Assembly: GCA_016783965.1 (NCBI GenBank)
Contig: JADHVO010000004.1
Location: 124,001 to 188,000, forward strand
Length of the DNA: 64,000 nucleotides
Source: Alphaproteobacteria bacterium
GTDB taxonomy: Bacteria; Pseudomonadota; Alphaproteobacteria; Micropepsales; Micropepsaceae
Reading direction: 5' to 3'
Shown here: piece by piece, positions 1 through 64,000 of the stretch
Layout: the number at the start of each line of letters is the position of its first letter
Position numbering within the stretch: position 1 is the first letter of the stretch
The notes under the pieces: model-generated
Seen by the model: only the letters and a program-made list of their open reading frames with translations
The model's database searches: none
Told to the model about the DNA's origin: nothing
Translations under genes and position numbers: made by a program

Positions 1-332
1 GCGGTCGGCTGGTCGCCCGCGGGGGTGTATTCGCTGACGAGCTTGAAGCGCTTGCCGCCTTCGGACTTTTCGGGGCGCGCGGGACGGTGGGGGACGAAAC
101 CGGCCAGCTCCGCACCGGTGGCGCCGTGGAGCGGGAGGTTGCCGATGCCTGTTGGAGGCGGGGCGGGGTCGTAGGCATCGCCCGCAGGCGCGACGGGGAT
201 GGCCTCGACCGCTTCGCGGAAACGCGCTGCGCCTTCGCTCATTCCGCCGTTGGAACGCGAGCCCGCATTGTCATTGGCGCGCGTCCCGCGCGACCGCCCT
301 TTGCGGGGAACCATGCCGTTGTTGTGCGCCAT
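1..332 (-). CDS. uvrB: UvrABC system protein B, N-terminal part (runs off the left edge)
   Basis: Reading the minus strand from the ATG at 332 gives about 110 residues that end in the UvrB N-terminal signature FKLVSEYTPAGDQPTA at the window edge. UvrB is the helicase-like damage-verification subunit of nucleotide excision repair and works with UvrA and UvrC (uvrC lies at 27564-29441). Before the signature is a roughly 90-residue low-complexity, Arg/Gly/Pro-rich extension. N-terminal extensions of this kind are familiar in alphaproteobacterial UvrB. An in-frame ATG at 314 is an alternative start. The helicase motifs lie outside the window. Confidence 0.9.
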   Translation of the reverse strand, partial: MAHNNGMVPRKGRSRGTRANDNAGSRSNGGMSEGAARFREAVEAIPVAPAGDAYDPAPPPTGIGNLPLHGATGAELAGFVPHRPARPEKSEGGKRFKLVSEYTPAGDQPT

Positions 333-421
333 GGCGCTAATATAGGCCGCGGGGCCGGATTTTGCAGCCCGCGCGCTGCCAGCCTGCTGCCAAGCTTGGC
401 AGGAACCTTGCGGAGACCGGC

Positions 422-730
422 ATGACAAACGAGTGCCTTTCGATCGAGATCGCGCGGGAGAAGCACGGCGAGGATTCGCGGTCGGTGCGGCTGTCGATCG
501 AAGCGAGCGGCGCGGTGCTGGTGGACGCGCAGGACCTGGGGCGGCTGGTCGAGGCAACGTTCGGGGACGGCGACTACGAGTTCTGGGTGCGGGTGAAGCC
601 GGACGCGCTGGCGCGGCTGGCGTTCGAGCTGCTGAAGGACAAGTACGGCGGACGAGCCGACGCGGTGGACGACCTGCGCCGGTATTGCGAGGCGCGGGGC
701 GTCGCGCATGATTTCGAGACCTGGGCATAA
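422..730 (+). CDS. conserved-looking small hypothetical protein
   Basis: A 102-residue acidic protein starting at MTNECLSIEI. It has no signal peptide, membrane segment or motif that I recognise. The composition (alternating beta-like and helical stretches, a Trp near the C-terminus) and strong third-position G/C support real coding. It is divergent from uvrB and lies upstream of the sensor kinase. An upstream in-frame start at 362 is possible but would run into the uvrB promoter region, so the ATG at 422 is preferred. Confidence 0.6.
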   Translation: MTNECLSIEIAREKHGEDSRSVRLSIEASGAVLVDAQDLGRLVEATFGDGDYEFWVRVKPDALARLAFELLKDKYGGRADAVDDLRRYCEARGVAHDFETWA

Positions 731-865
731 CCCAAAACGGGCATTCCGCAGAAGTCGGCTGTTTTGGGCCGGTTCTACGTAGTTTTGCTGCCCCCGCTCC
801 GGGGTCTTTTCAGGGGTTGGCAAGCTTCTTTGGCGAAACTTCCGGCGCCCGGCAGAAAGCAGCGC

Positions 866-2239
866 ATGCCTTCCGAGACTGCCCCATCCCCCTCGTCCGC
901 AACCCCAGACGTCACACGTGCCTACCGGCGCCGCGGCTGGGCGATTGCGGCCGTGTTCGTGGCGGTGGAACTCGCGATCGTGGCGGCGAGCCTGGTCGAG
1001 CCCGGGCCATTGTCGGTCTCGATCATGTCACTTCTGGGCTTGCTGACCTGCGGGCTCGGCTTCGCGATGGCGCGGCGGATGCTCGAGCGCGGGCTGAAGG
1101 CGGAAGCCGACTCGTTCGCCAACCAGGCACGCATCAGCGACTTCGCAGAGCTCGCGTCCGACTGGTTCTGCGAGCTCGATCGCGACCTGGTGGTGACCTA
1201 TGTCTCGCGGCACCATTCGGAGGCGACGCCCAACATCCTGGTCGGCCAGCGCTGGTCGCCGGGGACGGGCTTACCCGGATTCTCGCCGCCGGACCGGTCG
1301 CTGGCGGATGCAGCGCTGGACCACCTGCCGTTCCGCGACCTGCCGATGCGCGAGAACGAGCCGGGAGGCCAGGTCAACCACTGGTCGTTGTCGGGCAAGC
1401 CACAATTCGCGGCGGACGGTTCGTTCGCCGGCTATCGCGTCAGCGCGCGCAACATCACGCCGGTCATCGAGGCGTTGCAGCAGCTGGCGCGGGCGCGCGA
1501 CGAGGCCGAGCGCGCCAACCGCGCCAAGTCCGCGTTCCTCGCCAACATGAGTCACGAGCTGCGCACGCCGCTGAACGCGATCCTGGGATTCTCCGAGCTG
1601 ATCGGGATGCAGGTGGCGGCCGGCAAGGGCGATTTGCGGCACGGAAGCTATGCGCACGACATCCAGACGTCGGGGCGGCACCTGCTGGCGATCATCAACG
1701 ACCTGCTCGAGCATTCGCGCGTGGAGGCGGGCGAGATGTCGCTCACCATCGCGCCGTTCGACGTGGCGGAGGCGATCGAGTCGGTGCGGACGCTGTGCCA
1801 GCCCCGCGCCGATGCGCTGGACGTGGTGCTGCGCACGGAGGTGCCGGATGGGCTGCCGCAACTCAGGGGCGACGCGCTGCGCTTCAAACAGGTGCTGATC
1901 AATATCGTCACCAACGCGATCAAGTTCTCCCCCGAGGGCGAGGTGACCGTCTCGGCGCACCCGGACGGCGCGATGCTGCGCGTCGAGGTGCTGGACAACG
2001 GCATCGGCATGGACGCGGCGGGACTGGAGCAGGCGCTGAAACCGTTCGGCCAGGCCGATAGCGGGCTCAACCGCAAGTACGAGGGCACGGGGCTGGGCGT
2101 TCCGCTGGCCAAGGCGCTGACCGAATTGCAGGGCGGCCGTTTCGCCATCGCGAGCAAGCCCGGCGCCGGCACGCGCGTGACGATCACGATGCCGCTGATG
2201 CGGGAAGCGGTCGAGCCGGTCGCGGTGGCAGCAGCCTAG
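866..2239 (+). CDS. membrane sensor histidine kinase with PAS domain
   Basis: A 457-residue orphan histidine kinase. Two membrane segments lie at about residues 25-45 and 50-70. A PAS-like region follows (starting near ASDWFCELD), then a short coiled linker. The HisKA H-box is NMSHELRTPLNA with the phospho-accepting His near residue 231. The ATPase domain shows an N-box (NIVTNAIKFS), G1 (DNGIGMD), F-box (PFGQ) and G2 (GTGLGVPLAK). It would autophosphorylate at the inner membrane. No response regulator is adjacent, so its partner is unknown. The ATG at 866 was chosen because it precedes TM1 by a normal distance; an open frame continues upstream to 764. Confidence 0.9.
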   Translation: MPSETAPSPSSATPDVTRAYRRRGWAIAAVFVAVELAIVAASLVEPGPLSVSIMSLLGLLTCGLGFAMARRMLERGLKAEADSFANQARISDFAELASDWFCELDRDLVVTYVSRHHSEATPNILVGQRWSPGTGLPGFSPPDRSLADAALDHLPFRDLPMRENEPGGQVNHWSLSGKPQFAADGSFAGYRVSARNITPVIEALQQLARARDEAERANRAKSAFLANMSHELRTPLNAILGFSELIGMQVAAGKGDLRHGSYAHDIQTSGRHLLAIINDLLEHSRVEAGEMSLTIAPFDVAEAIESVRTLCQPRADALDVVLRTEVPDGLPQLRGDALRFKQVLINIVTNAIKFSPEGEVTVSAHPDGAMLRVEVLDNGIGMDAAGLEQALKPFGQADSGLNRKYEGTGLGVPLAKALTELQGGRFAIASKPGAGTRVTITMPLMREAVEPVAVAAA

Positions 2240-2658
2240 CGATCGCGCAGGATCTGCTTACCGGTGCGCGGGTCGGTGAGGGTGACGTTCTCGGCCGCCT
2301 GGATGCGCCAGCTTTCGCCGCGGCGCGTGACGACGATCATCAGCAGCGTGTCGACGGCGTGCGGTCCGGCGGGATGGGCGGGGCCAGTGGTGAGGCGCGA
2401 ATAGACGTGCAGGACCGCCGCGTCGTCAGACAGCATGTCGACGTCCGGCGGATCGTTGCGCAGCGTGGAGTCGCGATAGACGGTCTCGTGGATCGCGCGA
2501 TGGCCGGCGACGATGGGATCGACGCCGCGCCAATAGGTGCCGAAGCGGTTCACGAAGGTGGCATCGGGGTGGAACAGCGCCGCGAAGGCGGCCATGTCGT
2601 GCGCGTTCCACGCGGCTTCGAACCGGCGCGGGATGTCGGCAGGCGTGGCTATCGTCAT
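2236..2658 (-). CDS. SgcJ/EcaC-type SnoaL-like (NTF2 fold) protein
   Basis: A 140-residue protein with the NTF2/SnoaL pattern: an N-terminal helix with FEAAWNAHDMAAFAALFHPDA, then WRG, then alternating strands ending in WRIQAAENV. Family members of this kind bind small ligands or catalyse isomerase or hydrolase steps, so the role cannot be assigned. Its ATG overlaps the stop of the upstream ankyrin gene in an ATGA motif, which indicates translational coupling. Its stop overlaps the convergent kinase gene by a few bases. Confidence 0.75.
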   Translation of the reverse strand: MTIATPADIPRRFEAAWNAHDMAAFAALFHPDATFVNRFGTYWRGVDPIVAGHRAIHETVYRDSTLRNDPPDVDMLSDDAAVLHVYSRLTTGPAHPAGPHAVDTLLMIVVTRRGESWRIQAAENVTLTDPRTGKQILRDR

Positions 2659-3275
2659 TTCAGGTCTCCGTTCAGCAGGCGGATGATAGCGGCCTGCTGC
2701 GCTTTCGCTTGCGGCGAGCCGCTGCCGCCGCGGCCGGTTGCCTTCAAGGCGAGGTCCATCGGCGTCGCGCCGTTGCCGTTCTTCAGCACGGGATCCGCCC
2801 CGCCTTCGAGGAGCGCGCGGACGGCGTCGGCGCAGCGGGTGCGGACGGCGCGGTGCAGCGGCGTGACTCCGGTCTTGTCGCGGGCGTTGGGATCGGCGCC
2901 GCCGGCGATGAGCAGGGCAATCACGGCCGCCTGCGCGCGCGGCTTCCAGCATGGCGAATTCGGATGACCGTCGGATGCATAGTGCAGCGGCTGCGCACCG
3001 CGCCGGTTTACGGCGTGTACATCGGCACCGAGGGCGAGAAGCTTGCGCATGACCCGCGTATCATAGGACGCGGCGGCAACATGCAGCGCCGTGTCGCCCT
3101 GATAGACGTAGTGTCCGATGTCCCCGAAGAAGAACGCCTTCGCGGCAGAGCGCGTGGCACCCGTATCCAGCGCTTCGTGGGCGAGCACCGGCGACGCCGC
3201 GAGGAGCTGCAGCGCGTCCTCGCTGTCACGTGTGCCAATCGCCCTGATCAGCTTCGAGAGTTGGGCCTCCATCAT
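2655..3275 (-). CDS. ankyrin repeat protein
   Basis: A 206-residue protein with three to four ankyrin repeats, recognisable from GDTALHVAAASYD, GAQPLHYASD, GVTPLHRAVRTRCADAVRALLEGGADP and GATPMDLALKA. Ankyrin repeats mediate protein binding; the partner is unknown. It has no signal peptide, so it is probably cytoplasmic. It is the first gene of a two-gene unit with the SnoaL-like protein (ATGA overlap). Confidence 0.85.
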   Translation of the reverse strand: MMEAQLSKLIRAIGTRDSEDALQLLAASPVLAHEALDTGATRSAAKAFFFGDIGHYVYQGDTALHVAAASYDTRVMRKLLALGADVHAVNRRGAQPLHYASDGHPNSPCWKPRAQAAVIALLIAGGADPNARDKTGVTPLHRAVRTRCADAVRALLEGGADPVLKNGNGATPMDLALKATGRGGSGSPQAKAQQAAIIRLLNGDLK

Positions 3276-3399
3276 CCCGCATAGTGATCGGGCATCAGGT
3301 GCAGGGCAAACGATAGCGCCTCAGGACAGTGGTTTCCTTGACATGCAAAATGCGTAATCTGGTTCTTATTTGACAACGCCATCTGGAGAATTTCCTCCC

Positions 3400-3972
3400 A
3401 TGCATTCCCGCAATTCGTTCGAGAGAAGCCTGGAATGGCTGCTGTTCCAGTCGCGCTGGCTGATGGCGCCGGTCTATGTCGGGCTGGTGCTCTCGCTGCT
3501 CATGCTGCTGACGGCGTTTGTTGGCGAGTTCCTGCACGCCGTGCCGCACGTTCCAACGATGAAGACGGAAGAGGTGCTGCTGACGGTGCTGTCGCTGATC
3601 GACCTGTCGCTGGGGCTTAACCTGGTGCTGATCGTGGTGTTCTCCGGCTACGAGAACTTCGTCTCCAAGATCGATACCGGCGATTCAGCGGACCGGCCGC
3701 AGTGGATGGGCACGCTGGATTTCTCGGGCATGAAGATGAAGCTGATCGGGTCGATCGTCGCGATCAGCGCGATCTCCCTGCTGCGCGCCTTCATGACGAT
3801 CACAGAGCCGGACCAGTCGATCGACGAGAACCACCTGCGCTGGATGGTGATCCTGCACGTCACGTTCCTCGCCTCCGGCCTGCTGTTCGCGGCAATGGAC
3901 TACATCGCCTCGCTCACCGAAAAGAACGAGCACGCGATGCGGCTGGCCGAGAAGGCCGAGGGGCACAGGTGA
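3400..3972 (+). CDS. YqhA/UPF0114 family inner-membrane protein
   Basis: A 190-residue protein with four hydrophobic segments. The N-terminal FERSLEWLLFQSRWLMAPVYVGL followed by a charged loop containing DF.GMKMKLIGSIVAIS is characteristic of the UPF0114/YqhA family, whose function is unknown. A GGAGA ribosome site lies about 12 bases upstream of the ATG at 3400. It is a single-gene unit between convergent and divergent neighbours. Confidence 0.85.
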   Translation: MHSRNSFERSLEWLLFQSRWLMAPVYVGLVLSLLMLLTAFVGEFLHAVPHVPTMKTEEVLLTVLSLIDLSLGLNLVLIVVFSGYENFVSKIDTGDSADRPQWMGTLDFSGMKMKLIGSIVAISAISLLRAFMTITEPDQSIDENHLRWMVILHVTFLASGLLFAAMDYIASLTEKNEHAMRLAEKAEGHR

Positions 3973-4001
3973 TCCACGGCGGGAGCGCGTAGTCCCGCGC
4001 G

Positions 4002-5093
4002 TCAAGAAATCGTGCGCGGAGGCAGAAGCCTGCGCACCTGCATCGCGGATATTGCCGTTCGCAACATCCCTTCGCTGTCCATCGTCTCCGTGAAGCCGGC
4101 CTGGCGCAGCTTCACGGTCGAGACCAGCGCAGGCATGCGGACGCGGTCGCCGGCCATAAGCAGATCGACATAGTCCAGCGACTGGCCGGCAAAAGTCGCG
4201 AGATCCGGCGCGGCAAGGCCGTATTTGCGGCGGATCGCGTCCCATTCGGCGGCGCGTGCCGGGAGGAGCTGCGAGAGACGGGCTGGACGATCCCCGCCCG
4301 GCGTCATGCCGAGAGCGTCGGCAATGGCGGGCCACACGCCGTGCCACGTCATCACGTCGCCGTTGGTGACATTGAAGGCCTGGTTGCGCGCGGCGGGGGC
4401 CTCGCCGGCCCAGCGGATGACCCGTCCGACGAGATCGGCATCGACACCTTCGAACACGTTGGAAACACCGCCCGGGAAGTGCAGCGACTCGCCCCGCTCT
4501 TTCAAGAGCGCGCCGTAAAGGCCGAGCGCGGCGACCGGATTCATCGCGGCGCCGAGCGCGTCGCCGAAGATCACCTGCGGGCGGATGATGGAGAACGTCC
4601 ACGCGGCACCGCGCTGGCGTTCGCGCAGATAATCTTCCTGGTTCCAGTAGAAGTTGGGCTGGGTCTTAAGCTCGTCGCGGTCTTCGCGCGCCGGAACCGG
4701 GATCTGGCGCACATGCGCGCCATAGGCCTTGGTGCCCTGCATCAGCGTGACGTGTTTCAGGTTCCGCGCCGTGCGCGACAGCGGCTCGAACAGGTTGCGC
4801 AGCATCGCGGCGTTGCCATCGATCTGCTCAGGATCGAGCCAGCTAGCCAGCAGGCCGTTCTCCTTCTCGTAGAGCGCGGTGAAGACGAGATGGGTGACGC
4901 CGGTGAGCGGCGCGAAGGCGGCGTCGCAGGCGCGCGGGTCGAACAGATCGACGGCGAGGTGGCGGACCGGACCGACGCCTTCGGGTGGGCGGCGGGAAAC
5001 GGCAATGACCTCGCAGTCGCGGTCGTCGGCGAAGGCGCGGATGGCGCCGCGGCCGACCAAGCCTGAAGCGCCGGCGACAAGGACCTGTTTCAT
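4002..5093 (-). CDS. PRISE-like SDR (progesterone 5-beta-reductase/iridoid synthase-like enone reductase)
   Basis: A 363-residue atypical short-chain dehydrogenase. The N-terminal Rossmann motif GASGLVGRGA is at residues 7-16. The usual YxxxK is replaced by the split PRISE pattern: a Lys in QGTKAYG (about residue 129) and a Tyr in QPNFYWNQEDYL. Plant and bacterial PRISE enzymes reduce activated C=C bonds with NADPH; the natural bacterial substrate is unknown. It is transcribed divergently from the WYL regulator, with a palindrome between them, so the regulator probably controls it. Confidence 0.75.
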   Translation of the reverse strand: MKQVLVAGASGLVGRGAIRAFADDRDCEVIAVSRRPPEGVGPVRHLAVDLFDPRACDAAFAPLTGVTHLVFTALYEKENGLLASWLDPEQIDGNAAMLRNLFEPLSRTARNLKHVTLMQGTKAYGAHVRQIPVPAREDRDELKTQPNFYWNQEDYLRERQRGAAWTFSIIRPQVIFGDALGAAMNPVAALGLYGALLKERGESLHFPGGVSNVFEGVDADLVGRVIRWAGEAPAARNQAFNVTNGDVMTWHGVWPAIADALGMTPGGDRPARLSQLLPARAAEWDAIRRKYGLAAPDLATFAGQSLDYVDLLMAGDRVRMPALVSTVKLRQAGFTETMDSEGMLRTAISAMQVRRLLPPRTIS

Positions 5094-5181
5094 GGCGGCA
5101 ATGGTCCGCCTGCGTGGCGGACGGTGCAAGCCACAAGCATGGCAGGCTTGAAATTCTTGCACTTTTGCCAACTGCCGGCTG

Positions 5182-5199
5182 CTGACACGATGCTGTCAG
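5182..5199. promoter_or_regulatory. inverted repeat CTGACA-N6-TGTCAG, candidate WYL-regulator operator
   Basis: A perfect 6-bp inverted repeat with a 6-bp spacer lies in the divergent gap between the PRISE-like reductase and the WYL regulator. Flanking TGCCAA (5166) and TTGGCA (5204) add a second, slightly off-centre dyad. The position suggests a site for the adjacent regulator; this is inference. Confidence 0.5.
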
Positions 5200-5267
5200 T
5201 AACTTGGCAGCAGTATCCGGTTCCAGACGGAGAACCATGCCCGGACGCCGGGCGATCGGGGGCAGAT

Positions 5268-6005
5268 ATGCGTCGCGCCGAACGGCTGTTCCAGATCATC
5301 CAGATCCTGCGCCGCTCCAAGCGGCATCCGATCCGCGCCAACGACATCGCGGACGAGCTCGAAATCTCGCTGCGCACGGTCTATCGCGACATCGCGCAAT
5401 TGCTGGCGGAACGCGTGCCGATCCGCGGCGAAGCGGGCATCGGCTATATCCTGGAGGACGGCTTCGACATGCCGCCCCTGATGCTGACCGCCGACGAGAT
5501 CGAGGCGGCGATGCTGGGCGCGCAATGGGTGATCGGGCGCGGCGACGAGGCGCTGGCGCGGGCCGCGCGCGACATGGTGGCGAAGATCAGCGCCGTGGTG
5601 CCGCCGCACCTGAAGCCGCTGGCGCTGGATTCGACACTGGTGTCGTCGCAGTGGCGGCGGATCGCGCCGGACGCGTGCGACATGGCGCGGATGCGCGCGT
5701 CGATCCATGCGCAGACCAAGGTCACGCTGCTGTACGGCGACGAGCAGGGGCGCGAGACGCAGCGCACGATCTGGCCGATCGCGGTGTCGTACTGGGAGCT
5801 GGTGCGCGTGGTGGTGGCGTGGTGCGAGCTGCGCAACGACTTCCGCAGCTTCCGCACCGACCGCGTGCGGCAGGCGGAATTCCTCTCCGACCGCTATCCG
5901 GTGCCGCGCACGCGTTTGACCGCGCAGTGGCGCAAGCAGATGGCGCAGGCGATCGAGCGCGGCGACCATCGCAAGCGCTACGAGAACCAGCAGGCGCGGA
6001 CCTGA
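5268..6005 (+). CDS. YafY-type HTH/WYL transcriptional regulator
   Basis: A 245-residue regulator. The N-terminal winged helix (RRAERLFQIIQILRR through LEISLRTVYRDIAQL, residues 2-50) is of the DeoR/HTH_11 type. The central and C-terminal WYL region contains QRTIWPIAVSYWELVRVVVAWCELRNDFRSFRTDRV. WYL domains sense ligands, often nucleic-acid related or small molecules. The start at 5268 puts the HTH at the N-terminus as in the family; an open frame upstream has no family character. It is divergent from the PRISE-like reductase, its likely target. Confidence 0.9.
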   Translation: MRRAERLFQIIQILRRSKRHPIRANDIADELEISLRTVYRDIAQLLAERVPIRGEAGIGYILEDGFDMPPLMLTADEIEAAMLGAQWVIGRGDEALARAARDMVAKISAVVPPHLKPLALDSTLVSSQWRRIAPDACDMARMRASIHAQTKVTLLYGDEQGRETQRTIWPIAVSYWELVRVVVAWCELRNDFRSFRTDRVRQAEFLSDRYPVPRTRLTAQWRKQMAQAIERGDHRKRYENQQART

Positions 6006-6062
6006 CACCTTTTGGTCGCGCAAACTTGGGCGAAGCGAAGGCGCGTCACCCTTTTGCGCTCC

Positions 6063-7172
6063 TCAGACGAGCTCCAGGTCCGACGCGCCCGAGAAGCTGG
6101 AATTGAAGTCCTGGAAGATGTTGGTCAGCTCTTCCGCGTCGATCAGGCTGGCGGCCTTGTCCGGGAAGCGATAGCGCCAGAAGCTGACGACGTGCGAGAT
6201 CGCGCCGATGCGGTCGCCGAGATCCACGAACAGGTGCGGGGCGCTGAGGAGAAATTCGCGGAAGCGCTTTGGCTGATGACGCTGCACGAGGTCGTCGTAC
6301 GCCGCGTCGTAGATGCCGAGAAGCTTGGTGATGCACTGGCCGCTGTCGCGCACCCTCTCGATGATGCCGCGGCGGGAATCGGCGAGGAAGGCGCGGCGGT
6401 CGGGGTCGATGGCGCCGAACGGCTGGACCTCCTTTATCTCGCGCAGCACGGCCAGCACGTCGGGCCAGAAGCGCTCCATGCTCCACTTGTAGTACAGGAA
6501 GCCGCGCCAGCTGAAGACGCCCTCGTGGAAGTCGCGGCCGGTCATCGCCAGCGTCCGGCGCAGCGGTTCGAGCTTTTCGTCGATCTCGTTGGAGAGCATC
6601 GCGGTCGCGAGTTTGGCCGTCGATTGCGTGCCGCCGCCGGTCGCCAGCGTGATGAGCCTGCGGATCTCGCCAGCGACGAAGCCGTGCATGCGCATGCGGT
6701 CGGCGCGGCTGATCTCGAAATAGCACTCCGCGCAGCCGATGCCGGCGGCGCGGAAGTGTTCCCGCAGCAGGAACGGATCGAGCGACGGCACTGTATCCAT
6801 GACGCGCAGCACCTCGCGGTCCCGGTCGAAGCTGCCGTCGCTGCCGTAGATGCCGACATCGCGCAGCTTGTCGTCGTAGCCGCGCTCATGCACGAAGAAG
6901 GAACGGCCGCCGGCGCGGAGATTCCCGATGTCGAAGGGCACGATGATCTTGGTGGCCACCAGGCGGGCGTCGTCGAACAGGTAGGTTTCGTCGGCGCGCA
7001 CGCGATGCTTCAGAATGATCGCGCAGTTGATCACCGGGGAGGTGAACAGGGGCCGCGTGCGGTGCTCCGGATTCTGGGCGTTGGCCAGCGCAATCGCGGC
7101 GAGGTTCAACACGCGGCTAGAGGAGGCGCTGGCCAGCGCGTCGAGATAGCGGTGGGAGCGGCCAAGAGCCAC
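6063..7172 (-). CDS. protein of unrecognised family, tandem paralogue A
   Basis: A 369-residue protein with a GTG start. I do not recognise the family. It shares more than half of its residues by eye with the next gene upstream (7236-8471). Shared blocks include RVLNLA, KHRVR, VATKII.PFD, AGGRSFFV, PSLDPFLLRE, GVFSWRGFLYYKWS, SAPHLFVDLG and SHVVSFWRYRFP. It has no signal peptide or clear membrane segment and looks like a soluble, largely helical protein. It is the second gene of a probable operon (63-bp gap). A role with the divergent winged-helix gene at 8701 is inferred from position only. Confidence 0.75.
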   Translation of the reverse strand: MALGRSHRYLDALASASSSRVLNLAAIALANAQNPEHRTRPLFTSPVINCAIILKHRVRADETYLFDDARLVATKIIVPFDIGNLRAGGRSFFVHERGYDDKLRDVGIYGSDGSFDRDREVLRVMDTVPSLDPFLLREHFRAAGIGCAECYFEISRADRMRMHGFVAGEIRRLITLATGGGTQSTAKLATAMLSNEIDEKLEPLRRTLAMTGRDFHEGVFSWRGFLYYKWSMERFWPDVLAVLREIKEVQPFGAIDPDRRAFLADSRRGIIERVRDSGQCITKLLGIYDAAYDDLVQRHQPKRFREFLLSAPHLFVDLGDRIGAISHVVSFWRYRFPDKAASLIDAEELTNIFQDFNSSFSGASDLELV

Positions 7173-7231
7173 GCAACGAGCTCCGTCGTGCAGGGGGCAA
7201 CTTGGGGAATCTACTGATAAGATATTAATTA

Positions 7232-7242
7232 CCCATTATGGG
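7232..7242. promoter_or_regulatory. palindrome CCCATTATGGG between the tandem paralogues
   Basis: An 11-bp perfect palindrome with a central T overlaps the end of the upstream paralogue and lies about 60 bp before the second paralogue. It resembles the GGG/CCC dyads in the divergent promoter at 8485-8586. An internal operator is possible. Confidence 0.25.
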
Positions 7243-8471
7243 GATACCAGAGCCGGAGTTCCCACGCTTTGGCGTTGGCCAAGGTCAGGCCGCACGTCGC
7301 CCGCCACCACCGACGAGAAGCTGGCAGTGAAGTCCTGGAAGATGGAGGCGAGCTCCTCGCAGTCCATCGCCAGGCGCGACTTCTCGGGAAAGCGATAGCG
7401 CCAGAAGCTGACGATGTGGGAGATGGCGCCCATCTTCTCGCCGAGGTCGACGAACAGATGGGGCGCGCTCAGCAGGAAATCGCGAAACGTGGTTGGCGTA
7501 TTGTTACTGACAAGGGCCTCGAAGGCGCTGTCATAGACCTTGAGGATCTTGCGCACCGCGAGGCCGCAGTCACGCACGCGCTGGATGACCGCGACCCGCG
7601 ACTGCGCCAGGAAGGAGCGCGCCTCGCCGCCGACCGCGCCGATCGGCTCGACCTGCTTCACTTCCCTCAGGACCTTGACGATCCGCGGCCAGAGCTCGTC
7701 CAGGCTCCACTTGTAGTAGAGAAAGCCGCGCCAGCTGAACACGCCTTCGCGGAAATCGTCGGGCTCCATCGCAAGCGTCTCGCGCAGGGGCTCGAGCTTT
7801 TCGTCAACCTCGGTCGACAGAAGCGCGCTGACCAGCCTGGCGGTGTAGTCGTTCTGCTCGGCGCCGCTGCCCGTGGCGAGCTGGATCAGCTTGTGCACCT
7901 CGGCAGAGACGTAGGCATGCATCCGCTGCTGATCAGCGGGGTTGATCTCGAAATAGCTGTCGGCGCACTGGATCTGGTGGGCTCGGAGCCGTTCGCGCAG
8001 AAGGAAAGGATCGAGCGAGGGCACGCGATCGATGAGGCGCAGCACCTCCAGGTCGTGATCCATGCCGGTCTCGCGGTATTGGCCGACCTCTTGCAGGATA
8101 TCGCGAAAGCCCTTCTGCCCCACAAAGAAGGACCTGCCGCCGGCCTTCAGGTCTGCCAGATCGAACGGGATGATGATCTTGGTCGCGACCGAGCGGTTGT
8201 CGCCCAACACATAGGCATCGTCCGTGCGCACGCGGTGCTTGAGCAGGATGCACGAATTGATCGCGGGCGAAACGAACAGCGGGCTGGCGCGATGCTCCTC
8301 ATTGGAGGCGTTGGCCGCGGCAATCATCGCGAGGTTCAGCACGCGGCTGGTCGACGCGCGGTTCAGCGACGTCAGCAGGCGGACGGTGCGGTCGATCGCC
8401 AAAGTGGCCCCGGATAACGCTTCAGGGGTGCAGCTTGCACCGGTATCCGTAAACATGCGCTTGCCGCCCAT
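7236..8471 (-). CDS. protein of unrecognised family, tandem paralogue B
   Basis: A 411-residue paralogue of the gene at 6063-7172, with a longer N-terminus (about 30 extra residues) and a longer C-terminal tail. It has the same conserved blocks, including PSLDPFLLRE, EKLEPLR.TLAM, FSWRGFLYYKWS and SFWRYRFPEKS. I do not recognise a catalytic motif. It is the first gene of the pair and is transcribed away from a winged-helix gene, across a 229-bp gap rich in GGGT/ACCC dyads. An internal ATG at 8456 is an alternative start. Confidence 0.75.
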   Translation of the reverse strand: MGGKRMFTDTGASCTPEALSGATLAIDRTVRLLTSLNRASTSRVLNLAMIAAANASNEEHRASPLFVSPAINSCILLKHRVRTDDAYVLGDNRSVATKIIIPFDLADLKAGGRSFFVGQKGFRDILQEVGQYRETGMDHDLEVLRLIDRVPSLDPFLLRERLRAHQIQCADSYFEINPADQQRMHAYVSAEVHKLIQLATGSGAEQNDYTARLVSALLSTEVDEKLEPLRETLAMEPDDFREGVFSWRGFLYYKWSLDELWPRIVKVLREVKQVEPIGAVGGEARSFLAQSRVAVIQRVRDCGLAVRKILKVYDSAFEALVSNNTPTTFRDFLLSAPHLFVDLGEKMGAISHIVSFWRYRFPEKSRLAMDCEELASIFQDFTASFSSVVAGDVRPDLGQRQSVGTPALVSP

Positions 8472-8484
8472 TGCAGCCCAAAAT

Positions 8485-8586
8485 GGGTTGTTTACCCGGC
8501 GGTGCAGGCAGGTGGCGGAAAGTCTCTCATCTCACCCGATCGGGGGAGCCAAAACAAAATCGAGGCGGAATACCCGGTTTGGGTAT
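8485..8586. promoter_or_regulatory. divergent promoter region with GGGT/ACCC dyads
   Basis: The gap 8472-8700 separates the tandem paralogues from the winged-helix gene. It holds GGGT-N5-ACCC at 8485-8497 and a perfect ATACCC-N5-GGGTAT at 8570-8586, with a further half-site ATACCC at 8620. The 5-bp spacer is the same in both dyads, which suggests one dimeric repressor or activator. No RNA gene is seen in this gap. Confidence 0.45.
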
Positions 8587-8700
8587 CGCTGTGATTGCAT
8601 CTTCTTGCTCAAGATTGCCATACCCACTCTATAGATTGTCGCTTTATTGCCGCCTTGGTTTCTTCATTGCTCCATCACTGAGTAAGCGGGGAAAACGGTT

Positions 8701-9144
8701 GTGCGTCGCGGCATGCCCCGGGGGAAAACCGCGTTGAACGAGATTGATTTTCGCCTGATCGGCAGGCTCTCGATTGCCTACGTCATGGCGCTGGTCACGG
8801 AGGTCCTGCGCAATTCGCACCTGGACCTTCTCGACCTGCTGATCGTGACCTCTGTCACGGAAGCCAACCAAAAACCGCTGCCGGGCGGCGCTGAACCGGG
8901 CAGCGCGCGCGGGATCAGCCGCAACGCCGTCAGCCGCCGGCTGAATGTGCCACTGGAGACGGTGCGCCGCCGCGTCTCGAAGCTCATAGAGCAGAACGTC
9001 TTGTCCGAGCAGCCGGACGGTCTGGTCTTCTCAAACACCAACCAGGCGGGCCTGGGCGCCAATGCCGGTCTGGATGCCCTGAACTACAAATTGCTCAAGC
9101 AGCTTTTCCGCGACCTGAAGGCAAAGGGCGTTCCGCTCGACTAG
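8701..9144 (+). CDS. winged-helix DNA-binding protein
   Basis: A 147-residue protein. The N-terminal half is helical (IDFRLIGRLSIAYVMALVTEVLRN). The middle carries a MarR/IclR-like recognition pattern, GISRNAVSRRLNVPLETVRRRVSKLIEQNVLSEQPDGLVFS, near residues 75-115. It is probably a local regulator of the divergent tandem paralogues. The start is uncertain between GTG 8701 (preceded by GCGGGGAA) and ATG 8713. The family name is not known to me; the HTH call rests on the pattern alone. Confidence 0.7.
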   Translation: MRRGMPRGKTALNEIDFRLIGRLSIAYVMALVTEVLRNSHLDLLDLLIVTSVTEANQKPLPGGAEPGSARGISRNAVSRRLNVPLETVRRRVSKLIEQNVLSEQPDGLVFSNTNQAGLGANAGLDALNYKLLKQLFRDLKAKGVPLD

Positions 9145-9183
9145 CAACGCCGCCCATGTTTGCACGCCCTGAACGGCTAGCAT

Positions 9184-9567
9184 TTATTTCAACGCCGCCG
9201 CCGTGTCGTTGGCGGCCTTCTGCGCGACGGCGAGATCGGTGGCGGCGATGCCGCCGCGCGCCGTGGCGGCGGCGGCTTCGAGCGCGGGCCGTTTCGCCGG
9301 ATCGGAGTCCGGGATCGCGCCGGTTCCGTCCGCCGAGCACGGGTTCATCTGCTTGACGTCGTAGCCCTGGCCGTTCGAACCGACGAGGCAGTTCACCGCG
9401 TGGTGCAGGTGCATCTGCACCCCGGCGAGGTCGGTCGCCTTGGCCGCGAGCCCGGCATGGAGCCGGGCCGTCGCGATCTCCTTCGCCGCGTCGGCGGCGA
9501 AGGCAGCAGTGGGGGCGAGCAGGATGAGCGCGATGGCGGCGCCCTTCACAAGATCGCAGGTCTTCAT
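9184..9567 (-). CDS. small exported hypothetical protein
   Basis: A 127-residue protein with a clear Sec signal peptide (KTCDLVKGAAIALILLAPTAAFA, cleavage after AFA). The mature part is Ala-rich and helical and contains VQMHLHHAVNCLVG with several His and one or two Cys, which could bind metal or haem. It has a strong GGAGG site before the ATG. It follows the SYLF gene by 8 bp and is probably co-transcribed with it. Confidence 0.65.
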   Translation of the reverse strand: MKTCDLVKGAAIALILLAPTAAFAADAAKEIATARLHAGLAAKATDLAGVQMHLHHAVNCLVGSNGQGYDVKQMNPCSADGTGAIPDSDPAKRPALEAAAATARGGIAATDLAVAQKAANDTAAALK

Positions 9568-9575
9568 GTTGCCTC

Positions 9576-10235
9576 CTACCAGACAGTCGTCAGATTGCGT
9601 TGCAGCGGCCGCGTCGCGCGGTTGCTGTAGCGGTTGGCGAGGATGCCGCTGACGGTGGCATCGCGGCCGTAGAACGCCTCGTTCGCATCGTCGTCAGCCT
9701 TCACGACCGAGCCGTTGAAGGTGAGGCCGCCATAGGCGCCGGTGCCGGACGACCACACGACGATGTCGCCGCCGCGCACGGTGGTAGCGCCCTCGGCCGC
9801 GGCGCTGAGCGTCACGACGGTGAGGCCCGCGCCGGCGCCGAGCTTGGACTCGCCCTGCTCGATGCCCCTAAGCGCGCGGTCGGTCATTATGATGAACACC
9901 AGCTCTGCCTCCTGAAGCCCGATCTGGAGGCCAAAGCTCGCGGAGGCGAGGTTGTAGAAGGCGGGCGACGACCAGTTGCGGCCGCTGCGCCTGAGCAGCA
10001 CGCCGGCACCGCCCTCGGCGCCGAAGATGAAGCCGCCCTTGACCAGGCGCGGCACGATCAGCACCGCGCGGGCGGAATGGATCATGCGCGCGGCTTGTGC
10101 AAAGGACGGATCGCTGCGCAGGTGATCGACGACATGGTTGGCGTGGTCGATCTGATCGGACGCTTGTGCGGCGGGCGCCGCGACGAGGGCGAAGGCCATG
10201 GCGATTGCGGCGGTAAGCTTTGCGAACAACGACAT
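9576..10235 (-). CDS. exported SYLF-domain (Ysc84-like) lipid-binding protein
   Basis: A 219-residue protein with an N-terminal signal peptide ending near APAAQAS. The SYLF pattern follows: ARAVLIVPRLVKGGFIFGAEGGAGVLL, then GLQIGLQEAELVFIIMT and a C-terminal YGGLTFNGSVV. SYLF proteins bind phosphoinositides in eukaryotes; bacterial members are periplasmic and of unclear role. It is first in a two-gene unit with the small exported protein downstream. Confidence 0.88.
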   Translation of the reverse strand: MSLFAKLTAAIAMAFALVAAPAAQASDQIDHANHVVDHLRSDPSFAQAARMIHSARAVLIVPRLVKGGFIFGAEGGAGVLLRRSGRNWSSPAFYNLASASFGLQIGLQEAELVFIIMTDRALRGIEQGESKLGAGAGLTVVTLSAAAEGATTVRGGDIVVWSSGTGAYGGLTFNGSVVKADDDANEAFYGRDATVSGILANRYSNRATRPLQRNLTTVW

Positions 10236-10313
10236 GGCGGTGTCTCCTCTGAAGCCGCGAAGACTAGACCATCAGAATGTGACGGAGAACCGGGCGGAAC
10301 CAGCTTATGACGG

Positions 10314-10682
10314 TTACAGGACGGATTCTGCCGTCTCCGGCGGGCGGGCGAGCACCGTGCCTTTGGGCGTTGAGACGATCGGGCGGTTGAGCAGGATAGG
10401 ATGCTCGGCAACTGCGGCAAGCAGTTCGTCGTCGCTGGCGTCCTTGAGGCCGAGTTCCGCATAGACCGGCTCCCTGGTGCGCAGCATGCCGTCGCGCAGG
10501 CCGAGCCAGTCCTTGCCCGCGGTGGCCTTCAGCGCGGCGGCGAGCTTCTTGAGTTCGGTCCTGGAGAGCGGCGTCTTCAGATATTCGACAACGGCGGGCT
10601 TGATGCCCTTCCCTTCCAGCAGCGCCAGCGCACCGCGAGAGTTCGAGCATTTCGGGTTGTGGTAGATGGTGATGTTTTTCAT
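10314..10682 (-). CDS. ArsC/Spx-fold arsenate reductase-like protein
   Basis: A 122-residue thioredoxin-fold protein with the ArsC start ITIYHNPKCSNSRGALALLEGKG; the Cys near residue 10 is the nucleophile. The C-terminal LLNRPIVSTPKGTVLARPPE is typical of the ArsC/YfgD branch. Such enzymes reduce arsenate with glutathione and glutaredoxin. There are no arsenic-resistance neighbours (no ArsR or pump), so the housekeeping YfgD-like role is as likely. It follows the membrane protein gene at 10697 by 14 bp. Confidence 0.85.
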   Translation of the reverse strand: MKNITIYHNPKCSNSRGALALLEGKGIKPAVVEYLKTPLSRTELKKLAAALKATAGKDWLGLRDGMLRTREPVYAELGLKDASDDELLAAVAEHPILLNRPIVSTPKGTVLARPPETAESVL

Positions 10683-10696
10683 GGCGCCCTCCTGAG

Positions 10697-11281
10697 TCAG
10701 TTCACGTACATGAACATGCGGGTGACGAAGGATACCTGGTAGAGCAGGTTCGCGATCGCGAAGGTCCAGTGGTAGGGCTTGTTGCGGGTCCACATCGCAA
10801 TTCCGGCGAGCACCACATAGGCTGGCGCGCGAATCCAGTACTCGAGTCCGAAGGATTCGAGGTGCTCCGTGCCCTTGAGCACCGTATCGACGAAATCGAA
10901 TACGAAAGTCAGCGCGAAGAAACCGAAGAACCAGCCGCGGCGGGAATAGAAGTAGTCCTCGTAACCCCGGTACTCGGCGAGATTGTCGGGATAGAGGATC
11001 ACGGTCAGCAGGTAGAGCACGATCGCGAACGCCACCAGGAAGACGTAGATCCCGAAACTCCACTGCATCAGGCCGGTCAGCCGGAACTCCCACCACCAGA
11101 AATGGACGAGCATCAGAAGCACGCTGACGCTCCAGACCAGGTGAACCGGATAGATCCTGTCGAGCGACGGATGCTGCACGAAGCGCGAAGCGCCTGTCAG
11201 GATCCGCGCGATCGACAGGCTGATGATGAAGCCCATCACCAGCCGGACGTGGACAAAGAGGTCAGCCGCGGAATTTTTCAT
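10697..11281 (-). CDS. multi-pass inner-membrane protein of unknown function
   Basis: A 194-residue protein with about five hydrophobic segments (near residues 12-30, 47-65, 75-97, 112-130 and 150-185). It is rich in Trp and Phe, with HFWWWEFRL in the second loop. No transport or enzyme motif is seen. It lies between the NTF2-like gene and the ArsC-like gene on the same strand with short gaps, so the three probably form one transcript. Confidence 0.7.
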   Translation of the reverse strand: MKNSAADLFVHVRLVMGFIISLSIARILTGASRFVQHPSLDRIYPVHLVWSVSVLLMLVHFWWWEFRLTGLMQWSFGIYVFLVAFAIVLYLLTVILYPDNLAEYRGYEDYFYSRRGWFFGFFALTFVFDFVDTVLKGTEHLESFGLEYWIRAPAYVVLAGIAMWTRNKPYHWTFAIANLLYQVSFVTRMFMYVN

Positions 11282-11294
11282 CCACGCCCGCTTG

Positions 11295-11738
11295 TCACCA
11301 CGTCCATGTCCAGGCCGCGATGCGCCAGCCCTCGGGCGTCCTGTCCAGCGCGTAGGTGATGGTGCCGTGCTCGATCGAAGGCTTGCCCTGGCGCTTGTAG
11401 CTGAAGTCCGTCTTCACGACGGCATAGGCGTGATCGCCTTCAACCAGCACGCGGCCGACTTTCACGATCCTGAGTTGCGCGTCGGTGTCGCCATGTGCAG
11501 CGGCGTCCTTGCCGAAATCGGCGCCCCAGCCGGCAAGGCTGTTCCAGTGATGGACGGGAAATTCGTCGACGATCGTTGGCGCGGCGATGTGCTGAGCGGC
11601 CGCCTTGGCCATGTCGTTCTTGTCGATCGCGGCCACGAACGCCCTGATCGGCGCGAGGACCTCGTCGTTGGCGGCGGCGAATGACGGCGACGATGTGAGC
11701 AGCGCGGCGACGGCCGCGGCAGGCACCAGGATGCGCAT
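11295..11738 (-). CDS. exported NTF2/SnoaL-like protein
   Basis: A 147-residue protein with a signal peptide (RILVPAAAVAALLTSSPSFA). The mature part has an NTF2-like layout: IRAFVAAIDKNDMAKAAAQHI, then HHW, then strands ending in GWRIAAWTWTW. This is a periplasmic binding or isomerase-like fold; no function can be assigned. It is the first gene of the three-gene minus-strand unit 10314-11738. Confidence 0.72.
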   Translation of the reverse strand: MRILVPAAAVAALLTSSPSFAAANDEVLAPIRAFVAAIDKNDMAKAAAQHIAAPTIVDEFPVHHWNSLAGWGADFGKDAAAHGDTDAQLRIVKVGRVLVEGDHAYAVVKTDFSYKRQGKPSIEHGTITYALDRTPEGWRIAAWTWTW

Positions 11739-11835
11739 GTCTCCCCCAGAACCAAAGACAGCGCAAAGCATAGCCAAAAAGGAGACGGGCGCGCACCCCC
11801 ATGCGCGCCCGCTCCGCCACGCGGTACCGGAGGGC

Positions 11836-12111
11836 CTAGTACCAGCCGTGGAAGCGGTGCTCGTGATAGTGCGAGTGCCAGCCACGGTCACCGCGGTCAC
11901 CCCGGTCACCGCGATCGCCGCGATCGCCGCGATCATAGCGATCGCCACGATCGTAGCGGTCGTAGTCGCGGCCCCAGCCGGCGTCGCGGTGGTAGCCCCA
12001 ATGATAGTCGTCATAGCCGCGGGCACTGGCGGGCGTGACGGCGGCGACGCCGGCAAGACCGACGAGCGCCGCGATGATGGTGGACTTGAGAAGCCTGGAT
12101 TTCGACAGCAT
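11836..12111 (-). CDS. small exported protein with tandem Asp-Arg-Gly repeats
   Basis: A 91-residue protein with a signal peptide (cleavage after TPASA). The mature part has Tyr/His/Trp-rich ends and a central run of at least six DRG triplets (residues about 55-77). At the DNA level this is a set of 9-bp tandem repeats at roughly 11884-11970, so the length probably varies between strains. It is highly charged and predicted disordered. Function unknown; a cell-envelope or metal-binding role is possible. Confidence 0.65.
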   Translation of the reverse strand: MLSKSRLLKSTIIAALVGLAGVAAVTPASARGYDDYHWGYHRDAGWGRDYDRYDRGDRYDRGDRGDRGDRGDRGDRGWHSHYHEHRFHGWY

Positions 12112-12482
12112 GAACGTCTCCTTGGTTGGACATGTGCATGCTGACGTCCGCGATATGAACCGTGGCCGCTATGGACCGTTCATGATCGCGGTTTGATTGG
12201 GGCATTGGCGCGATCCGGGACGCTTTGCGACATCTGTCGAATGAAATTCGCCCACTGCCCTGCGGCACGGCGCCGATTCACCAAGCTGGGCAAACGAAAA
12301 GCGCGGCTTTCCGTGGACTCCAGCTTGGTCGAACCAGCGCCGAAGCGCCAGAAAACGCCCCCAAGACGAGGGCGCTTTGCGCTATACTGGCGCCGAGACG
12401 GCGATGGTGCGCCGCCAGCAACCTCGCAGAGCCCTAGGCCCGCGTGAGCGGACCCGGACCCGGCGTAAGAGAGGAGCCCGGC
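12112..12482. other. 371-bp gap without a supported gene
   Basis: A weak open frame (12193-12447, plus) encodes a basic, low-complexity product with no recognisable fold and is not accepted as a gene. A TATACT box at about 12383, around 100 bp before the small gene at 12483, could be its -10 element. Nothing else is seen. Confidence 0.4.
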
Positions 12483-12725
12483 ATGGTCGATCCCATCAAG
12501 GACATTGCCCGCAAGCGGCAAACGACTGGGTTCACCGCGTCGGAAGCGCGCGACGCGCTCGTGAAGAAGGAACTCGAAGCCGAACGGGCCGCGTTCGAAG
12601 CCAAGACGCAGAAGCTGCGCGCGCTGAGGCTCGCCAAGGAAGCGGCCGACGCCGCGGCCGCCATGAAGCTGGCGGCGGAACAACCGGCCAAGAAGACAGC
12701 GCCCGTGCGCAAGAAGAAAGTCTAG
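12483..12725 (+). CDS. small basic helical protein
   Basis: An 80-residue protein beginning MVDPIKDIARKRQTTGF. Residues 20-60 form a charged amphipathic helix, and the tail is a Lys-rich KKTAPVRKKKV. There is a GAGAGGAG ribosome site before the ATG. The tail resembles nucleic-acid-binding basic tails. It lies just upstream of a cold-shock gene. Function unknown. Confidence 0.6.
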   Translation: MVDPIKDIARKRQTTGFTASEARDALVKKELEAERAAFEAKTQKLRALRLAKEAADAAAAMKLAAEQPAKKTAPVRKKKV

Positions 12726-12908
12726 CAACCGGTTTGCGTGGGCAGCGTGCGAGGACTAGCCTCGCAGCAACGGCGTCACGCCAGAGAAAGCGACCATCTG
12801 TATCGCTGCCGCACCCGTTGTGCCTGGACGAGACAGCACCACTTCCCTCTGACGGCCGGAGATCAATGCCGCGTGCCCCCGCGCGGCATGCGAAGCAGGA
12901 CGATCAGC

Positions 12909-13112
12909 ATGCCCACTGGAATCGTGAAGTTCTTCAACACTGCGAAAGGCTATGGATTCATTGCGCCGGAAGGCGGCGGCAAGGACGTGTTCGTGCACGC
13001 GACCGCAGTGCAGGCGGCCGGCCTGCGCACGCTGAACGAGGGACAGAAGGTCTCGTTCGAAGTGCAGCCCGACCAGCGCGGCTCAAAGGCGGTGAACCTG
13101 CGGGCGATGTAA
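12909..13112 (+). CDS. cold-shock domain protein (CspA family)
   Basis: A 67-residue single cold-shock domain. RNP1 is KGYGFIAP and RNP2 is VFVHATAV; the start MPTGIVKFFN is typical. It binds single-stranded RNA or DNA and acts as an RNA chaperone. The protein is closely similar to the second Csp at 18894. The 5' leader from the previous gene is about 180 bases, long enough for leader-based cold regulation, although no defined structure was established. Confidence 0.93.
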   Translation: MPTGIVKFFNTAKGYGFIAPEGGGKDVFVHATAVQAAGLRTLNEGQKVSFEVQPDQRGSKAVNLRAM

Positions 13113-13167
13113 TCGTGTTGTGCAGTTTCGCCGAGCGGCCGGTGCACGCGCGCCGGCCGCTTTCGTT

Positions 13168-13521
13168 TCAGCTCTTCTTGCAGGCCATGTCGGCGTCGAG
13201 CGCGAGACCGGAATCCGGATAGTCCATCGTCATCTCGCGGTACCTGTCCGTCGAGCCAAGGTCGTAGATGCGGACCAGCAATTCCACCTTGAAGTTCTTG
13301 GTGCAGTCGACCGCATACAACTGTCCCACCGGATCGCTGCACATTTTCGATGTCCAGTAAGTCAGGCCGTCGGCCCTGGTCGTCACGCTGTCCTTGTCGA
13401 AGCACATCGGGTTGCCGCTCGCAGTGTCGCGGGTATGGACCCAGGTGGCGGCGCCGGCTTCCGGCGCGGCAAGCATCAAGGCGATTCCGGCTGCAAAGCA
13501 AAGGATTGATGCCAAACGCAT
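13168..13521 (-). CDS. small exported protein with conserved Cys
   Basis: A 117-residue protein with a signal peptide ending APEAGA. The mature domain, about 93 residues, begins TWVHTRDTASGNPMCFDKDSV and has four Cys, probably two disulfides, and a strand-rich pattern. Proteins of this kind (surface-adhesin-E-like) are common in proteobacteria without known function. It is convergent with the cold-shock gene. Confidence 0.65.
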   Translation of the reverse strand: MRLASILCFAAGIALMLAAPEAGAATWVHTRDTASGNPMCFDKDSVTTRADGLTYWTSKMCSDPVGQLYAVDCTKNFKVELLVRIYDLGSTDRYREMTMDYPDSGLALDADMACKKS

Positions 13522-13608
13522 ATCAGACCTTCCGCGGCGCTCCGGAGTGACAATTACAACCGCCGGGGCCATTTGCCAAAGGGTGGCGGATCACCTGAAA
13601 ATGCCGTC

Positions 13609-15126
13609 ATGACTCCCGACAAGACCGATCCGCCGGCGGGGCCCGGCGGCGATCCCCCGCGCGCCGCAATGCCGGGCGGCATGCCCGGCGGCTTTCCTGG
13701 AGGAGGACGGGCGGGCTTCGGCGGCCGCGCCTTCGATCCCCGCCTGCTGGAAGGGCCGATCCCACGCTCGCTGTTCCTGCTCGCCTTCCCGATCATGGGC
13801 GGCAACCTGCTCCAGATCGCCTATCAGCTTGTGGATGCGTTCTGGGTCGGACGGCTGGGCGCTTCCGCCGTGGCGGCGGTGTCGGTGTCGATGCCGATGA
13901 TGTTCCTGCTGATGTCTGTCGGCATGGGCTTCACCATCGCGGGCTCGACGCTGATCGCGCAGTATGTCGGCGCGCGCAACCGCGGGATGGTGGACCACGT
14001 CGCGGGACAGACGCTGCTGACGACGGTGGCGGTGTCGGCGGTGCTGGGCGCGTTCGGCGCGCTGGTCGCGCCGTACCTGCTGGAGCTGATGGAGGTCGCG
14101 CCCGACGTCTATCACAACGCGCTTGGCTTCCTGCGCGTGCAGTTCCTGAGCCTGCCGATGGCGTTCGCCTATTTCTGCTTCCAGTCGCAGATGCGCGGCG
14201 TGGGACAGGTAACGGTGCCTCTCTACATCATCGCGGGTTCGGTGGCGGTGAACTTCGTCATCAATCCGTTCCTCATCTTCGGGCTGCACCTGGGCGTGCT
14301 GGGGTCGGCGGTCGCGACGGCGGTGAGCCAGACGATCTCGGCGACGATTGCGATCATCCTGCTGAGCAGCGGGCGGTACGGCATCACGCTGAAAATCCGG
14401 GAGCTCAGGCCCGACTTTGCGTTTATCAAGCGCGCGTTCAACCTGGGCTATCCCGCGGCGATCGAGGGCTCGGCGCGCGGCCTGGGCGTCACCATCATGA
14501 TGTTCCTGATCACAAGCTTCGGCACGGTAACGACGGCGGCCTATGGCGTGGGCGGCAACATGATGCAGCTGGTTGTGATTCCGGCGATGGGCTTTTCGAT
14601 GGCGACGTCGACGCTGGTGGGACAGAACATCGGCGCCAACAACATGCCGCGCGCCGAGGCCGTGGCGCGCCTGGCCTCGATGATCACCTTCGGCACGCTG
14701 ACGACGATCGGCCTCCTCGCCTTCGCCTTTGCGAACCACATCGCGGCCTTCTTCGTGCCGCACGACAAGGCGGTGATCCACGAAGCGAGCGTGTTCATCC
14801 GTACCGTGTCGTGGAGCTACGGCTTCATCGGGCTTCAGTTCGCGCTGATGGGCGTGCTGCGCGCGTCGGGCAACATGATCGCGGCGATGGTGATCAGCCT
14901 GGTGTCGCAGTGGATGCTGACCTTCCCACTGGCCTTCGTGCTGTCGCACCGTGCGCATCTGGGCGCGCACGGCATCTGGTGGGCGTTCCCGATCGCGAAC
15001 GTGATCACGGCGGTGATCACCATCATCTGGTTCAGCCGCGGCGACTGGAAGAAGCGCCGCCTGATCGCGCCGCAAACGCTCGAGGAAGAAGAAGCGGAAG
15101 AGATCGCCGAGCAGGTGGTCGTTTAA
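13609..15126 (+). CDS. MATE family multidrug/cation antiporter
   Basis: A 505-residue transporter with 12 membrane segments after an unusual cytoplasmic N-terminus of about 45 residues rich in Pro/Gly (PGGMPGGFPGGG). The MATE signature includes PIMGGNLLQIAYQLVDAFWVGRLG and, in the second half, GAYGVG-like and MGFSMATSTLVGQNIGA. It would export drugs or metabolites using a Na+ or H+ gradient. The C-terminus is acidic (EEEEAEEIAEQ). It is a single gene, followed by a strong terminator. Confidence 0.93.
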   Translation: MTPDKTDPPAGPGGDPPRAAMPGGMPGGFPGGGRAGFGGRAFDPRLLEGPIPRSLFLLAFPIMGGNLLQIAYQLVDAFWVGRLGASAVAAVSVSMPMMFLLMSVGMGFTIAGSTLIAQYVGARNRGMVDHVAGQTLLTTVAVSAVLGAFGALVAPYLLELMEVAPDVYHNALGFLRVQFLSLPMAFAYFCFQSQMRGVGQVTVPLYIIAGSVAVNFVINPFLIFGLHLGVLGSAVATAVSQTISATIAIILLSSGRYGITLKIRELRPDFAFIKRAFNLGYPAAIEGSARGLGVTIMMFLITSFGTVTTAAYGVGGNMMQLVVIPAMGFSMATSTLVGQNIGANNMPRAEAVARLASMITFGTLTTIGLLAFAFANHIAAFFVPHDKAVIHEASVFIRTVSWSYGFIGLQFALMGVLRASGNMIAAMVISLVSQWMLTFPLAFVLSHRAHLGAHGIWWAFPIANVITAVITIIWFSRGDWKKRRLIAPQTLEEEEAEEIAEQVVV

Positions 15127-15131
15127 GGAAA

Positions 15132-15153
15132 AGGCCCGGACGATGCCGGGCCT
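15132..15153. terminator. bidirectional rho-independent terminator
   Basis: An 8-bp perfect stem (AGGCCCGG / CCGGGCCT) with a 6-base loop is followed by a pyrimidine-rich TCTTCTCTT on the plus side and preceded by GGAAA (TTTCC on the minus strand). It sits between the convergent MATE gene and the gene at 15176. Confidence 0.8.
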
Positions 15154-15175
15154 CTTCTCTTCGTTGCGTTGCCGC

Positions 15176-15595
15176 CTATTCGTTCGCCTGGAAGTCCGGG
15201 AAGCGCAGGACGACGCGCTGTGTCGGACCGTTGCGCAGGTTGAACGACGCGTTCGCCGGCCGCGCGGTCGAGCCGTTGATCGCGGCGCTGACCTGATACC
15301 GGCCGGCCGGACCCTGCACGAGGACCCAAGGGCCTGCGCAGTTCAGATCGGCGATCGGCTGGCCGCCCTGGCTCAAGGTCACATGCGCGCCGGACAGGTA
15401 TTGCGCGCCGCCGTTTGAGAACTCGATGCGGACCGGATAGCGCGACCACTGCGGGTCGTCCTTGGCGGAACCGACGCCGGTGCAAACGGTCTGGATGCTG
15501 CCGAAGGACACGGGCGTATCCATCGACATGGGCTGGGGCAGCGTGGGCGCCGTCACCGCGGCGGCCAGAAGTATGGCTCCGTGAAGGTTCATCAT
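15176..15595 (-). CDS. exported beta-rich hypothetical protein
   Basis: A 139-residue protein with a signal peptide (MNLHGAILLAAAVTAPTLPQ). The mature part has the strand pattern of a carboxypeptidase-regulatory or CNA-B-like domain (GAHVTLSQGGQPIADLNCAGPWVLVQGPAGRYQVSA) with a likely disulfide. Adjacent Met codons at 15592 and 15595 are alternative starts. Function unknown. Confidence 0.65.
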   Translation of the reverse strand: MMNLHGAILLAAAVTAPTLPQPMSMDTPVSFGSIQTVCTGVGSAKDDPQWSRYPVRIEFSNGGAQYLSGAHVTLSQGGQPIADLNCAGPWVLVQGPAGRYQVSAAINGSTARPANASFNLRNGPTQRVVLRFPDFQANE

Positions 15596-15680
15596 CGATC
15601 TCTCCTCAGTTGCGCCGAAGAGCCTGCATGGCCCGCGTGGCAGAAACGTGGAGGCGGGGGCGTTTGTTCCGTCCTTTCGG

Positions 15681-16871
15681 TCAGGCGGCGCGGAGCGGCG
15701 TCACCCGGGGAAGGTAAAGCACGGCGTCGGCCTGGGCGGCGAGCGGGGTTTCAAACACGGCGTTGTACATGTGGCCGATCGCGACGGGCCGGTCGAACAG
15801 CCCGGGCGCGTCGGCCGGGAAGAACAGGAGCGGCGCCTGGGTGAGGCGTGCGAGTTGCGCGTTGAGGGTGCGGGACGGGAAGTTTGCGCGGCGCGGGAGC
15901 GTCGAGAGAGGCTGGCAGTCCTCGCCGGCACCGTAGAGCATCCAGATCGATAAGACGCGGCGTTTGCGTTCCTGCGCCAGCCAGTGGCCGAGCGACGGGA
16001 CCCTGTCGCCGCCGGGGCCGACGCCGGGGGAGGCGATGAGATTGTCGTTCTTCGCAAGATGCAGCGCGTGCCCAAGGAGCATCTGGCGTTCGCTGGCGAG
16101 CAGCCGTTCGGCTTCGCGGTAGCGCCGCTTCATCGCGCCCTCGCGGAACGCCATGCCGGGGCGGACGGCGTCGTAGGTCCTCGCGGTGTAGGTCATGGCG
16201 ATGTAGTCGAGGCTTTCGGCCAGTGCGTCGCGCGCAGCGGCGATCTGCGGCGGCCAGTCGGCCGGGATCGTAATGGCTCGGAGGCGCACAGCTTCTTCGT
16301 GCGGCGTCTCGCCAGGGATGCGTTGCAGCGACTGCCGGATGGGTGTGGTGCGCGGGTCATTTGGGGGCAGCAGGGCGGCCATGTCGTCATAGGCGCCGCC
16401 GGGCAGCGCATCGATGTCGATGCCGGCGTGGCGGGCCGGCAGGCCCGCGGCGCGGAGGCCGTTGATAAACCGCTTCTGCTCGGCCACGAATTCGGCGGCC
16501 GGATAGCCGTCCACTTTGAGGATGCCGCCGGGGCGGTCGTCGCGATCTGGGCGCAGATGCGTCAGGTCGTCGAAAGACGGCAGGCGCAGCGCACTTTCGT
16601 CGCCGGTTTGCAGATAGCGGTCGATACGATAGCCGTCGCTCCAGCCGATCTCCTCAAAGACATCGCGCCAGCCCTGCACGAGGAGGAAGCGCGCGAAGAG
16701 GAGACGGAAATCCGTCTTCTCATGCACGAAGTGATTCAACTCGCCCAGGGCGATGACGTCGTGACCTCCGATGCGGTCGGCGAGCGGCGCGAGCAACGCC
16801 GGGCCGGCTTGCGAAAGGTCAGGCGGCAGGCGGATGGCGCGCGTTTCGATGAAGCGCGCCAGCGGGATCAC
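15681..16871 (-). CDS. erythromycin-esterase-like protein (divergent member)
   Basis: A 396-residue protein of the erythromycin esterase fold. Catalytic-type residues are visible as GELNHF (Glu and His), EEIGWSDG (Glu) and GHALHLAKN (His). Classical Ere enzymes hydrolyse the macrolide lactone, but most chromosomal relatives have unknown substrates and this one is well diverged. The GTG at 16871 overlaps the TGA of the zinc-finger/HTH gene (GTGA), which strongly supports this start and tight coupling to that regulator. Confidence 0.75.
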
Positions 16872-17275
16872 GAGAACCGTTCCCACGCCGCCTGGCGCGA
16901 CACCCCGAGCGCGGCCGCGATGTCGGCCCAACTCACTTCACGCTTGCGCAGGATATCGACGGCTTCCTGCATGCGGTCGCGCACCTGGATATAGGCCATG
17001 TTGTAACCCTTGATCATGCCGAGAACCGTCGGCGTCTCGAGTGTGTCGAGGTTCTTGATCTCCGCCGGGTTCGGGTCCGGTGTGTCGGCCATGATCTTCT
17101 CGCAGAGCGCAACGCACTCGTTGCAGATGAAAACCCCGGGGCCAGCGATCAGCTTCTTCACGTCGTACTGCGGCTTGCCGCAGAACGAGCAGAACATCGT
17201 GCCGGGCGGATGCTTGCGGAGGTCAAGCGCCGGACTGTAGTGGCCGGTCTTGGGTGACTTGGCATTGTCGCTCAT
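16868..17275 (-). CDS. ClpX-type C4 zinc finger fused to a short HTH domain
   Basis: A 135-residue protein. Residues 28-60 match the ClpX zinc-binding domain ([17 protein letters not shown], then [10 protein letters not shown]) with all four Cys. There is no AAA+ ATPase. The C-terminal 45 residues ([39 protein letters not shown]) read as a helix-turn-helix. ClpX zinc domains dimerise and recognise substrates or adaptors. Here the domain is joined to probable DNA binding, so this is likely a regulator of its own operon and perhaps of the divergent sodC-like gene. The downstream erythromycin-esterase-like gene overlaps its stop. Confidence 0.85.
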
Positions 17276-17285
17276 ACGAACCTCG

Positions 17286-17346
17286 CTGTCAGGTCAACCC
17301 TGACAGTCAAGCTTGCCCTGACAGTCTTGTCAAGTTGAACCTGACG
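17286..17346. promoter_or_regulatory. operator-like array of CCTGACAG motifs in the divergent promoter
   Basis: CTGTCAGG-N5-CCTGACAG (17286-17306) is a perfect 8-bp inverted repeat beginning 11 bp upstream of the zinc-finger/HTH gene start. CCTGACAG recurs at 17317-17324 and CCTGACG at 17340-17346, reaching towards the sodC-like gene at 17396. The cluster is best read as binding sites for the adjacent regulator. This assignment is inference. Confidence 0.6.
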
Positions 17347-17395
17347 TCCCACTCAACCGATTTTCCGCTAGGCTGGATTCAAAAGGGGATTCTGC

Positions 17396-17971
17396 ATGAA
17401 ACGCATTCTGGCAGGCATGGCGGCGGCCGCGCTGATCGCGAGCGGTCCGGCCGTGGCAGCGGCATCGAAGGCGCGCGCGATCGCGAAGCTGACCGGGATC
17501 GACGGGCAGCCGGCCGGCACAGTGTCGTTCGCAGCGACCTCGCATGGCGTCCTGATGGTGTTCGACCTGAAGGGGCTGACGCCCGGCGCGCACGGCATCC
17601 ACATCCATACGTCGGGCAGCTGCGATCCAAAGGTGGTGTTCACCTCCGCCGGCCCGCACTTCAGCGACGATGCGAAGAAGTTGCATGGCTACCTTGCGGA
17701 GCACGGCATGCATGCGGGCGACCTGCCCAACCAGTTCGCCGCGAGCGACGGCACGCTGCATGCGACGGCGATCAGCAATGCGTTCTCGCTGGGCAACGGC
17801 AAGAAGTCGATCTTCGACCGCGACGGGGCGTCGATCATCGTGACGGCGAAGCCCGACAACTACTTGAGCCAGCCGGACGGCGGCTCCGGCGAGCGCGTCG
17901 CCTGCGGCGTGATCATGCGTACCGTGGCGCCGGGATCGGCCAAGCGCGGATCGAATCGCCCGCACAAGTGA
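17396..17971 (+). CDS. sodC: periplasmic Cu/Zn superoxide dismutase-like protein lacking one Cu ligand
   Basis: A 191-residue protein with a signal peptide (KRILAGMAAAALIASGPAVAA). The SodC fold is clear: HGIHIHTSGSCDP (two Cu His and one disulfide Cys), SAGPHF (bridging His), KLHG and MHAGD (zinc His, His, Asp), and GERVACGVI (active-site Arg and second Cys). At the fourth copper ligand, where families read I(V/H)H, this protein reads IIVTAKPDNY, so His is replaced by Thr. The enzyme may have altered or no dismutase activity. It is divergent from the zinc-finger/HTH regulator. Confidence 0.85.
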   Translation: MKRILAGMAAAALIASGPAVAAASKARAIAKLTGIDGQPAGTVSFAATSHGVLMVFDLKGLTPGAHGIHIHTSGSCDPKVVFTSAGPHFSDDAKKLHGYLAEHGMHAGDLPNQFAASDGTLHATAISNAFSLGNGKKSIFDRDGASIIVTAKPDNYLSQPDGGSGERVACGVIMRTVAPGSAKRGSNRPHK

Positions 17972-18063
17972 GCGCGCGATTGCGCGCGCGGGGTACGCGG
18001 CGCGCGCATAAGTCAGCGTGCGGCTTTTGTGCATGATCGACACGGGCTTTGGAGCGTTCGACC

Positions 18064-18678
18064 ATGCTTGTCCTCCACCAGATGCAGATCAGCGGCAATT
18101 GCTACAAATGCCGGCTGACGGCGAAGCAGACGAACACGCCGATCGCGCTCAAGGAGTACGGACTGCACGACGGCATGACGCGCACACCGGAGTTCCTCGC
18201 GAAGAACCCGAACGGCCGCGTGCCGATGCTGGAACTCGAGGACGGACGCTTCCTGCCCGAAAGCGGCGCGATCATCGCCTATCTCGCCGAAGGCTCGAAG
18301 CTGGTGCCACAGAGCCGGTGGGACCGGGCGCAGATGCTGCAATGGATGTTCTTCGAGCAGTATAGCCACGAGCCTTATGTCGCGGTGGCGCGCTTCTGGC
18401 TGGCTTACGCGCCGAAGGAACAATTGGAAGCGAAAAAGCACCTCGCGCCCGAATGGCACGCGAAGGGAAATGCGGCACTGGGGGTGATGGAGACGCACCT
18501 GAAGTCGCATGACTGGTTCGCAGGGAACTCCTACTCCATCGCGGATATTGCGCTGTACGGCTACACGCATTGTGCCGAGGAAGGTGGATTTACCCTCGGG
18601 GATTTCCCGGCCGTTTCGCGCTGGCTGAGGCGCGTCGCGGAACAACCCGGCCACGTCACCATGGCGGCACAGTGGTGA
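18064..18678 (+). CDS. glutathione S-transferase family protein
   Basis: A 204-residue GST. The N-terminal thioredoxin-like domain has GNCYKCRLTAK near the start, NPNGRVPMLELEDG (cis-Pro loop) and ESGAIIAYLAE (glutathione Ser site). The C-terminal helical domain ends in FPAVSRWLRRVAEQPGH. It conjugates glutathione to electrophiles or reduces peroxides; the substrate is unknown. A GGAG site lies about 10 bases before the ATG at 18064. It is a single gene. Confidence 0.88.
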   Translation: MLVLHQMQISGNCYKCRLTAKQTNTPIALKEYGLHDGMTRTPEFLAKNPNGRVPMLELEDGRFLPESGAIIAYLAEGSKLVPQSRWDRAQMLQWMFFEQYSHEPYVAVARFWLAYAPKEQLEAKKHLAPEWHAKGNAALGVMETHLKSHDWFAGNSYSIADIALYGYTHCAEEGGFTLGDFPAVSRWLRRVAEQPGHVTMAAQW

Positions 18679-18893
18679 CTTGCGCCAAGAGGACCGAGCG
18701 CCTATATCGCCCCTACCAAGGCCGCGCACGCCTTTAGAGAAATTGCTTTTGTTTACCCATGCGAGGCTCCATTCCACCGGAGCGCGGTGCTGGCGTAGAG
18801 ACGACGCTTTTCCTGAAACAAGTCGCGGTGCTGGTTGTCGCGCCGGACGCGGTGTTCGCGCGACACATCACAAGCGTTCAGGAGAAAGCCGTA

Positions 18894-19094
18894 ATGATCG
18901 GTCAAGTCAAGTTCTTCAACACGACGAAGGGTTTCGGATTCATCGCCCCGGAAGAGGGTGGCAAGGACGTGTTCGTGCATGTCACGGCCGTCCAGGCGGC
19001 GGGCCTCCGCGGCCTCAACGAGGGCCAGAAGGTCAGCTTCGAAGTCGAAGCCGACAAGCGCGGTCCGAAGGCCGTCAATCTGAAGCTCGTCTAA
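18894..19094 (+). CDS. cold-shock domain protein (CspA family), second copy
   Basis: A 66-residue cold-shock domain with RNP1 KGFGFIAP and RNP2 VFVHVTAV, closely similar to the gene at 12909 (most residues identical). A GGAGAAAG ribosome site precedes the ATG. The 5' leader, about 210 bases to the GST stop, is long, as is common for cold-induced csp mRNAs. A strong terminator follows. Confidence 0.93.
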   Translation: MIGQVKFFNTTKGFGFIAPEEGGKDVFVHVTAVQAAGLRGLNEGQKVSFEVEADKRGPKAVNLKLV

Positions 19095-19120
19095 GCTTCG
19101 GGTCAGAGAACTGAGATCAA

Positions 19121-19153
19121 CGGCGCGGGAGCAATCCCGCGCCGTTTTCTTTT
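19121..19153 (+). terminator. rho-independent terminator of the cold-shock gene
   Basis: A perfect 10-bp stem (CGGCGCGGGA / TCCCGCGCCG) with a GCAA tetraloop is followed by TTTTCTTTT. A second hairpin without a T tract (GCGAAACG / CGTTTCGC, 19157-19181) follows and may belong to the aquaporin leader. Confidence 0.9.
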
Positions 19154-19292
19154 GGGGCGAAACGCGTCACCGCCGTTTCGCATTGCACAACGACACTGCT
19201 GCTGATCGGACTGGGGCCGGATTGGACCGCAGCCGTATGGACAGGGTTCCCCGGCGCGCCGCAGGATGGGCCGGACGGAACAGGGGGATCGG

Positions 19293-20012
19293 ATGGACAG
19301 CTCAAAGAAGATTGCAGCGGAATTCCTGGGCACCTTCTGGCTGGTGCTGGGCGGTTGCGGCAGCGCCGTTCTTGCAGCCGGCGTGCCCGAAGTCGGCATC
19401 GGCTATCTCGGCGTGGCGCTGGCCTTCGGTTTGACGGTGGTGACGGGCGCCTATGCGTTCGGCCACATCTCCGGCGGGCATTTCAATCCGGCGGTGAGCT
19501 TCGGCGTGTTCGTCGCCGGGCGCATGAGCACGATGGACATGATCACCTATTGGGTTGCGCAGCTGCTGGGCGGCATCGCGGCCGGCGGCGTGCTGTACCT
19601 GATCGCGAGCGGACAGGCCGGCTTCGACGCGCATGCGGGCTTTGCATCGAACGGCTATGGCGAGCACTCGCCGCAGCATTACACGATGGTCGCGGGGCTC
19701 ATCTGCGAGATCGTGATGACGTTCATCTTCCTGGTCGTGATCCTGAACTCGACCCTGGGCGCGCCGGGCATGGCGCCGCTGGCGATCGGCCTGACGCTGA
19801 CCCTGATCCATCTGATCTCGATCCCGGTGACCAACACATCGGTGAACCCGGCGCGGTCGATCGCCGTGGCGATCTTCCAGGGCGGCTGGGCACTGGAGCA
19901 GCTGTGGCTGTTCATCGTGGCGCCGCTGGTCGGCGCGGGCCTGGCAGGCGCGTTCCAGCATTGGTTTGTCGCGGCGCCAGCCCGCCAGACTTCGCAGAAA
20001 TTGGCCTCTTAA
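19293..20012 (+). CDS. aqpZ: aquaporin Z-type water channel
   Basis: A 239-residue protein with six membrane segments and the two NPA boxes, [10 protein letters not shown] and [10 protein letters not shown]. The arginine after the second NPA, and the narrow selectivity residues His and Phe expected for a water-selective channel, are present. It mediates water flux across the inner membrane. A GGGGGAT ribosome site precedes the ATG at 19293. It is single, about 60 bp upstream of glnD. Confidence 0.92.
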
Positions 20013-20031
20013 GCGCCTTCATGGCATATCC

Positions 20032-20060
20032 TCACTGGGCGCCGCTTTGGCGCCCGGTGA
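20032..20060 (+). promoter_or_regulatory. stable hairpin covering the glnD ribosome-binding site
   Basis: TCACTGGGCGCC (20032-20043) pairs with GGCGCCCGGTGA (20049-20060) across a GCTTT loop: 12 base pairs including one G-T. The right arm includes most of GGTGAGG, the only good ribosome site before glnD. There is no T tract, so it is a poor intrinsic terminator. It could repress glnD translation or end aqpZ transcripts. Confidence 0.5.
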
Positions 20061-20069
20061 GGCTTGTCC

Positions 20070-22817
20070 TTGGGTTATGAAGGTCCCGCGATCGGGGAAC
20101 TGCTGGACGGCGATGCGCTGCGGCGTTCGCTGACGGCGCTTGCGCATGACTCCGGCGACAGGGGTGCGCTGCGACAGGAGGCGACCGCGCTGATAAAGGC
20201 CGCCTTCCACGACGGGCGCGCGCGGGTGAAGGCCGGGGTCGAGAACGGGACGCTGAGCGGGCTGATCGCGGCCCGGGCGCTCTCGGCGCTTCAGGATGCG
20301 ATCATCCAGGTCATCTACGATTTCGCTGTCAAGCATTTCTACTACGCGCAGAACCCGACCGATGCCGAGCGCATCGCGGTGGTGGCGACGGGCGGCTATG
20401 GCCGCGGCGAACTGGCGCCGGGATCGGACATCGACCTTCTGTTCGTGCGGCCGTTCAAGCAGACGCCGTGGGGCGAGAGCGTCATCGAATTCATTCTCTA
20501 CATGCTGTGGGACCTTGGGCTGAAGGTCGGGCATGCGACGCGGTCGCTGGGCGAATGCGTGCGGCTGTCGAAACAGGACATAACGATCCGCACCGCGATC
20601 CTCGAGGCGCGGTATCTATGGGGCGACGAGCAGCTTTACGAGGAGCTGCGCAAGAAGTTCTGGAGCGAGGTGCGCACCGGCACCGGGCAGGATTTCGTCG
20701 ACGCCAAGCTGGACGAACGCAAGGAACGGCACGCGCGGCAGGGATCGAGCCGCTACCTCGTCGAGCCGAACATCAAGGAAGGAAAGGGCGGCCTGCGCGA
20801 CCTTCAGACGCTCTACTGGATCGGCAAGTATGTCTACCAGGTCGACGACGCCGCCGACCTTGTCGAGCACGGCGTGTTCACGCGGGACGAATACAAGATC
20901 TTCCAGAAGGCGGAAGCGTTCCTGTGGGACGTGCGCGTGCGGCTGCACTATCTGGTCGGGCGCGCGGAGGAGCGGCTGAGCTTCGACGTGCAGCCGGAAC
21001 TGGCGGCGCGCATGGGCTTCACCGGCGACAACCCGCGCCGCGCTGTCGAAGCCTTCATGAAGGCCTACTTCCTGGTGGCGAAGGACGTCGGGGACCTGAC
21101 CCGCATCTTCTGCGCCGCGCTGGAGGACCAGAACAGGAAGCGCCGGCCGACTCTTGCCTCCATGCTGCCCGGGTTCCTCCGCCCGCGCACCAGCGGCGAC
21201 GACTTCTATGTCGAGAACGGGCGGCTGAACGCGCGCGAGGGCATCTTCAGCCGCGACCCGGTCAACATGATCCGCATCTTCCACATCGCGGACGCCAAGA
21301 ACGTCGACGTGCACCCCAATGCGCTGCGACGCATCACACGCGCACTGGACAAAATCGACGACGAGGTGCGGCGCGACCCGGAAGCCAACAGCCTGTTCCT
21401 GGACATGCTGTCGTCGCGCCACGATCCGGAGCGCGTGCTGCGCCTGATGAACGAGGCCGGCGTGTTCGGCAAGTTCGTGCCGGAGTTCGGCCGCGTGGTC
21501 GGGCTGATGCAGTTCAACATGTACCACCATTATACGGTCGACGAGCACCTGATCCGCGCCGTGGGCTACGTCGCCTCCATCGACCGCGGCGAGCATCGCG
21601 GCGAGCATCCGCTGTCGTCGGACATCATCAAGCGCATCAAGTCGCGCGCGGCGCTGTACGTCGCGATGCTGCTGCACGACATCGCGAAGGGATTGCCGGG
21701 CGACCATTCCGGCGTCGGCGAGGTGATCGCGCAGAGCCTGTGCCCGCGGCTGGGGCTGTCGCCGGAAGAAACGCGGTCGGTCATGTGGCTGGTGAAGAAC
21801 CACCTCGTCATGAGTGACATGGCGCAGAAGCGCGACATCTCCGATCCCAAGACCGTGCGCGATTTCGTGGCGCAGGTGCAGACGCCGGAGATGCTGCGCA
21901 TGCTGCTGGTGCTGACGGTCGCCGATATCTCGGCAGTGGGACCGGGCGTGTGGAACGGCTGGAAGGGCCAGCTGCTGCGCGAGTTGTACTACGAAGCGGA
22001 AGCCGTGATGTCCGGCGGGGACGCGGTGCCGGCGCGGTCGGCGCGGGTGGCGCGCGCAAGGGAAGCGCTCGCCGCACGGCTGACGGACCTGCCCGAGGAT
22101 GCGCGCGAGCGTGCGCTGACGCGGCACTACGACAATTACTGGCTGGCCTTCGATCCGGCGGCGCATGAATGGCATGCGCGGCTGATGGCAAACGCCGATG
22201 CCAAGGGCGAGCTGTTCAGCCTGGCGGCCGAGAGCAACGACTTCCGCAGCGTGACGGAGATCGTGCTCTACACGCCGGACCATCCCGGCCTGTTCTCGCA
22301 ACTGGCGGGCGCCGTGTCAGCGTCGGGCGGGATCATCGTGGACGCCAAGGCATTCACCACCACCGACGGCTTCGCGCTGGACGTGTTCTCCGTTCAGGAC
22401 GCGGAGGGCGGCACGTTCGGCGATACATCGCGCGTCGAACGGCTGCGGCAATCGGTTGAGAAGACGCTGCGCGGAGAGATCTGGCTCAGGGAAACCATCG
22501 CCAGGCGGCCGCCGAAGAAGAAGGCGAATGCGTTCCGCGTGACGCCGCGTGTCGATTTCGACAACGAGGCGTCTGCCACATCGACAGTGGTGGAAGTCGA
22601 AGGTCTCGACCGGCCCGGCCTGCTGTACGAAGTGACGGATGCGATCTTCCAGTCGGGGCTGTCGATCAGCTCGGCGATGGTGTCGACCTATGGCGAGCGC
22701 GCGGTCGACGTCTTCTATGTGCGCGACGGCTACGGCCACAAGGTGCGGCACGAGGAGCGCCTGAAGGCGGTTCGTGAACGCCTTCTTAAGGCGCTGGAGG
22801 ACGGAGCGGCGCGGTAA
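20070..22817 (+). CDS. glnD: bifunctional PII uridylyltransferase/uridylyl-removing enzyme
   Basis: About 915 residues, the usual GlnD length. Domain order: nucleotidyltransferase (GGYGRGELAPGSDIDLL, about residue 110), the GlnD helical domain with EGKGGLRDLQTLYW, an HD hydrolase domain (LLHDIAKGLPGDHS) and two C-terminal ACT domains (DHPGLFSQLAGAVSASG and DRPGLLYEVTDAIFQSG) that sense glutamine. It controls PII uridylylation and so nitrogen assimilation. The start is a TTG: TTG 20070 is 7 bases from GGTGAGG, whereas TTG 20064 is only 1 base away. The murJ gene often found between glnD and trpS in alphaproteobacteria is absent here. Confidence 0.95.
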   Translation: MGYEGPAIGELLDGDALRRSLTALAHDSGDRGALRQEATALIKAAFHDGRARVKAGVENGTLSGLIAARALSALQDAIIQVIYDFAVKHFYYAQNPTDAERIAVVATGGYGRGELAPGSDIDLLFVRPFKQTPWGESVIEFILYMLWDLGLKVGHATRSLGECVRLSKQDITIRTAILEARYLWGDEQLYEELRKKFWSEVRTGTGQDFVDAKLDERKERHARQGSSRYLVEPNIKEGKGGLRDLQTLYWIGKYVYQVDDAADLVEHGVFTRDEYKIFQKAEAFLWDVRVRLHYLVGRAEERLSFDVQPELAARMGFTGDNPRRAVEAFMKAYFLVAKDVGDLTRIFCAALEDQNRKRRPTLASMLPGFLRPRTSGDDFYVENGRLNAREGIFSRDPVNMIRIFHIADAKNVDVHPNALRRITRALDKIDDEVRRDPEANSLFLDMLSSRHDPERVLRLMNEAGVFGKFVPEFGRVVGLMQFNMYHHYTVDEHLIRAVGYVASIDRGEHRGEHPLSSDIIKRIKSRAALYVAMLLHDIAKGLPGDHSGVGEVIAQSLCPRLGLSPEETRSVMWLVKNHLVMSDMAQKRDISDPKTVRDFVAQVQTPEMLRMLLVLTVADISAVGPGVWNGWKGQLLRELYYEAEAVMSGGDAVPARSARVARAREALAARLTDLPEDARERALTRHYDNYWLAFDPAAHEWHARLMANADAKGELFSLAAESNDFRSVTEIVLYTPDHPGLFSQLAGAVSASGGIIVDAKAFTTTDGFALDVFSVQDAEGGTFGDTSRVERLRQSVEKTLRGEIWLRETIARRPPKKKANAFRVTPRVDFDNEASATSTVVEVEGLDRPGLLYEVTDAIFQSGLSISSAMVSTYGERAVDVFYVRDGYGHKVRHEERLKAVRERLLKALEDGAAR

Positions 22818-22997
22818 GCGCGCCCTCTTCCGCTGGCCCCCTCAAACGGGTATACCCCTTGCCCGAGATTGAGGCCGCTTCCGTGAAGCACGCGAATAGA
22901 TTGCTCCGGTCGCACCCGCGTTGGCGGGGTTGGTGGCGCGCGTAAGCCTTTTGACTTCGCGCCTTCTCATTCCTCTTTGCCTTTCGGAACACACAGC

Positions 22998-24017
22998 ATG
23001 ACCACGAGCCATAAGCAGCGCGTCCTTTCCGGGATGCAGCCGACCAACACCCTTCACCTGGGCAACTACCTCGGTGCGCTCAAGAACTGGGTGAAGATGC
23101 AGAACGAGATGGAATGTCTCTTCTGCGTCGTCGACATGCACGCGATCACCGACGCCGGCTACGGCAAGCCGGACGAGGTCGCGCGCGCCACGCGCGAGGT
23201 GACGGCGGCCTATATTGCAGGCGGCATCGATCCCCGGAAGTCGCCGATCTTCAACCAGGCGCGCGTGCCGGCGCATGCGGAACTGGCTTGGATCTTCAAC
23301 TGCGTGGCGCGGCTCGGCTGGCTCGACCGCATGACCCAGTTCAAGGAGAAATCCGGCAAGCACAAGGAGCGCGCGTCGGTCGGCCTCTACACCTATCCGG
23401 TGCTGATGGCGGCGGACATCCTTGTCTACAAGGCGACGCATGTGCCGGTGGGCGAGGACCAGAAGCAGCACCTGGAGCTGACGCGCGACATCGCGCAGAA
23501 GTTCAACAACGACTATGCGAAGCCGGACTACTTCCCGCTGCCGGAGCCGGTGATCACCGGACCGGGAACGCGCGTGATGTCGCTGCGCGACGGGCTCAAG
23601 AAGATGAGCAAGTCGGACGAGAGCGACAACTCACGCATCAACCTGACGGACGATGCCGACACGATTGCGCAGAAGATCCGCAAGGCGAAAACCGACCCGC
23701 ATCCGCTGCCCGCGAACGAGAACGAGTTCAAGGGACGGCCGGAAGCGGAGAATCTGCTCAACATCTATGCCGCGCTGGCGGACGAGCCGGTCAAGGCGGT
23801 GATGGCGCGCTTCGCGGGGCAGCAGTTCTCGGGCTTCAAGGGCGAGCTGGCGGACCTGGCGGTGAGCAAGCTGTCGCCGATCACCGCGGAGATGCGGCGG
23901 CTCATGGCCGACCCGGCGGAGATCGACCGTCTGCTGGCGGCCGGTGCTGAGAAAGCCAGCGCGATCGCCGAGCCGATCGTGCAGGACGTGAAGCGGATCG
24001 TGGGGTTTGCGGTTTAG
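22998..24017 (+). CDS. trpS: tryptophanyl-tRNA synthetase
   Basis: A 339-residue class I synthetase. The HIGH-type motif is in [14 protein letters not shown] near residue 20, and KMSKS is exact in [11 protein letters not shown] near residue 205. [15 protein letters not shown] is the conserved tryptophan/ATP region. It charges tRNA-Trp in the cytoplasm. The ATG at 22998 matches the family N-terminus ([13 protein letters not shown]). It lies 180 bp downstream of glnD with no gene between. Confidence 0.96.
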
Positions 24018-24058
24018 GCGCCGCGCGCGTTCTGCTTCCCCGCACTGGGCAAAAGGCC

Positions 24059-24865
24059 CTACCGCTTCCGTCCCACCGGCGCATTGGGGTCGATGCCGTA
24101 GCTGAACATCACGTCGTGGCTGCGGGCTTCGAGGTGCTGGCCGCCGTCGACGATGATCGTGGCCCCGGTGATGGACGGGACGTTCGTCAGGTAGCTCAGC
24201 GTTTCGGCGATGTCTTCGGGTTTCGAGCCGAAACCGAGCGGCGTGGCGGCGTGGGATTTCTCGAAACCCTCCTGCGTCTGGTCGCCACTTTGCAGCGTGA
24301 GGCCCGGCGCGATGCCGACGACGCGGACGCGCGGCGCCATCGCCTGGGCGAGGAGCCGCGTGGCGGCTTCGAGCGCGGACTTGGTCAGCGTGTAGGATAG
24401 GAAATCCGGGTTCAGATTGAACACCTTCTGGTCGAGTATGTTCACGATCAGGCCCTTGGACCCTTCGCGCAGCTGCTTGCCGAAATCGCGGGCGAGCAGC
24501 ATGGGCGCGTGCAGGTTCACGGCGAACAGCTTCTCCAGGTTCTCGCGCGTGACGTTGGAGATGTCGTCGTATTCGAAGGCGCTGGCGCTGTTCACCAGCA
24601 GCGAGCAGAAGCCCCAACCAGCATTCGCCTTGCCGAACATGTCGGCGAAGCTGTCGAGCGCGCCGAGATCGCCGCCGACCGTCACGGCGCGGCCGCCCGC
24701 GGCCTTGATTTCCTTCGCCAGCGCTTCGGCGCCGGGGGCGGAATTACGGTAGTGGATCGCGACCGCCCAGCCGTCAGCCGCGAGACGGCGCGCGAGCGTC
24801 GCGCCAAGGCGGGCACCGGCGCCGGTGACCAGCGCATAGCCATTGCGGTCGGGGATCGCCGTCAT
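24059..24865 (-). CDS. short-chain dehydrogenase, FolM-like (pteridine reductase type)
   Basis: A 268-residue classical SDR. The Rossmann motif is TGAGARLGATLARRL, with Asn-Ser-Ala in LVNSASAFEYD and the catalytic YTLTKSALE (Tyr and Lys). The NSAS in place of NNAG, and the pairing with FolB-like genes, fit dihydromonapterin or dihydrofolate reductases of the FolM/PTR1 branch. Its ATG overlaps the stop of the FolB-like gene upstream (ATGA), so the two are co-translated. Substrate assignment is inference from context. Confidence 0.75.
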   Translation of the reverse strand: MTAIPDRNGYALVTGAGARLGATLARRLAADGWAVAIHYRNSAPGAEALAKEIKAAGGRAVTVGGDLGALDSFADMFGKANAGWGFCSLLVNSASAFEYDDISNVTRENLEKLFAVNLHAPMLLARDFGKQLREGSKGLIVNILDQKVFNLNPDFLSYTLTKSALEAATRLLAQAMAPRVRVVGIAPGLTLQSGDQTQEGFEKSHAATPLGFGSKPEDIAETLSYLTNVPSITGATIIVDGGQHLEARSHDVMFSYGIDPNAPVGRKR

Positions 24866-25278
24866 TTGCCCCTCACGCGATAGACCTCGACGCCGGCGCC
24901 GGCGGCTTCGTTGTAGATGTCGGGCTTGAAGATCGAGACGCGGCAAGCCTGGACCCGCTTGTCCCGGAAGCAGAGCTTCACCAGCTCGTCGAGCAACGTC
25001 TCGATGAACACGGTGTGCCTGCGGCGCGGCCATTTCCTGAGCGCATCGCGGATGTAGTCGTAGTCGACGACGGCGGAGACGTCCTTGTAGGTGCGCTTCA
25101 CCGGCGCGGCGTAGAGCTCGACGTTCACCACGACGCGCTGGGGCTTTTCCGGGTGGCGTTCCCAGGGATGCAGGCCAAGGCGCACCTCGGTCACGAGGTC
25201 GCGGATCATCATGCGGACATAGCCGCTTTCGGTCGTCCAGTGCGCAGGCGGAGGGCCGGGTTGCGGCGTTTTCTTCAT
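24862..25278 (-). CDS. FolB/FolX-like dihydroneopterin aldolase or epimerase
   Basis: A 138-residue tunnelling-fold protein. It contains RDLVTEVRLGLHPWERHPEKPQRVVVNVEL, VVDYDYIRDALRK, and the Lys of VSIFKPDIYNEAAGAGVEVYR that matches the FolB catalytic Lys. FolB cleaves dihydroneopterin and FolX epimerises its triphosphate; sequence alone does not separate them here. The ATGA overlap with the FolM-like SDR favours FolX in a tetrahydromonapterin branch. It is divergent from a second FolB-like gene. The ATG at 25278 is preferred over a non-ATG start upstream. Confidence 0.8.
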   Translation of the reverse strand: MKKTPQPGPPPAHWTTESGYVRMMIRDLVTEVRLGLHPWERHPEKPQRVVVNVELYAAPVKRTYKDVSAVVDYDYIRDALRKWPRRRHTVFIETLLDELVKLCFRDKRVQACRVSIFKPDIYNEAAGAGVEVYRVRGK

Positions 25279-25325
25279 GGCGCGAGCTTTAGCATTGGCC
25301 ACCGAACGGGTACAACACGCGTCCG

Positions 25326-25727
25326 ATGAGCAACCCGAACGTCACGCGCCTGCCCTTCGCCGATGCCACGAAAGCCGTGCGGCACGTGTTCATCCGCAAC
25401 CTCGAACTGCTGGCGCATATCGGCGTGCACGGCCACGAACAGGGCAAGCCACAGCCGATCCGGATCAACATCGACCTGGCGGTCGAGGACGCCGCGGTGC
25501 TGGCGGACAAGCTGGACGTGGTGGTGGACTACGAGGCAATCACCAACCGCGTGCGCGCGCTGGTCACGGGAGGACATATCAACCTGGCCGAGACACTCGC
25601 CGAGCGGATCGCGACCGTGTGCTTCGAGGATGCGCGCGTACGCGTTGCGCGCGTGCGGGTAGAGAAGCTGCACGCCCTCCCCGGCGCAGAAAGCGCCGGC
25701 GTGGAGATCGAACGGTACCGGCCTTAG
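25326..25727 (+). CDS. folB: FolB-like dihydroneopterin aldolase
   Basis: A 133-residue second tunnelling-fold paralogue. It has FIRNLELLAHIGVHGHEQGKPQPIRINIDL, VVDYEAITNRVRALV, INLAETLAERIA and VRVEKLHALPGAESAGVEIER. The short IGVHGHE.G and the Glu in INLAETLAE fit the canonical dihydroneopterin aldolase of folate synthesis better than the divergent copy does. No folK or folP neighbour is visible. It is followed within 15 bp by the left palindrome of the GIY-YIG unit. Confidence 0.8.
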   Translation: MSNPNVTRLPFADATKAVRHVFIRNLELLAHIGVHGHEQGKPQPIRINIDLAVEDAAVLADKLDVVVDYEAITNRVRALVTGGHINLAETLAERIATVCFEDARVRVARVRVEKLHALPGAESAGVEIERYRP

Positions 25728-25740
25728 CCGCACCCTCCGC

Positions 25741-25772
25741 CGTCATCGCCGGGCTTGTCCCGGCGACCCATG
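25741..25772 (+). repeat. REP-like palindrome, left end of unit 1
   Basis: Stem TCGCCGGG/CCCGGCGA with a CTTGT loop, preceded by CGTCA and followed by CCCATG. It matches the inverted copy at 26134-26162 and is related to those at 60435 and 60784. Confidence 0.8.
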
Positions 25773-25789
25773 AACACCCAAGATGCAGG

Positions 25790-26125
25790 ATGGTCTCCCG
25801 CGATCCGTTCAACGTGTTCATCGCCGTGTACATGATGGCGAGCCGTAAGCACGGAACGATTTACATCGGAGTCACCTCGCGACTGCCGGGACGAGTGTAC
25901 GACCACCGAGAGTCGCTAGTCGAAGGATTCACGAAAAGGTACAACGTTCACTGGCTTGTCTGGTACGAGATGCATGAGCGGATGACCGATGCAATCCGAC
26001 ACGAGAAGACGCTCAAGAAGTATCCGCGCCAGTGGAAGATCAATCTGATCGAGCGCGAGAACCCACAGTGGGATGATCTGTTTCCTGCACTGGTCAGCGC
26101 TGTCGGAATCGTAAGGCCCAAGTAG
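25790..26125 (+). CDS. small GIY-YIG nuclease (COG2827/UPF0213 type)
   Basis: A 111-residue single-domain protein. The GIY-YIG core is VYMMASRKHGTIYIGVTSRLPGRVYDHR, in which the motif reads GTIYIG, and the catalytic Arg and His follow. Then come the conserved W.V.YE..., IRHEKTLKKYPRQWKINLIE and NP.W.DL blocks. Relatives are presumed DNA endonucleases without a known cellular role. The ATG at 25790 is preferred; ATGs at 25832 and nearby would cut the first strand. It is bracketed by inverted palindromes, and a related frameshifted copy lies at 60474-60766. Confidence 0.88.
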   Translation: MVSRDPFNVFIAVYMMASRKHGTIYIGVTSRLPGRVYDHRESLVEGFTKRYNVHWLVWYEMHERMTDAIRHEKTLKKYPRQWKINLIERENPQWDDLFPALVSAVGIVRPK

Positions 26126-26133
26126 GTGATCTT

Positions 26134-26162
26134 GGGTCGCCGGGACGAGCCCGGCGATGACG
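26134..26162 (-). repeat. REP-like palindrome, right end of unit 1 (inverted)
   Basis: Stem TCGCCGGG/CCCGGCGA with an ACGAG loop. Its reverse complement differs from the left palindrome at one loop base. Confidence 0.8.
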
Positions 26163-26188
26163 ACATCTTTTGTGATTTCTGACAGTGC

Positions 26189-27508
26189 TTAAAGCCCAAA
26201 TGGGTAGGTGTCTGGCGCATCTGTAGCGCGTTCAGCGCCCGACAACGGCGTGATCGCTTTGGTTTGTTCGAACCAGACGTACGCGTCGAACTGTTCGCTT
26301 AAGACCGCCTTGAAGTAGTGGCTGAGATATTCCGTTTCGGGGCGGTAGATGACGCCGATGGCACGCTCGGTGCGTGGGGTACCGAGCAGGCGGCGCAGTT
26401 CGGGGTTCGCATCGCGGCGCCAGTCGGTCAGCGAGCGGACCTGGCCGGCCTTGCGGAAGGCGTGTTCGAAGCTGTCTTCGCGGGCCGGGTTCACGCGCTT
26501 GATCTGCATGGGCTCGTCCCATTCGTCGGCGGCCGCGACCGTGCCGGTATCGGTGCCGAAGCCGATCGCAACGCAGCTATCGCCGAACGCCGTGCGGCAG
26601 AGCTCGCCGATGTTGAATTCGCCCCGCCAGCCCATCGAGGTGGCGGCGGCATTGCCGATGTGCGAGTTGTGCGCCCACACTATCGCCTTCGACTGCGGGC
26701 GGCGGCGCAGCAGGACTTGCAAGGTGTCGAACATGTGGCGGTCGCGCAGGTTCCAGCTCTCGGTCGAGCCGTGATACATGATGCGATAATATTCTTCCGC
26801 GGCGCGCACGATGCGCGCGTTCTGCTCGGCATCGAAATAGGCTTCGCCGTTCCTGTAGGCCATGCGCTTCGACAGCAGTGCGGTGAGCTGTGCCGCGACT
26901 TCGTCTTCACAGGTCCTGGCCCCCATCAGCGCGCGATGGCCGTATTGCTGCGGATGGTGCTGCCAGGGTGTGAGGCAGCCATAGCGGTGGCGCGCGGCCT
27001 TCGCGGCGGCAGGATCGACCTTGTCGAGATAGGCGAGCACGGCGGCGATGGAGTTGGCGAGGCTGTAGACGTCGAGGCCGCGGAACTCGGTGCGCGCGGC
27101 GGGGAAGTGGTTCTTGTTCCAGGCGCGCAACCAGTCGACGAAAGTGTGGACCTCTGCGTTGCGCCACATCCAGGTGGGGAAGCGGGCGAAGGCCTGCTCC
27201 TCGTTCTGTTGCGCTTCGCCGTGGCGGACATAGGTGTCGATGCGGGCGGCGTCCGGCCAGTCGGCCTCGACAGCGACGATATTGAACCCGTGGCGCGCGA
27301 TCAGACGGCGGGTGATGGCGTCGCGGGCGCGGTAGAACTCGGACGTTCCGTGACTGGCCTCCCCCAGGAGCACGATGCGCGCGTCGCCATAGCGGTCGAA
27401 GAAGGCCCCGAAGGCATCGTGGTTTTCAGGGGACGGCAGGGGCTCCGCGGCGGCGCGGAGAGCCTCGACAAGTCCACCGGTACTGCTGACAGTTCTGGCC
27501 ACACTCAT
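26189..27508 (-). CDS. erythromycin esterase family protein
   Basis: A 439-residue protein with the family catalytic blocks in order: VLLGEASHGTSEFYRARDAITRRL (Glu and His), FNIVAVEADWPDA (Glu) and IVWAHNSHIGNAA (His). It is much closer to the family consensus than the gene at 15681. Chromosomal relatives are usually annotated by fold only, so macrolide hydrolysis should not be assumed. It is divergent from uvrC. The start at 27508 is preferred because upstream starts would run through the uvrC promoter. Confidence 0.85.
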   Translation of the reverse strand: MSVARTVSSTGGLVEALRAAAEPLPSPENHDAFGAFFDRYGDARIVLLGEASHGTSEFYRARDAITRRLIARHGFNIVAVEADWPDAARIDTYVRHGEAQQNEEQAFARFPTWMWRNAEVHTFVDWLRAWNKNHFPAARTEFRGLDVYSLANSIAAVLAYLDKVDPAAAKAARHRYGCLTPWQHHPQQYGHRALMGARTCEDEVAAQLTALLSKRMAYRNGEAYFDAEQNARIVRAAEEYYRIMYHGSTESWNLRDRHMFDTLQVLLRRRPQSKAIVWAHNSHIGNAAATSMGWRGEFNIGELCRTAFGDSCVAIGFGTDTGTVAAADEWDEPMQIKRVNPAREDSFEHAFRKAGQVRSLTDWRRDANPELRRLLGTPRTERAIGVIYRPETEYLSHYFKAVLSEQFDAYVWFEQTKAITPLSGAERATDAPDTYPFGL

Positions 27509-27519
27509 ATTCCATGAAT

Positions 27520-27557
27520 GGTTGAACCGGACACAAGTTTCCGGCGGTTGAACCGGA
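27520..27557. promoter_or_regulatory. 12-bp direct repeats GGTTGAACCGGA in the uvrC divergent promoter
   Basis: Two exact copies, at 27520-27531 and 27546-27557, lie 26 bp apart, between the erythromycin-esterase-like gene and uvrC. Each contains the near-palindrome GGTTGAACC. They are candidate activator or repressor sites. Confidence 0.4.
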
Positions 27558-27563
27558 TGTTGT

Positions 27564-29441
27564 ATGATCGAGATCATGGAAAATTCGGAGACCGACGCGC
27601 CGCCGAAGGGCGCGGAGCGCATCCAGGCGTATCTGAAGACGCTGCCGGATGGGCCGGGCGTCTATCGCATGCTCGATGCCAAAGGCGACGTGCTCTATGT
27701 CGGCAAGGCGAAGAGCCTGAAGAAGCGCGTCACCGCGTACGCCAGCGGACGGCCGCATTCCGAGCGGCTGACGCGGATGATCAACGACACCGCCGAGATG
27801 ATCTTCGTCACGACGAAGAGCGAGATCGAGGCGCTCCTGCTCGAATCCAACCTGATCAAGCAGCTGAAGCCGCGGTACAACGTGTCATACCGCGACGACA
27901 AGTCGTTCCCCAACATCCTGCTGCGCGAGGATCACGCGTTCCCCCAATTGCTGAAGCACCGCGGGGCGCATTCGACCAAGGGCACCTATTTCGGGCCGTT
28001 CGCTTCCGCCAAGGCGGTGGCGAACACGCTGAACACCTTGCAGCGCGCGTTCCTGCTGCGCTCGTGCTCGGACTCGACGTTCGAGACGCGCACGCGGCCG
28101 TGCCTTTTGTTCCAGATCAAGCGCTGTTCGGCGCCGTGCGTGGGGCGGATCGACGAGACGGGCTATCGCGAGCTGGTGCGCGAAGCGGAACTGTTCCTGA
28201 CCGGCAAGAGCCGCATGGTGCAGGACATGCTGGTCGCCGAGATGAACAAGGCGGCGGAGGTCACGCGCTACGAAGAGGCCGCGAAGCTGCGCGACCGGCT
28301 GAAGGCGATGAGTCATGTGCAGCTGAACCAGGGAGTCAATCCCTCGACCTTCAGCGACGCGGATGTGTTCGCGCTGCACACGGAAGGCGGCGAGACCTGC
28401 ATCCAGGTGTTCTTCTTCCGTGCCGGGCAGAACTGGGGCAACAAGCCGTATTTCCCGCGCGTGGGCGCCGACCAGGCGAGCGGCGAGGTGCTGGAGCAGT
28501 TCATCGGCCAGTTCTATGACGAGCGGCCGGCGCCGCCGCTGATCCTTTTGTCGGAAGCGATAACCGAGGCAGAGCTGGTGGCGGAGGCGCTGACCCTGCG
28601 CGCGGAGCGCAAAGTGGAGATCAGCGTACCGCAGCGCGGCGAGAAGCGCGAGATCGTCGAGATGGCGCTGACCAATGCGCGCGAGCAGCTCGGCCGGCGC
28701 ATGGCCGAGAACTCGGCGCAGCGCGAATTGCTGAGCGGCGTGCAGGATGTGTTCGGCATGGAGGCGCCGCCGACCCGCATCGAGGTGTACGACAACAGCC
28801 ACATCCAGGGCACCAACGCACTGGGCGGGATGATTGTTGCGGGGCCGGACGGGTTCGAGAAAGGCGAGTACCGCAAGTTCAACATCAAATCGACCGAGCT
28901 CACGCCGGGCGACGACTACGCGATGATGCGCGAGGTGCTGACGCGCCGGTTCTCGCGCCTGATCCGCGAAGGCGACGATCCCAAGACCAAGTGGCCGGAC
29001 CTGGCGCTGATCGACGGCGGGCCGGGGCAGCTGGCGGTGGCGTGCCAGGTGTTCGCGGACCTGGGCGTGGAGGACGTGCAGCTGGTCGGCATCTCCAAGG
29101 GGCCGGACCGCGATGCGGGGCGCGAGCATTTCTACCTGCCGGGGAGGGAGCCGTTCCGGCTCGATCCCAAGTCGCCGGTTCTCTATTACCTGCAAAGGCT
29201 GCGCGACGAGGCGCACCGCTTCGCGATCGGCAGCCATCGCAAGAAGCGGAGCAAGGCGATCGGCGCCAGCCCGCTGGACGAGATCGCGGGGATCGGTGCG
29301 GCGCGCAAGCGGGCGTTGCTCCAGCACTTCGGCTCGGCACGCGCCGTGGCTGCGGCAGGCATCAGCGACATCGAGGCGGTTGAGGGGGTCAGCGGCAACA
29401 TGGCGAAGAAGATCTACGACTTCTTTCATCCTGGCGGCTGA
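27564..29441 (+). CDS. uvrC: UvrABC system protein C (excinuclease subunit)
   Basis: A 625-residue protein of normal UvrC length. The N-terminal GIY-YIG domain ([26 protein letters not shown]) makes the 3' incision. A UVR motif follows ([15 protein letters not shown]). The RNase H-like C-terminal nuclease ([33 protein letters not shown]) makes the 5' incision. Tandem helix-hairpin-helix motifs end the protein ([18 protein letters not shown]). It acts after UvrB in excision repair. ATG 27576 is an alternative start. Confidence 0.97.
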
Positions 29442-29446
29442 CGCCG

Positions 29447-29527
29447 CAGAAGCCGGAAGTCAGAAATCGGAAGTCAGAATGCATGGGCGGCGTTCCGATT
29501 TCCGGCTTCTGATTTCCGATTTCTGGC
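29447..29527. repeat. heptad-repeat hairpin 1 (five 7-bp units per arm)
   Basis: The left arm holds five consecutive heptads, CAGAAGC, CGGAAGT, CAGAAAT, CGGAAGT, CAGAATG. After an 11-bp loop the right arm holds five inverted heptads, TTCCGAT, TTCCGGC, TTCTGAT, TTCCGAT, TTCTGGC. The RNA could form a long imperfect stem between uvrC and pgsA. The same architecture recurs at 52244-52330. Confidence 0.8.
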
Positions 29528-29542
29528 ACTAACGTGCCTTCC

Positions 29543-30154
29543 ATGCTGCAAATCCCCAACACCATCACCGTGCTGCGCATCCTTTTGGTGCCAGTGTTCG
29601 CCGTGGCTTTCGTGCTGCCGGGCGAAGCATGGCGGCTGACCGCATTCGTGGTGTTCGTGATCGCGGGGCTGAGCGATTTCTTCGACGGGCTGGCGGCGCG
29701 CAAGCTGAACCAGCCGTCCGATTTCGGGCGGATGCTCGACCCCATAGCCGACAAGATCCTGGTCGGCGTGGCCCTGATGATGCTCGTGGCGGAAGGCTCG
29801 GTGCAGCAGTTCAATCTGCCGCCCAATCCCGGCCTGCACAGCCTCCTCAAGCTGGTGCCGGCGCTGATCATCCTGTCGCGCGAGATCCTGGTGTCGGGGT
29901 TGCGCGAGTTCCTGGCCGGGGTTCGGGTGAGCGTGCCGGTGACGTTCCTGGCCAAGATCAAGACCACGATCCAGCTGGTCGCCATCGGGGCGATGATCCT
30001 GGGCCCGATCGCGGACCGCTGGGTGCCGGGGACGCTGGCGCTGGCCTACACCGCGCTGTGGGTGGCAGCGGCGCTGACGGTGGTCACTGGCTATGAGTAT
30101 TTCCGCGCGGGCCTCGCCTACACCCGCAAGCGCCGGAACGAGGGCGCGGCATGA
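29543..30154 (+). CDS. pgsA: CDP-diacylglycerol--glycerol-3-phosphate 3-phosphatidyltransferase
   Basis: A 203-residue integral membrane enzyme that makes phosphatidylglycerophosphate for phosphatidylglycerol. The CDP-alcohol phosphotransferase motif DG..AR...G...D...D is seen in DFFDGLAARKLNQPSDFGRMLDPIADK (residues 49-75). It has about five or six membrane segments. The ATG at 29543 fits the family N-terminus (MLQIPNTITVLRI). It heads an operon with moaD, moaE and an EamA transporter through ATGA overlaps. Confidence 0.95.
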   Translation: MLQIPNTITVLRILLVPVFAVAFVLPGEAWRLTAFVVFVIAGLSDFFDGLAARKLNQPSDFGRMLDPIADKILVGVALMMLVAEGSVQQFNLPPNPGLHSLLKLVPALIILSREILVSGLREFLAGVRVSVPVTFLAKIKTTIQLVAIGAMILGPIADRWVPGTLALAYTALWVAAALTVVTGYEYFRAGLAYTRKRRNEGAA

Positions 30155-30402
30155 ACGTGCTGTACTTCGCCTGGGTGCGGCAGAAGGTGGGCCGGTCCGA
30201 CGAGGTGATCGAGCACGGGCCGAGCCTGCGCACGGTCGGCGACCTGGCGCTGCTGCTGGCGTCGCGGGGCGGCGGCTATGCGGAAGCCTTCGCGGACCTC
30301 AGGCGGCTGCGGGCCGCGGTGAACCAGCACCATGTCGGCATGGACGCGCCGCTGGCGGCGGGCGACGAGGTCGCGTTCTTTCCCCCGGTGACGGGCGGAT
30401 GA
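30151..30402 (+). CDS. moaD: molybdopterin synthase sulfur carrier subunit
   Basis: An 83-residue ubiquitin-like protein beginning MNVLYFAWVRQKVG and ending in PPVTGG, the C-terminal Gly-Gly that carries the thiocarboxylate. It donates sulfur to cyclic pyranopterin in molybdopterin synthesis as a complex with MoaE. Its start overlaps pgsA and its stop overlaps moaE (ATGA in both cases). Confidence 0.93.
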   Translation: MNVLYFAWVRQKVGRSDEVIEHGPSLRTVGDLALLLASRGGGYAEAFADLRRLRAAVNQHHVGMDAPLAAGDEVAFFPPVTGG

Positions 30403-30854
30403 CGATGCACCTGAACGTCCAGATCCAGCAGGAAGACTTCGACGTCGCCGACGAGATCGAGGCGCTGACGACCGACGAGGCCGGCGCCGTGGCGACGTTC
30501 ACCGGTCTGGTGCGCGGCGGCGACGGCATCACGGGGCTGGTGATCGAACACTATCCCGGCATGACGGAGCGTGAGATCCGGCACATCGCCGAACAGGCAC
30601 AGGCGCGCTGGACCCTGATCACCGGGATCACGATCATCCACCGCATCGGACGGCTCAGCGTCGGCGAGCGCATCGTGCTGGTCGCGGTCGCGTCGGCACA
30701 CCGCCAGAGTGCGTTCGCGGCGTGTGAATTCCTGATGGATTACCTCAAGACCCGGGCGCCGTTCTGGAAGCAGGAAGCGCGCGGCGAAGCGCTGAGCTGG
30801 GTCGAGCATCGCGCGTCGGATGACGCGGCGGCGGAGCGCTGGCGCAAGCCATGA
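30399..30854 (+). CDS. moaE: molybdopterin synthase catalytic subunit
   Basis: A 151-residue MoaE. Family landmarks are AVATFTGLVRG, the Glu-His-Tyr of LVIEHYPGMTEREI, RIGRLSVGERIVLVAVASAHRQSAF and the active Lys in LKTRAPFWKQE. It forms the molybdopterin synthase heterotetramer with MoaD. It is flanked by ATGA overlaps on both sides. Confidence 0.95.
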   Translation: MTMHLNVQIQQEDFDVADEIEALTTDEAGAVATFTGLVRGGDGITGLVIEHYPGMTEREIRHIAEQAQARWTLITGITIIHRIGRLSVGERIVLVAVASAHRQSAFAACEFLMDYLKTRAPFWKQEARGEALSWVEHRASDDAAAERWRKP

Positions 30855-31744
30855 CCTATCTGTGGGTCGTGTTCACCGTCGTCGCGGCGGCTGGCCAGAC
30901 GGCGCGCAACGCCATGCAACGCGAGCTGACGGCGTCACTCGGATCGGTGGGCGCGACCCATGTGCGGTTCCTGTTCGGGTTTCCGTTCGCGCTGCTGTTC
31001 CTGGCCGCGGTGACGGCGTGGAGCGGCGGCGGATTGCCGGCGACCAACTGGCAGTTCTGGCTGTCCGACGTCGCGGGCGCGCTGGCGCAGATCGGCGGTA
31101 CGGCACTGATGCTCAAGACCATGACCGAGCGGTCGTTCGTGGTGACGACGGCGTATCTGAAGACCGAGCCGCTGTTCGTGGCGGCGCTGGGGCTGGTGTT
31201 CCTGCACGATCCGCTGACGCTGGGGATGGCGATCGCGATCGTCGTGGCGACGTCGGGCGTGGTGCTGATCTCGTTGCGTGGGCGCGTGGCGGAGAGCGGC
31301 GGCTGGCATTCGGCGCTCTACGGGTTGTCGGCGGGCGGGTTGTTCGCGGTGTCGGCCATCGGCTATCGCGGCGCGATCCTGTCGCTGCACCTGCCCGGCT
31401 ATGTGATCGGCGCGACGTTCACGCTTGCCGTCGGGCTGGTGATCCAGGCGGCGGTGCTGAGCGCGTACCTGGCGGTCACCGACATGAAGGTGCTGCGCGC
31501 GATCTTCCGGCTGTGGCGGCCGTCGCTGTTCGCGGGCTTCATGGGCTCGGCGGCAAGCGAGTTCTGGTTCCTGGCCTTCGCCCTGGCGAGTGCCGCGAGC
31601 GTGCGCACGCTGGGCCTGATCGACGTGCTGTTCGCCCAGATGGTCAGCCATATCCTTTTCAAGCAGAAGACGACGATGCGCGAGGCGGCTGGCATCGTGC
31701 TTCTGGTCGCTGGGGCGATCCTGCTAGTCTATTCGCACAGATAG
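30851..31744 (+). CDS. EamA/DMT superfamily transporter
   Basis: A 297-residue protein with ten predicted membrane segments in two EamA-like halves. The first half ends in TAYLKTEPLFVAALGLVFL and the second in LIDVLFAQMVSHILFKQKTTMREAAGIVLLVAGAILLV. The substrate is unknown, probably a small metabolite. Its ATG overlaps the moaE stop, which makes it the last gene of the pgsA-moaDE unit. Confidence 0.85.
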   Translation: MTYLWVVFTVVAAAGQTARNAMQRELTASLGSVGATHVRFLFGFPFALLFLAAVTAWSGGGLPATNWQFWLSDVAGALAQIGGTALMLKTMTERSFVVTTAYLKTEPLFVAALGLVFLHDPLTLGMAIAIVVATSGVVLISLRGRVAESGGWHSALYGLSAGGLFAVSAIGYRGAILSLHLPGYVIGATFTLAVGLVIQAAVLSAYLAVTDMKVLRAIFRLWRPSLFAGFMGSAASEFWFLAFALASAASVRTLGLIDVLFAQMVSHILFKQKTTMREAAGIVLLVAGAILLVYSHR

Positions 31745-31755
31745 GCGGAAGACGG

Positions 31756-32502
31756 ATGAGCAGCGAAGCGCGCGACCGAAACCGCGATGCGTGGAATGCA
31801 GAGCGCTACGATTCCTGGGTCAAGGCGATCGGCACGCCAGAAGCCGAGGCGAAGCATCTTGTCGCCAATCCACGGCATGTGCCGCGCCGGCTGCTGCCGC
31901 ATCTCGGCGACGTGGCGGGAAAGACGATCTGTTCCGTGCAGGGTTCGCACGGCCGCGTTGCCGTCGCGCTGACGTTGCTGGGTGCGGAGGTTACCGTCAT
32001 CGATTTCTCCGAAGAGAACAGGCGGTACGCGCTCGAGCTGGCGCAGGCGGCACGGGTGAGCATCGACTACCGCGTCGGCGACAGCCTGGAGGCGGACAAG
32101 CTCGGACTGACATTCGATGCGGTCGTGATGGAGCTCGGCATCCTTCACTACCACCGGGACATCGCGCGGTTCTTCGAGGTCATGCGCGCGATCACCCGGC
32201 CGGGCGGCACGATGCTGATCAACGAATTCCACCCGGTCCAGCGCAAGCTGTTCGGGACGCTGGAGCCCCGCGATTACTTCAATACCGCGCTGACAGAGGG
32301 CGACGTGCCAAATCCAACCGGCGACGGCCGCACCCTGGGCAAATGCACGCTGCGGTTCTGGACCCTGGGCGAGATCGTGACCGCGGTGATCGGTGCCGGA
32401 TTCCGCGTCGAACGGCTCGACGAGCACCCGGATTGGACGGACGCGAAAATTCCCGGCACCTTCACGCTCGTTGCGCGGGTCCCAAGCGGAGAAACATCAT
32501 GA
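31756..32502 (+). CDS. class I SAM-dependent methyltransferase
   Basis: A 248-residue protein. The SAM-binding glycine loop is changed to ICSVQGSHGRVAVALTLLGAEVTVIDFSEEN, followed by the DAVVMELGILHYHRD acceptor-side motif and RPGGTMLINEFHP. The substrate is unknown. It starts 12 bp after the transporter. The stop overlaps the dienelactone-hydrolase-like gene (ATGA), which implies co-translation. Confidence 0.85.
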   Translation: MSSEARDRNRDAWNAERYDSWVKAIGTPEAEAKHLVANPRHVPRRLLPHLGDVAGKTICSVQGSHGRVAVALTLLGAEVTVIDFSEENRRYALELAQAARVSIDYRVGDSLEADKLGLTFDAVVMELGILHYHRDIARFFEVMRAITRPGGTMLINEFHPVQRKLFGTLEPRDYFNTALTEGDVPNPTGDGRTLGKCTLRFWTLGEIVTAVIGAGFRVERLDEHPDWTDAKIPGTFTLVARVPSGETS

Positions 32503-33230
32503 TCGAGCGAACTATCGATATTCCGACGAAGGACGGGGCGATCACGACGTTTGTGGTGCATCCGGAGCGCGGCGGGCCGTTCCCCGTGATCGTGTTCTAC
32601 ATGGACGCGCCGGCGATCCGCGAGGAGCTGCGCGACATGGCGCGGCGTTTCGCGAGCGGCGGCTATTACGTGATGCTGCCCAATCTCTATTACCGCTCGG
32701 GCGTCATGGAGATCGGGCCGCTGTCGCGCGACCCCAACGATCCGGGGCGCAGGCGGATGTTCGAGCTGATGGAGTCGCTCTCGATCCCGAAAATCATGGA
32801 CGACACGCGCGGGCTGTTGAAATTCGTGGACGAGGATCCGGCGGCGAAGAAGACGAAGATGGGCGCGGTCGGTTATTGCATGAGCGGGCAGTACGCGATC
32901 AACGCGGCGGCGCTGTTTCCGGACCGCTTCACCGCGGCGGCGTCGATCTATGGCGTTCGGCTTGTGACCGACGCAGCGGACAGCCCGCACAAGATGGTGG
33001 GCAAGATCAGGGGCGAGAGCTATTTCGCCTGCGCCGAGATCGATCACTGGGCGCCGAAGGAGATGGTGGATCAGCTGCGCGCCGCGGTCGAAGGACTGAA
33101 CGCCGAGGTCGAGTGGTGCCCCGGCGTCGAGCACGGCTTCGCCTTCCCGCAACGTCCCGCCTACAACAAGGAGGCGGCGGAGCGGCACTGGGAGCGGCTG
33201 TACGCTCTGTTTGGGCGCAATTGTCGCTAA
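32499..33230 (+). CDS. dienelactone hydrolase family protein
   Basis: A 243-residue alpha/beta hydrolase. The nucleophile elbow is GYCMSG, which is Cys-based as in dienelactone hydrolases. The catalytic His is in GVEHGFAFP and the acid residue follows CAEIDHWAP. The substrate is unknown. It is coupled to the methyltransferase by an ATGA overlap. A second DLH-family protein lies at 55118. Confidence 0.88.
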   Translation: MIERTIDIPTKDGAITTFVVHPERGGPFPVIVFYMDAPAIREELRDMARRFASGGYYVMLPNLYYRSGVMEIGPLSRDPNDPGRRRMFELMESLSIPKIMDDTRGLLKFVDEDPAAKKTKMGAVGYCMSGQYAINAAALFPDRFTAAASIYGVRLVTDAADSPHKMVGKIRGESYFACAEIDHWAPKEMVDQLRAAVEGLNAEVEWCPGVEHGFAFPQRPAYNKEAAERHWERLYALFGRNCR

Positions 33231-33284
33231 GGGTCTGGATTCCCGCCTTCGCTGGCACGAAAATCGATTGATGGGAGAGACGTG

Positions 33285-33647
33285 ATGGGTTTTTTGGACG
33301 GGATGATCGGCGGGATGGTCGGCGCCGCGCTGGTGCCGGTCGTGAACAACCTGCTGCAACAGCATGGCGGCGTGCAGGGCATCGTGAACCAGTTCGAGAT
33401 GCAGGGGCTGGGCTCGACGGTGAATTCCTGGGTGCAGAACGGGCCGAACCAGCCGATCACCGCGGCGCATGTGAACCAGGCGTTCGGCGAGCAGACGATC
33501 GCGCAGCTCGCGGCCAAGGCCGGGATGTCGCCGGCGGAGCTGTCGGCAAAGCTCGCGCAGGTGCTGCCGCACACCGTCGATGCGCTGACGCCGAACGGGA
33601 CGCTGCCGCCGGCGGGCGCGAACATGGGTACGCCGCCGCCAAGGTAA
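33285..33647 (+). CDS. YidB-like (DUF937) protein
   Basis: A 120-residue protein with a Gly-rich N-terminus (GFLDGMIGGMVGAAL). The YidB core shows LGSTVNSWVQNGPNQPITAAHVNQAFG followed by LAAKAGMSPAELSAKLAQVLPHTVDALTPNG. Function unknown. Just upstream (33234-33256) is a short remnant that looks like half of a dispersed CCCGCCTTCGC-type palindrome. Confidence 0.85.
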   Translation: MGFLDGMIGGMVGAALVPVVNNLLQQHGGVQGIVNQFEMQGLGSTVNSWVQNGPNQPITAAHVNQAFGEQTIAQLAAKAGMSPAELSAKLAQVLPHTVDALTPNGTLPPAGANMGTPPPR

Positions 33648-33660
33648 GGAGGGAAGCGCC

Positions 33661-34812
33661 ATGAGCTATGCGGGCGAGCGGTTGATCGAAGACGCCGACA
33701 GCCACCTGATGGAACTTCCCGACTTTCTTTCCAAGCACGCCGACCCCAAGGATCGCGATGCGTTGCCGGTGCTGGGGAGCCTCACGACGGGGCAGTTCAA
33801 TCCCGGCGACTATGTCGGCAAGAGCGGGCACGATCCCGAAACGGTCGAGCGGCTGCTCGCGCTGGGCGCGGGGCTGACACACGGGCCGAAATGGCATGCG
33901 GCGCTGGGTTCGTTCAGCGGCACGGAACGGACGCTGGCGCTGAACCTGCTGGGGTTCAGGCATCAGGTCGTGTTCTCGTCGTTCTGCGCGCGGGCGATTT
34001 TCGAGGCGCCGATGGCGTCACGCTATGCGGCGGCGCGGGCGCACAATCGGGCGATGGCCGAGTTCTGCTCGGCCGACAGGCGGCTTATCGGCGTCGCGAT
34101 GGTGCCGCTGGACGATCCGGACGCGGCCGTCGCCGAGATCAATGCGGCGCTGGATGCGGGTTTGGGCGCGGTGTGGATCGCCTGCGATCCGCCGGGCGGG
34201 CGTTCGCCGGGGCATCCGGCGCACGAGAAGATCTGGGCGACGCTGGCCGAGCGGCGCGCGCCGTTCATCCTGCATGTCGGGAGCGCAACGCTCTCGATTG
34301 ACAAGCCCTGGATGAACGACGGCGTGCCCGGGCGGGTCAGCGCGCGCGGCGGCGCGGAGGTGATCGGGTCCAAGGACCTGACGGTGATCCACCACTCGGC
34401 GCACCGCTTCCTGTCGGTGATGATCCTGGACGGCGTGCTGGAGCGGCATCGAAACCTGCGCGGCGGCATCATCGAGATCGGCGCGGGCTGGGTGCCCGAC
34501 ATGATCCGGCGGCTGGATCACGCACAGGAAATCTGGAGCAAGTCGGAGCCGCACCTTGCGGAGATGACGCGGCGGCCGTCGCAGCAAATCCGCGAGCAGC
34601 TGCGCTTCACGCCCTACCCGTTCGAGGACGTGGCAGCGATGGTGCGCGAGTCGTTTCCGGAGCTGTACATGTTCTCCTCCGACTATCCGCACGCAGAGGG
34701 CGGGCGCGATCCGTTGGGGCGGTTCGACCGTGCGACGGCATCGCTAGACGAGGATGCACGGGCAAAGTTCTTCGCCCGCAATTTCCGCGATCTTTATCCG
34801 AACGCCGCGTAA
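33661..34812 (+). CDS. amidohydrolase-2 family metal-dependent hydrolase/decarboxylase
   Basis: A 383-residue TIM-barrel protein. Metal-site candidates are DADSHLME at residues 11-18, the His of FILHVGSA, the His pair of TVIHHSAHRFLS, and the C-terminal Asp in MFSSDYPHAEGGRDP. These fit the ACMSD/amidohydrolase-2 branch, which includes decarboxylases and hydratases. The substrate is unknown. An AAGGAGGG ribosome site precedes the ATG. Confidence 0.85.
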   Translation: MSYAGERLIEDADSHLMELPDFLSKHADPKDRDALPVLGSLTTGQFNPGDYVGKSGHDPETVERLLALGAGLTHGPKWHAALGSFSGTERTLALNLLGFRHQVVFSSFCARAIFEAPMASRYAAARAHNRAMAEFCSADRRLIGVAMVPLDDPDAAVAEINAALDAGLGAVWIACDPPGGRSPGHPAHEKIWATLAERRAPFILHVGSATLSIDKPWMNDGVPGRVSARGGAEVIGSKDLTVIHHSAHRFLSVMILDGVLERHRNLRGGIIEIGAGWVPDMIRRLDHAQEIWSKSEPHLAEMTRRPSQQIREQLRFTPYPFEDVAAMVRESFPELYMFSSDYPHAEGGRDPLGRFDRATASLDEDARAKFFARNFRDLYPNAA

Positions 34813-34984
34813 AGGATGCGCCGGCACCGGAAGGGGGAGCCGATGCCGGCGCGGGAGACGTTGGGGCGCGTCTCCGATTGATGTGCCTGTCCGGCTGACG
34901 AGCACGAGAACGATATAGCGCGCGAAAATTACGCCGCCAGGACCGGCGGCTTAAACTTCCGTCAGCGTGAAAACGGAATGGTGA
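34813..34984. other. intergenic gap with an unassigned hairpin
   Basis: GCGCCGGCA (34818-34826) and TGCCGGCGC (34844-34852) form a 9-bp stem with a 17-base loop. There is no T tract, so it is a doubtful terminator between the convergent flanking genes. No RNA gene is recognised. Confidence 0.4.
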
Positions 34985-35317
34985 TCAGAGGAGCGACGCG
35001 ATGAGACGCTGGCGCATGGCTTCGCGTTTCGCCGCGGCCAAGTGTTCGGGGCGGACGTGGCGCAGCACGTCCTGGTAGACCGGATGCCGCTCGCCCGACC
35101 ACAGCAGGTGGACGAGGATATGGGTCGGGTCGCGTTCGTCAGAGTGGAGCGCCTCGCCGCGCCGGTGGGCGCGCTCCAGCTTCTCCTCCCAGATGTCGAT
35201 GTCCCGCCATTGTTCGGGCGACAGCGTCCCGACGCGGAAGACGCGACCGTGGATCGTGATTTCTTCGAGTGGCTTGGCGCCGGCGAGTTCGGACATTTCT
35301 TCGACCGTGAATTCCAT
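34985..35317 (-). CDS. small hypothetical protein, acidic N-terminus and basic C-terminus
   Basis: A 110-residue soluble protein beginning MEFTVEEMSELAG and containing TIHGRVFRVGTLSPEQWRDIDIWEEKLERA. The pattern resembles phage tail-assembly-chaperone-like or DUF-type cytoplasmic proteins, but I cannot place it. No phage genes are nearby. It is divergent from the serine hydrolase. Confidence 0.6.
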   Translation of the reverse strand: MEFTVEEMSELAGAKPLEEITIHGRVFRVGTLSPEQWRDIDIWEEKLERAHRRGEALHSDERDPTHILVHLLWSGERHPVYQDVLRHVRPEHLAAAKREAMRQRLIASLL

Positions 35318-35432
35318 GGGCGTCGTCCCCCATTTGATTGGGATAGGAACTCACGAATCCGCCGGCAGTTCCATGCAGTTGATCACACCGCTTGTGTCGG
35401 CCAAGCTGCGTAGAAACACGGGGGCTAGGCGA

Positions 35433-36656
35433 ATGGTTCTGGGGTTGGCGACGCGGCCGGAAGATGTGGGGCTGTCTTCGGCGGGGCTGGACGGCGTGGA
35501 CGCCGGGCTTCAGGCGGAGATCGACAAGGGCGACCTGGCGGGCGCGGTCACGCTCGTGGCGCGGCATGGAAAGGTGGCGCGGCGGTCGGTGCTGGGCCTC
35601 GACAGCATCGCGAACAAGACGAAGCTCAAGACCGACACGGTGTTCCGCATCTTCTCGATGACCAAGCCGGTGACGGCGGTCGCGATGATGATTTTGCACG
35701 ACAAGGGACTGTGGAAACCGGACGATCCGGTCGGGAAGTTCATCCCCGCGTTCAACCACAGCACGGTGTTCGAAGGGCTGGACGATGCCGAGCAGCCCGT
35801 GACGGTGAAGGCGGACCATCCGCCGACGCTGCGCGAATTGCTGACGCATACGGCGGGCCTCACCTATGGCCGCAGCGAGGCGTTGCATGACGCGCCTTAC
35901 AAGGCGGCGGACATCTGGGGCGCGCCGACGCTGTTCGAGTTCGCGGAGCGGATTGGGCGCATCCCGCTGGCGTACCAGCCGGGGACGCAATGGCTCTACA
36001 GCCTGTCGATGGACGTGCAGGGCGCGATCATCGAGAAAATCACGGGACAAAGCCTCGCCGCCTTCATGCAGGAGCATATCTTCGCGCCGCTGAAGATGGT
36101 GGACACGGCGTTCTGGGCGCTGCCCGAGAAGGCCGGGCGGCTGCCGAAGCTCTATCGCACCAGCCGCAAGGGCGGCGTGGTCGAGCTCGACAAGAACCCG
36201 ATGGGCGGCAACGACTACCTGTCGCCGCCACGCCTGGCGGGCGGCGGCGGCGGGCTGGTGTCGACGCTCGACGACTATGCGCGGTTCGCGCAGATGCTGC
36301 TGAACCGGGGCGAGCTGGATGGCGTGCGGATTCTGTCGAAGGAAGCCGTGGCGCTGATGAGCCGCAACCATCTGCCGGCGTGGATGCTGGAAGCCGGGTT
36401 CGGGATCGGCGCGATGCAGATCCGGCCGGGCTTCGGCTACGGCTTCAACGGTGCAGTGTTCACCGATCCGGATGCGGCGGGGATTCCCGTCGGGCGCGGG
36501 ACGTATGAATGGGACGGCGCGGCGGGGACGTGGTTCTGGGTCGACTGGGCGAATGACCTGATCTTCGTGGGCATGATCCAGCGCTTCACGATGACCGAGG
36601 GCATCCAGAACGCCCAGCAGCTCACACAGAAGCTGGTGGCGAAGGCGATTCTCTGA
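35433..36656 (+). CDS. serine hydrolase of the beta-lactamase/class C PBP family
   Basis: A 407-residue protein with the S-x-x-K motif FSMTK near residue 76, the Tyr of WLYSLSMDVQGAIIE (Y-x-N position) and a Gly-rich LAGGGGGLVSTLDDYARFAQML. Family members include esterases, D-aminopeptidases and EstB-type enzymes. No clear signal peptide is present if it starts at 35433. An upstream in-frame ATG at 35373 is possible. The 3' end overlaps the convergent acetyltransferase gene by 35 bp. Confidence 0.87.
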   Translation: MVLGLATRPEDVGLSSAGLDGVDAGLQAEIDKGDLAGAVTLVARHGKVARRSVLGLDSIANKTKLKTDTVFRIFSMTKPVTAVAMMILHDKGLWKPDDPVGKFIPAFNHSTVFEGLDDAEQPVTVKADHPPTLRELLTHTAGLTYGRSEALHDAPYKAADIWGAPTLFEFAERIGRIPLAYQPGTQWLYSLSMDVQGAIIEKITGQSLAAFMQEHIFAPLKMVDTAFWALPEKAGRLPKLYRTSRKGGVVELDKNPMGGNDYLSPPRLAGGGGGLVSTLDDYARFAQMLLNRGELDGVRILSKEAVALMSRNHLPAWMLEAGFGIGAMQIRPGFGYGFNGAVFTDPDAAGIPVGRGTYEWDGAAGTWFWVDWANDLIFVGMIQRFTMTEGIQNAQQLTQKLVAKAIL

Positions 36657-37170
36657 CGAGACGGTAGCGGCGCTGGACGATGGCGGTGGCGCGCGACTTC
36701 GAGAAGGTCCTGCCGTCGCCCGTGTGCATGAAGCCGAGTCTTGTGAGGATGCGGCCGGAGTTCACGTTGTCGGCGGCGTGGCCGGAGGTGAGGGCCGCGA
36801 GCCGGACGGTGTCGAACGAGAAGCGGACAAGCGCCTGCGCGGCCTCGAACGCATAGCCCCTGCCCCACGCGGCTTCCTCCAGCCAGTAGCCGAGGCTGCC
36901 TTCACCGTTCGCGATCTCGTCGACATCGACCAGACCAATCATGTGGCCGTCGAGGAGAATAGCGAAGCGATAGGCGGTGCCGTCGCGCCATTCCCGCTCG
37001 TGGCCCGCGAACCAGGCTTCCGTGCCGGCACGATCCGGCGGAAACGACGCCATGCGCAGGTTGCGCGTGACGTTCCAGTTGGACTGGATTTCGATGGCGC
37101 GCTCTGCGTCGATGATTTCAGACGGACGCAGCGAGAGGCGACCTGTCCGGAGGAGCGAGCGTTCAATCAT
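36622..37170 (-). CDS. GNAT family N-acetyltransferase (RimJ/RimL type)
   Basis: A 182-residue protein. The start LLRTGRLSLRPSEIIDAE, the acetyl-CoA strand region GYWLEEAAWGRGYAFEAAQALVRFSF and the closing SGRILTRLGFMHTG are typical of RimJ/RimL-like GNATs that acetylate N-termini or small amines. The acceptor is unknown. It is a single gene and overlaps the convergent serine hydrolase. Confidence 0.88.
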   Translation of the reverse strand: MIERSLLRTGRLSLRPSEIIDAERAIEIQSNWNVTRNLRMASFPPDRAGTEAWFAGHEREWRDGTAYRFAILLDGHMIGLVDVDEIANGEGSLGYWLEEAAWGRGYAFEAAQALVRFSFDTVRLAALTSGHAADNVNSGRILTRLGFMHTGDGRTFSKSRATAIVQRRYRLVRESPSPPASV

Positions 37171-37236
37171 CTCGCTTGATGCACCGCCCCCTCACGCCGG
37201 CCCTCTCCTCCGCTTACGCCGAGGGCGAGGAGTTTG

Positions 37237-38145
37237 CTAGCTCGCCTTCGCGAGATGCACCGCGCTGACCGGGGCGTTCACGTCGGCGTGGTAGTCGTTC
37301 ATCAGCGTCTCGGTGATCTTGCCGGGCCTGAACTTCCAGGGGCCGATCTCGCTGACCGGCGTGACTTCCGCCGCCGAACCGACGATGAAGCACTCGGTGA
37401 AACCGTCGAGTTCGCTGCGCTCGATGTGCTTCTCATAGACCGGGATCTGGCGCGCCTTGGCGAGCTCGATCACCGATTTGCGGGTGATGCCGTTCAGGAA
37501 GCAGTCGGCGATGGGCGTGTAGAGCTTGTCGTCCCTGACGAAGAAGATGTTCGCGCCCGTTGCCTCGGCGACATAGCCGCGATAGTCGAACATCAGCGCG
37601 TCGGCATAACCCTTCGCCTCTGCAGCATGCTTGGACATGGTGCAGATCATGTAGAGGCCGGCCGCCTTGGCCGCCGTCGGCGCCGTGTCGGGCGCGGGGC
37701 GCTTCCATTCGGAGACGTCGAGGCGGATGCCCTTCATCTTCTCCTTCGGATCGAAGTAACTGCCCCATTGCCACGCGGCGACGGCGACGTGGATCTTCGT
37801 CTGCTGGGCGGCGACCGCCATCATCTCGCTGCCGCGCCACACGACCGGGCGGATGTAGGCGTCCCTGAACCCCTGCACGTCGCAGGCGGCGATGCAGGCG
37901 GCGCTGATCTCGGCCTCGCTGAAGGGAATCTTCATGCCGAGAATCTCGGCCGACTTGAAGAGGCGTGCGGTGTGCTCTTCCAGCTTGTAGATGCGGCCGT
38001 TGTACATGCGCTCGCCCTCGAACACGCAGGAGGCGTAGTGCAGGCCGTGGGTCAGGACGTGCACCTTGGCGTCGGTCCAGTTGATCATCTTGCCGTCGAA
38101 CCAAAGCTGGCCCTGGCGCTGATCGAAGGGGATGATTTCCGCCAT
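37237..38145 (-). CDS. ilvE: branched-chain amino acid aminotransferase
   Basis: A 302-residue fold-type IV PLP enzyme. It shows THGLHYASCVFEGERMYNG near the start, the PLP-lysine segment TAAKAAGLYM (about residue 160), GYVAEATGANIFFV and the phosphate-binding NGITRKSVIELA. It catalyses the last step of Val, Leu and Ile synthesis or the first of their breakdown. It is divergent from the response regulator across 137 bp. Confidence 0.93.
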   Translation of the reverse strand: MAEIIPFDQRQGQLWFDGKMINWTDAKVHVLTHGLHYASCVFEGERMYNGRIYKLEEHTARLFKSAEILGMKIPFSEAEISAACIAACDVQGFRDAYIRPVVWRGSEMMAVAAQQTKIHVAVAAWQWGSYFDPKEKMKGIRLDVSEWKRPAPDTAPTAAKAAGLYMICTMSKHAAEAKGYADALMFDYRGYVAEATGANIFFVRDDKLYTPIADCFLNGITRKSVIELAKARQIPVYEKHIERSELDGFTECFIVGSAAEVTPVSEIGPWKFRPGKITETLMNDYHADVNAPVSAVHLAKAS

Positions 38146-38282
38146 AAAACGTGTTCCTTCCCGGTTTTGGCCGGCCTTGCCCAAGGGGCCGGTTGGGCCT
38201 AGTTATCAAGGGGTTAGCCCCGTCCGGCCACCATTATAGCCCCGCCGGTACTTAAGAAAACAAGACGCATAGAATACCTGCC

Positions 38283-38990
38283 ATGAGCGTTGCCCCATCG
38301 TCCGTACAAGATCCGCATCTGCTGGTGGTGGATGACGACGAGCGGTTGCGCGCGCTGTTGCAGCGCTATCTGGCCACCAACGGCTATCGCGTGACCGCGG
38401 CGCCCAATGCGCAGGACGCCCGCGCGCTGATGAAGAGCATGGCGTTCGATCTGCTGATCCTGGACGTCATGATGCCGGGCGAGAGCGGCTTCGACCTGAC
38501 CAAATCGGTGCGACAATCGAGCCAGGTGCCGATCCTGATCCTGACGGCGAAGGGCGATGCCGGCGACCGCATCGCCGGCCTCGAGCACGGCGCCGACGAC
38601 TACCTGCCCAAGCCGTTCGAGCCGCGCGAGCTGCTGCTGCGGGTGACCGCCCTGCTCCGCCGCGCCGCCCCGCCGGCGCTGGTCGCGCACAGCGAAGTGA
38701 AGATGGGCGAAGCGACCTACGACGCCGAGCGCGGCCAGCTGCGGCGCAAGGGCAAGCCAGTGCACCTGACGAGCAGCGAGGCGGCGCTGCTGAAACTGTT
38801 CGCGGCCAATGCGGGGCGCTCGTTCTCGCGCAGCGACCTGTGCACGCGGCTGGGCGTGACACTGGAGCGGTCGATCGACGTGCAGGTGACGCGCCTGCGG
38901 CGCAAGATCGAGGAAGACCCCAAGCTGCCGCTCTATCTGCAAACCGTGCGCGGGGTTGGATACGTCCTTGTCCCAGACCGAGTCTCCTGA
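38283..38990 (+). CDS. OmpR/PhoB-type response regulator
   Basis: A 235-residue regulator. The receiver domain has the acidic pair VVDDDE, the phospho-Asp in LLILDVMMPG (about residue 62), Thr in LILTAKG and Lys in YLPKPFEP. The C-terminal winged helix ends in RGVGYVLVP. It pairs with the downstream kinase and resembles the alphaproteobacterial PetR/OmpR-like group. A TAGAAT box near 38270 could be its -10 element. Confidence 0.93.
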   Translation: MSVAPSSVQDPHLLVVDDDERLRALLQRYLATNGYRVTAAPNAQDARALMKSMAFDLLILDVMMPGESGFDLTKSVRQSSQVPILILTAKGDAGDRIAGLEHGADDYLPKPFEPRELLLRVTALLRRAAPPALVAHSEVKMGEATYDAERGQLRRKGKPVHLTSSEAALLKLFAANAGRSFSRSDLCTRLGVTLERSIDVQVTRLRRKIEEDPKLPLYLQTVRGVGYVLVPDRVS

Positions 38991-40353
38991 CGCCGCCCCG
39001 CCCCTCCAGGGCATGGCGCGCTACGATCCATGGCGCTTCGTCAAGCCGTTCCTGCCGCGCGGGCTGTTCTGGCGCTCGCTGATCATCATCGTGGCGCCCG
39101 TCGTGCTGCTGCAGGGCGTGATGACCTATGTGTTCTTCGAGCGGCATCTCGACCAGACGACGCACTGGATGGCACGCGACATCGCGGCGGACGCTGCGTT
39201 CCTGGTGTCGCTGGAGCAGACGCATTCCGGGGCGGAGCGCGAGGCATTGCGCGCACAAGCGAGCCGGATGCTCGACTATCCCGTGACGTTCCAGCCCGGC
39301 GCCCACGTCTCGCCGCATGCTGAAGGGCACAAACCCAGCACAATCGACCGCGCCCTGGACGCCATCATCGCACAGCAAGTGCAGGGGGCGCGCGCCTTCG
39401 AGGCGACCGGCGATGCCGCGACGATCACGATCCGCATCGAGCTGGCCGACGGCGTGCTGCGAATGGCGGTGCCGCGCTCGCGCGTGACCGTGACCAGCCC
39501 GGACGTTTTCATCATCTGGATGGCGGGTTCGGCGCTGGTGCTGATGGGAATCGCGGTCCTCTTCCTGCGCAACCAGGTGCGGCCGATCGAGCGGCTGGCG
39601 CTGGCGGCGGAGGCCTTCGGCAAGGGGCGCACCGTACCGGACTATCATCCTTACGGCGCGACCGAGGTGCGGCGCGCGGCACGGGCCTTCATGGTGATGC
39701 GCCAGCGCATCGAGCGGCAATTGCAACAGCGCACCGAGATGCTGGCGGGCATCAGCCACGACCTGAAGACGCCCTTGTCGCGCATGAAGCTCCAGCTCGC
39801 GATGATGCCGGAAAGTACCGACATCCAGGCGATGCGCGGCGACATCGCCGAGATGGAGCATATGCTCAACGAGTATCTCGAATTCGCGCGGGGCGAGGGC
39901 GGGGAACAGTCGACGCTGGAGGACTTGTCGGACCTTGCGCGCGACGCGGCGGCGGCATCGGTGGGCGCCTATGGCATGGAGTCGGCGGTGATTGCGGTCG
40001 AGGCGCCGGGGCCGATCGACATGTACATGAAGCGCAAGGCGCTCAGGCGCTGCGCGACCAACCTGATCGACAACGCGCTCAAATTCGGCAAGCAGGTCAA
40101 GGTGTCGGTGATGCGCGACGACCGCTTCGCGCGGATCATCGTGGACGATGACGGACCGGGAATCCCGGCCGAACGCCGGGACGAGGCTTTCCGCCCCTTC
40201 CACCGGCTGGACGAGGGCCGCAACCTGCAAACCGGCGGGTCGGGGCTGGGACTGGCCATCGCGCGCGACATCGCCCGTGCCCATGGTGGCGACATCCTGC
40301 TGGACAAGAGCCCGCTGGGCGGGTTGCGCGCTACGATCCGGCTGCCGGTCTGA
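38968..40353 (+). CDS. EnvZ/PetP-like sensor histidine kinase
   Basis: About 461 residues if it starts at TTG 38968 (23-bp overlap with the regulator); ATG 39013 would give 446. TM1 follows KPFLPRGLFWRSLIIIVAP. A periplasmic domain is closed by TM2 (FIIWMAGSALVLMGIAVLFL). HAMP follows, then the H-box MLAGISHDLKTPLSRMKL, N-box NLIDNALKFG, G1 DDDGPGIP and G2 GSGLGLAIARD. Autophosphorylation and transfer to the upstream regulator are expected. The signal is unknown. Confidence 0.93.
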   Translation: MSQTESPDAAPPLQGMARYDPWRFVKPFLPRGLFWRSLIIIVAPVVLLQGVMTYVFFERHLDQTTHWMARDIAADAAFLVSLEQTHSGAEREALRAQASRMLDYPVTFQPGAHVSPHAEGHKPSTIDRALDAIIAQQVQGARAFEATGDAATITIRIELADGVLRMAVPRSRVTVTSPDVFIIWMAGSALVLMGIAVLFLRNQVRPIERLALAAEAFGKGRTVPDYHPYGATEVRRAARAFMVMRQRIERQLQQRTEMLAGISHDLKTPLSRMKLQLAMMPESTDIQAMRGDIAEMEHMLNEYLEFARGEGGEQSTLEDLSDLARDAAAASVGAYGMESAVIAVEAPGPIDMYMKRKALRRCATNLIDNALKFGKQVKVSVMRDDRFARIIVDDDGPGIPAERRDEAFRPFHRLDEGRNLQTGGSGLGLAIARDIARAHGGDILLDKSPLGGLRATIRLPV

Positions 40354-40689
40354 CTACTCGTATCCCGGCGCCGGCTGCCAGAGCGTGGTGACGGTGCCCT
40401 GGTCGTCGGCAATGACAGCATTGGGACCGGACTTGTAGTCGGCACGGCCGCGGACTTCGCCGCCGAGTGCAACGACCCGCGGCAGGAAGGTTTCGAGGTC
40501 GTCGACACGGAAATAGGCATGGCCGGAGAGGTCGATCGGACCGCCTTCGCCGATGCCCAGGGAGAATTTCGTGTTGGCGACGTGGCCGCTGCCGTCCTCG
40601 AACGTCCAGCCGAACAGCGTGCCGTAGAATGCCTTGGCGCGGGCGACATCCTTGACCGTGAGCGTGAAGTAACCGAGTTCGACGGGCAT
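40354..40689 (-). CDS. VOC (glyoxalase/bleomycin-resistance fold) protein
   Basis: A 111-residue single VOC module: VELGYFTLTVKDVARAKAFYGTLFGWTFED, then YFRVDDLETFLPRVVALGG, then ADDQGTVTTLWQPAPG. Members are metal-dependent lyases, dioxygenases or binding proteins. The stop directly abuts the convergent kinase stop with no bases between. Confidence 0.85.
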   Translation of the reverse strand: MPVELGYFTLTVKDVARAKAFYGTLFGWTFEDGSGHVANTKFSLGIGEGGPIDLSGHAYFRVDDLETFLPRVVALGGEVRGRADYKSGPNAVIADDQGTVTTLWQPAPGYE

Positions 40690-40822
40690 GACGGACCTCC
40701 ATTGCGCATAGTGTGGCGCAAGACGAGACGGAAGGATTGTAGAAAATTCCCTCAGAAGACGTAGAGCAGCCCGATTGTCATGAAGATTGCAGCCGACAAC
40801 GCTGAAATGAAACCGAGCGCCT

Positions 40823-41650
40823 TCAGGGCGCATCATCCACCAAGGGAATATGGCCGTGGAAGGGACCGCGGTGCTTGAGCCAGGCCGTGGGCGAGACACC
40901 GGCAAATGCGCGAAAATCGCGGATGAAATGGGACTGGTCATAGAAGCCGTTCTGCTCGACCACGTCGCCCCAATCAATCGCGGGCCGAAGGTGCAGGTCT
41001 TCCATCATCCGGCGGAAGCGGGCGATGCGCAGGTAGAGCTTGGGCGTGAGGCCGACCTGCTCCGAGAACAGGCGTATAAGCTTCTTCTGGCTGACATCGG
41101 CGTGCCTGGCGGTGGCGGCGACGCCGGCACGATGCGGCGCGCGATGGAAGCAGGCCAGCGCCGTTGCGACAGCGGGATGGAGTTCGAGATCGCGCGGCGC
41201 GCGGGCCACGAATGCGCTGAGCAGGATGTCAAATTTGTCTTCGGGCGTCTGCGCCTGGACGAGACGCTGGTGCAGGCGCTCGGCATCGGCGCCCCACAGG
41301 TCCTCGAGTGCAAAGTGCCGGTTGTGGAATTCGCCGCCAGCGGGCTTCAAGAACGGCCACGCACCACCAGGCTTGAACTGCATGCCCATCATATGCGGCT
41401 GGGTGGCGTAGATTGCGAATGTCTCGGAGCTCGAGCCGGAGAATCCTATGCCACGGATGCGATGGCGGACGCCGTAGCCTTCGCCGGAAAAAGACGACAA
41501 TGCATCGTGCTGCAGATTGATCAGCAGGCCGACGGTTGGCGATGCGACGATGATGTCCTTGGCATGAGGCGCGGTGTCGCCCTCCCAATACCAGAGATTG
41601 TCGATGAACCGATCGAGCGGCGGCGGCGGTTTGTGGATCTTGTAGCGCAC
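40823..41650 (-). CDS. AraC family transcriptional regulator
   Basis: A 275-residue protein. An N-terminal sensing domain (residues 1-150, of the type starting KPPPPLDRFIDNLWYWEG) is followed by two HTH motifs, RHADVSQKKLIRLFSEQVGLTPKLYLRIARFRR and the family closing pattern FYDQSHFIRDFRAFAGVSPTAWL. The effector and targets are unknown. A 24-residue membrane-like frame begins at CTG 40826, overlapping its stop. Confidence 0.9.
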   Translation of the reverse strand: MRYKIHKPPPPLDRFIDNLWYWEGDTAPHAKDIIVASPTVGLLINLQHDALSSFSGEGYGVRHRIRGIGFSGSSSETFAIYATQPHMMGMQFKPGGAWPFLKPAGGEFHNRHFALEDLWGADAERLHQRLVQAQTPEDKFDILLSAFVARAPRDLELHPAVATALACFHRAPHRAGVAATARHADVSQKKLIRLFSEQVGLTPKLYLRIARFRRMMEDLHLRPAIDWGDVVEQNGFYDQSHFIRDFRAFAGVSPTAWLKHRGPFHGHIPLVDDAP

Positions 41651-41676
41651 AAACGCATGGTGCGCCGCGTGCGGGG

Positions 41677-42495
41677 CTAACTCAACCGGCCAAGTTCCGC
41701 GCCGCGCCGGCGCGCCGCGGCGACGGCGCGGCGGATCAGGGGCGACAGCCCGTTCTTCGCCATCAGGATTTTCAGCGCCGCTTCGGTCGTGCCTTTGGGG
41801 CTGGTCACGTTGCGGCGGAGTTCGGCCGGTGGAGTGACGTTCGAATCGAGCAGGGCGCCGGCGCCGGTGATCGTAGCGCGCGCGAGCTGTTCGGCCTGGG
41901 CGCGCGGCAAGCCCTCAGCCTCGGCCGCGTCGGCAAGCGCTTCGACCATCAGGAAGACGTAGGCGGGGCCGGAGCCGGAGATAGCGGTGACGGTGTCGAT
42001 ATCGTGCTCGTGCTTCACCCACGTCGTTGCGCCGAGCGTGGCGAGCAGGGATTCGGCGAGCGCCTTGTCTTTTTGGGTGGCCGACTTGCCGGCGTAGAGC
42101 GCGGTGATGCCGCGGCCGATGCTGCCCGGCGTGTTGGGCATGGCGCGCAGGATGCGGGCGCCCCTGCCCCAGGCTTTGGTCATCGCTGCGAGGCTGGTGC
42201 CAGCGGCGATGGAGAGCATCAGCGCGCCGGACTGCGCCACGGGTCTGAGCGACGGCAGCTCGTCTTTCAGGATCTGCGGCTTCAGCGCGACGACGCAGGC
42301 GCGGGCGCGCACGGTGTCGATGTTTGCGACGGCCGGAAAGATCGCAATGTGGTGCTTCTTCGCAAGGGCCGTCAGTTCGAGCGATGGCGCGGTGTCGACG
42401 GCAATGATCGGACCGATCTTCTTCGCGACCCAGCCGCGCAGCAGCGCGCCGCCCATGCGCCCGGCGCCGATCAGAAGAATGGGGGCGGTGCTCAC
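41677..42495 (-). CDS. proC: pyrroline-5-carboxylate reductase
   Basis: A 272-residue last enzyme of proline synthesis. The NAD(P) loop is ILLIGAGRMGGALLRGW at residues 6-22. VVALKPQ, ILRAMPNTPGSIGRGITALY, the dimer motif TAISGSGPAYVFLMVEALADAA and NVTSPKGTTEAAL are all family hallmarks. The GTG at 42495 overlaps the ybjN stop (GTGA), so the two are coupled. Confidence 0.95.
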   Translation of the reverse strand: MSTAPILLIGAGRMGGALLRGWVAKKIGPIIAVDTAPSLELTALAKKHHIAIFPAVANIDTVRARACVVALKPQILKDELPSLRPVAQSGALMLSIAAGTSLAAMTKAWGRGARILRAMPNTPGSIGRGITALYAGKSATQKDKALAESLLATLGATTWVKHEHDIDTVTAISGSGPAYVFLMVEALADAAEAEGLPRAQAEQLARATITGAGALLDSNVTPPAELRRNVTSPKGTTEAALKILMAKNGLSPLIRRAVAAARRRGAELGRLS

Positions 42496-42995
42496 GCCTG
42501 CCCCGCGCACTCCAGAACCGCCGCGGCGACGGCTTCTTCGGCGGTCTTGCCGCCCCAGAGGACGAACTGGAAGGCCGGATAATAGTGCTCGCAGGCTTCG
42601 AGGGCGAGGTTGAGCAGGGCTTCGCATTGCGACGCCGATGCGCGCGCGTCGGGGAAGATCATCGCATGCCGGAAGACGACCGTGCCGTCTTCCGGCCAGA
42701 GGTCGAAATGACCGATCCAGAGCCGCGCGTTCACATACATCAGCAGATCGGCGACGTTGTTCCGGCGCACGCCCTCGGCAATGCGCATGTCAAACGCCGA
42801 CGACAGATGCAGCGATTGCAGGTCGTCGCGCCAGGAGAACGAGAAATGGTGATCGGCCCAGCGGCCGGCGACGGAAAGATTGAGTTCGTCGCGGCCCTGC
42901 CGCTCAAACGCCCAGCCATTCGCTTCCACCGCCTGCTCGAGCATGTCGATCGGGTGCGGGGCGATTGCCTGTTCGTTCTGGTGGATGACGGTCAT
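42492..42995 (-). CDS. YbjN domain protein
   Basis: A 167-residue protein. The YbjN pattern includes MLEQAVEANGWAFERQGRDELNLSVAGRW, LHLSSAFDMRIAEGVRRNNVADLLMYVNARLWIGHFDLWPEDGTVVFRHAM and a C-terminal C-rich helix. In alphaproteobacteria ybjN usually precedes proC, as here. The molecular role is unknown; it may act as a chaperone-like or regulatory factor. Confidence 0.88.
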   Translation of the reverse strand: MTVIHQNEQAIAPHPIDMLEQAVEANGWAFERQGRDELNLSVAGRWADHHFSFSWRDDLQSLHLSSAFDMRIAEGVRRNNVADLLMYVNARLWIGHFDLWPEDGTVVFRHAMIFPDARASASQCEALLNLALEACEHYYPAFQFVLWGGKTAEEAVAAAVLECAGQA

Positions 42996-43077
42996 GCGGG
43001 CTCCGGTACATCGGCTGCCTCTCGCGAAGCAGCGAAGCAGTCGCGGACCAAACTGGCACAATCGCTAGTGGGGTCAA

Positions 43078-43211
43078 GAGTCTGCGCACGCGATGCGTGG
43101 GACAGACTCCCTCATGCACAGCTTCGCCGGTGCGTCGTTCTGACTCGCAAACCGAGTCTTCCACCGAAAGGCAAATCACCCACAGCGCGCACGCAAATCG
43201 CCAACAGAGTC
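43078..43211. promoter_or_regulatory. cluster of five GANTC (CcrM methylation) sites
   Basis: GANTC occurs at 43078, 43105, 43142, 43154 and 43207 in the 250-bp gap upstream of ybjN-proC. No gene or RNA is recognised in the gap. The spacing suggests a promoter whose activity could depend on cell-cycle DNA methylation; this is inference. Confidence 0.4.
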
Positions 43212-43248
43212 GTGCGCGAGCTCACAACAAAGTGCGACGCGCAGACGC

Positions 43249-43512
43249 TTAAGTGGTTGATGGCGGATTCAATTTCGCCTCGAGGGCGGCGATGCGAACG
43301 GCGAGTGCGTCGTTCTCGGTGCGCGCCTTGGCGGCCATCGCCTTGACGGCCTCGAACTCCTCGCGCGGGACGAAATCCATGTCCGCGACCATGCGTTCGA
43401 GGCGCTGGCGCACGAAGGTGTCGATCTCGTCACGCACCGATTTGGCGGCACCGGCCGCATCGGTGAAGATTCGAGCCATGCCGTCGAGGAACGGGTTGTC
43501 GGTCTGGGCCAT
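43249..43512 (-). CDS. ubiK: UbiK/BMFP family accessory factor
   Basis: An 87-residue protein. The N-terminal half is amphipathic (FLDGMARIFTDAAGAAKSVRDEID) and the C-terminal half is a coiled coil, DFVPREEFEAVKAMAAKARTENDALAVRIAALEAKL. This is the typical membrane-fusogenic BMFP/UbiK layout. UbiK supports the ubiquinone biosynthesis complex. It is divergent from lgt. Confidence 0.85.
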   Translation of the reverse strand: MAQTDNPFLDGMARIFTDAAGAAKSVRDEIDTFVRQRLERMVADMDFVPREEFEAVKAMAAKARTENDALAVRIAALEAKLNPPSTT

Positions 43513-43608
43513 GGGCGCCTCCTGTTGACACTTATATGGCGGTCGCGGGCGGCGGCGACAAGCAGGACCGCTTGACACGAAAGGCCGAAACAGACGTTGG
43601 TTCCGCCC

Positions 43609-44505
43609 ATGCCGTACGGCCTCCTGCCCTATCCGAAGATCGACCCGACCCTGTTCAGCATCGGGCCGCTGGCGATCCGCTGGTATGCGCTGAGCTATAT
43701 CGCGGGCTTGCTGGCCGGGTGGTGGCTGGCGGCGCGGATGACGCGCGAAAAGGCGCTGTGGCGCAACCCGACCTTCGCCAACAAGCCGCCGATGAACGCC
43801 GAGCAGGTCGGCGACCTGGTGGTGTGGGCGACGGTCGGCGTGATCGCGGGCGGGCGGCTGGGCTGGATCCTGTTCTATGGCATCGCGCTGTGCCTGGTGT
43901 CGCCGCAGACGGCGATGTGCCATGTCGGCGACGGCGTGCTACCGGGCGCCTTCGTCACCAATCCGATGCACCTGATCACCACCTGGGAAGGCGGCATGTC
44001 TTTCCATGGCGGGCTCGCGGGCGTCGCGCTGGCGCTCTGGCTGTTCTGCCGCCGCAACAAACTGCCGCTGCTGTCGGTGGCGGACATGATCGCGGTGGTC
44101 GCGCCGGTGGGATTGTTCTTCGGGCGGCTCGCGAACTTCATCAACGGCGAATTGTGGGGAAAGCCGACGGACGTGCCGTGGGCGATGATCTTCCCGCGCG
44201 CCCCCGACCACATACCGACGCCCCGTCATCCGAGCCAGCTTTACGAAGCGGCGCTGGAAGGGGTCGTGCTGTTCCTTTTGCTCCAGATCGGGTTGCGCTA
44301 CTTCAAGCTGCATGAGCGGCCCGGACTGCTGACGGGGCTGTTCTTCCTGGGCTATGGCGTGTTCCGGTTCTTCGTCGAGTTCTTCCGCGAGCCGGACGGG
44401 CCGTTCCTCGGCTGGTTCTCCATGGGCATGGCGCTGTCGATCCCGTTGTGGCTGGCGGCGGCGGCGTTCCTGTGGGTGTCGCTCAAGCCCCGCGGACGCG
44501 GATGA
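43609..44505 (+). CDS. lgt: prolipoprotein diacylglyceryl transferase
   Basis: A 298-residue inner-membrane enzyme with seven membrane segments that attaches diacylglycerol to the lipobox Cys of prolipoproteins. The Lgt signature GRLANFINGELWGKPTDVPWAMIFP is complete. The essential His is in GGMSFHGGLAG, and HPSQLYEA follows. Its stop overlaps the MidA-type gene (ATGA), so translation is coupled through lgt-midA-pgeF. Confidence 0.96.
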   Translation: MPYGLLPYPKIDPTLFSIGPLAIRWYALSYIAGLLAGWWLAARMTREKALWRNPTFANKPPMNAEQVGDLVVWATVGVIAGGRLGWILFYGIALCLVSPQTAMCHVGDGVLPGAFVTNPMHLITTWEGGMSFHGGLAGVALALWLFCRRNKLPLLSVADMIAVVAPVGLFFGRLANFINGELWGKPTDVPWAMIFPRAPDHIPTPRHPSQLYEAALEGVVLFLLLQIGLRYFKLHERPGLLTGLFFLGYGVFRFFVEFFREPDGPFLGWFSMGMALSIPLWLAAAAFLWVSLKPRGRG

Positions 44506-45590
44506 ACGCGCTTCAGCAGCGTATCGCGGCGCTGATCGCGGCCCAGGGGCCGATGCCGATCGCCGAATACATGACACTGGCGCTGCACGATCCGAGCGGC
44601 GGCTATTACGCAACGCACGATCCGCTGGGCGCCGCCGGTGACTTCATCACCGCGCCCGAAGTCAGCCAAATGTTCGGCGAGCTGATCGGGCTGTGGATGG
44701 CGCAGACCTGGATGGACCAGGGATCGCCGGCACGCCCGACACTCGTCGAACTGGGACCGGGTCGCGGGACGCTGATGCACGATGCGTTGCGCGCATTGAA
44801 ACTGGTGCCCGCGTTCCGTTCGCAGGTGCAGGTGGTTCTGGTCGAGAACAGCGCGGTACTGGAAGGCGCGCAGAAGAGGACGTTGAGCGCCCTGGATGTG
44901 CCGATCCGTTCCGTCACCGGTTTCGCCGATGTGAAGACCGAGGGGCCGATGTACCTCGTCGCGAACGAGTTCTTCGACGTCTTGCCGATCCGGCAATACG
45001 TCAAGAAGGGCGGGGGCTGGTTCGAACGGATGGTCGGCACGAATGCCGACGGCACGCTCCGCTTCGTGCTGTCGCCCGTACCATTGCCCGCGCCACCGCC
45101 CAACCGCGACGGCGCGCCGGAGGGCGGCGTCTATGAGCAGTGCTCGGCCGGCGAAGCGCTGGCGGACGAGATTGCGCATCGGATCGCGGCGCACGGAGGG
45201 GCGGCCCTGATCATCGACTACGGCTACGACACGCCGGGCTTTGGCGAGACGTTGCAGGCAATGAAGCGGCATGGTCCTGCGGAAGTGCTGAGCAACCCCG
45301 GCGAGAATGATCTGACGGCGCACGTCGACTTCTGCGCACTAGGCGATGCGGCGGTGCGCGGCGGGGCATCGGTTTGCGGACCGATGCCGCAAGGTGCATG
45401 GCTGAAGAGCCTTGGCATCGAGCAGCGGGCCGAGGCACTGTCGGCGCACGCACGGTCGGGCGCGCTGCTACTCGATGCCGATCGGATCTGGCGCGGCGTG
45501 GAGCGGCTGATCGCAGACGATCAGATGGGCGAGCTGTTCAAAGCCATCGCCATCGTGCCAAAGAACGCGCCGACACCACCGGGGTTCTGA
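44502..45590 (+). CDS. MidA/NDUFAF7-type SAM-dependent methyltransferase
   Basis: A 362-residue protein. It has the MidA N-terminus MTLALHDPSGGYYATHDPLGAAGDFITAPEVSQMFGE, the SAM loop LVELGPGRGTLMHDAL and ANEFFDVLPIRQY. The mitochondrial homologue methylates an arginine of NDUFS2 in complex I assembly; the bacterial role is assumed similar. It is coupled to lgt upstream and pgeF downstream. Confidence 0.92.
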   Translation: MNALQQRIAALIAAQGPMPIAEYMTLALHDPSGGYYATHDPLGAAGDFITAPEVSQMFGELIGLWMAQTWMDQGSPARPTLVELGPGRGTLMHDALRALKLVPAFRSQVQVVLVENSAVLEGAQKRTLSALDVPIRSVTGFADVKTEGPMYLVANEFFDVLPIRQYVKKGGGWFERMVGTNADGTLRFVLSPVPLPAPPPNRDGAPEGGVYEQCSAGEALADEIAHRIAAHGGAALIIDYGYDTPGFGETLQAMKRHGPAEVLSNPGENDLTAHVDFCALGDAAVRGGASVCGPMPQGAWLKSLGIEQRAEALSAHARSGALLLDADRIWRGVERLIADDQMGELFKAIAIVPKNAPTPPGF

Positions 45591-46348
45591 TGCTGAGTTT
45601 GCTTGCGAAACACCTGGACCTGCCCCGCATCGCGCACGGGTTCTTCGGGCGCACCGGCGGCGTGTCGGACGGCATTTACGCGTCGCTGAATTGTGGGCCG
45701 GGATCTGGCGACGGCCAGGACCATGTCGCGGAGAACCGGCGGCGCGTGCGCGAAGCCTTAGGCGCAGACGGGCTGAACACGCTCTATCAGGTGCACAGTC
45801 CGAACGTTGCGATCGTGACCGGTCCGTGGGACGGCGCACCGCCGCAGGCAGATGCGATGGTGACTGCGGTGCCGGGACTCGCGATCGGCATCCTCACCGC
45901 CGATTGTGCGCCGGTGCTTCTTGCCGACGCGGACGCGCGGGTCGTCGGCGCGGCGCATGCCGGATGGAAAGGCGCTATCGGCGGCGTGATCGAGAATACG
46001 CTGACCAGGATGGAAAGCCTGGGCGCCCGGCGCGGCCGCGTCGCAGCGGCCATCGGGCCTTGCATCAGCCAGGACAATTACGAAGTGGGGCCTGAGTTCA
46101 TCGTGCGATTCGTGACGGACGATCCGGCCAATGCCCGGTTCTTTGCTCCCGGCGCTCGTGCGGATCATCACATGTTCGACCTGGAAGGGTATGTCGTGGA
46201 CCGTCTCCGTGCCGCCTCTGTGGACAGAATCGAGACGCTGGGCGCCTGCACCTATGCGCGCGATGCCGATTTTTTCAGCTTTCGGCGCACAACCCACCGT
46301 GGCGAAAAGGACTACGGGCGCCAGATTTCCACCATCGTGCTGCGTTGA
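45590..46348 (+). CDS. pgeF: peptidoglycan editing factor / multicopper polyphenol oxidase (YfiH/PgeF)
   Basis: A 252-residue laccase-domain protein. Zinc and catalytic residues appear in YQVHSPNV (His), [10 protein letters not shown] (Cys) and [13 protein letters not shown] (His), with [13 protein letters not shown] and the C-terminal FFSFRR. The family removes misincorporated serine-containing precursors from peptidoglycan; purine nucleoside activity is also known. Its start shares one base with the upstream stop (TGATG). Confidence 0.93.
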
Positions 46349-46442
46349 CGCTTTGCGCGCTGCGGGCGTGCTTGCTACACAGCCCGTCATCAAACCATCG
46401 CAAACAGGGCAGCCCACCATGACCGACGGCGGACAGCGCGGA

Positions 46443-47378
46443 ATGAAGCTGCTTGCGGGCAATTCGAACCGCGAATTGTCGGAAGCGATCGCCTTATACC
46501 TGAAGGCGCCTTTCGCAAGGGCCGTGGTCCGGCGCTTCGCGGACATGGAAGTGTTCGTGGAGATCCAGGAGAACGTGCGCGGCGAGGACGTGTTCGTCAT
46601 CCAGTCGACGAGCTTCCCGGCGAACGACAACCTGATGGAACTCTTGATCGTGATTGACGCGCTGCGCCGGGCGTCGGCGCGCCGCATCACGGCGGTGATC
46701 CCGTATTTCGGCTACGCGCGGCAGGACCGGAAGGTCGGTCCGCGCACGCCGATCTCGGCCAAGCTGGTGGCGAACCTGATCACCGAGGCCGGCGCCCACC
46801 GCGTGCTGACCGTCGACCTGCACGCCGGGCAGATCCAGGGCTTCTTCGACATCCCGACCGACAACCTCTACGCCATGCCGGTGATGGTGAAGGACATCGA
46901 GGACTATCTGGGCATCGGCAACCACCTGATGGTGGTGTCGCCCGACGTGGGCGGCGTGGTGCGCGCCCGCGCGCTGGCCAAGCGCATCGGCGCCGACCTC
47001 GCCATCGTGGACAAGCGGCGCGAGCGGGCCGGCGAGTCGGAGGTGATGAACATCATCGGCGACGTGCGCGGGCGCAGCTGCATCCTGGTCGACGATATCG
47101 TCGATTCCGGCGGCACGATCTGCAACGCGGCCGAGGCGCTGCTCAACAACGGCGCCAAGGACGTCTGCGCCTATGCGACCCATGGCGTGCTGTCGGGCGG
47201 CGCGGTGGCGCGCATCGCGGGATCGAAGCTCAAGTCGATGGTGGTGACGGATTCGATCGCCGCCACGGCCGACCAGCGCAAATGCCCGAACATCCGCCGC
47301 ATCTCGATCGCGCCCCTGCTCGGTGAAGCGATCCGGCGCATCAACCACGAAGAAAGCGTGTCGAGCCTGTTCGACTAG
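46443..47378 (+). CDS. prs: ribose-phosphate pyrophosphokinase
   Basis: A 311-residue enzyme making PRPP from ribose-5-phosphate and ATP. It begins MKLLAGNSN, with [24 protein letters not shown], the PRPP-binding loop [17 protein letters not shown] and the flexible RRERAGESE. An in-frame ATG at 46419 would add eight residues; the family length favours 46443. The next housekeeping block, rplY-pth-ychF, follows after a 4-kb insertion of accessory genes. Confidence 0.96.
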
Positions 47379-47513
47379 GCGACAGGCGAAACCGCCAGAT
47401 TTGCCAACCGCCGCTGCGGCAATCCTGAACTTCGAGGCGCACTTCCCGCTAGCGGCGGCCCTGCCCCGCCCGCTAGGCTTCCCCCACAGCTAATAACAAC
47501 ACGGGAGGTTCAC

Positions 47514-48599
47514 ATGCATGTCGGTATGGGCGTGATCTTTCAGGCGACGGACCCCAAGCGCACCGATCGCGACGTCTACAAGGCGGAGCTGGCGCTGGGC
47601 GATCTGGCGGAGCCGCTGGGCTTCGACTCCATCTGGGGCGTCGAGCATCACTTCACCGACTACACGATGTGCCCGGACGTGTTGCAGTACCTGTCGTACT
47701 ACGCCGGCCGCACGAAGCACGTGAAGCTGGGCTCGATGGTGGTGGTGCTGCCGTGGCACGACCCGATGCGGGTCGCGGAGCAGATCGCAGTGCTCGATCA
47801 CCAATCGGACGGGCGCTTCATCTTCGGCATGGGGCGTGGCCTCGGGCGCGTGGAGTTCGACGGCTTCGGCGTGGACCAGAACACGGCGCGCGAGCGTTTC
47901 GTCGAGTCGGCGCAGATGCTGCTGGAAGGGCTCGAGCGCGGCTGGTGCGAATTCGACGGCAAGTTCATCAAGCAGGCGAAGCGCGACATCCGCCCGCGGC
48001 CGTTCAAGACCTTCAAGGGCCGCACCTATGCGGCGGCGGTGTCGCCGGAATCGTCGGAGATCATGGCGAAGCTCGGCATCGGGCTCCTGATCATCCCGCA
48101 GAAGCCGTGGGACGCGGTGTTCACCGAGATGGCGAACTACCGCAATATCTACCGGCAGGTGAACAAGGCGGATGCGCCGGCGCCAATCCTGGCGGGCTGG
48201 GTGTTCTGCGACCGCGACGCCAAGAAGGCGGAAGCCATGGCGCGGGAGTACATCGGCGGCTACTGGCAGACGGTGCTCAAGCACTACGAGCTGGCGGGCG
48301 ATCATCTGACGAAGACCAAGGGCTACGAAAGCTACGGCGCCATGCAGCAGATGGTGCGCGGCGGCGGCGCGGACGCGATGATCGACTTCTTCCTCAGCCT
48401 GCAAATCTGGGGCACGCCCGACCAGTGCCATGAGCGGATCGTGGACTTCACGCAGAAGCTCGGCGCGGAGACGTTCACCGGCGTGTTCTCCTATGCCGGC
48501 ATGCCGTACGCCATGGCGGAGGAGAACCTGCGGCTGTTCGCCTCCGACGTGCTGCCGCGGCTGAAGGCGCACCAGCGCGTGAAGGCGGCGGCGGAGTAG
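47514..48599 (+). CDS. LLM-class (luciferase-like) flavin-dependent oxidoreductase
   Basis: A 361-residue bacterial-luciferase-like TIM barrel. Landmarks are FDSIWGVEHHFTDYTMCPDVLQYLSYYAGRTKHVKLGSMVVVLPWHDPMRVAEQIAVLDHQSDGRFIFGMGRG and IWGTPDQCHERI. It uses FMNH2 or F420H2; the substrate is unknown. A GGGAGG site precedes the ATG. It is followed at 2 bp by two YjbR genes. Confidence 0.9.
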   Translation: MHVGMGVIFQATDPKRTDRDVYKAELALGDLAEPLGFDSIWGVEHHFTDYTMCPDVLQYLSYYAGRTKHVKLGSMVVVLPWHDPMRVAEQIAVLDHQSDGRFIFGMGRGLGRVEFDGFGVDQNTARERFVESAQMLLEGLERGWCEFDGKFIKQAKRDIRPRPFKTFKGRTYAAAVSPESSEIMAKLGIGLLIIPQKPWDAVFTEMANYRNIYRQVNKADAPAPILAGWVFCDRDAKKAEAMAREYIGGYWQTVLKHYELAGDHLTKTKGYESYGAMQQMVRGGGADAMIDFFLSLQIWGTPDQCHERIVDFTQKLGAETFTGVFSYAGMPYAMAEENLRLFASDVLPRLKAHQRVKAAAE

Positions 48600-48601
48600 C
48601 C

Positions 48602-48955
48602 GTGGCCACCAAAGCCGACGTGAAGAGGATCGCGCTGGCGCTGGAGGGCGTCAGCGAGGTCGATCATTTCGGGCGGCCCAGCTATCGCACCAAGAAACGC
48701 ATCTTCGCGGTGATGCGGCCCGACGGGCTGTTCGTCCACCTGCCGGAGGAGCGCAAGGAATTCCTGTTCGCAGCCGACCCCAGGACGTTCGTGAAGTTCA
48801 TGTGGGGCACACGCTCGAACGTGATCGTGCAGATCGAGAAGATCGGCAGGCCGGAGCTGGAACGGCTGCTTCACGAGGCCTGGGAGTTCAGCAAACCGGC
48901 ACTTCCCAAGGCGAAGGCCGCGAAGAAGAAGGCCACCGCAAGGAAGCGTCCATGA
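48602..48955 (+). CDS. MmcQ/YjbR family protein, copy 1
   Basis: A 117-residue protein with a GTG start. The YjbR fold shows IALALEGVSEVDHFGRPSYRTKKRIFAVM and FVHLPEERKEFL, with a Lys/Ala-rich tail (KAKAAKKKATARKR) that may bind nucleic acid. The stop overlaps the start of a second YjbR gene (ATGA). Function unknown. Confidence 0.85.
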   Translation: MATKADVKRIALALEGVSEVDHFGRPSYRTKKRIFAVMRPDGLFVHLPEERKEFLFAADPRTFVKFMWGTRSNVIVQIEKIGRPELERLLHEAWEFSKPALPKAKAAKKKATARKRP

Positions 48956-49311
48956 GCACTTGCGCCGACCTGCGCAAATTCGCGATGGCGCTGGAGGGCG
49001 TGGCCGAGAAGCCGCACTTCGGCATGCCGTCGTTCCGTACGAACGGCAAGATGTTCGCCGAATCGATCCCTGACAACAATGAGGCGATCCTCAAGCTATC
49101 GAAGATGCACCAGGAAATCCTGTTCGAGACACGGCCGCAGACGTTCAAGCCGGCGATCTGGGGTGCAATCCGATGGGCGCGCCTCGCGTTGGACGGTGTC
49201 GCGGCCAACGAGCTCAAGGATCTGGTACGCGAGGCCTATGACGAAGTCGCGGCGAAGAAGCGGTCAGCGAAGCAATCCCCCGCGCCAAAGCGGAAGCGGG
49301 CGCGAGCCTAG
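48952..49311 (+). CDS. MmcQ/YjbR family protein, copy 2
   Basis: A 119-residue paralogue of the previous gene: FAMALEGVAEKPHFGMPSFRTNGKMFAE, ILFETRPQTFKPAIWGAIRWARLALDGV, and the same basic tail (KRSAKQSPAPKRKR). It probably arose by tandem duplication, with divergence in the core. Its 3' end overlaps the convergent racemase-like gene by 48 bp. Confidence 0.85.
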   Translation: MSTCADLRKFAMALEGVAEKPHFGMPSFRTNGKMFAESIPDNNEAILKLSKMHQEILFETRPQTFKPAIWGAIRWARLALDGVAANELKDLVREAYDEVAAKKRSAKQSPAPKRKRARA

Positions 49312-49992
49312 GGCGACGTCGACCGCGGCGCGGGCGAGCAGGCGCGTCGAGTCGAGCGGGGGTAGCGGCGAGTTATGCTCGTTCAGGAGCATGGGCAATT
49401 CGGTGCAGCCGAGCACGACGGCGTCGCAGCCCTGTGCCTTCAGTCCTTCGACAGCCTGCGCAAGCCGGCGGCGCGCCGCGTCGGTGACTTTGCCGCGCAC
49501 CAGCTCGTCGAAGATCATCGCCTGGATGGCGGCCTTGTCGTCCTCCGGCGGCGTCGTGAACTGGATGCCGCGGCGCGTGAAGGCGCCGGGGTAGACCGGA
49601 CCTTCCATCGTCCAGCGCGTACCGGTAATGCCGATCTTCCTGAAGCCGCGGCCGGCGGCCTGTTCGGCGACGATCTCCGCGATGTGCAGGCCGGGCAGCG
49701 GCAGCGGTTCGGTCATCGCCTCGAACGCGAGGTGGGCGGTGTTGTCGGGACAGATCCAGAAGGCGGCGCCGGCGTCCTTCAGGCGCGCCGCCTGGCGGGC
49801 AAACAGCGTGACGATCGGCGGGTAGTTGCGCATCGCCCAATCGTCGAGCACCGGGCCCATCGGCTCAATGTCCAGGACGATGTCGGGATGGATGTGCGGG
49901 CCGAGGCGATTTTCGCCCTCGTGGATGCATTCGAGGAAGCAGAGGGCCGCACCCTCGCCCGAATGCGCCAGGATGCCGATGCGGTTCTTCAT
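49264..49992 (-). CDS. aspartate/glutamate racemase family protein with altered first Cys motif
   Basis: A 242-residue protein of the Asp/Glu racemase fold. The second catalytic segment is normal (AVVLGCTELPMLL), but the first, usually CNTAH, reads CPDNTAH, so the catalytic Cys position is Asp. Single-Cys members such as E. coli YgeA exist and are direction-biased. It may therefore be a racemase with restricted specificity or an isomerase/decarboxylase. It is convergent with YjbR copy 2. Confidence 0.8.
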   Translation of the reverse strand: MKNRIGILAHSGEGAALCFLECIHEGENRLGPHIHPDIVLDIEPMGPVLDDWAMRNYPPIVTLFARQAARLKDAGAAFWICPDNTAHLAFEAMTEPLPLPGLHIAEIVAEQAAGRGFRKIGITGTRWTMEGPVYPGAFTRRGIQFTTPPEDDKAAIQAMIFDELVRGKVTDAARRRLAQAVEGLKAQGCDAVVLGCTELPMLLNEHNSPLPPLDSTRLLARAAVDVALGSRPLPLWRGGLLR

Positions 49993-50087
49993 GGCGCGAG
50001 CCTAGCGCATCCGGAGCAGAGCCGGGCTTGCGTCCTTTGCATGCCTCTTCGCGCTAGCATCGCCTTCCTGTTGCGGAGTTGGCGGCC

Positions 50088-50450
50088 GTGGAAAAGATCG
50101 CTCTCGATGACAAATTCGCGCTCTTCACCGAGCACTGGCGGCCGAAAGTGGTCGCGGCCCTGAACGGGCAGGAGGTGAAGGTCGTGAAGGTGCAGGGCGA
50201 ATTTCCCTGGCATCGGCATGCCGACGCCGAGGAAATGTTCCTGGTGTGGCGCGGGCGATTCCGCGTGGAGTACCGCGACCGTGTGGTCGAGATGGGTCCG
50301 GGCGAGATGTGCGTGGTGCCGCGCGGCATCGAGCACCGCACCGCGGCGGACGACGAAGCCGACGTGCTGATCTTCGAGCCGTCGGATGTGATCAACACGG
50401 GCGATGCGCCGGTGTCGGAATACACGGCGCCGAACAATGCCGGGATCTAG
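50088..50450 (+). CDS. cupin domain protein
   Basis: A 120-residue single cupin. Motif 1 is FPWHRHADAEEMFLVWRGRFRVEY (His, His, Glu) and motif 2 is GPGEMCVVPRGIEHRTAA (His), so the metal site is intact. Function unknown. The GTG at 50088 lies about 9 bases after GGAG; a TTG at 50079 overlaps that site. The 3' end overlaps the convergent hydrolase by 4 bp. Confidence 0.85.
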   Translation: MEKIALDDKFALFTEHWRPKVVAALNGQEVKVVKVQGEFPWHRHADAEEMFLVWRGRFRVEYRDRVVEMGPGEMCVVPRGIEHRTAADDEADVLIFEPSDVINTGDAPVSEYTAPNNAGI

Positions 50451-51301
50451 CGCGACCGTATGAACTGCAACATGTCGGCGTGAAGTGTCGTGCGCTTGCG
50501 CCACGGTTTTGCCAGCGACAGCAGGATATCCAGATGGCCGATGCCGTCGTAGAGCTTCACCTGCACATCGTTGCCGTAGCTCAACAGGCGAGTCGCGAAG
50601 CGGCGTGAATTGCCGGCGCCCACGGTCGAGTCTTTCGTCCCGTGCGCGAGCAGCATGGGCGGCGCCCTGTTGGCGGCGTATTTGATCGGCTGCGTCTCCA
50701 TGTTTCGCGCGCCGCCGAAAATGTCGATCATCGCGGCATCGTAGAGCGGCAGGAAGTCGTACGACCCGGCGATGCCGATGACCGCTCTGATCCATGATGG
50801 GCCACCGCCGACGGAGTTCAGATAGATCGGGTTCACCCCGAGCATCGCTGCGATGTAGGCGCCGGCGGAGTGGCCGCTGACTACTATGCGCGACGGGTCA
50901 CCGCCGAGCATCTCAACGGTCTCTCTGAGAAAGCGAACGACGTGCGCACCATCGTGCAGGAAGGTCGGATACTTCACGTTGGGATAGAGACCGTAATCGG
51001 CAATCGCGACAATCATCCCCTCGCTGCTGAAGACTTGGCCGAAGGCGCGATAAATGTTCTTCGACCCACTCTGCCAGCTGCCGCCGTAGAAGAAGACCAA
51101 GACGGGTGCCGACGATAACGGCCGGTCCGGGACGTAGAGGTCGAGACGATGGCGTGGCAACGGGCCGTAGGCGCGGTCGGGCAACACGCGGTAGCCGGTC
51201 CGGGGGACGACGGCGTTCACCGCCGGCACGAGGACCCGCACCCCGGCGCTGCCGGTGATGGCCAGGAAATGGGGGACGGCGCGGGAAAGGATCGACGGCA
51301 T
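50447..51301 (-). CDS. alpha/beta hydrolase (BD-FAE-like carboxylesterase)
   Basis: A 284-residue protein. The oxyanion segment is VFFYGGSWQSGSK, the nucleophile elbow VVSGHSAGAYIAAML (Ser), the acid HGTKDSTVG (Asp) and the base YDGIGHLDILLSL (His). An N-terminal hydrophobic stretch might be a signal anchor. It resembles the bacterial hormone-sensitive-lipase and BD-FAE group acting on small esters. Confidence 0.87.
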   Translation of the reverse strand: MPSILSRAVPHFLAITGSAGVRVLVPAVNAVVPRTGYRVLPDRAYGPLPRHRLDLYVPDRPLSSAPVLVFFYGGSWQSGSKNIYRAFGQVFSSEGMIVAIADYGLYPNVKYPTFLHDGAHVVRFLRETVEMLGGDPSRIVVSGHSAGAYIAAMLGVNPIYLNSVGGGPSWIRAVIGIAGSYDFLPLYDAAMIDIFGGARNMETQPIKYAANRAPPMLLAHGTKDSTVGAGNSRRFATRLLSYGNDVQVKLYDGIGHLDILLSLAKPWRKRTTLHADMLQFIRSR

Positions 51302-51518
51302 CGGCGGGACGATCCTTATACGATCCTTGCGCCGGTTTGGACGGGTCGGAACCTGTCAGCGGTGATTGAACATTTTTGCTTGTTGTTTCAATGACTTAAT
51401 AACAACAGGCCTCACGCTCCCATGGCCGGTTGCGCCCGCTCTCGCCTTCCGTTACAAGCCGCGCCTTCGCGTGTCGTCCGGCTTATCGGGCGAGGCAGAA
51501 CCAAGGGAATTCCGCACC

Positions 51519-52223
51519 ATGCCTCAGATCAACGAATTGTCGGCGCAGGCGCGCACCGGCAAGGGCAAGGGCCCGGCTTATCAGGCTCGCCTCAAGGGGT
51601 TGATCCCTGCCGTGGTGTATGGCGGCGATGCGAAGCCGGAGAACGTGACCGTCGACTACCGTGCGCTGGAGCGCCAGTACCAGACCGGCCATTTCACGAC
51701 GCAGCTGCTGATGCTGGACATCGACGGCAAGAGGACGCGCGTGATCCCGCGCGCCGTGCAGATCGACCCGGTCAGCGACCGTCCGGTGCACGTTGATTTC
51801 ATGCGGCTGGGCGAAGGCGCCAAGGTGCGCCTGGATATCCCGGTGCACTTCCGCAATCACGGTGAGTCCCCCGGCCTCAAGAAGGGCGGCGTGCTGAACA
51901 TCGTGCGGCACGAGATCGAGCTTCTCTGCCCGGCCGAAAGCATCCCTGAAGAGCTGATCGTCGACCTGACCGGCCTGGACATCCATGACTCGGTGCACAT
52001 CAGCGCGATCAAGCTGCCGGAAGGCGTGAAGCCGATCGTCCGCGAGCGCAACTTCACCATCTGCTCCATCGTGGCGCCGACCAGCGTCATCGAAGAGCAG
52101 AAGGCTGCTGCCGCCGCGGCTGCTGCCGCCGCTGCCGCGCCGGTTGCCGAGGAAGGCGCCGAGGCTGCTCCGGCTGCCGCTGCACCCGCCGCCGAAGCCG
52201 CGAAGGCGCCGGAGAAGAAGTAG
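51519..52223 (+). CDS. rplY: 50S ribosomal protein L25/general stress protein Ctc
   Basis: A 234-residue long-form L25 (Ctc). The N-terminal L25 domain contains GLIPAVVYGG and VIPRAVQIDPVSDRPVHVDFMRL. The C-terminal TL5 domain contains LNIVRHEIELLCPAESIPEELIVDLTGLDIHDSVHISAIKLPEG. An Ala/Glu-rich tail follows. It binds 5S rRNA. The ATG at 51519 fits the family. Heptad hairpin 2 lies between it and pth. Confidence 0.95.
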   Translation: MPQINELSAQARTGKGKGPAYQARLKGLIPAVVYGGDAKPENVTVDYRALERQYQTGHFTTQLLMLDIDGKRTRVIPRAVQIDPVSDRPVHVDFMRLGEGAKVRLDIPVHFRNHGESPGLKKGGVLNIVRHEIELLCPAESIPEELIVDLTGLDIHDSVHISAIKLPEGVKPIVRERNFTICSIVAPTSVIEEQKAAAAAAAAAAAAPVAEEGAEAAPAAAAPAAEAAKAPEKK

Positions 52224-52243
52224 CCTTCCGCCGCCGCGGAAGG

Positions 52244-52330
52244 CAGAAATCAGAAGCCGGAAGTCAGAAATCAGAATGTGCCATTTCCCGTGCCCTTCTG
52301 ATTTCCGATTTTCGGCTTCTGGCTTCTGAG
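52244..52330. repeat. heptad-repeat hairpin 2 (five 7-bp units per arm)
   Basis: Left arm: CAGAAAT, CAGAAGC, CGGAAGT, CAGAAAT, CAGAATG. After a 17-bp loop the right arm reads TTCTGAT, TTCCGAT, TTTCGGC, TTCTGGC, TTCTGAG. This is the same unit length, copy number and polarity as at 29447-29527. A small separate hairpin (CCTTCCG/CGGAAGG, 52224-52243) precedes it. The right arm ends 7 bp before pth. Confidence 0.8.
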
Positions 52331-52337
52331 CGGTGCC

Positions 52338-53000
52338 GTGGAAACGGCACTGCTCATAGCCGGTCTCGGCAATCCCGGCGCGGAGTATGCGCGCAGCCGC
52401 CACAACGCCGGATTCATGGCGGTGGACACGATCCACGCGAGCTATGGCTTCGGCCCCTGGCGCGCGCGCTTCCAGGGCGTGCTGAGCGAAGGCTTTCTGG
52501 GCAAGCGCAAGGTCTATCTGCTCAAGCCCGGCACCTTCATGAACCTCAGCGGCGACAGCATCGGCGCCGCCATGCGGTTTTTCAAACTGCCGCTCAATGC
52601 GCTGGTCGTGATCCACGATGAGCTCGACCTGCCGGCCGGCAAATTGAAGGTGAAGACGGGTGGCGGCGATGCAGGCAACAACGGCGCCAAGTCGATCACC
52701 GCGGCGCTCGGCGCCGACTACCGCCGTGTGCGCATCGGCATCGGTCATCCCGGCGAGCGCGGCCGCGTGACGGGGCATGTGCTGGGCAACTTCACCAGGG
52801 CCGATGAGGAACAATGGCTGGTGCCCATGCTGACGGCGATCGCCGAGGCGGCTCCGCTGCTTGCCAAAGACAACGATGTCGGCTTCACGAACAAGATCGC
52901 GCTGACCCTCAACCCGCCGCGCCCCAACGCGCCCAGGCCGCCCTCCAAGGTGCCGGCGCCGAGAGTGCCGAAGGCGAAACCAGAAGAAAGCGACGAGTAA
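52338..53000 (+). CDS. pth: peptidyl-tRNA hydrolase
   Basis: A 220-residue enzyme that recycles peptidyl-tRNA. The active-site segments are IAGLGNPGAEYARSRHNAGFM (Asn and catalytic His), LLKPGTFMNLSG (Asn) and VIHDELDLPAGKLK (Asp), and GNNGAKSI is also present. The C-terminus has a Pro/Lys-rich extension of about 30 residues. GTG start. The stop shares one base with the ychF start (TAATG). Confidence 0.96.
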   Translation: METALLIAGLGNPGAEYARSRHNAGFMAVDTIHASYGFGPWRARFQGVLSEGFLGKRKVYLLKPGTFMNLSGDSIGAAMRFFKLPLNALVVIHDELDLPAGKLKVKTGGGDAGNNGAKSITAALGADYRRVRIGIGHPGERGRVTGHVLGNFTRADEEQWLVPMLTAIAEAAPLLAKDNDVGFTNKIALTLNPPRPNAPRPPSKVPAPRVPKAKPEESDE

Positions 53001-54097
53001 TGGGCTTCAAGTGCGGCATCGTCGGGCTTCCCAATGTCGGCAAGTCCACCCTGTTCAACGCGCTCACGCAGACGGCGGCGGCGCAGGCGGCGAACTATCC
53101 CTTCTGCACCATCGAGCCGAATGTCGGCGACGTGGCGGTGCCGGACCCGCGGCTGGAGACGCTCGCCAAGGTCGGCAAATCGGCGGAGATCATCCCGACC
53201 CGCATCACTTTCGTGGACATTGCGGGGCTGGTGCGAGGAGCGTCGAAGGGTGAAGGGCTGGGCAACCAGTTCCTCGCCAACATCCGCGAGGTCGACGCCA
53301 TCGCGCATGTGCTGCGCTGCTTCGAGGATGACGACATCACCCATGTCGAGGGCAAGATCGATCCTGTCAGCGATGCGGAAACGGTCGAGACCGAGCTGAT
53401 GCTGGCGGATCTCGAGAGCCTGGAGAAACGGATCACGCCGCTCGAGAAGAAGGCGAAGTCCGGCGAGAAGGAGGCCAAGGAACAGCTGGCGCTGATGATG
53501 AAGGCCGTCGTGCTCTTGCGCGAAGGCAAGCCGGCGCGCCTTGCCGAGCTGACGCCGGAAGAGCGTGGGCCGTTCTCGCGGCTGGGCATCATGACGTCAA
53601 AGCCTGTGCTGTATGTCTGCAATGTCGAGGAAGGCTCGGCGGCGTCGGGCAACAGATACTCCAGGGCCGTCGACGAGATGGCGAAGAAGCAGGGCGCCGG
53701 ATCGGTGACGATCTCGGCCCGTATCGAGGAAGAGGTCGCGCAGCTTCCGGCCGGCGAGCGCGAGGAATTCCTGTCGAGCCTGGGCCTGGAAGAGCCGGGC
53801 CTGAACCGGCTGATCCGCGCGGGCTACGCGCTGCTGGGGCTTCTGACGTTCTTCACCGTCGGGCCGAAAGAGGCGCGGGCGTGGACGGTGACGCAAGGCT
53901 CGCGCGCGCCGCAGGCGGCGGGTGTGATCCACACCGACTTCGAGCACGGCTTCATCCGCGCCGAGACGATCGCTTTTGCGGATTATGTCGCCGGCAACGG
54001 CGAAGCCGGCGCGCGCGACGCGGGCAAGTTCCGGCTGGAAGGCAAGGACTATGTCGTGCAGGACGGCGATGTCATGCATTTCCGTTTTAACGCGTAA
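53000..54097 (+). CDS. ychF: ribosome-binding ATPase YchF (Obg family)
   Basis: A 365-residue protein. The P-loop is GIVGLPNVGKSTLFNAL and switch II is FVDIAGLVRGASKGEGLGNQFLANIREVDAI. A helical domain follows, and a C-terminal TGS domain ends in KDYVVQDGDVMHFRFN. YchF hydrolyses ATP rather than GTP and is a negative regulator of stress responses. It is coupled to pth. Confidence 0.96.
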   Translation: MGFKCGIVGLPNVGKSTLFNALTQTAAAQAANYPFCTIEPNVGDVAVPDPRLETLAKVGKSAEIIPTRITFVDIAGLVRGASKGEGLGNQFLANIREVDAIAHVLRCFEDDDITHVEGKIDPVSDAETVETELMLADLESLEKRITPLEKKAKSGEKEAKEQLALMMKAVVLLREGKPARLAELTPEERGPFSRLGIMTSKPVLYVCNVEEGSAASGNRYSRAVDEMAKKQGAGSVTISARIEEEVAQLPAGEREEFLSSLGLEEPGLNRLIRAGYALLGLLTFFTVGPKEARAWTVTQGSRAPQAAGVIHTDFEHGFIRAETIAFADYVAGNGEAGARDAGKFRLEGKDYVVQDGDVMHFRFNA

Positions 54098-54173
54098 AGC
54101 TGCCGCAATCGCTCCCTAGTTGCGCCGCGATGCATGCCCAGCCTTGGCATCGAGCCAAATGAGGGGACGCATC

Positions 54174-55064
54174 ATGGTTCGCACCATCGTTATCGCCATT
54201 TCCTGCGCGGTGCTGCTGGCTGGCTGCGACCGGGCGCCCGAGGTGGCGCGCCAGATGAACCTGACGCGAGACGAGACCGCGCCCGTCGGTAGCCCGTCAC
54301 CGGCGGCAGGCCTCGCGACCGAGGCGACCGTGCCCGCGCAGCAGCAGTTCAGCTACACGCATAGCTGGGCGGTGGTGATGGCGCACGGCACCGTCGCGCC
54401 CCGCTTCGCGCGCGCGCGCGACCTCTGCCTGCACGATCCGAGCCTCGACTGCCGGCTGGTCAGCGCCAACATGACGTCGAGCGGCGATAACCTGGACTCA
54501 GTGTCAGCGACGCTCGAAGTGCAGCTGCCGCGCGGCAAGCTTGACGGCTTCGAGCACGCGCTGCTGGCGCCCGTGAAGGGCGAAGCGGCAGGCGATGCCG
54601 TGATGCAGTCGCGCTCGACCCAGGCGCAGAGCGTTGAGACCGCGGCCGGCGACACCGCACGCAAGGTGGCACAGCTCACGGCTTATCGGGATCGCCTGGC
54701 AGACATCGCCAAGCGGCCGAACCTTTCGGTCGACGATATCATCAAGATCGAGGCCGAGCGCGCCCGCGTGCAGGGCGACCTGGACGAAGCCACCGGCCAG
54801 CAGCGCACGCTGACCAGCGGCATCGCGCGGGAGGATGTTTCGATCACGCTGTCGGAGCGCACCGTTCCGGTGGGACGTTTCGCCTCGTTCTTCAGCGAAG
54901 CCGGCGAGACCCTGACGGACAGCGCCGCCAACGCGCTGCTGTTCGCCATCGGTGCCGTGCCCTGGTTGCCGCTTCTCGTGCTGCTGGTCTGGCTTGTGTC
55001 GCTCCTTTGGCGCTGGTTCCTGCGGCGCCGGACAGCGCGCAGCACGGCAGCGCCATCCGGTTGA
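54174..55064 (+). CDS. DUF4349-type membrane-anchored lipoprotein
   Basis: A 296-residue protein. The lipobox is VLLAGC at residues 14-19. The periplasmic part includes a coiled coil of LTAYRDRLADIAKRPNLSVDDIIKIEAERARVQGDLDEAT, typical of DUF4349. It ends in a membrane segment (WLPLLVLLVWLVSLLWRWFL) and a basic tail. Function unknown. GAGGGG lies about 8 bases before the ATG at 54174. Confidence 0.85.
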   Translation: MVRTIVIAISCAVLLAGCDRAPEVARQMNLTRDETAPVGSPSPAAGLATEATVPAQQQFSYTHSWAVVMAHGTVAPRFARARDLCLHDPSLDCRLVSANMTSSGDNLDSVSATLEVQLPRGKLDGFEHALLAPVKGEAAGDAVMQSRSTQAQSVETAAGDTARKVAQLTAYRDRLADIAKRPNLSVDDIIKIEAERARVQGDLDEATGQQRTLTSGIAREDVSITLSERTVPVGRFASFFSEAGETLTDSAANALLFAIGAVPWLPLLVLLVWLVSLLWRWFLRRRTARSTAAPSG

Positions 55065-55117
55065 CGGGCGCGGGGCATTCTGGCCGATACTGCCTCAACA
55101 CAGCTGGAGGAACGGTC

Positions 55118-55798
55118 ATGGCGCTCAAGGGCAAGATGGAGAAGATGAAGATGAGCGATGGCGCCGAGGTCGGCGTCTATCGCGTGCAGCCGGCCGGCGC
55201 GCGGCGCGGGGGGCTGGTGCTGATCCAGGAGATCTTCGGCGTCACCGAGCACATCATGGAGCTGTGTGACGGTTATGCGGCAGACGGCTACGAGGTGCTG
55301 GCGCCGGCACTGTACGACCGCGAGCACCCCAACTTCCAGGCGACCTACTCGCCGGAGGACATCCAGACCGGCATCAAGCTGGCGCGGGCCGAGCATCCGT
55401 TCGATCTGTCCATCAAGGACGCGCAGACCTGCATCGACGACCTGAAGCAGCGCGGACACGTGTTCATCACTGGTTATTGCTATGGCGGTTCGGTGACATG
55501 GGCGGCGGCGGGGCGTTGCCACGGCCTGAGCGCGGCGTCGTCGTATTACGGCGGCAATATCGGGCAGATGATCGACCTGAACCCGAAATGCGCAACCATC
55601 TGTCATTTCGGCGAAAAGGATCACGGCATCCCGATGGACGTCGTGAAGAAGCTCGCCGCCGCCCATCCCGGCGTGCAGGTCTATCTGTATGACGCGGGCC
55701 ACGGATTCAACTCCGACCGCCGAACCGATTTCGACGCGGCGAGCGCTTCGCTGGCGCGGCAGCGGACGCTGAAGCTGTTCCACGCCAACGGCGGCTGA
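55118..55798 (+). CDS. dienelactone hydrolase family protein
   Basis: A 226-residue alpha/beta hydrolase. The N-terminal catalytic Glu region is LVLIQEIFGV, the nucleophile elbow is ITGYCYGGSVTW (Cys), and Asp and His are in EKDHGIP and YDAGHGFNSD. This is closer to canonical carboxymethylenebutenolidase than the gene at 32499. No aromatic-degradation neighbours are present, so the natural substrate is open. A GGAGG site precedes the ATG. Confidence 0.9.
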   Translation: MALKGKMEKMKMSDGAEVGVYRVQPAGARRGGLVLIQEIFGVTEHIMELCDGYAADGYEVLAPALYDREHPNFQATYSPEDIQTGIKLARAEHPFDLSIKDAQTCIDDLKQRGHVFITGYCYGGSVTWAAAGRCHGLSAASSYYGGNIGQMIDLNPKCATICHFGEKDHGIPMDVVKKLAAAHPGVQVYLYDAGHGFNSDRRTDFDAASASLARQRTLKLFHANGG

Positions 55799-55945
55799 CA
55801 AGGCATCACAGGCGATTGTCGCAAACTGTCGCGACCGCTGTCCAAGCCGCGCGAACCGGCCTAGGCTGGTTGCTGCGTTGACGACGCGCCAATCTGGGGC
55901 AACGTCAGGGCGTCAAAGGGGCTTCAACCACAGAGGGTTTTGCAC

Positions 55946-56176
55946 ATGAAGATGGTTCTTGCTTCCGTATTTGCAGTCGGTCTGATGGCTGCCGTCGCGC
56001 CAACAGCCGCCGGCGCCGCCAATGCCGGTATCGGCTTCACTGGCGTGACCGCCACCACGCAACAGGACGCCAACATCCAGGCCGCGCGCTGGTACCGTCA
56101 TCATCACATGCGCTATTGCACGCGCTGGGGTTGGCACCACCATCGCCGCTGGTGCTCCGGCTGGGGCTGGCGCTAA
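55946..56176 (+). CDS. small exported His/Trp/Arg-rich protein
   Basis: A 76-residue protein with a signal peptide ending TAAGA. The mature part is about 52 residues and ends in a cluster of His, Trp, Arg and two Cys (from RWYRHHHMRYC to GWGWR). Such tails can bind metals or acidic polymers. Function unknown. A strong terminator follows. Confidence 0.65.
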   Translation: MKMVLASVFAVGLMAAVAPTAAGAANAGIGFTGVTATTQQDANIQAARWYRHHHMRYCTRWGWHHHRRWCSGWGWR

Positions 56177-56200
56177 CAGTCCGCACAACGACTCGATTGG

Positions 56201-56229
56201 AAGGGCCGCGCGAGACCCGCGCGGCCCTT
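56201..56229. terminator. terminator between convergent genes
   Basis: A perfect 12-bp stem (AAGGGCCGCGCG / CGCGCGGCCCTT) with an AGACC loop is followed by TCGTT. It separates the small exported protein from the convergent aldolase-SDR gene and may serve both. Confidence 0.75.
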
Positions 56230-56232
56230 TCG

Positions 56233-58290
56233 TTAGCGAAGCGCTGCTTCGATGTTGCCGCCGTCGACGGTGATCACGGCGGCCGTCGTCTTCTCGGCGT
56301 GGGCGAGGTAAACGAAGGCTTCGGCCACTTCGCTCGCGTAGACCTCACGACCCAGCAGGTTGCCGGCCATGTAGGTTTCCTCCGACACGCCGCGGGCCTT
56401 GGCGCGGGCGGCGACCATTTCATCGGTCAAGAGGCCTGAGCGGATCCGGTCGGCGTTCACGGCGTTGGCGCGGATGCCGTCCTTGCCGTGGTCGAGGGCG
56501 TACTGGCGGACCAGGAACAGCGTCGCGGCCTTGGGCAGGCCGTAGGGGCCGAAGTCCTTGCCGGGATTCACCGCCTGCTTCGACGTGTTGAACAACAGGC
56601 AGCCATAGGTGCCCTGCGCCTTCATCACGTGCACCGCGGCCTGCGCCACCGACTGGTGCGCGAAGAAGTTCAGCTCGAAGCTCTTGCGCAGCACCTCGTC
56701 GTCGACGGACCCGATCTGGCCCTGCCAGGCGGCACCGGCGTTAGAGACGACGATGTCGACGCCGCCGAACGCTTCCACCACCTTGTCGAACGCAGCCTTG
56801 ACGCTGGCCGGATCGGTCACATCGCACTGGATCGCAAGCGCCTGCTTGTGCACGGCTTTCGCGGCCTTCACAGCCATATCGTGATCGCGGTCGAGGATGG
56901 CGATTTCCGCGCCTTCGGCCGCCATCGCTTTCGCGGTGGCCGCGCCGATGCCCGAGCCGCCGCCCGTGATCACGCAGATCTGGCGGGCGAGCGACTTCTC
57001 GTTCGACTTGCCCAGCTTGGCCTGCTCCAGCGACCAGTATTCAACCTCGAACATGTCGTTCTCGGAGATGCAGCGGTATTCGCCGACCGCTTCCGCGTCG
57101 GTTATGACCTCGACCGTGTTCTCGGCGATGTCGGCGGCGATGGCGGCGTCCTTCGCCGTGGGGCCGACGCCAAACAGGCCTACACCAGGCACCAGGATCA
57201 CGCGCGGGAGCGGATCGAGTTCCTTCTTCTTCGGATTCGAGGTCGCGTTGTTGCGCGCGAAGTAGTCGTGGTAGTGCGCGACGAAGACGTCGACGGCTTC
57301 ATGCACGTCCTTCTTCCACTCGGCGAGCTTGTGCGCATCGGGCGCGGGCACGACCAGCGGCCAGTTCTTGGTGCGGATCGTGTGGTCGGGTGTCACGACG
57401 CCGACCTGGCTGTAGCGTCTGACGTCTTCGCCGCCGACATAGGCGAGGATCGCGGGATTCGTGCGGAAGCACAGGATCTGACGCTTGACCGTGCCGGCCA
57501 TCGGATTGCGCTCGATGGCGATGGCGCCGCGCAGGATGGGAGCGATGTCGGCGACCCTGGCGATGTGCTGCGGCAGCGCAGCGGGCTTCAAGGCCTTGCG
57601 GTTCTGCTGGAGACGATCTTCCGCCATCGTCACGAATTCGATCATCTTCTCGTACGCCGCCTTCGCGTCCTCGGCGAAGGTGAAGATGCCGTGGCGCGGC
57701 AGGATCAGGCCCTCGACGTTCGGATTGGCGTCGAACACGTCCGCCACGGCCTTCGCCAGCGTGAAGCCGGGAATGAAGTACGGCACATAGGCGACGCGCT
57801 TGCCGTAGACGTCGCGCGCGATGGATTCCGGGTTCGGCTGGTCGGTGATGGCGAGCACCGCGGTCGAATGCGTGTGGTCGATGAACTTATGCGGCAGGAA
57901 GGCGTGCAGCAGCGTCTCCACCGACGGGTTCGGGGCCGAACTGTCCAGCAGGTTGATGCGCTGGAAGTTGACCATGTCCTCGTCGCTCAGCGTGTTGAGA
58001 CGGCGGAGGCGCCGCAGCTCGTGCAGCCGAACGGCGGGAAGGCCCTGCGGCTCGATGTTGCCCATGTCCCAGCCACTGCCCTTGATGTGCAGGACGTCGA
58101 CGTCTTCGCCGAGCTGGTCTTTCGCCCTGGTCTTCACCGATGTGTTGCCGCCGCCGTGCAGCACGAGCCTGGGATCGCCGCCGAGCAAGCGTGTGGTGTA
58201 GGTGCGCAGGGCGAGGTCTTCGTTGACGCCCTGGGCGCCATAGCGCGCGACATATTCCTTGGCTTCAGCGTCGGACCAACGGGACTTCAT
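56233..58290 (-). CDS. fused class II aldolase / short-chain dehydrogenase
   Basis: A 685-residue two-domain enzyme. Residues 1-420 form a class II (RhaD/fuculose-type) aldolase: LVLHGGGNTSVK, IKGSGWDM, the zinc His pair in FIDHTHSTAV and the third His in LPRHGIF. Residues 430-685 form an SDR: CVITGGGSGIGAATAKAM, SNAG, FNTSKQA and YGLPKAATLFL (Tyr and Lys). Relatives are called rhamnulose-1-phosphate aldolase/alcohol dehydrogenase. It is two genes from mtnA on the same strand, so 5-methylthioribulose-1-phosphate is a candidate substrate. Confidence 0.88.
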   Translation of the reverse strand: MKSRWSDAEAKEYVARYGAQGVNEDLALRTYTTRLLGGDPRLVLHGGGNTSVKTRAKDQLGEDVDVLHIKGSGWDMGNIEPQGLPAVRLHELRRLRRLNTLSDEDMVNFQRINLLDSSAPNPSVETLLHAFLPHKFIDHTHSTAVLAITDQPNPESIARDVYGKRVAYVPYFIPGFTLAKAVADVFDANPNVEGLILPRHGIFTFAEDAKAAYEKMIEFVTMAEDRLQQNRKALKPAALPQHIARVADIAPILRGAIAIERNPMAGTVKRQILCFRTNPAILAYVGGEDVRRYSQVGVVTPDHTIRTKNWPLVVPAPDAHKLAEWKKDVHEAVDVFVAHYHDYFARNNATSNPKKKELDPLPRVILVPGVGLFGVGPTAKDAAIAADIAENTVEVITDAEAVGEYRCISENDMFEVEYWSLEQAKLGKSNEKSLARQICVITGGGSGIGAATAKAMAAEGAEIAILDRDHDMAVKAAKAVHKQALAIQCDVTDPASVKAAFDKVVEAFGGVDIVVSNAGAAWQGQIGSVDDEVLRKSFELNFFAHQSVAQAAVHVMKAQGTYGCLLFNTSKQAVNPGKDFGPYGLPKAATLFLVRQYALDHGKDGIRANAVNADRIRSGLLTDEMVAARAKARGVSEETYMAGNLLGREVYASEVAEAFVYLAHAEKTTAAVITVDGGNIEAALR

Positions 58291-58408
58291 TTCAGCACCA
58301 TCACCATATTTAGTAGGCCTGTCGCAGGACGTGCCACATCGTATTGCTTTCTTATTTTGTCGAGCGGCGCGGGGTGTCTATCAGATCGCAACCCGCTTGC
58401 GCTACAGC

Positions 58409-58813
58409 CTACTTAAGTTCGTCAAATGCCACGGTGAAGTCCGGCAGGTTCAGCCGCGCTTTGAGGCTCGCATATTGGGCTGGATCCTTGATGACTTCGA
58501 TCTTGCGCGGCTCGCCGTTTTCGCTGTCTTCGCGGTTCGGTTCGCGCGAAATGATCGTAAATTCAGAACCCAGTGTGCGTGCACCGGCCGGATGTGACGC
58601 CGCGACGACGTACTTGTCGTTAAAGCCAGCCGCATAAACGGTCGGCCCAGCCAAGCCTGCGCAGTCGCCCTTGTCTAACGACCAGCACAACATCATGTCG
58701 TCGTAGACGTCCACTGCAACGAGGTGATACCGCGCGACCAATGTCTGCTCGTGCACGAAGCCGCAAGCCGAGAGAAGCGGCAACGTCAGCAATACCAGCA
58801 ACCACCGCACCAT
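58409..58813 (-). CDS. small lipoprotein
   Basis: A 134-residue protein with signal and lipobox WLLVLLTLPLLSACGF (Cys at residue 17). The mature part is strand-rich with two further Cys (LCWSLDKGDCAG). Function unknown. It lies between mtnA and the aldolase-SDR gene on the same strand; the 48-bp gap to mtnA suggests a shared transcript. Confidence 0.75.
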   Translation of the reverse strand: MVRWLLVLLTLPLLSACGFVHEQTLVARYHLVAVDVYDDMMLCWSLDKGDCAGLAGPTVYAAGFNDKYVVAASHPAGARTLGSEFTIISREPNREDSENGEPRKIEVIKDPAQYASLKARLNLPDFTVAFDELK

Positions 58814-58860
58814 CGATACCTCCGCTCGGGACGGATGCCCCGCCGCCCAACACAGGGCCG

Positions 58861-59936
<1,076 letters not shown>

Positions 59937-59940
<4 letters not shown>

Positions 59941-60392
59941 TGCGTGGGGGCTCCGTTGAGATCGGCGACGAAATCCTCGACGGAATCGCCGGTCGAGCCG
60001 ACGCTGATCTCGAGCTGATTGCCGGTGATCGGCTCCACGACGACCGGAACCGAGACGACGTGGCCGTCATAGACCACCGCGAAGCGCTTGCCGACGTTTG
60101 CCGTCGTGGCGGCGGTAAGGCGGCCGACCGCGTCTTCCGAGATCGTGAGGCGCGCGGCTTCGTCGCCATAGCCGGTCGAGAAGAGCTGCGCCCCAGTGAT
60201 GTCGGCGCGGCTGATGATGACGTCAGGCGCCAGACAAAGCTCCTCGGCTACACCCTGATGCGCGTAGGGCACATGCGCAGCGCCGGGTGCACAGGCGATG
60301 ACGAGATGGATCTCCAGTGGCCTTGCGGCAGGCGCGGCGGCGGCGCTGGACGCGAAGGCCAGTGCGAGCGCGGTGAGAAGGTGCCCTTTCAT
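59937..60392 (-). CDS. exported protein resembling a stand-alone SecDF P1 head domain
   Basis: A 151-residue protein with a signal peptide ([19 protein letters not shown]). The mature part, from [62 protein letters not shown], follows the pattern of the SecD P1 head subdomain (ADITGA, L..E...L..AT..N.G...A...DG.V.S.P.V...I.G). It is not part of a SecD. Role unknown. It overlaps mtnA by 4 bp. Confidence 0.75.
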
Positions 60393-60434
60393 AGGGCGGT
60401 GTTTAGCGAGTCTTTCCCAGTGCCGCCACTTCTT

Positions 60435-60466
60435 CGTCACGGGCGGGCTTGACCCGCCCATCCATC
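60435..60466 (+). repeat. REP-like palindrome, left end of unit 2
   Basis: Stem GGCGGG/CCCGCC around CTTGA, preceded by CGTCAC and followed by CATCCATC. It is the same family as the repeats at 25741, 26134 and 60784. Confidence 0.75.
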
Positions 60467-60473
60467 AAACAAA

Positions 60474-60766
60474 TCAAGGCATTCCGCCCGTCTCGTAGAG
60501 ATCGAGCCATTGCGGGTTCGTCTTGTTTATGAGATCGATTTTCCAGTCGTGCTTCCAGCGTTTCATGCTGGTTTCACGTTGGATGGCGTCGACGACAAGT
60601 GGATGCTCCTCCCACCACACGAGCCGCGTAACTTTGACTTGCGAGTGAAGTTGCAACCCTTGCCGATGCGATGGGCGTAGACACGCTCGGACAGGTTGTT
60701 TGTGACGCCGATGTACAGCGTGCCGTATGGCTTGCTTGCGAGAATATAGACGTAGCCCCTCCGCAT
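60474..60766 (-). pseudogene. frameshifted small GIY-YIG nuclease gene
   Basis: From ATG 60766 one frame encodes RRGYVYILASKPYGTLYIGVTNNLSERVYAHR, a complete GIY-YIG start, up to about residue 45. The rest of the family, VTRLVWWEEHPLVVDAIQRE, then MKRWKHDWKIDLINKTNPQWLDLY, continues in a different frame to the stop at 60474. One frameshift near 60630 separates them. Either the gene is dead or the sequence has an indel error. It is bracketed by inverted palindromes. Confidence 0.85.
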
Positions 60767-60783
60767 ACGCCGATTGTTGTTTG

Positions 60784-60815
60784 ATGGGTGGCCGGGTCAA
60801 GCCCGGCCATGACGA
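60784..60815 (-). repeat. REP-like palindrome, right end of unit 2 (inverted)
   Basis: Stem GGCCGGG/CCCGGCC with a TCAAG loop. Compensatory changes relative to the left copy keep the hairpin. Confidence 0.75.
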
Positions 60816-60823
60816 TTTGGGAT

Positions 60824-61423
60824 TCAGGTGTGCGGCACCGTCGATTGCATGGAGGGGAACTGGCTGAAGCCTTCGTACCAGGCGGCGAGCTTGGGATGGA
60901 GGGCGCGCCAGGGGATGTCGGGATAGCGGAAGTCGAGGTAGCCGAGCGCGCAGCCCGAAGCGATCTCGCCGATGGTTGGCGTCTCGGCGAACTTGATCTT
61001 CTCCAGCGCATCGAGGCTCGCCGAGATCGTCAGGCGGTAGCGGTTGATGAAGTCGAGGTTCCGCTTTTCGTCAGGCTGGACCTGTTCGTAGCGGCAGGCG
61101 ACGGCGGCATCCATGATCCCGTCGGCCAGCGCCTGGAGGGTCAGCGCCTTCCAGCGACCGGAATGGACGCTGAAGATGCTCATGCCAGGAAAGAAGCGGC
61201 CATTGCCGACGTGGTTCAGATATTCGCAGATCACCCGGCTGTCGAACAGCACAGAGCCATCGTCGAGGGCGAGCGCCGGGATCTTCTTGAGCGGATTGAT
61301 CTTGCGCAGGCTCTCGTCGTCGCGGGCGTTGACGTTGACGATCTCGGTCTTGATGTCGAGCTCGTGGAGGATGATCCGGCACTTGCGGGCAAAGGGCGAG
61401 GCGGGGTTGGAATAGAGCTTCAT
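60824..61423 (-). CDS. glutathione S-transferase family protein
   Basis: A 199-residue GST. The N-terminal domain is KLYSNPASPFARKCRIILHEL, with NPLKKIPALALDDG (cis-Pro) and FDSRVICEYL (glutathione site). The C-terminal helical domain ends in HPKLAAWYEGFSQFPSMQST. This is the YibF-like subgroup. The substrate is unknown. It lies immediately downstream of the right palindrome of GIY-YIG unit 2 and shares a strand with apt. Confidence 0.9.
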   Translation of the reverse strand: MKLYSNPASPFARKCRIILHELDIKTEIVNVNARDDESLRKINPLKKIPALALDDGSVLFDSRVICEYLNHVGNGRFFPGMSIFSVHSGRWKALTLQALADGIMDAAVACRYEQVQPDEKRNLDFINRYRLTISASLDALEKIKFAETPTIGEIASGCALGYLDFRYPDIPWRALHPKLAAWYEGFSQFPSMQSTVPHT

Positions 61424-61483
61424 CGGTCTCTCGCTTTCGCGTACATCGGTCCCCCAACCCCAAAGATGCCTCGCGTCTTTGGA

Positions 61484-61501
61484 CCTCCCCAAGGGGAGGT
61501 A
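61484..61501. repeat. 18-bp palindrome ACCTCCCC-AA-GGGGAGGT
   Basis: A perfect 8-bp stem with a 2-base centre lies between apt and the GST gene. A second dyad (CCAAAGA/TCTTTGG, about 61461-61483) is adjacent. The combination looks like a dispersed intergenic palindrome rather than a terminator, since no T tract follows in either direction. Confidence 0.6.
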
Positions 61502-61509
61502 ATGCACGC

Positions 61510-62037
61510 TTAGTGACCCTCGTACGCTACCAGAGTCGTGACCTGCTTGCCGAGCTTGCGGATCCGGTCGGCGCCGCCCAGTTCGGGGAGGTCGATCACG
61601 AAGGAGCACCCGACGACATTGGCGCCGGCGCGTTCGAGCAACTTGACAGCAGCAACACAGGTGCCACCGGTGGCGATCAGATCGTCGACCACGATGACGT
61701 TCTCGCCCGGCTTGACGGCGTCGGTGTGGATCTCGACGCGGTCCTGGCCGTATTCGAGGTCGTAATCCTCGCCGATCACGGTGAACGGCAGCTTGCCCTT
61801 CTTACGCACCGGCACGAAACCGCAGGACAGCTGGTGCGCGACCGCGCCGCCCAGGATGAAGCCGCGTGCCTCGATCCCCGCCACCCTGTGGATGTCGACG
61901 CCGGCATAGGGCTGCACCATCTCGTCCACCGCGCGGCGGAAGGCGCGCGGATTGCCCATCAGCGTGGTGACATCGCGGAACATGATGCCGGGCTTCGGAT
62001 AATCCGGGATGGTCCGGATGGTCGTCTTGAAGTCCAT
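61510..62037 (-). CDS. apt: adenine phosphoribosyltransferase
   Basis: A 175-residue purine salvage enzyme converting adenine and PRPP to AMP. It begins [26 protein letters not shown], then [24 protein letters not shown], and the PRPP loop [17 protein letters not shown]. The start at 62037 fits the family; an upstream frame adds nine non-homologous residues. Adenine released from methylthioadenosine would feed here, in keeping with the nearby mtnA. Confidence 0.95.
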
Positions 62038-62155
62038 GGGGCGCGCGCCTTTACGTGACCGCATCTTCTATACGGAGCGCCGAAAAACCCCAAGACCGCC
62101 TTGTTCCTGACGCGGTCCGGCGTGACGATCCGCCGTTGCGAGGGGTTCGCCAGGG

Positions 62156-63928
62156 ATGGCGCTTTCCGAGGCAGGTGCACGCGCAAGATTGCCGGAGCGG
62201 GCGGTGCCGACCCGGCTGGACGCGCTGCTGTTCCAGATCAAGACCAATGTGTTCCGCGCGGAGCGATTCCTGCGCGAGATCGGGCGCGTGCCGCGGCGCT
62301 TGCCGCGCGGAGACGCGGCGGGATTTGCAACGGTCGTGACCGAGGTGCGTTCGCCGCTGTGGGGCGATCCGCGCGCGGGCGAGCGCGCACTGCAAATGGG
62401 CAAGGTACAGAACCTGCGCGCAGCGGCACGGCGGCTGGACCGCACGGTGCTGCCGGCGGGCGCGGTGTTCAGCTTCTGGCGTCAGTTGGGACGCGCGAGT
62501 GCGCCGCGCGGATTCGTGGCCGGGCGGATGTTGCAGGAAGGCTGCCTGGTTGCAGCCACGGGTGGCGGACTCTGCCAGTTGTCGAATGCGCTGTATGGCG
62601 CGGCACTGGATGCAGGCTGCGAGATCGTTGAGCGGCATGCCCATTCGCGCCGCGTGCCGGGATCGGCGGCGAAGGTCGGACGCGATGCGACCGTGGCGTG
62701 GAACTACGTGGACCTGCGGTTCCGGTCGCCGCGGGAGATAATGCTGCGGGTCGTGGTGGAGCGGGATGAGTTGGCGGTGCGATTGCTGGCGCGCGACGAC
62801 TTACCCCCACCGGAAAGATCGCGCAGCGATTTTTCGATCCCGGATCAAGTCCGGGACAGGCTCTCCCGGCAAGCGGGAGGTGATGAGGCGCAGTCGTGCG
62901 GGGGGTGCGGGCAGGTGTCGTGCTTCCGGCATGAAGGACGCGCGCCTGCGCCAGCCGGGCGGACGGCGTGGCTGGTGGATGAGAACTGGCCGGAGTTTCG
63001 CGACTACGTAGCGAGAGCGCGGACAAAGGACGATGTGCTGGCGTTACCACTGCACGGCGCGCGGTGGCACGCGGCGCGTTATGCATGGCCGACGGGCGGG
63101 TTCTCGCGGGTGAAGGCGGCAACGCTGACCGCGCTGGCGCGCAGCGTGGCGCTCCGGCGCGCGAAGGACGGGCCGGAGCGGCGGGCAACGGAGTTGCGGT
63201 GGTCGCGCGCGCTGGCCGAACGGATGGCGCGGACGTTGACGCCGGACGTGACCGAAGTCGTGGTGGCGCAGTCGCTGCTACCGCATCTGTGGGCGGACGG
63301 GCATCTCGGCGGGCGGCGGTTCTCGGTGCTGATGACGCGCATGCCGATGGCGGCGATCGAGAAGCGGCTGAATGCGGCGGCGGCGGTACATCCGGAGCGG
63401 CGGACGCTGGCGGATTTCCGCGCCGATCCGGCGCTGGTGGCGGCGGAGACCGAAGCGCTGGCGGCGGCGGATGCGGTGATCACGCCACACACCGAGATCG
63501 CGGCGCTGTTCGGTGCGCGTGCGGTGCTGCTGGGCTGGAAGAGGCCGCCGGCGCGGCGCGGCGACGAGGGTCGCGCGATCGCGTTCGTCGGGCCGACCAT
63601 CGCGCGCAAGGGCGCGTATGAATTGCGCGAAGCGGCAAAGGCGCTCGACCTGGAGATCGTGCTCTTGGGCAGCGAACTGGAAGGCCCGGACTTCTGGCGC
63701 GGCGTGCGCACGCGCCGCCCCGATCCCGCGAACTGGATGCACGGCGTAGCAGCGGTGGTGCAGCCTGCCCTGCTGGAAGACGCGCCGCGGCGGTTGCTGG
63801 CGGCCTTGAGAGCGGGCGTGCCGGTGATCGCCACGCGGGCATGCGGACTGCCGGAGCAGGATGGGCTGACGTTGGTGCCCCCCGATGATGTGGAGGCATT
63901 GATCGCAATCCTGCGCGAGCTTCGCTAG
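62156..63928 (+). CDS. VanW-domain / glycosyltransferase fusion protein
   Basis: A 590-residue protein. Residues about 60-215 match VanW: VLPAGAVFSFWRQLGRASAPRGFVAGRML, ATGGGLCQLSNALYGAALDAGCEIVERHAHSRRVPG and ATVAWNYVDLRFRSP. Residues 270-590 look like a GT-B type glycosyltransferase C-terminal half (AIAFVGPTIARKGAYELREAAKALDLEIVLLG, then PALLEDAPRRLLAALRAGVPVIAT). Between them (residues about 220-260) is an insertion encoded by palindromic DNA. VanW is linked to cell-envelope or glycopeptide-resistance clusters, with unknown activity. It is divergent from apt. Confidence 0.78.
   Translation: MALSEAGARARLPERAVPTRLDALLFQIKTNVFRAERFLREIGRVPRRLPRGDAAGFATVVTEVRSPLWGDPRAGERALQMGKVQNLRAAARRLDRTVLPAGAVFSFWRQLGRASAPRGFVAGRMLQEGCLVAATGGGLCQLSNALYGAALDAGCEIVERHAHSRRVPGSAAKVGRDATVAWNYVDLRFRSPREIMLRVVVERDELAVRLLARDDLPPPERSRSDFSIPDQVRDRLSRQAGGDEAQSCGGCGQVSCFRHEGRAPAPAGRTAWLVDENWPEFRDYVARARTKDDVLALPLHGARWHAARYAWPTGGFSRVKAATLTALARSVALRRAKDGPERRATELRWSRALAERMARTLTPDVTEVVVAQSLLPHLWADGHLGGRRFSVLMTRMPMAAIEKRLNAAAAVHPERRTLADFRADPALVAAETEALAAADAVITPHTEIAALFGARAVLLGWKRPPARRGDEGRAIAFVGPTIARKGAYELREAAKALDLEIVLLGSELEGPDFWRGVRTRRPDPANWMHGVAAVVQPALLEDAPRRLLAALRAGVPVIATRACGLPEQDGLTLVPPDDVEALIAILRELR
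62838..62879. repeat. palindromic element inside the VanW-glycosyltransferase frame
   Basis: TCCCGGA-TCAAG-TCCGGGA (62838-62856) is followed at once by CTCCCG-GCAAG-CGGGAG (62863-62879). Both hairpins lie in frame and encode IPDQVRDRLSRQAGG in the linker between two domains. Confidence 0.7.
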
Positions 63929-64000
63929 TGGCCGGGGTGTTCGATCAGTTGATCTGTCCAAACTTCGAACGTGTCGGCGCCATCAACCGTAAGATTGGTC
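63925..64000 (-). CDS. C-terminal end of an unidentified gene (runs off the right edge)
   Basis: The minus strand is open from the edge to a TAG at 63925 and encodes TNLTVDGADTFEVWTDQLIEHPGH. The codon pattern is consistent with coding, and the convergent overlap with the previous stop (4 bases) is like other gene ends in this window. Only 24 residues are visible, so neither identity nor reality is certain. Confidence 0.35.
   Translation of the reverse strand, partial: TNLTVDGADTFEVWTDQLIEHPGH

What the first reader, a model, noticed from the sequence alone, without database searches (positions are those of the whole stretch)
16868..17275. Stand-alone ClpX zinc finger fused to a helix-turn-helix
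Seen: four Cys in ClpX order and spacing, no AAA+ domain, and a C-terminal HTH-like segment. Known: the ClpX zinc domain dimerises and docks adaptors and substrates. Inference: the domain has been reused as a dimerising or ligand-sensing module in a transcription factor, or the protein recruits a regulator to ClpXP. It is tightly coupled (GTGA) to an erythromycin-esterase-like gene.
Basis: partly seen in the sequence, partly recalled or inferred. Interest (0 to 1): 0.6.

Follow-up and report, generated by a model that had tools for sequence, protein, structure and literature searches.

The report
ClpX docking domain on self-repressor
This small bacterial protein joins the docking domain of the ClpX protein-degrading machine to a DNA-binding domain like that of ClpC2, a known self-repressing sensor, and it lies beside matching DNA sites that recur in distant bacteria, so it is probably a ClpX counterpart of that sensor.

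Summary
Window 16868-17275 (-) encodes 135 aa: a ClpX-type C4 zinc domain (PF06689, 67 bits), no AAA+ module, and a C-terminal helix-turn-helix (HTH).

The coupled esterase-like gene is incidental (1 of 69 genomes of the genus). The informative feature is the 60 bp upstream: three 19-bp dyads, TGTCARG-n5-CYTGACA. Such dyads stand before 13 of the 14 distinct ZF-HTH genes held, in Alphaproteobacteria, Streptomyces, Nonomuraea and three IMG/VR contigs. At the sodC loci held from the genus they are present in 5 of 5 with the gene and absent in 25 of 25 without.

The HTH matches that of ClpC2 (hhalign 97%; short AsnC-type controls under 9%). ClpC2 is a published self-repressor carrying the docking domain of ClpC1, with operator CGTCAAC-n5-GTTGACG. 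So the window protein looks like the ClpX counterpart of ClpC2, probably released when something occupies or alters the docking domain.

Self-repression is strongly inferred; the signal and any decoy role are untested. It is neither a ClpX (no AAA+) nor a ClpC2 (no Clp_N). My paper searches, capped listings, showed no description. A new variant of a known kind.

The parts
16868..17275 (-). ZF-HTH gene, 135 aa: ClpX-type C4 zinc domain, linker, C-terminal HTH
17087..17194 (-). ClpX-type zinc domain, residues 28-63
   Evidence: PF06689 67 bits; superposes on 2ds8, 41 residues, rmsd 0.8
16874..17035 (-). HTH region, residues 81-134; predicted recognition helix 127-134 at 16874-16897
   Evidence: model; match to ClpC2 N-terminal profile
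17287..17305 (.). Dyad 1 (proximal), TGTCARG-n5-CYTGACA, 0 mismatches, 11 bp before the start codon
17305..17323 (.). Dyad 2, 1 mismatch
17328..17346 (.). Dyad 3 (distal), 1 mismatch; its arm reads TTGACA (17328-17333, minus strand), a possible -35 with a poor -10 (3 of 6) at 17305-17310
17396..17971 (+). Divergent Cu/Zn superoxide dismutase gene (sodC), 49 bp from dyad 3; neighbour in five of six genus members with ZF-HTH
15681..16871 (-). Esterase-like frame overlapping the ZF-HTH stop (GTGA), present in this genome only of 69 in the genus
15176..15595 (-). 139-aa protein; follows ZF-HTH in four congeners and lies near sodC in many congeners without ZF-HTH

Best explanation
A self-repressor built like ClpC2 but with ClpX's docking domain. 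The HTH binds, presumably as a dimer, to the 19-bp dyads over its own promoter and keeps the gene low (inferred from protein homology and conserved dyads). The zinc domain keeps the surface by which ClpX holds adaptors and substrates. When that domain is occupied or altered (by a ClpX-directed toxin, a phage protein, an adaptor or a substrate) the protein leaves the DNA and more of it is made; the extra copies can compete for the ligand and spare ClpX. The ligand and the decoy step are inference by analogy with ClpC2 and cyclomarin A.
For: Dyads within 200 bp before 12 of 13 ZF-HTH genes; dinucleotide shuffles of the same stretches average 0 to 0.010 sites each, at most 1. A 14th gene, G498, has three. 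The pattern was fixed from the window, G022 and G028; of the other 11 members 10 have it. A scan of all held loci finds 14 distinct ZF-HTH proteins, so none was left out. In the genus, 30 sodC loci were held of 42 sodC matches: 5 of 5 with ZF-HTH beside sodC carry three dyads, 0 of 25 without it carry any at up to 2 mismatches. In G029 sodC and the 139-aa gene are neighbours with neither ZF-HTH nor dyads between. ZF-HTH C-terminal profile against ClpC2-like N-terminal profile: 97.1%, E 5.2e-11, 34 columns; single ClpC2-like proteins 94-97%, AsnC-type controls 0.1-8.5%. Published ClpC2 operator: CGTCAAC-n5-GTTGACG, often repeated, next to the ORF, self-repression relieved by cyclomarin A. In six fetched ClpC2-like loci a script finds two such dyads in five and one in one; two of the five are identical in sequence. 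Zinc domain superposes on the SspB-peptide-bound ClpX zinc domain 2ds8. At the position I match to E. coli F16 there is Phe in 13 of 13; at I46, aliphatic in 12 and Tyr in 1.
Against: No experiment. G369 has ZF-HTH without a dyad. HTH relatives without a zinc domain mostly lack the dyads: L156 has two, but L155 and L080-L082 (the latter three alike) have none. Whole genomes at up to 2 mismatches: G000 18 places against 19 for the backward control, G022 15 against 14, G028 16 against 7: no regulon beyond the locus is shown. Perfect ClpC2-type palindromes also occur elsewhere: 0 of 80 held viral loci had my HTH motif within 130 bp, so a dyad alone is not diagnostic. The controls were fragments of 34-42 residues, which lowers their scores. 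The -10 is poor. The family is rare: 6 of 69 in the genus, 3 of 385 in a class sample, 2 of 398 in a phylum sample with at most 14 candidates scored per genome, own genome counted each time. No agent acting on the ClpX zinc domain is shown here.
Confidence: 0.6

Rival explanations
1. Zinc- or redox-sensing self-repressor. The Cys cluster loses zinc or is oxidised, the repressor lets go, and the gene (perhaps with sodC) is induced. The ClpX origin of the domain would be incidental.
For: sodC is divergent and 49 bp from the dyads in the window and adjacent in five of six genus members with the gene. The four-Cys cluster is there in all 14 members, though members were selected by it.
Against: sodC does without gene and dyads in 25 of 25 other loci held; in G434 the dyads are 244 bp from sodC; G430 has the gene away from sodC; no sodC was found by tblastn in the stretches held around the six members outside the genus that were tested. 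The adaptor-docking positions are kept, which a Cys switch would not need.
Confidence: 0.2
2. A ClpXP tether or feedback regulator. The zinc domain pairs with that of ClpX or with an adaptor, so that the DNA-bound protein reports on or is removed by ClpXP; its level then follows ClpXP load rather than a toxin.
For: The ClpX zinc domain dimerises in isolation and binds adaptors (PMC9035409 and PMC7804408, passages). The genome has its own ClpX and an SspB.
Against: No binding was tested. It does not by itself explain the ClpC2-type HTH and operator, but it is compatible with them; it differs from the best explanation mainly in the ligand.
Confidence: 0.14
3. An antitoxin of a toxin-antitoxin pair, as RelI is, with the zinc domain holding a toxin.
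For: RelI is the closest solved HTH (E 1e-11) and neutralises RelS (PMC13284704, passages). A mycobacteriophage protein with a similar HTH is annotated as antitoxin beside a BrnT-like toxin.
Against: The genes on either side in the window are sodC and the esterase-like frame; no shared small neighbour was evident to the eye across the loci.
Confidence: 0.03

Closest known systems
ClpC2 (actinobacterial partial homologue of ClpC1; self-repressor and cyclomarin A sponge; Taylor et al. 2023, PMC10030653, passages)
   Same: Related HTH; tandem 7-5-7 dyads with a GTCA core beside the start codon; a Clp unfoldase docking domain without AAA+
   Different: ClpX zinc domain instead of Clp_N; order reversed (docking domain first, HTH last); dyad arm ends RG, not AC; also in Alphaproteobacteria; ligand unknown
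ClpX
   Same: N-terminal C4 zinc domain
   Different: No AAA+ module; has an HTH; the genome's ClpX is elsewhere
RelI, antitoxin of RelS (M. tuberculosis Rv2664; PMC13284704, passages)
   Same: HTH related by profile, E 1e-11
   Different: No zinc domain; works with a toxin; the authors report no evidence that it binds DNA
Stand-alone ClpX zinc-finger proteins of phages and phage-plasmids (PHROG 6797 and others)
   Same: ClpX-type zinc domain without AAA+
   Different: In the ones read (L071, L091) the zinc domain is at the C-terminus and no HTH follows

Membership tests
ClpX | N-terminal C4 zinc domain | tested here: met
   PF06689 67 bits; 2ds8, 41 residues, rmsd 0.8
ClpX | AAA+ module | tested here: not met
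   135 aa; no AAA+ family among Pfam or NCBIfam matches beyond the zinc domain
ClpC2 | HTH of the ClpC2 kind | tested here: met
   hhalign 97.1%, E 5.2e-11; AsnC-type controls up to 8.5%
ClpC2 | Clp_N (ClpC1-type) docking domain | tested here: not met
   No PF02861 in the window protein; present in the 3 ClpC2-like proteins scanned
ClpC2 | Tandem 7-5-7 GTCA dyads beside its own start | tested here: met
   Three in the window; layout as published, different last arm bases
ClpC2 | Self-repression relieved by a docking-domain ligand | not testable with these tools
   Needs binding and reporter assays
ClpC2 | Dimerisation | not testable with these tools
   Only single chains could be modelled
RelI-type antitoxin | Adjacent RelE/BrnT-like toxin gene | tested here: not met
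   Adjacent genes are sodC and an esterase-like frame
Lrp/AsnC regulators | PF13404 above cut-off | tested here: not met
   19.1 bits against 27

The most novel reading that the evidence does not exclude
There is an unrecognised class of natural agents (antibiotics or phage proteins) that act on the zinc domain of ClpX, and ZF-HTH proteins are the inducible sensor-decoys against them in Alphaproteobacteria and actinobacteria. In the window's organism the sensor has gained an esterase-like hydrolase as a second gene, making a sense-and-detoxify operon. More broadly, bacteria have built self-repressing decoys at least twice by putting the docking domain of a Clp unfoldase on the same kind of HTH.
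Probability: 0.25. Interest if true: 0.9.

Novelty: new variant of a known kind. Interest (0 to 1): 0.72.

Why it matters
ClpC2 was described as an answer to ClpC1-directed antibiotics. A parallel protein carrying the ClpX docking domain, with its own recognisable operator, would turn that single case into a design principle and point to agents that hit the ClpX zinc domain. It is directly testable: a strain with the dyads driving a reporter is a screen for ClpX zinc-domain ligands. It also suggests where ClpC2's DNA-recognition helix lies: the aligned helix falls between the two solved pieces of ClpC2, residues 4-72 and 94-252.

Tried and rejected
Conserved pairing with the esterase-like gene: rejected; absent from four syntenic loci, 1 of 69 genus genomes at E 1e-20.

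Dyad with a 6-nt spacer: my counting error; corrected to 5 nt.

A wider regulon: not shown. In G000 one further place at 1 mismatch (C7:103065) lies about 170-190 bp before a hydrolase-like frame; in G022 one (C22:87456), not looked at; in G028 none. Taken as chance.

sodC as the target: 49 bp from the dyads in the window but 244 bp in G434, and 25 of 25 other sodC loci lack dyads; left open.

Viral contigs with the ClpC2 palindrome: 0 of 80 held loci had the HTH motif within 130 bp (the scan reported 120 stretches and stopped at its limit; my motif was narrow).

Rows dropped from the count of members: L007, zinc-domain frame stops before any HTH; L086, 17 residues of such an HTH at a contig end, no upstream DNA; L115 and L149, zinc domain without HTH; L155, L156, L080-L082, HTH without zinc domain. 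Of seven ClpC2-like hits six were fetched; the Nocardia one was not.

My own slips: regular expressions (wrong Cys spacing; missed QTAWERF), made good; the start used for G091 is 3 bases off; one of the three Streptomyces sites is a 2-mismatch place between the two good dyads. The F16/I46 match was made by counting, taking the paper's numbering to leave out the start Met.

PADLOC gave nothing. RelI and ClpC2 chains are not among the rows shown of either fold search; that is no evidence.

Papers: PMC10030653, PMC13284704, PMC9035409, PMC7804408 and PMC11119718 were seen as found passages only; others as search listings. Searches bearing on novelty: 0 papers; 1 paper, on sigma factors; the longer lists were capped (20 of 134, 15 of 27, 12 of 18, 10 of 12, 12 of 38 shown). 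The library lacks most subscription papers.

Full report
WHAT IS THERE. The frame 16868-17275 (-) codes for 135 residues. Residues 28-63 are a ClpX-type C4 zinc domain (PF06689, E 1.3e-18, 67 bits, cut-off 27), closest by sequence among solved structures to the E. coli ClpX zinc domain (1ovx, E 2.5e-14). There is no AAA+ module; the genome's ClpX is elsewhere. The C-terminal part matches several HTH families, all below cut-off. AlphaFold2 on five sequences gave mean pLDDT 74.9, pTM 0.39, with helices 52-64, 81-111, 116-123 and 127-134. The zinc domain superposes on 2ds8, the ClpX zinc domain with the SspB tail (41 residues, rmsd 0.8, Z 5.7), and residues 87-135 on the DNA-binding part of Fis (3iv5, 47 residues, rmsd 2.6, Z 5.3). 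Z values of this size prove little alone; with the sequence they fit.

RELATIVES. The same two-domain protein occurs in 6 of 69 genomes of the genus, 3 of 385 of a class sample and 2 of 398 of a phylum sample (at most 14 candidates scored per genome), own genome counted each time. It also occurs in Nonomuraea gerenzanensis and on a Streptomyces zaomyceticus plasmid, there annotated only as 'ClpX C4-type zinc finger protein', and in three IMG/VR contigs. A scan of everything held finds 14 distinct members.

THE OPERATOR. The 60 bp before the gene hold three dyads, TGTCARG-n5-CYTGACA, at 17287-17305, 17305-17323 and 17328-17346. The pattern came from the window, G022 and G028. Within 200 bp before the start, 12 of 13 members have one to three sites at up to 2 mismatches; shuffles of the same stretches average 0 to 0.010. 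The 14th, G498, has three. Of the 11 members not used to define the pattern, 10 have it. The exception, G369, has a changed recognition helix (SHQIAQERF). Among HTH relatives without a zinc domain, L156 has two perfect dyads before its start, while L155 and L080-L082 have none; so the HTH does not always bring this operator.

GENE AND OPERATOR COME AND GO TOGETHER. From the genus 30 sodC loci were held of 42 matches. The five with ZF-HTH beside sodC carry three dyads each; the 25 without carry none at up to 2 mismatches. One of the 25 is G430, whose ZF-HTH gene lies elsewhere, with dyads there. In G029 sodC and the 139-aa gene are neighbours, with neither gene nor dyads between them. This ties the dyads to ZF-HTH, not to sodC.

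THE KNOWN RELATIVE. A profile of the C-terminal parts finds in the PDB RelI (9sdc, E 1e-11) and, weakly, ClpC2 (8ada, Rv2667, E 0.011). The 8ada chain ends just before the aligned recognition helix; the paper says proteolysis left residues 4-72. With ClpC2-like genes from plasmid records (Clp_N confirmed in the three scanned), the ZF-HTH profile aligns to the ClpC2 N-terminal profile at 97.1%, E 5.2e-11, 34 columns; single ClpC2-like proteins give 94-97%; three AsnC-type HTH fragments of the own genome, one of them below its family cut-off, give 0.1-8.5%. Those controls are short, which favours the contrast. BLASTP of the window protein with one ClpC2-like protein: 48% over 29 residues. Taylor et al. 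2023 (PMC10030653, passages) report that ClpC2 represses itself at CGTCAAC-n5-GTTGACG, often repeated, beside the ORF and over the promoter, and that cyclomarin A releases it. A script finds two such 7-5-7 GTCA dyads before five of six ClpC2-like genes and one before the sixth; two of the five are identical in sequence. Arm length, spacer and GTCA core agree with the ZF-HTH operator; the last arm bases differ (AC against RG), as does the recognition helix (TKQAAQKR against SRQAAWER in the commonest forms). The authors of the RelI paper also saw RelI resemble ClpC2 in an HTH region (PMC13284704, passages).

HOW IT PROBABLY WORKS. Shown by comparison: an HTH of the ClpC2 kind, conserved dyads at its own start, a ClpX zinc domain. 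Inferred: dimeric binding and self-repression. The arm of the distal dyad reads TTGACA and could be the -35 element, but the -10 is poor. By analogy: the docking domain is the sensor. In E. coli, SspB, RssB and trigger factor bind one hydrophobic area of the ClpX zinc domain that takes in F16 and I46 and overlaps the lambda O site (PMC7804408, passages). At the positions I match to these by counting, members have Phe in 13 of 13, and an aliphatic residue in 12 and Tyr in 1 of 13 (G498 not in that call). SspB is encoded in the genome. A ligand of this patch could act on the repressor as cyclomarin does on ClpC2, with the induced protein as decoy. No shared downstream gene was evident to the eye outside the genus, which fits a protein that acts by itself.

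WHAT SPEAKS AGAINST. Nothing is tested at the bench. The dyad is not specific by itself: at up to 2 mismatches the genomes hold about as many places as a backward control (18 against 19, 15 against 14; 16 against 7 in G028), and 0 of 80 viral loci with the perfect ClpC2 palindrome had my HTH motif beside it. The family is rare and patchy. The sodC neighbour leaves a redox or zinc signal possible.

VERDICT. Observation confirmed. The reading as a transcription factor with a reused ClpX domain is supported in its main point and can be sharpened: it probably works like ClpC2, it is neither a ClpX nor a ClpC2 (failed tests), and the esterase coupling is a local addition. The papers searched showed no description (capped listings).

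Noticed in passing
L156:2785-3660: A 275-aa protein with a similar HTH but no zinc domain has two perfect TGTCARG-n5-CYTGACA dyads just before its start: the HTH and this operator occur with other domains too.
   Followed up: partly
PDB 8ada; L308-L313: The ClpC2 helix aligned with the ZF-HTH recognition helix lies between the two crystallised ClpC2 pieces (4-72 and 94-252); the paper instead proposes DNA contact in the C-terminal domain (R185, R189).
   Followed up: partly
L091:2339-2662 and L071:2758-3126: A phage-plasmid and a prophage contig carry small proteins with a C-terminal ClpX zinc domain and neither HTH nor AAA+; in some records the match lies under a gene annotated carboxylate-amine ligase.
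   Followed up: no
L089:2162-2180: A 2-mismatch dyad lies just before the BrnT-like toxin gene of mycobacteriophage prophi104-2, whose next gene is an antitoxin with a similar HTH.
   Followed up: no
PMC11119718 (passage): A survey of cyanobacterial sigma factors lists zf-C4_ClpX among accessory domains (6.29%), another case of this domain on a transcription protein.
   Followed up: no
window 15681-16871 (-): Esterase-like frame in 1 of 69 genus genomes, between ZF-HTH and the 139-aa gene: probably a recent gain.
   Followed up: partly
window 11836-12111 (-): Small frame with a tandem RGD-type repeat after a possible signal peptide.
   Followed up: no
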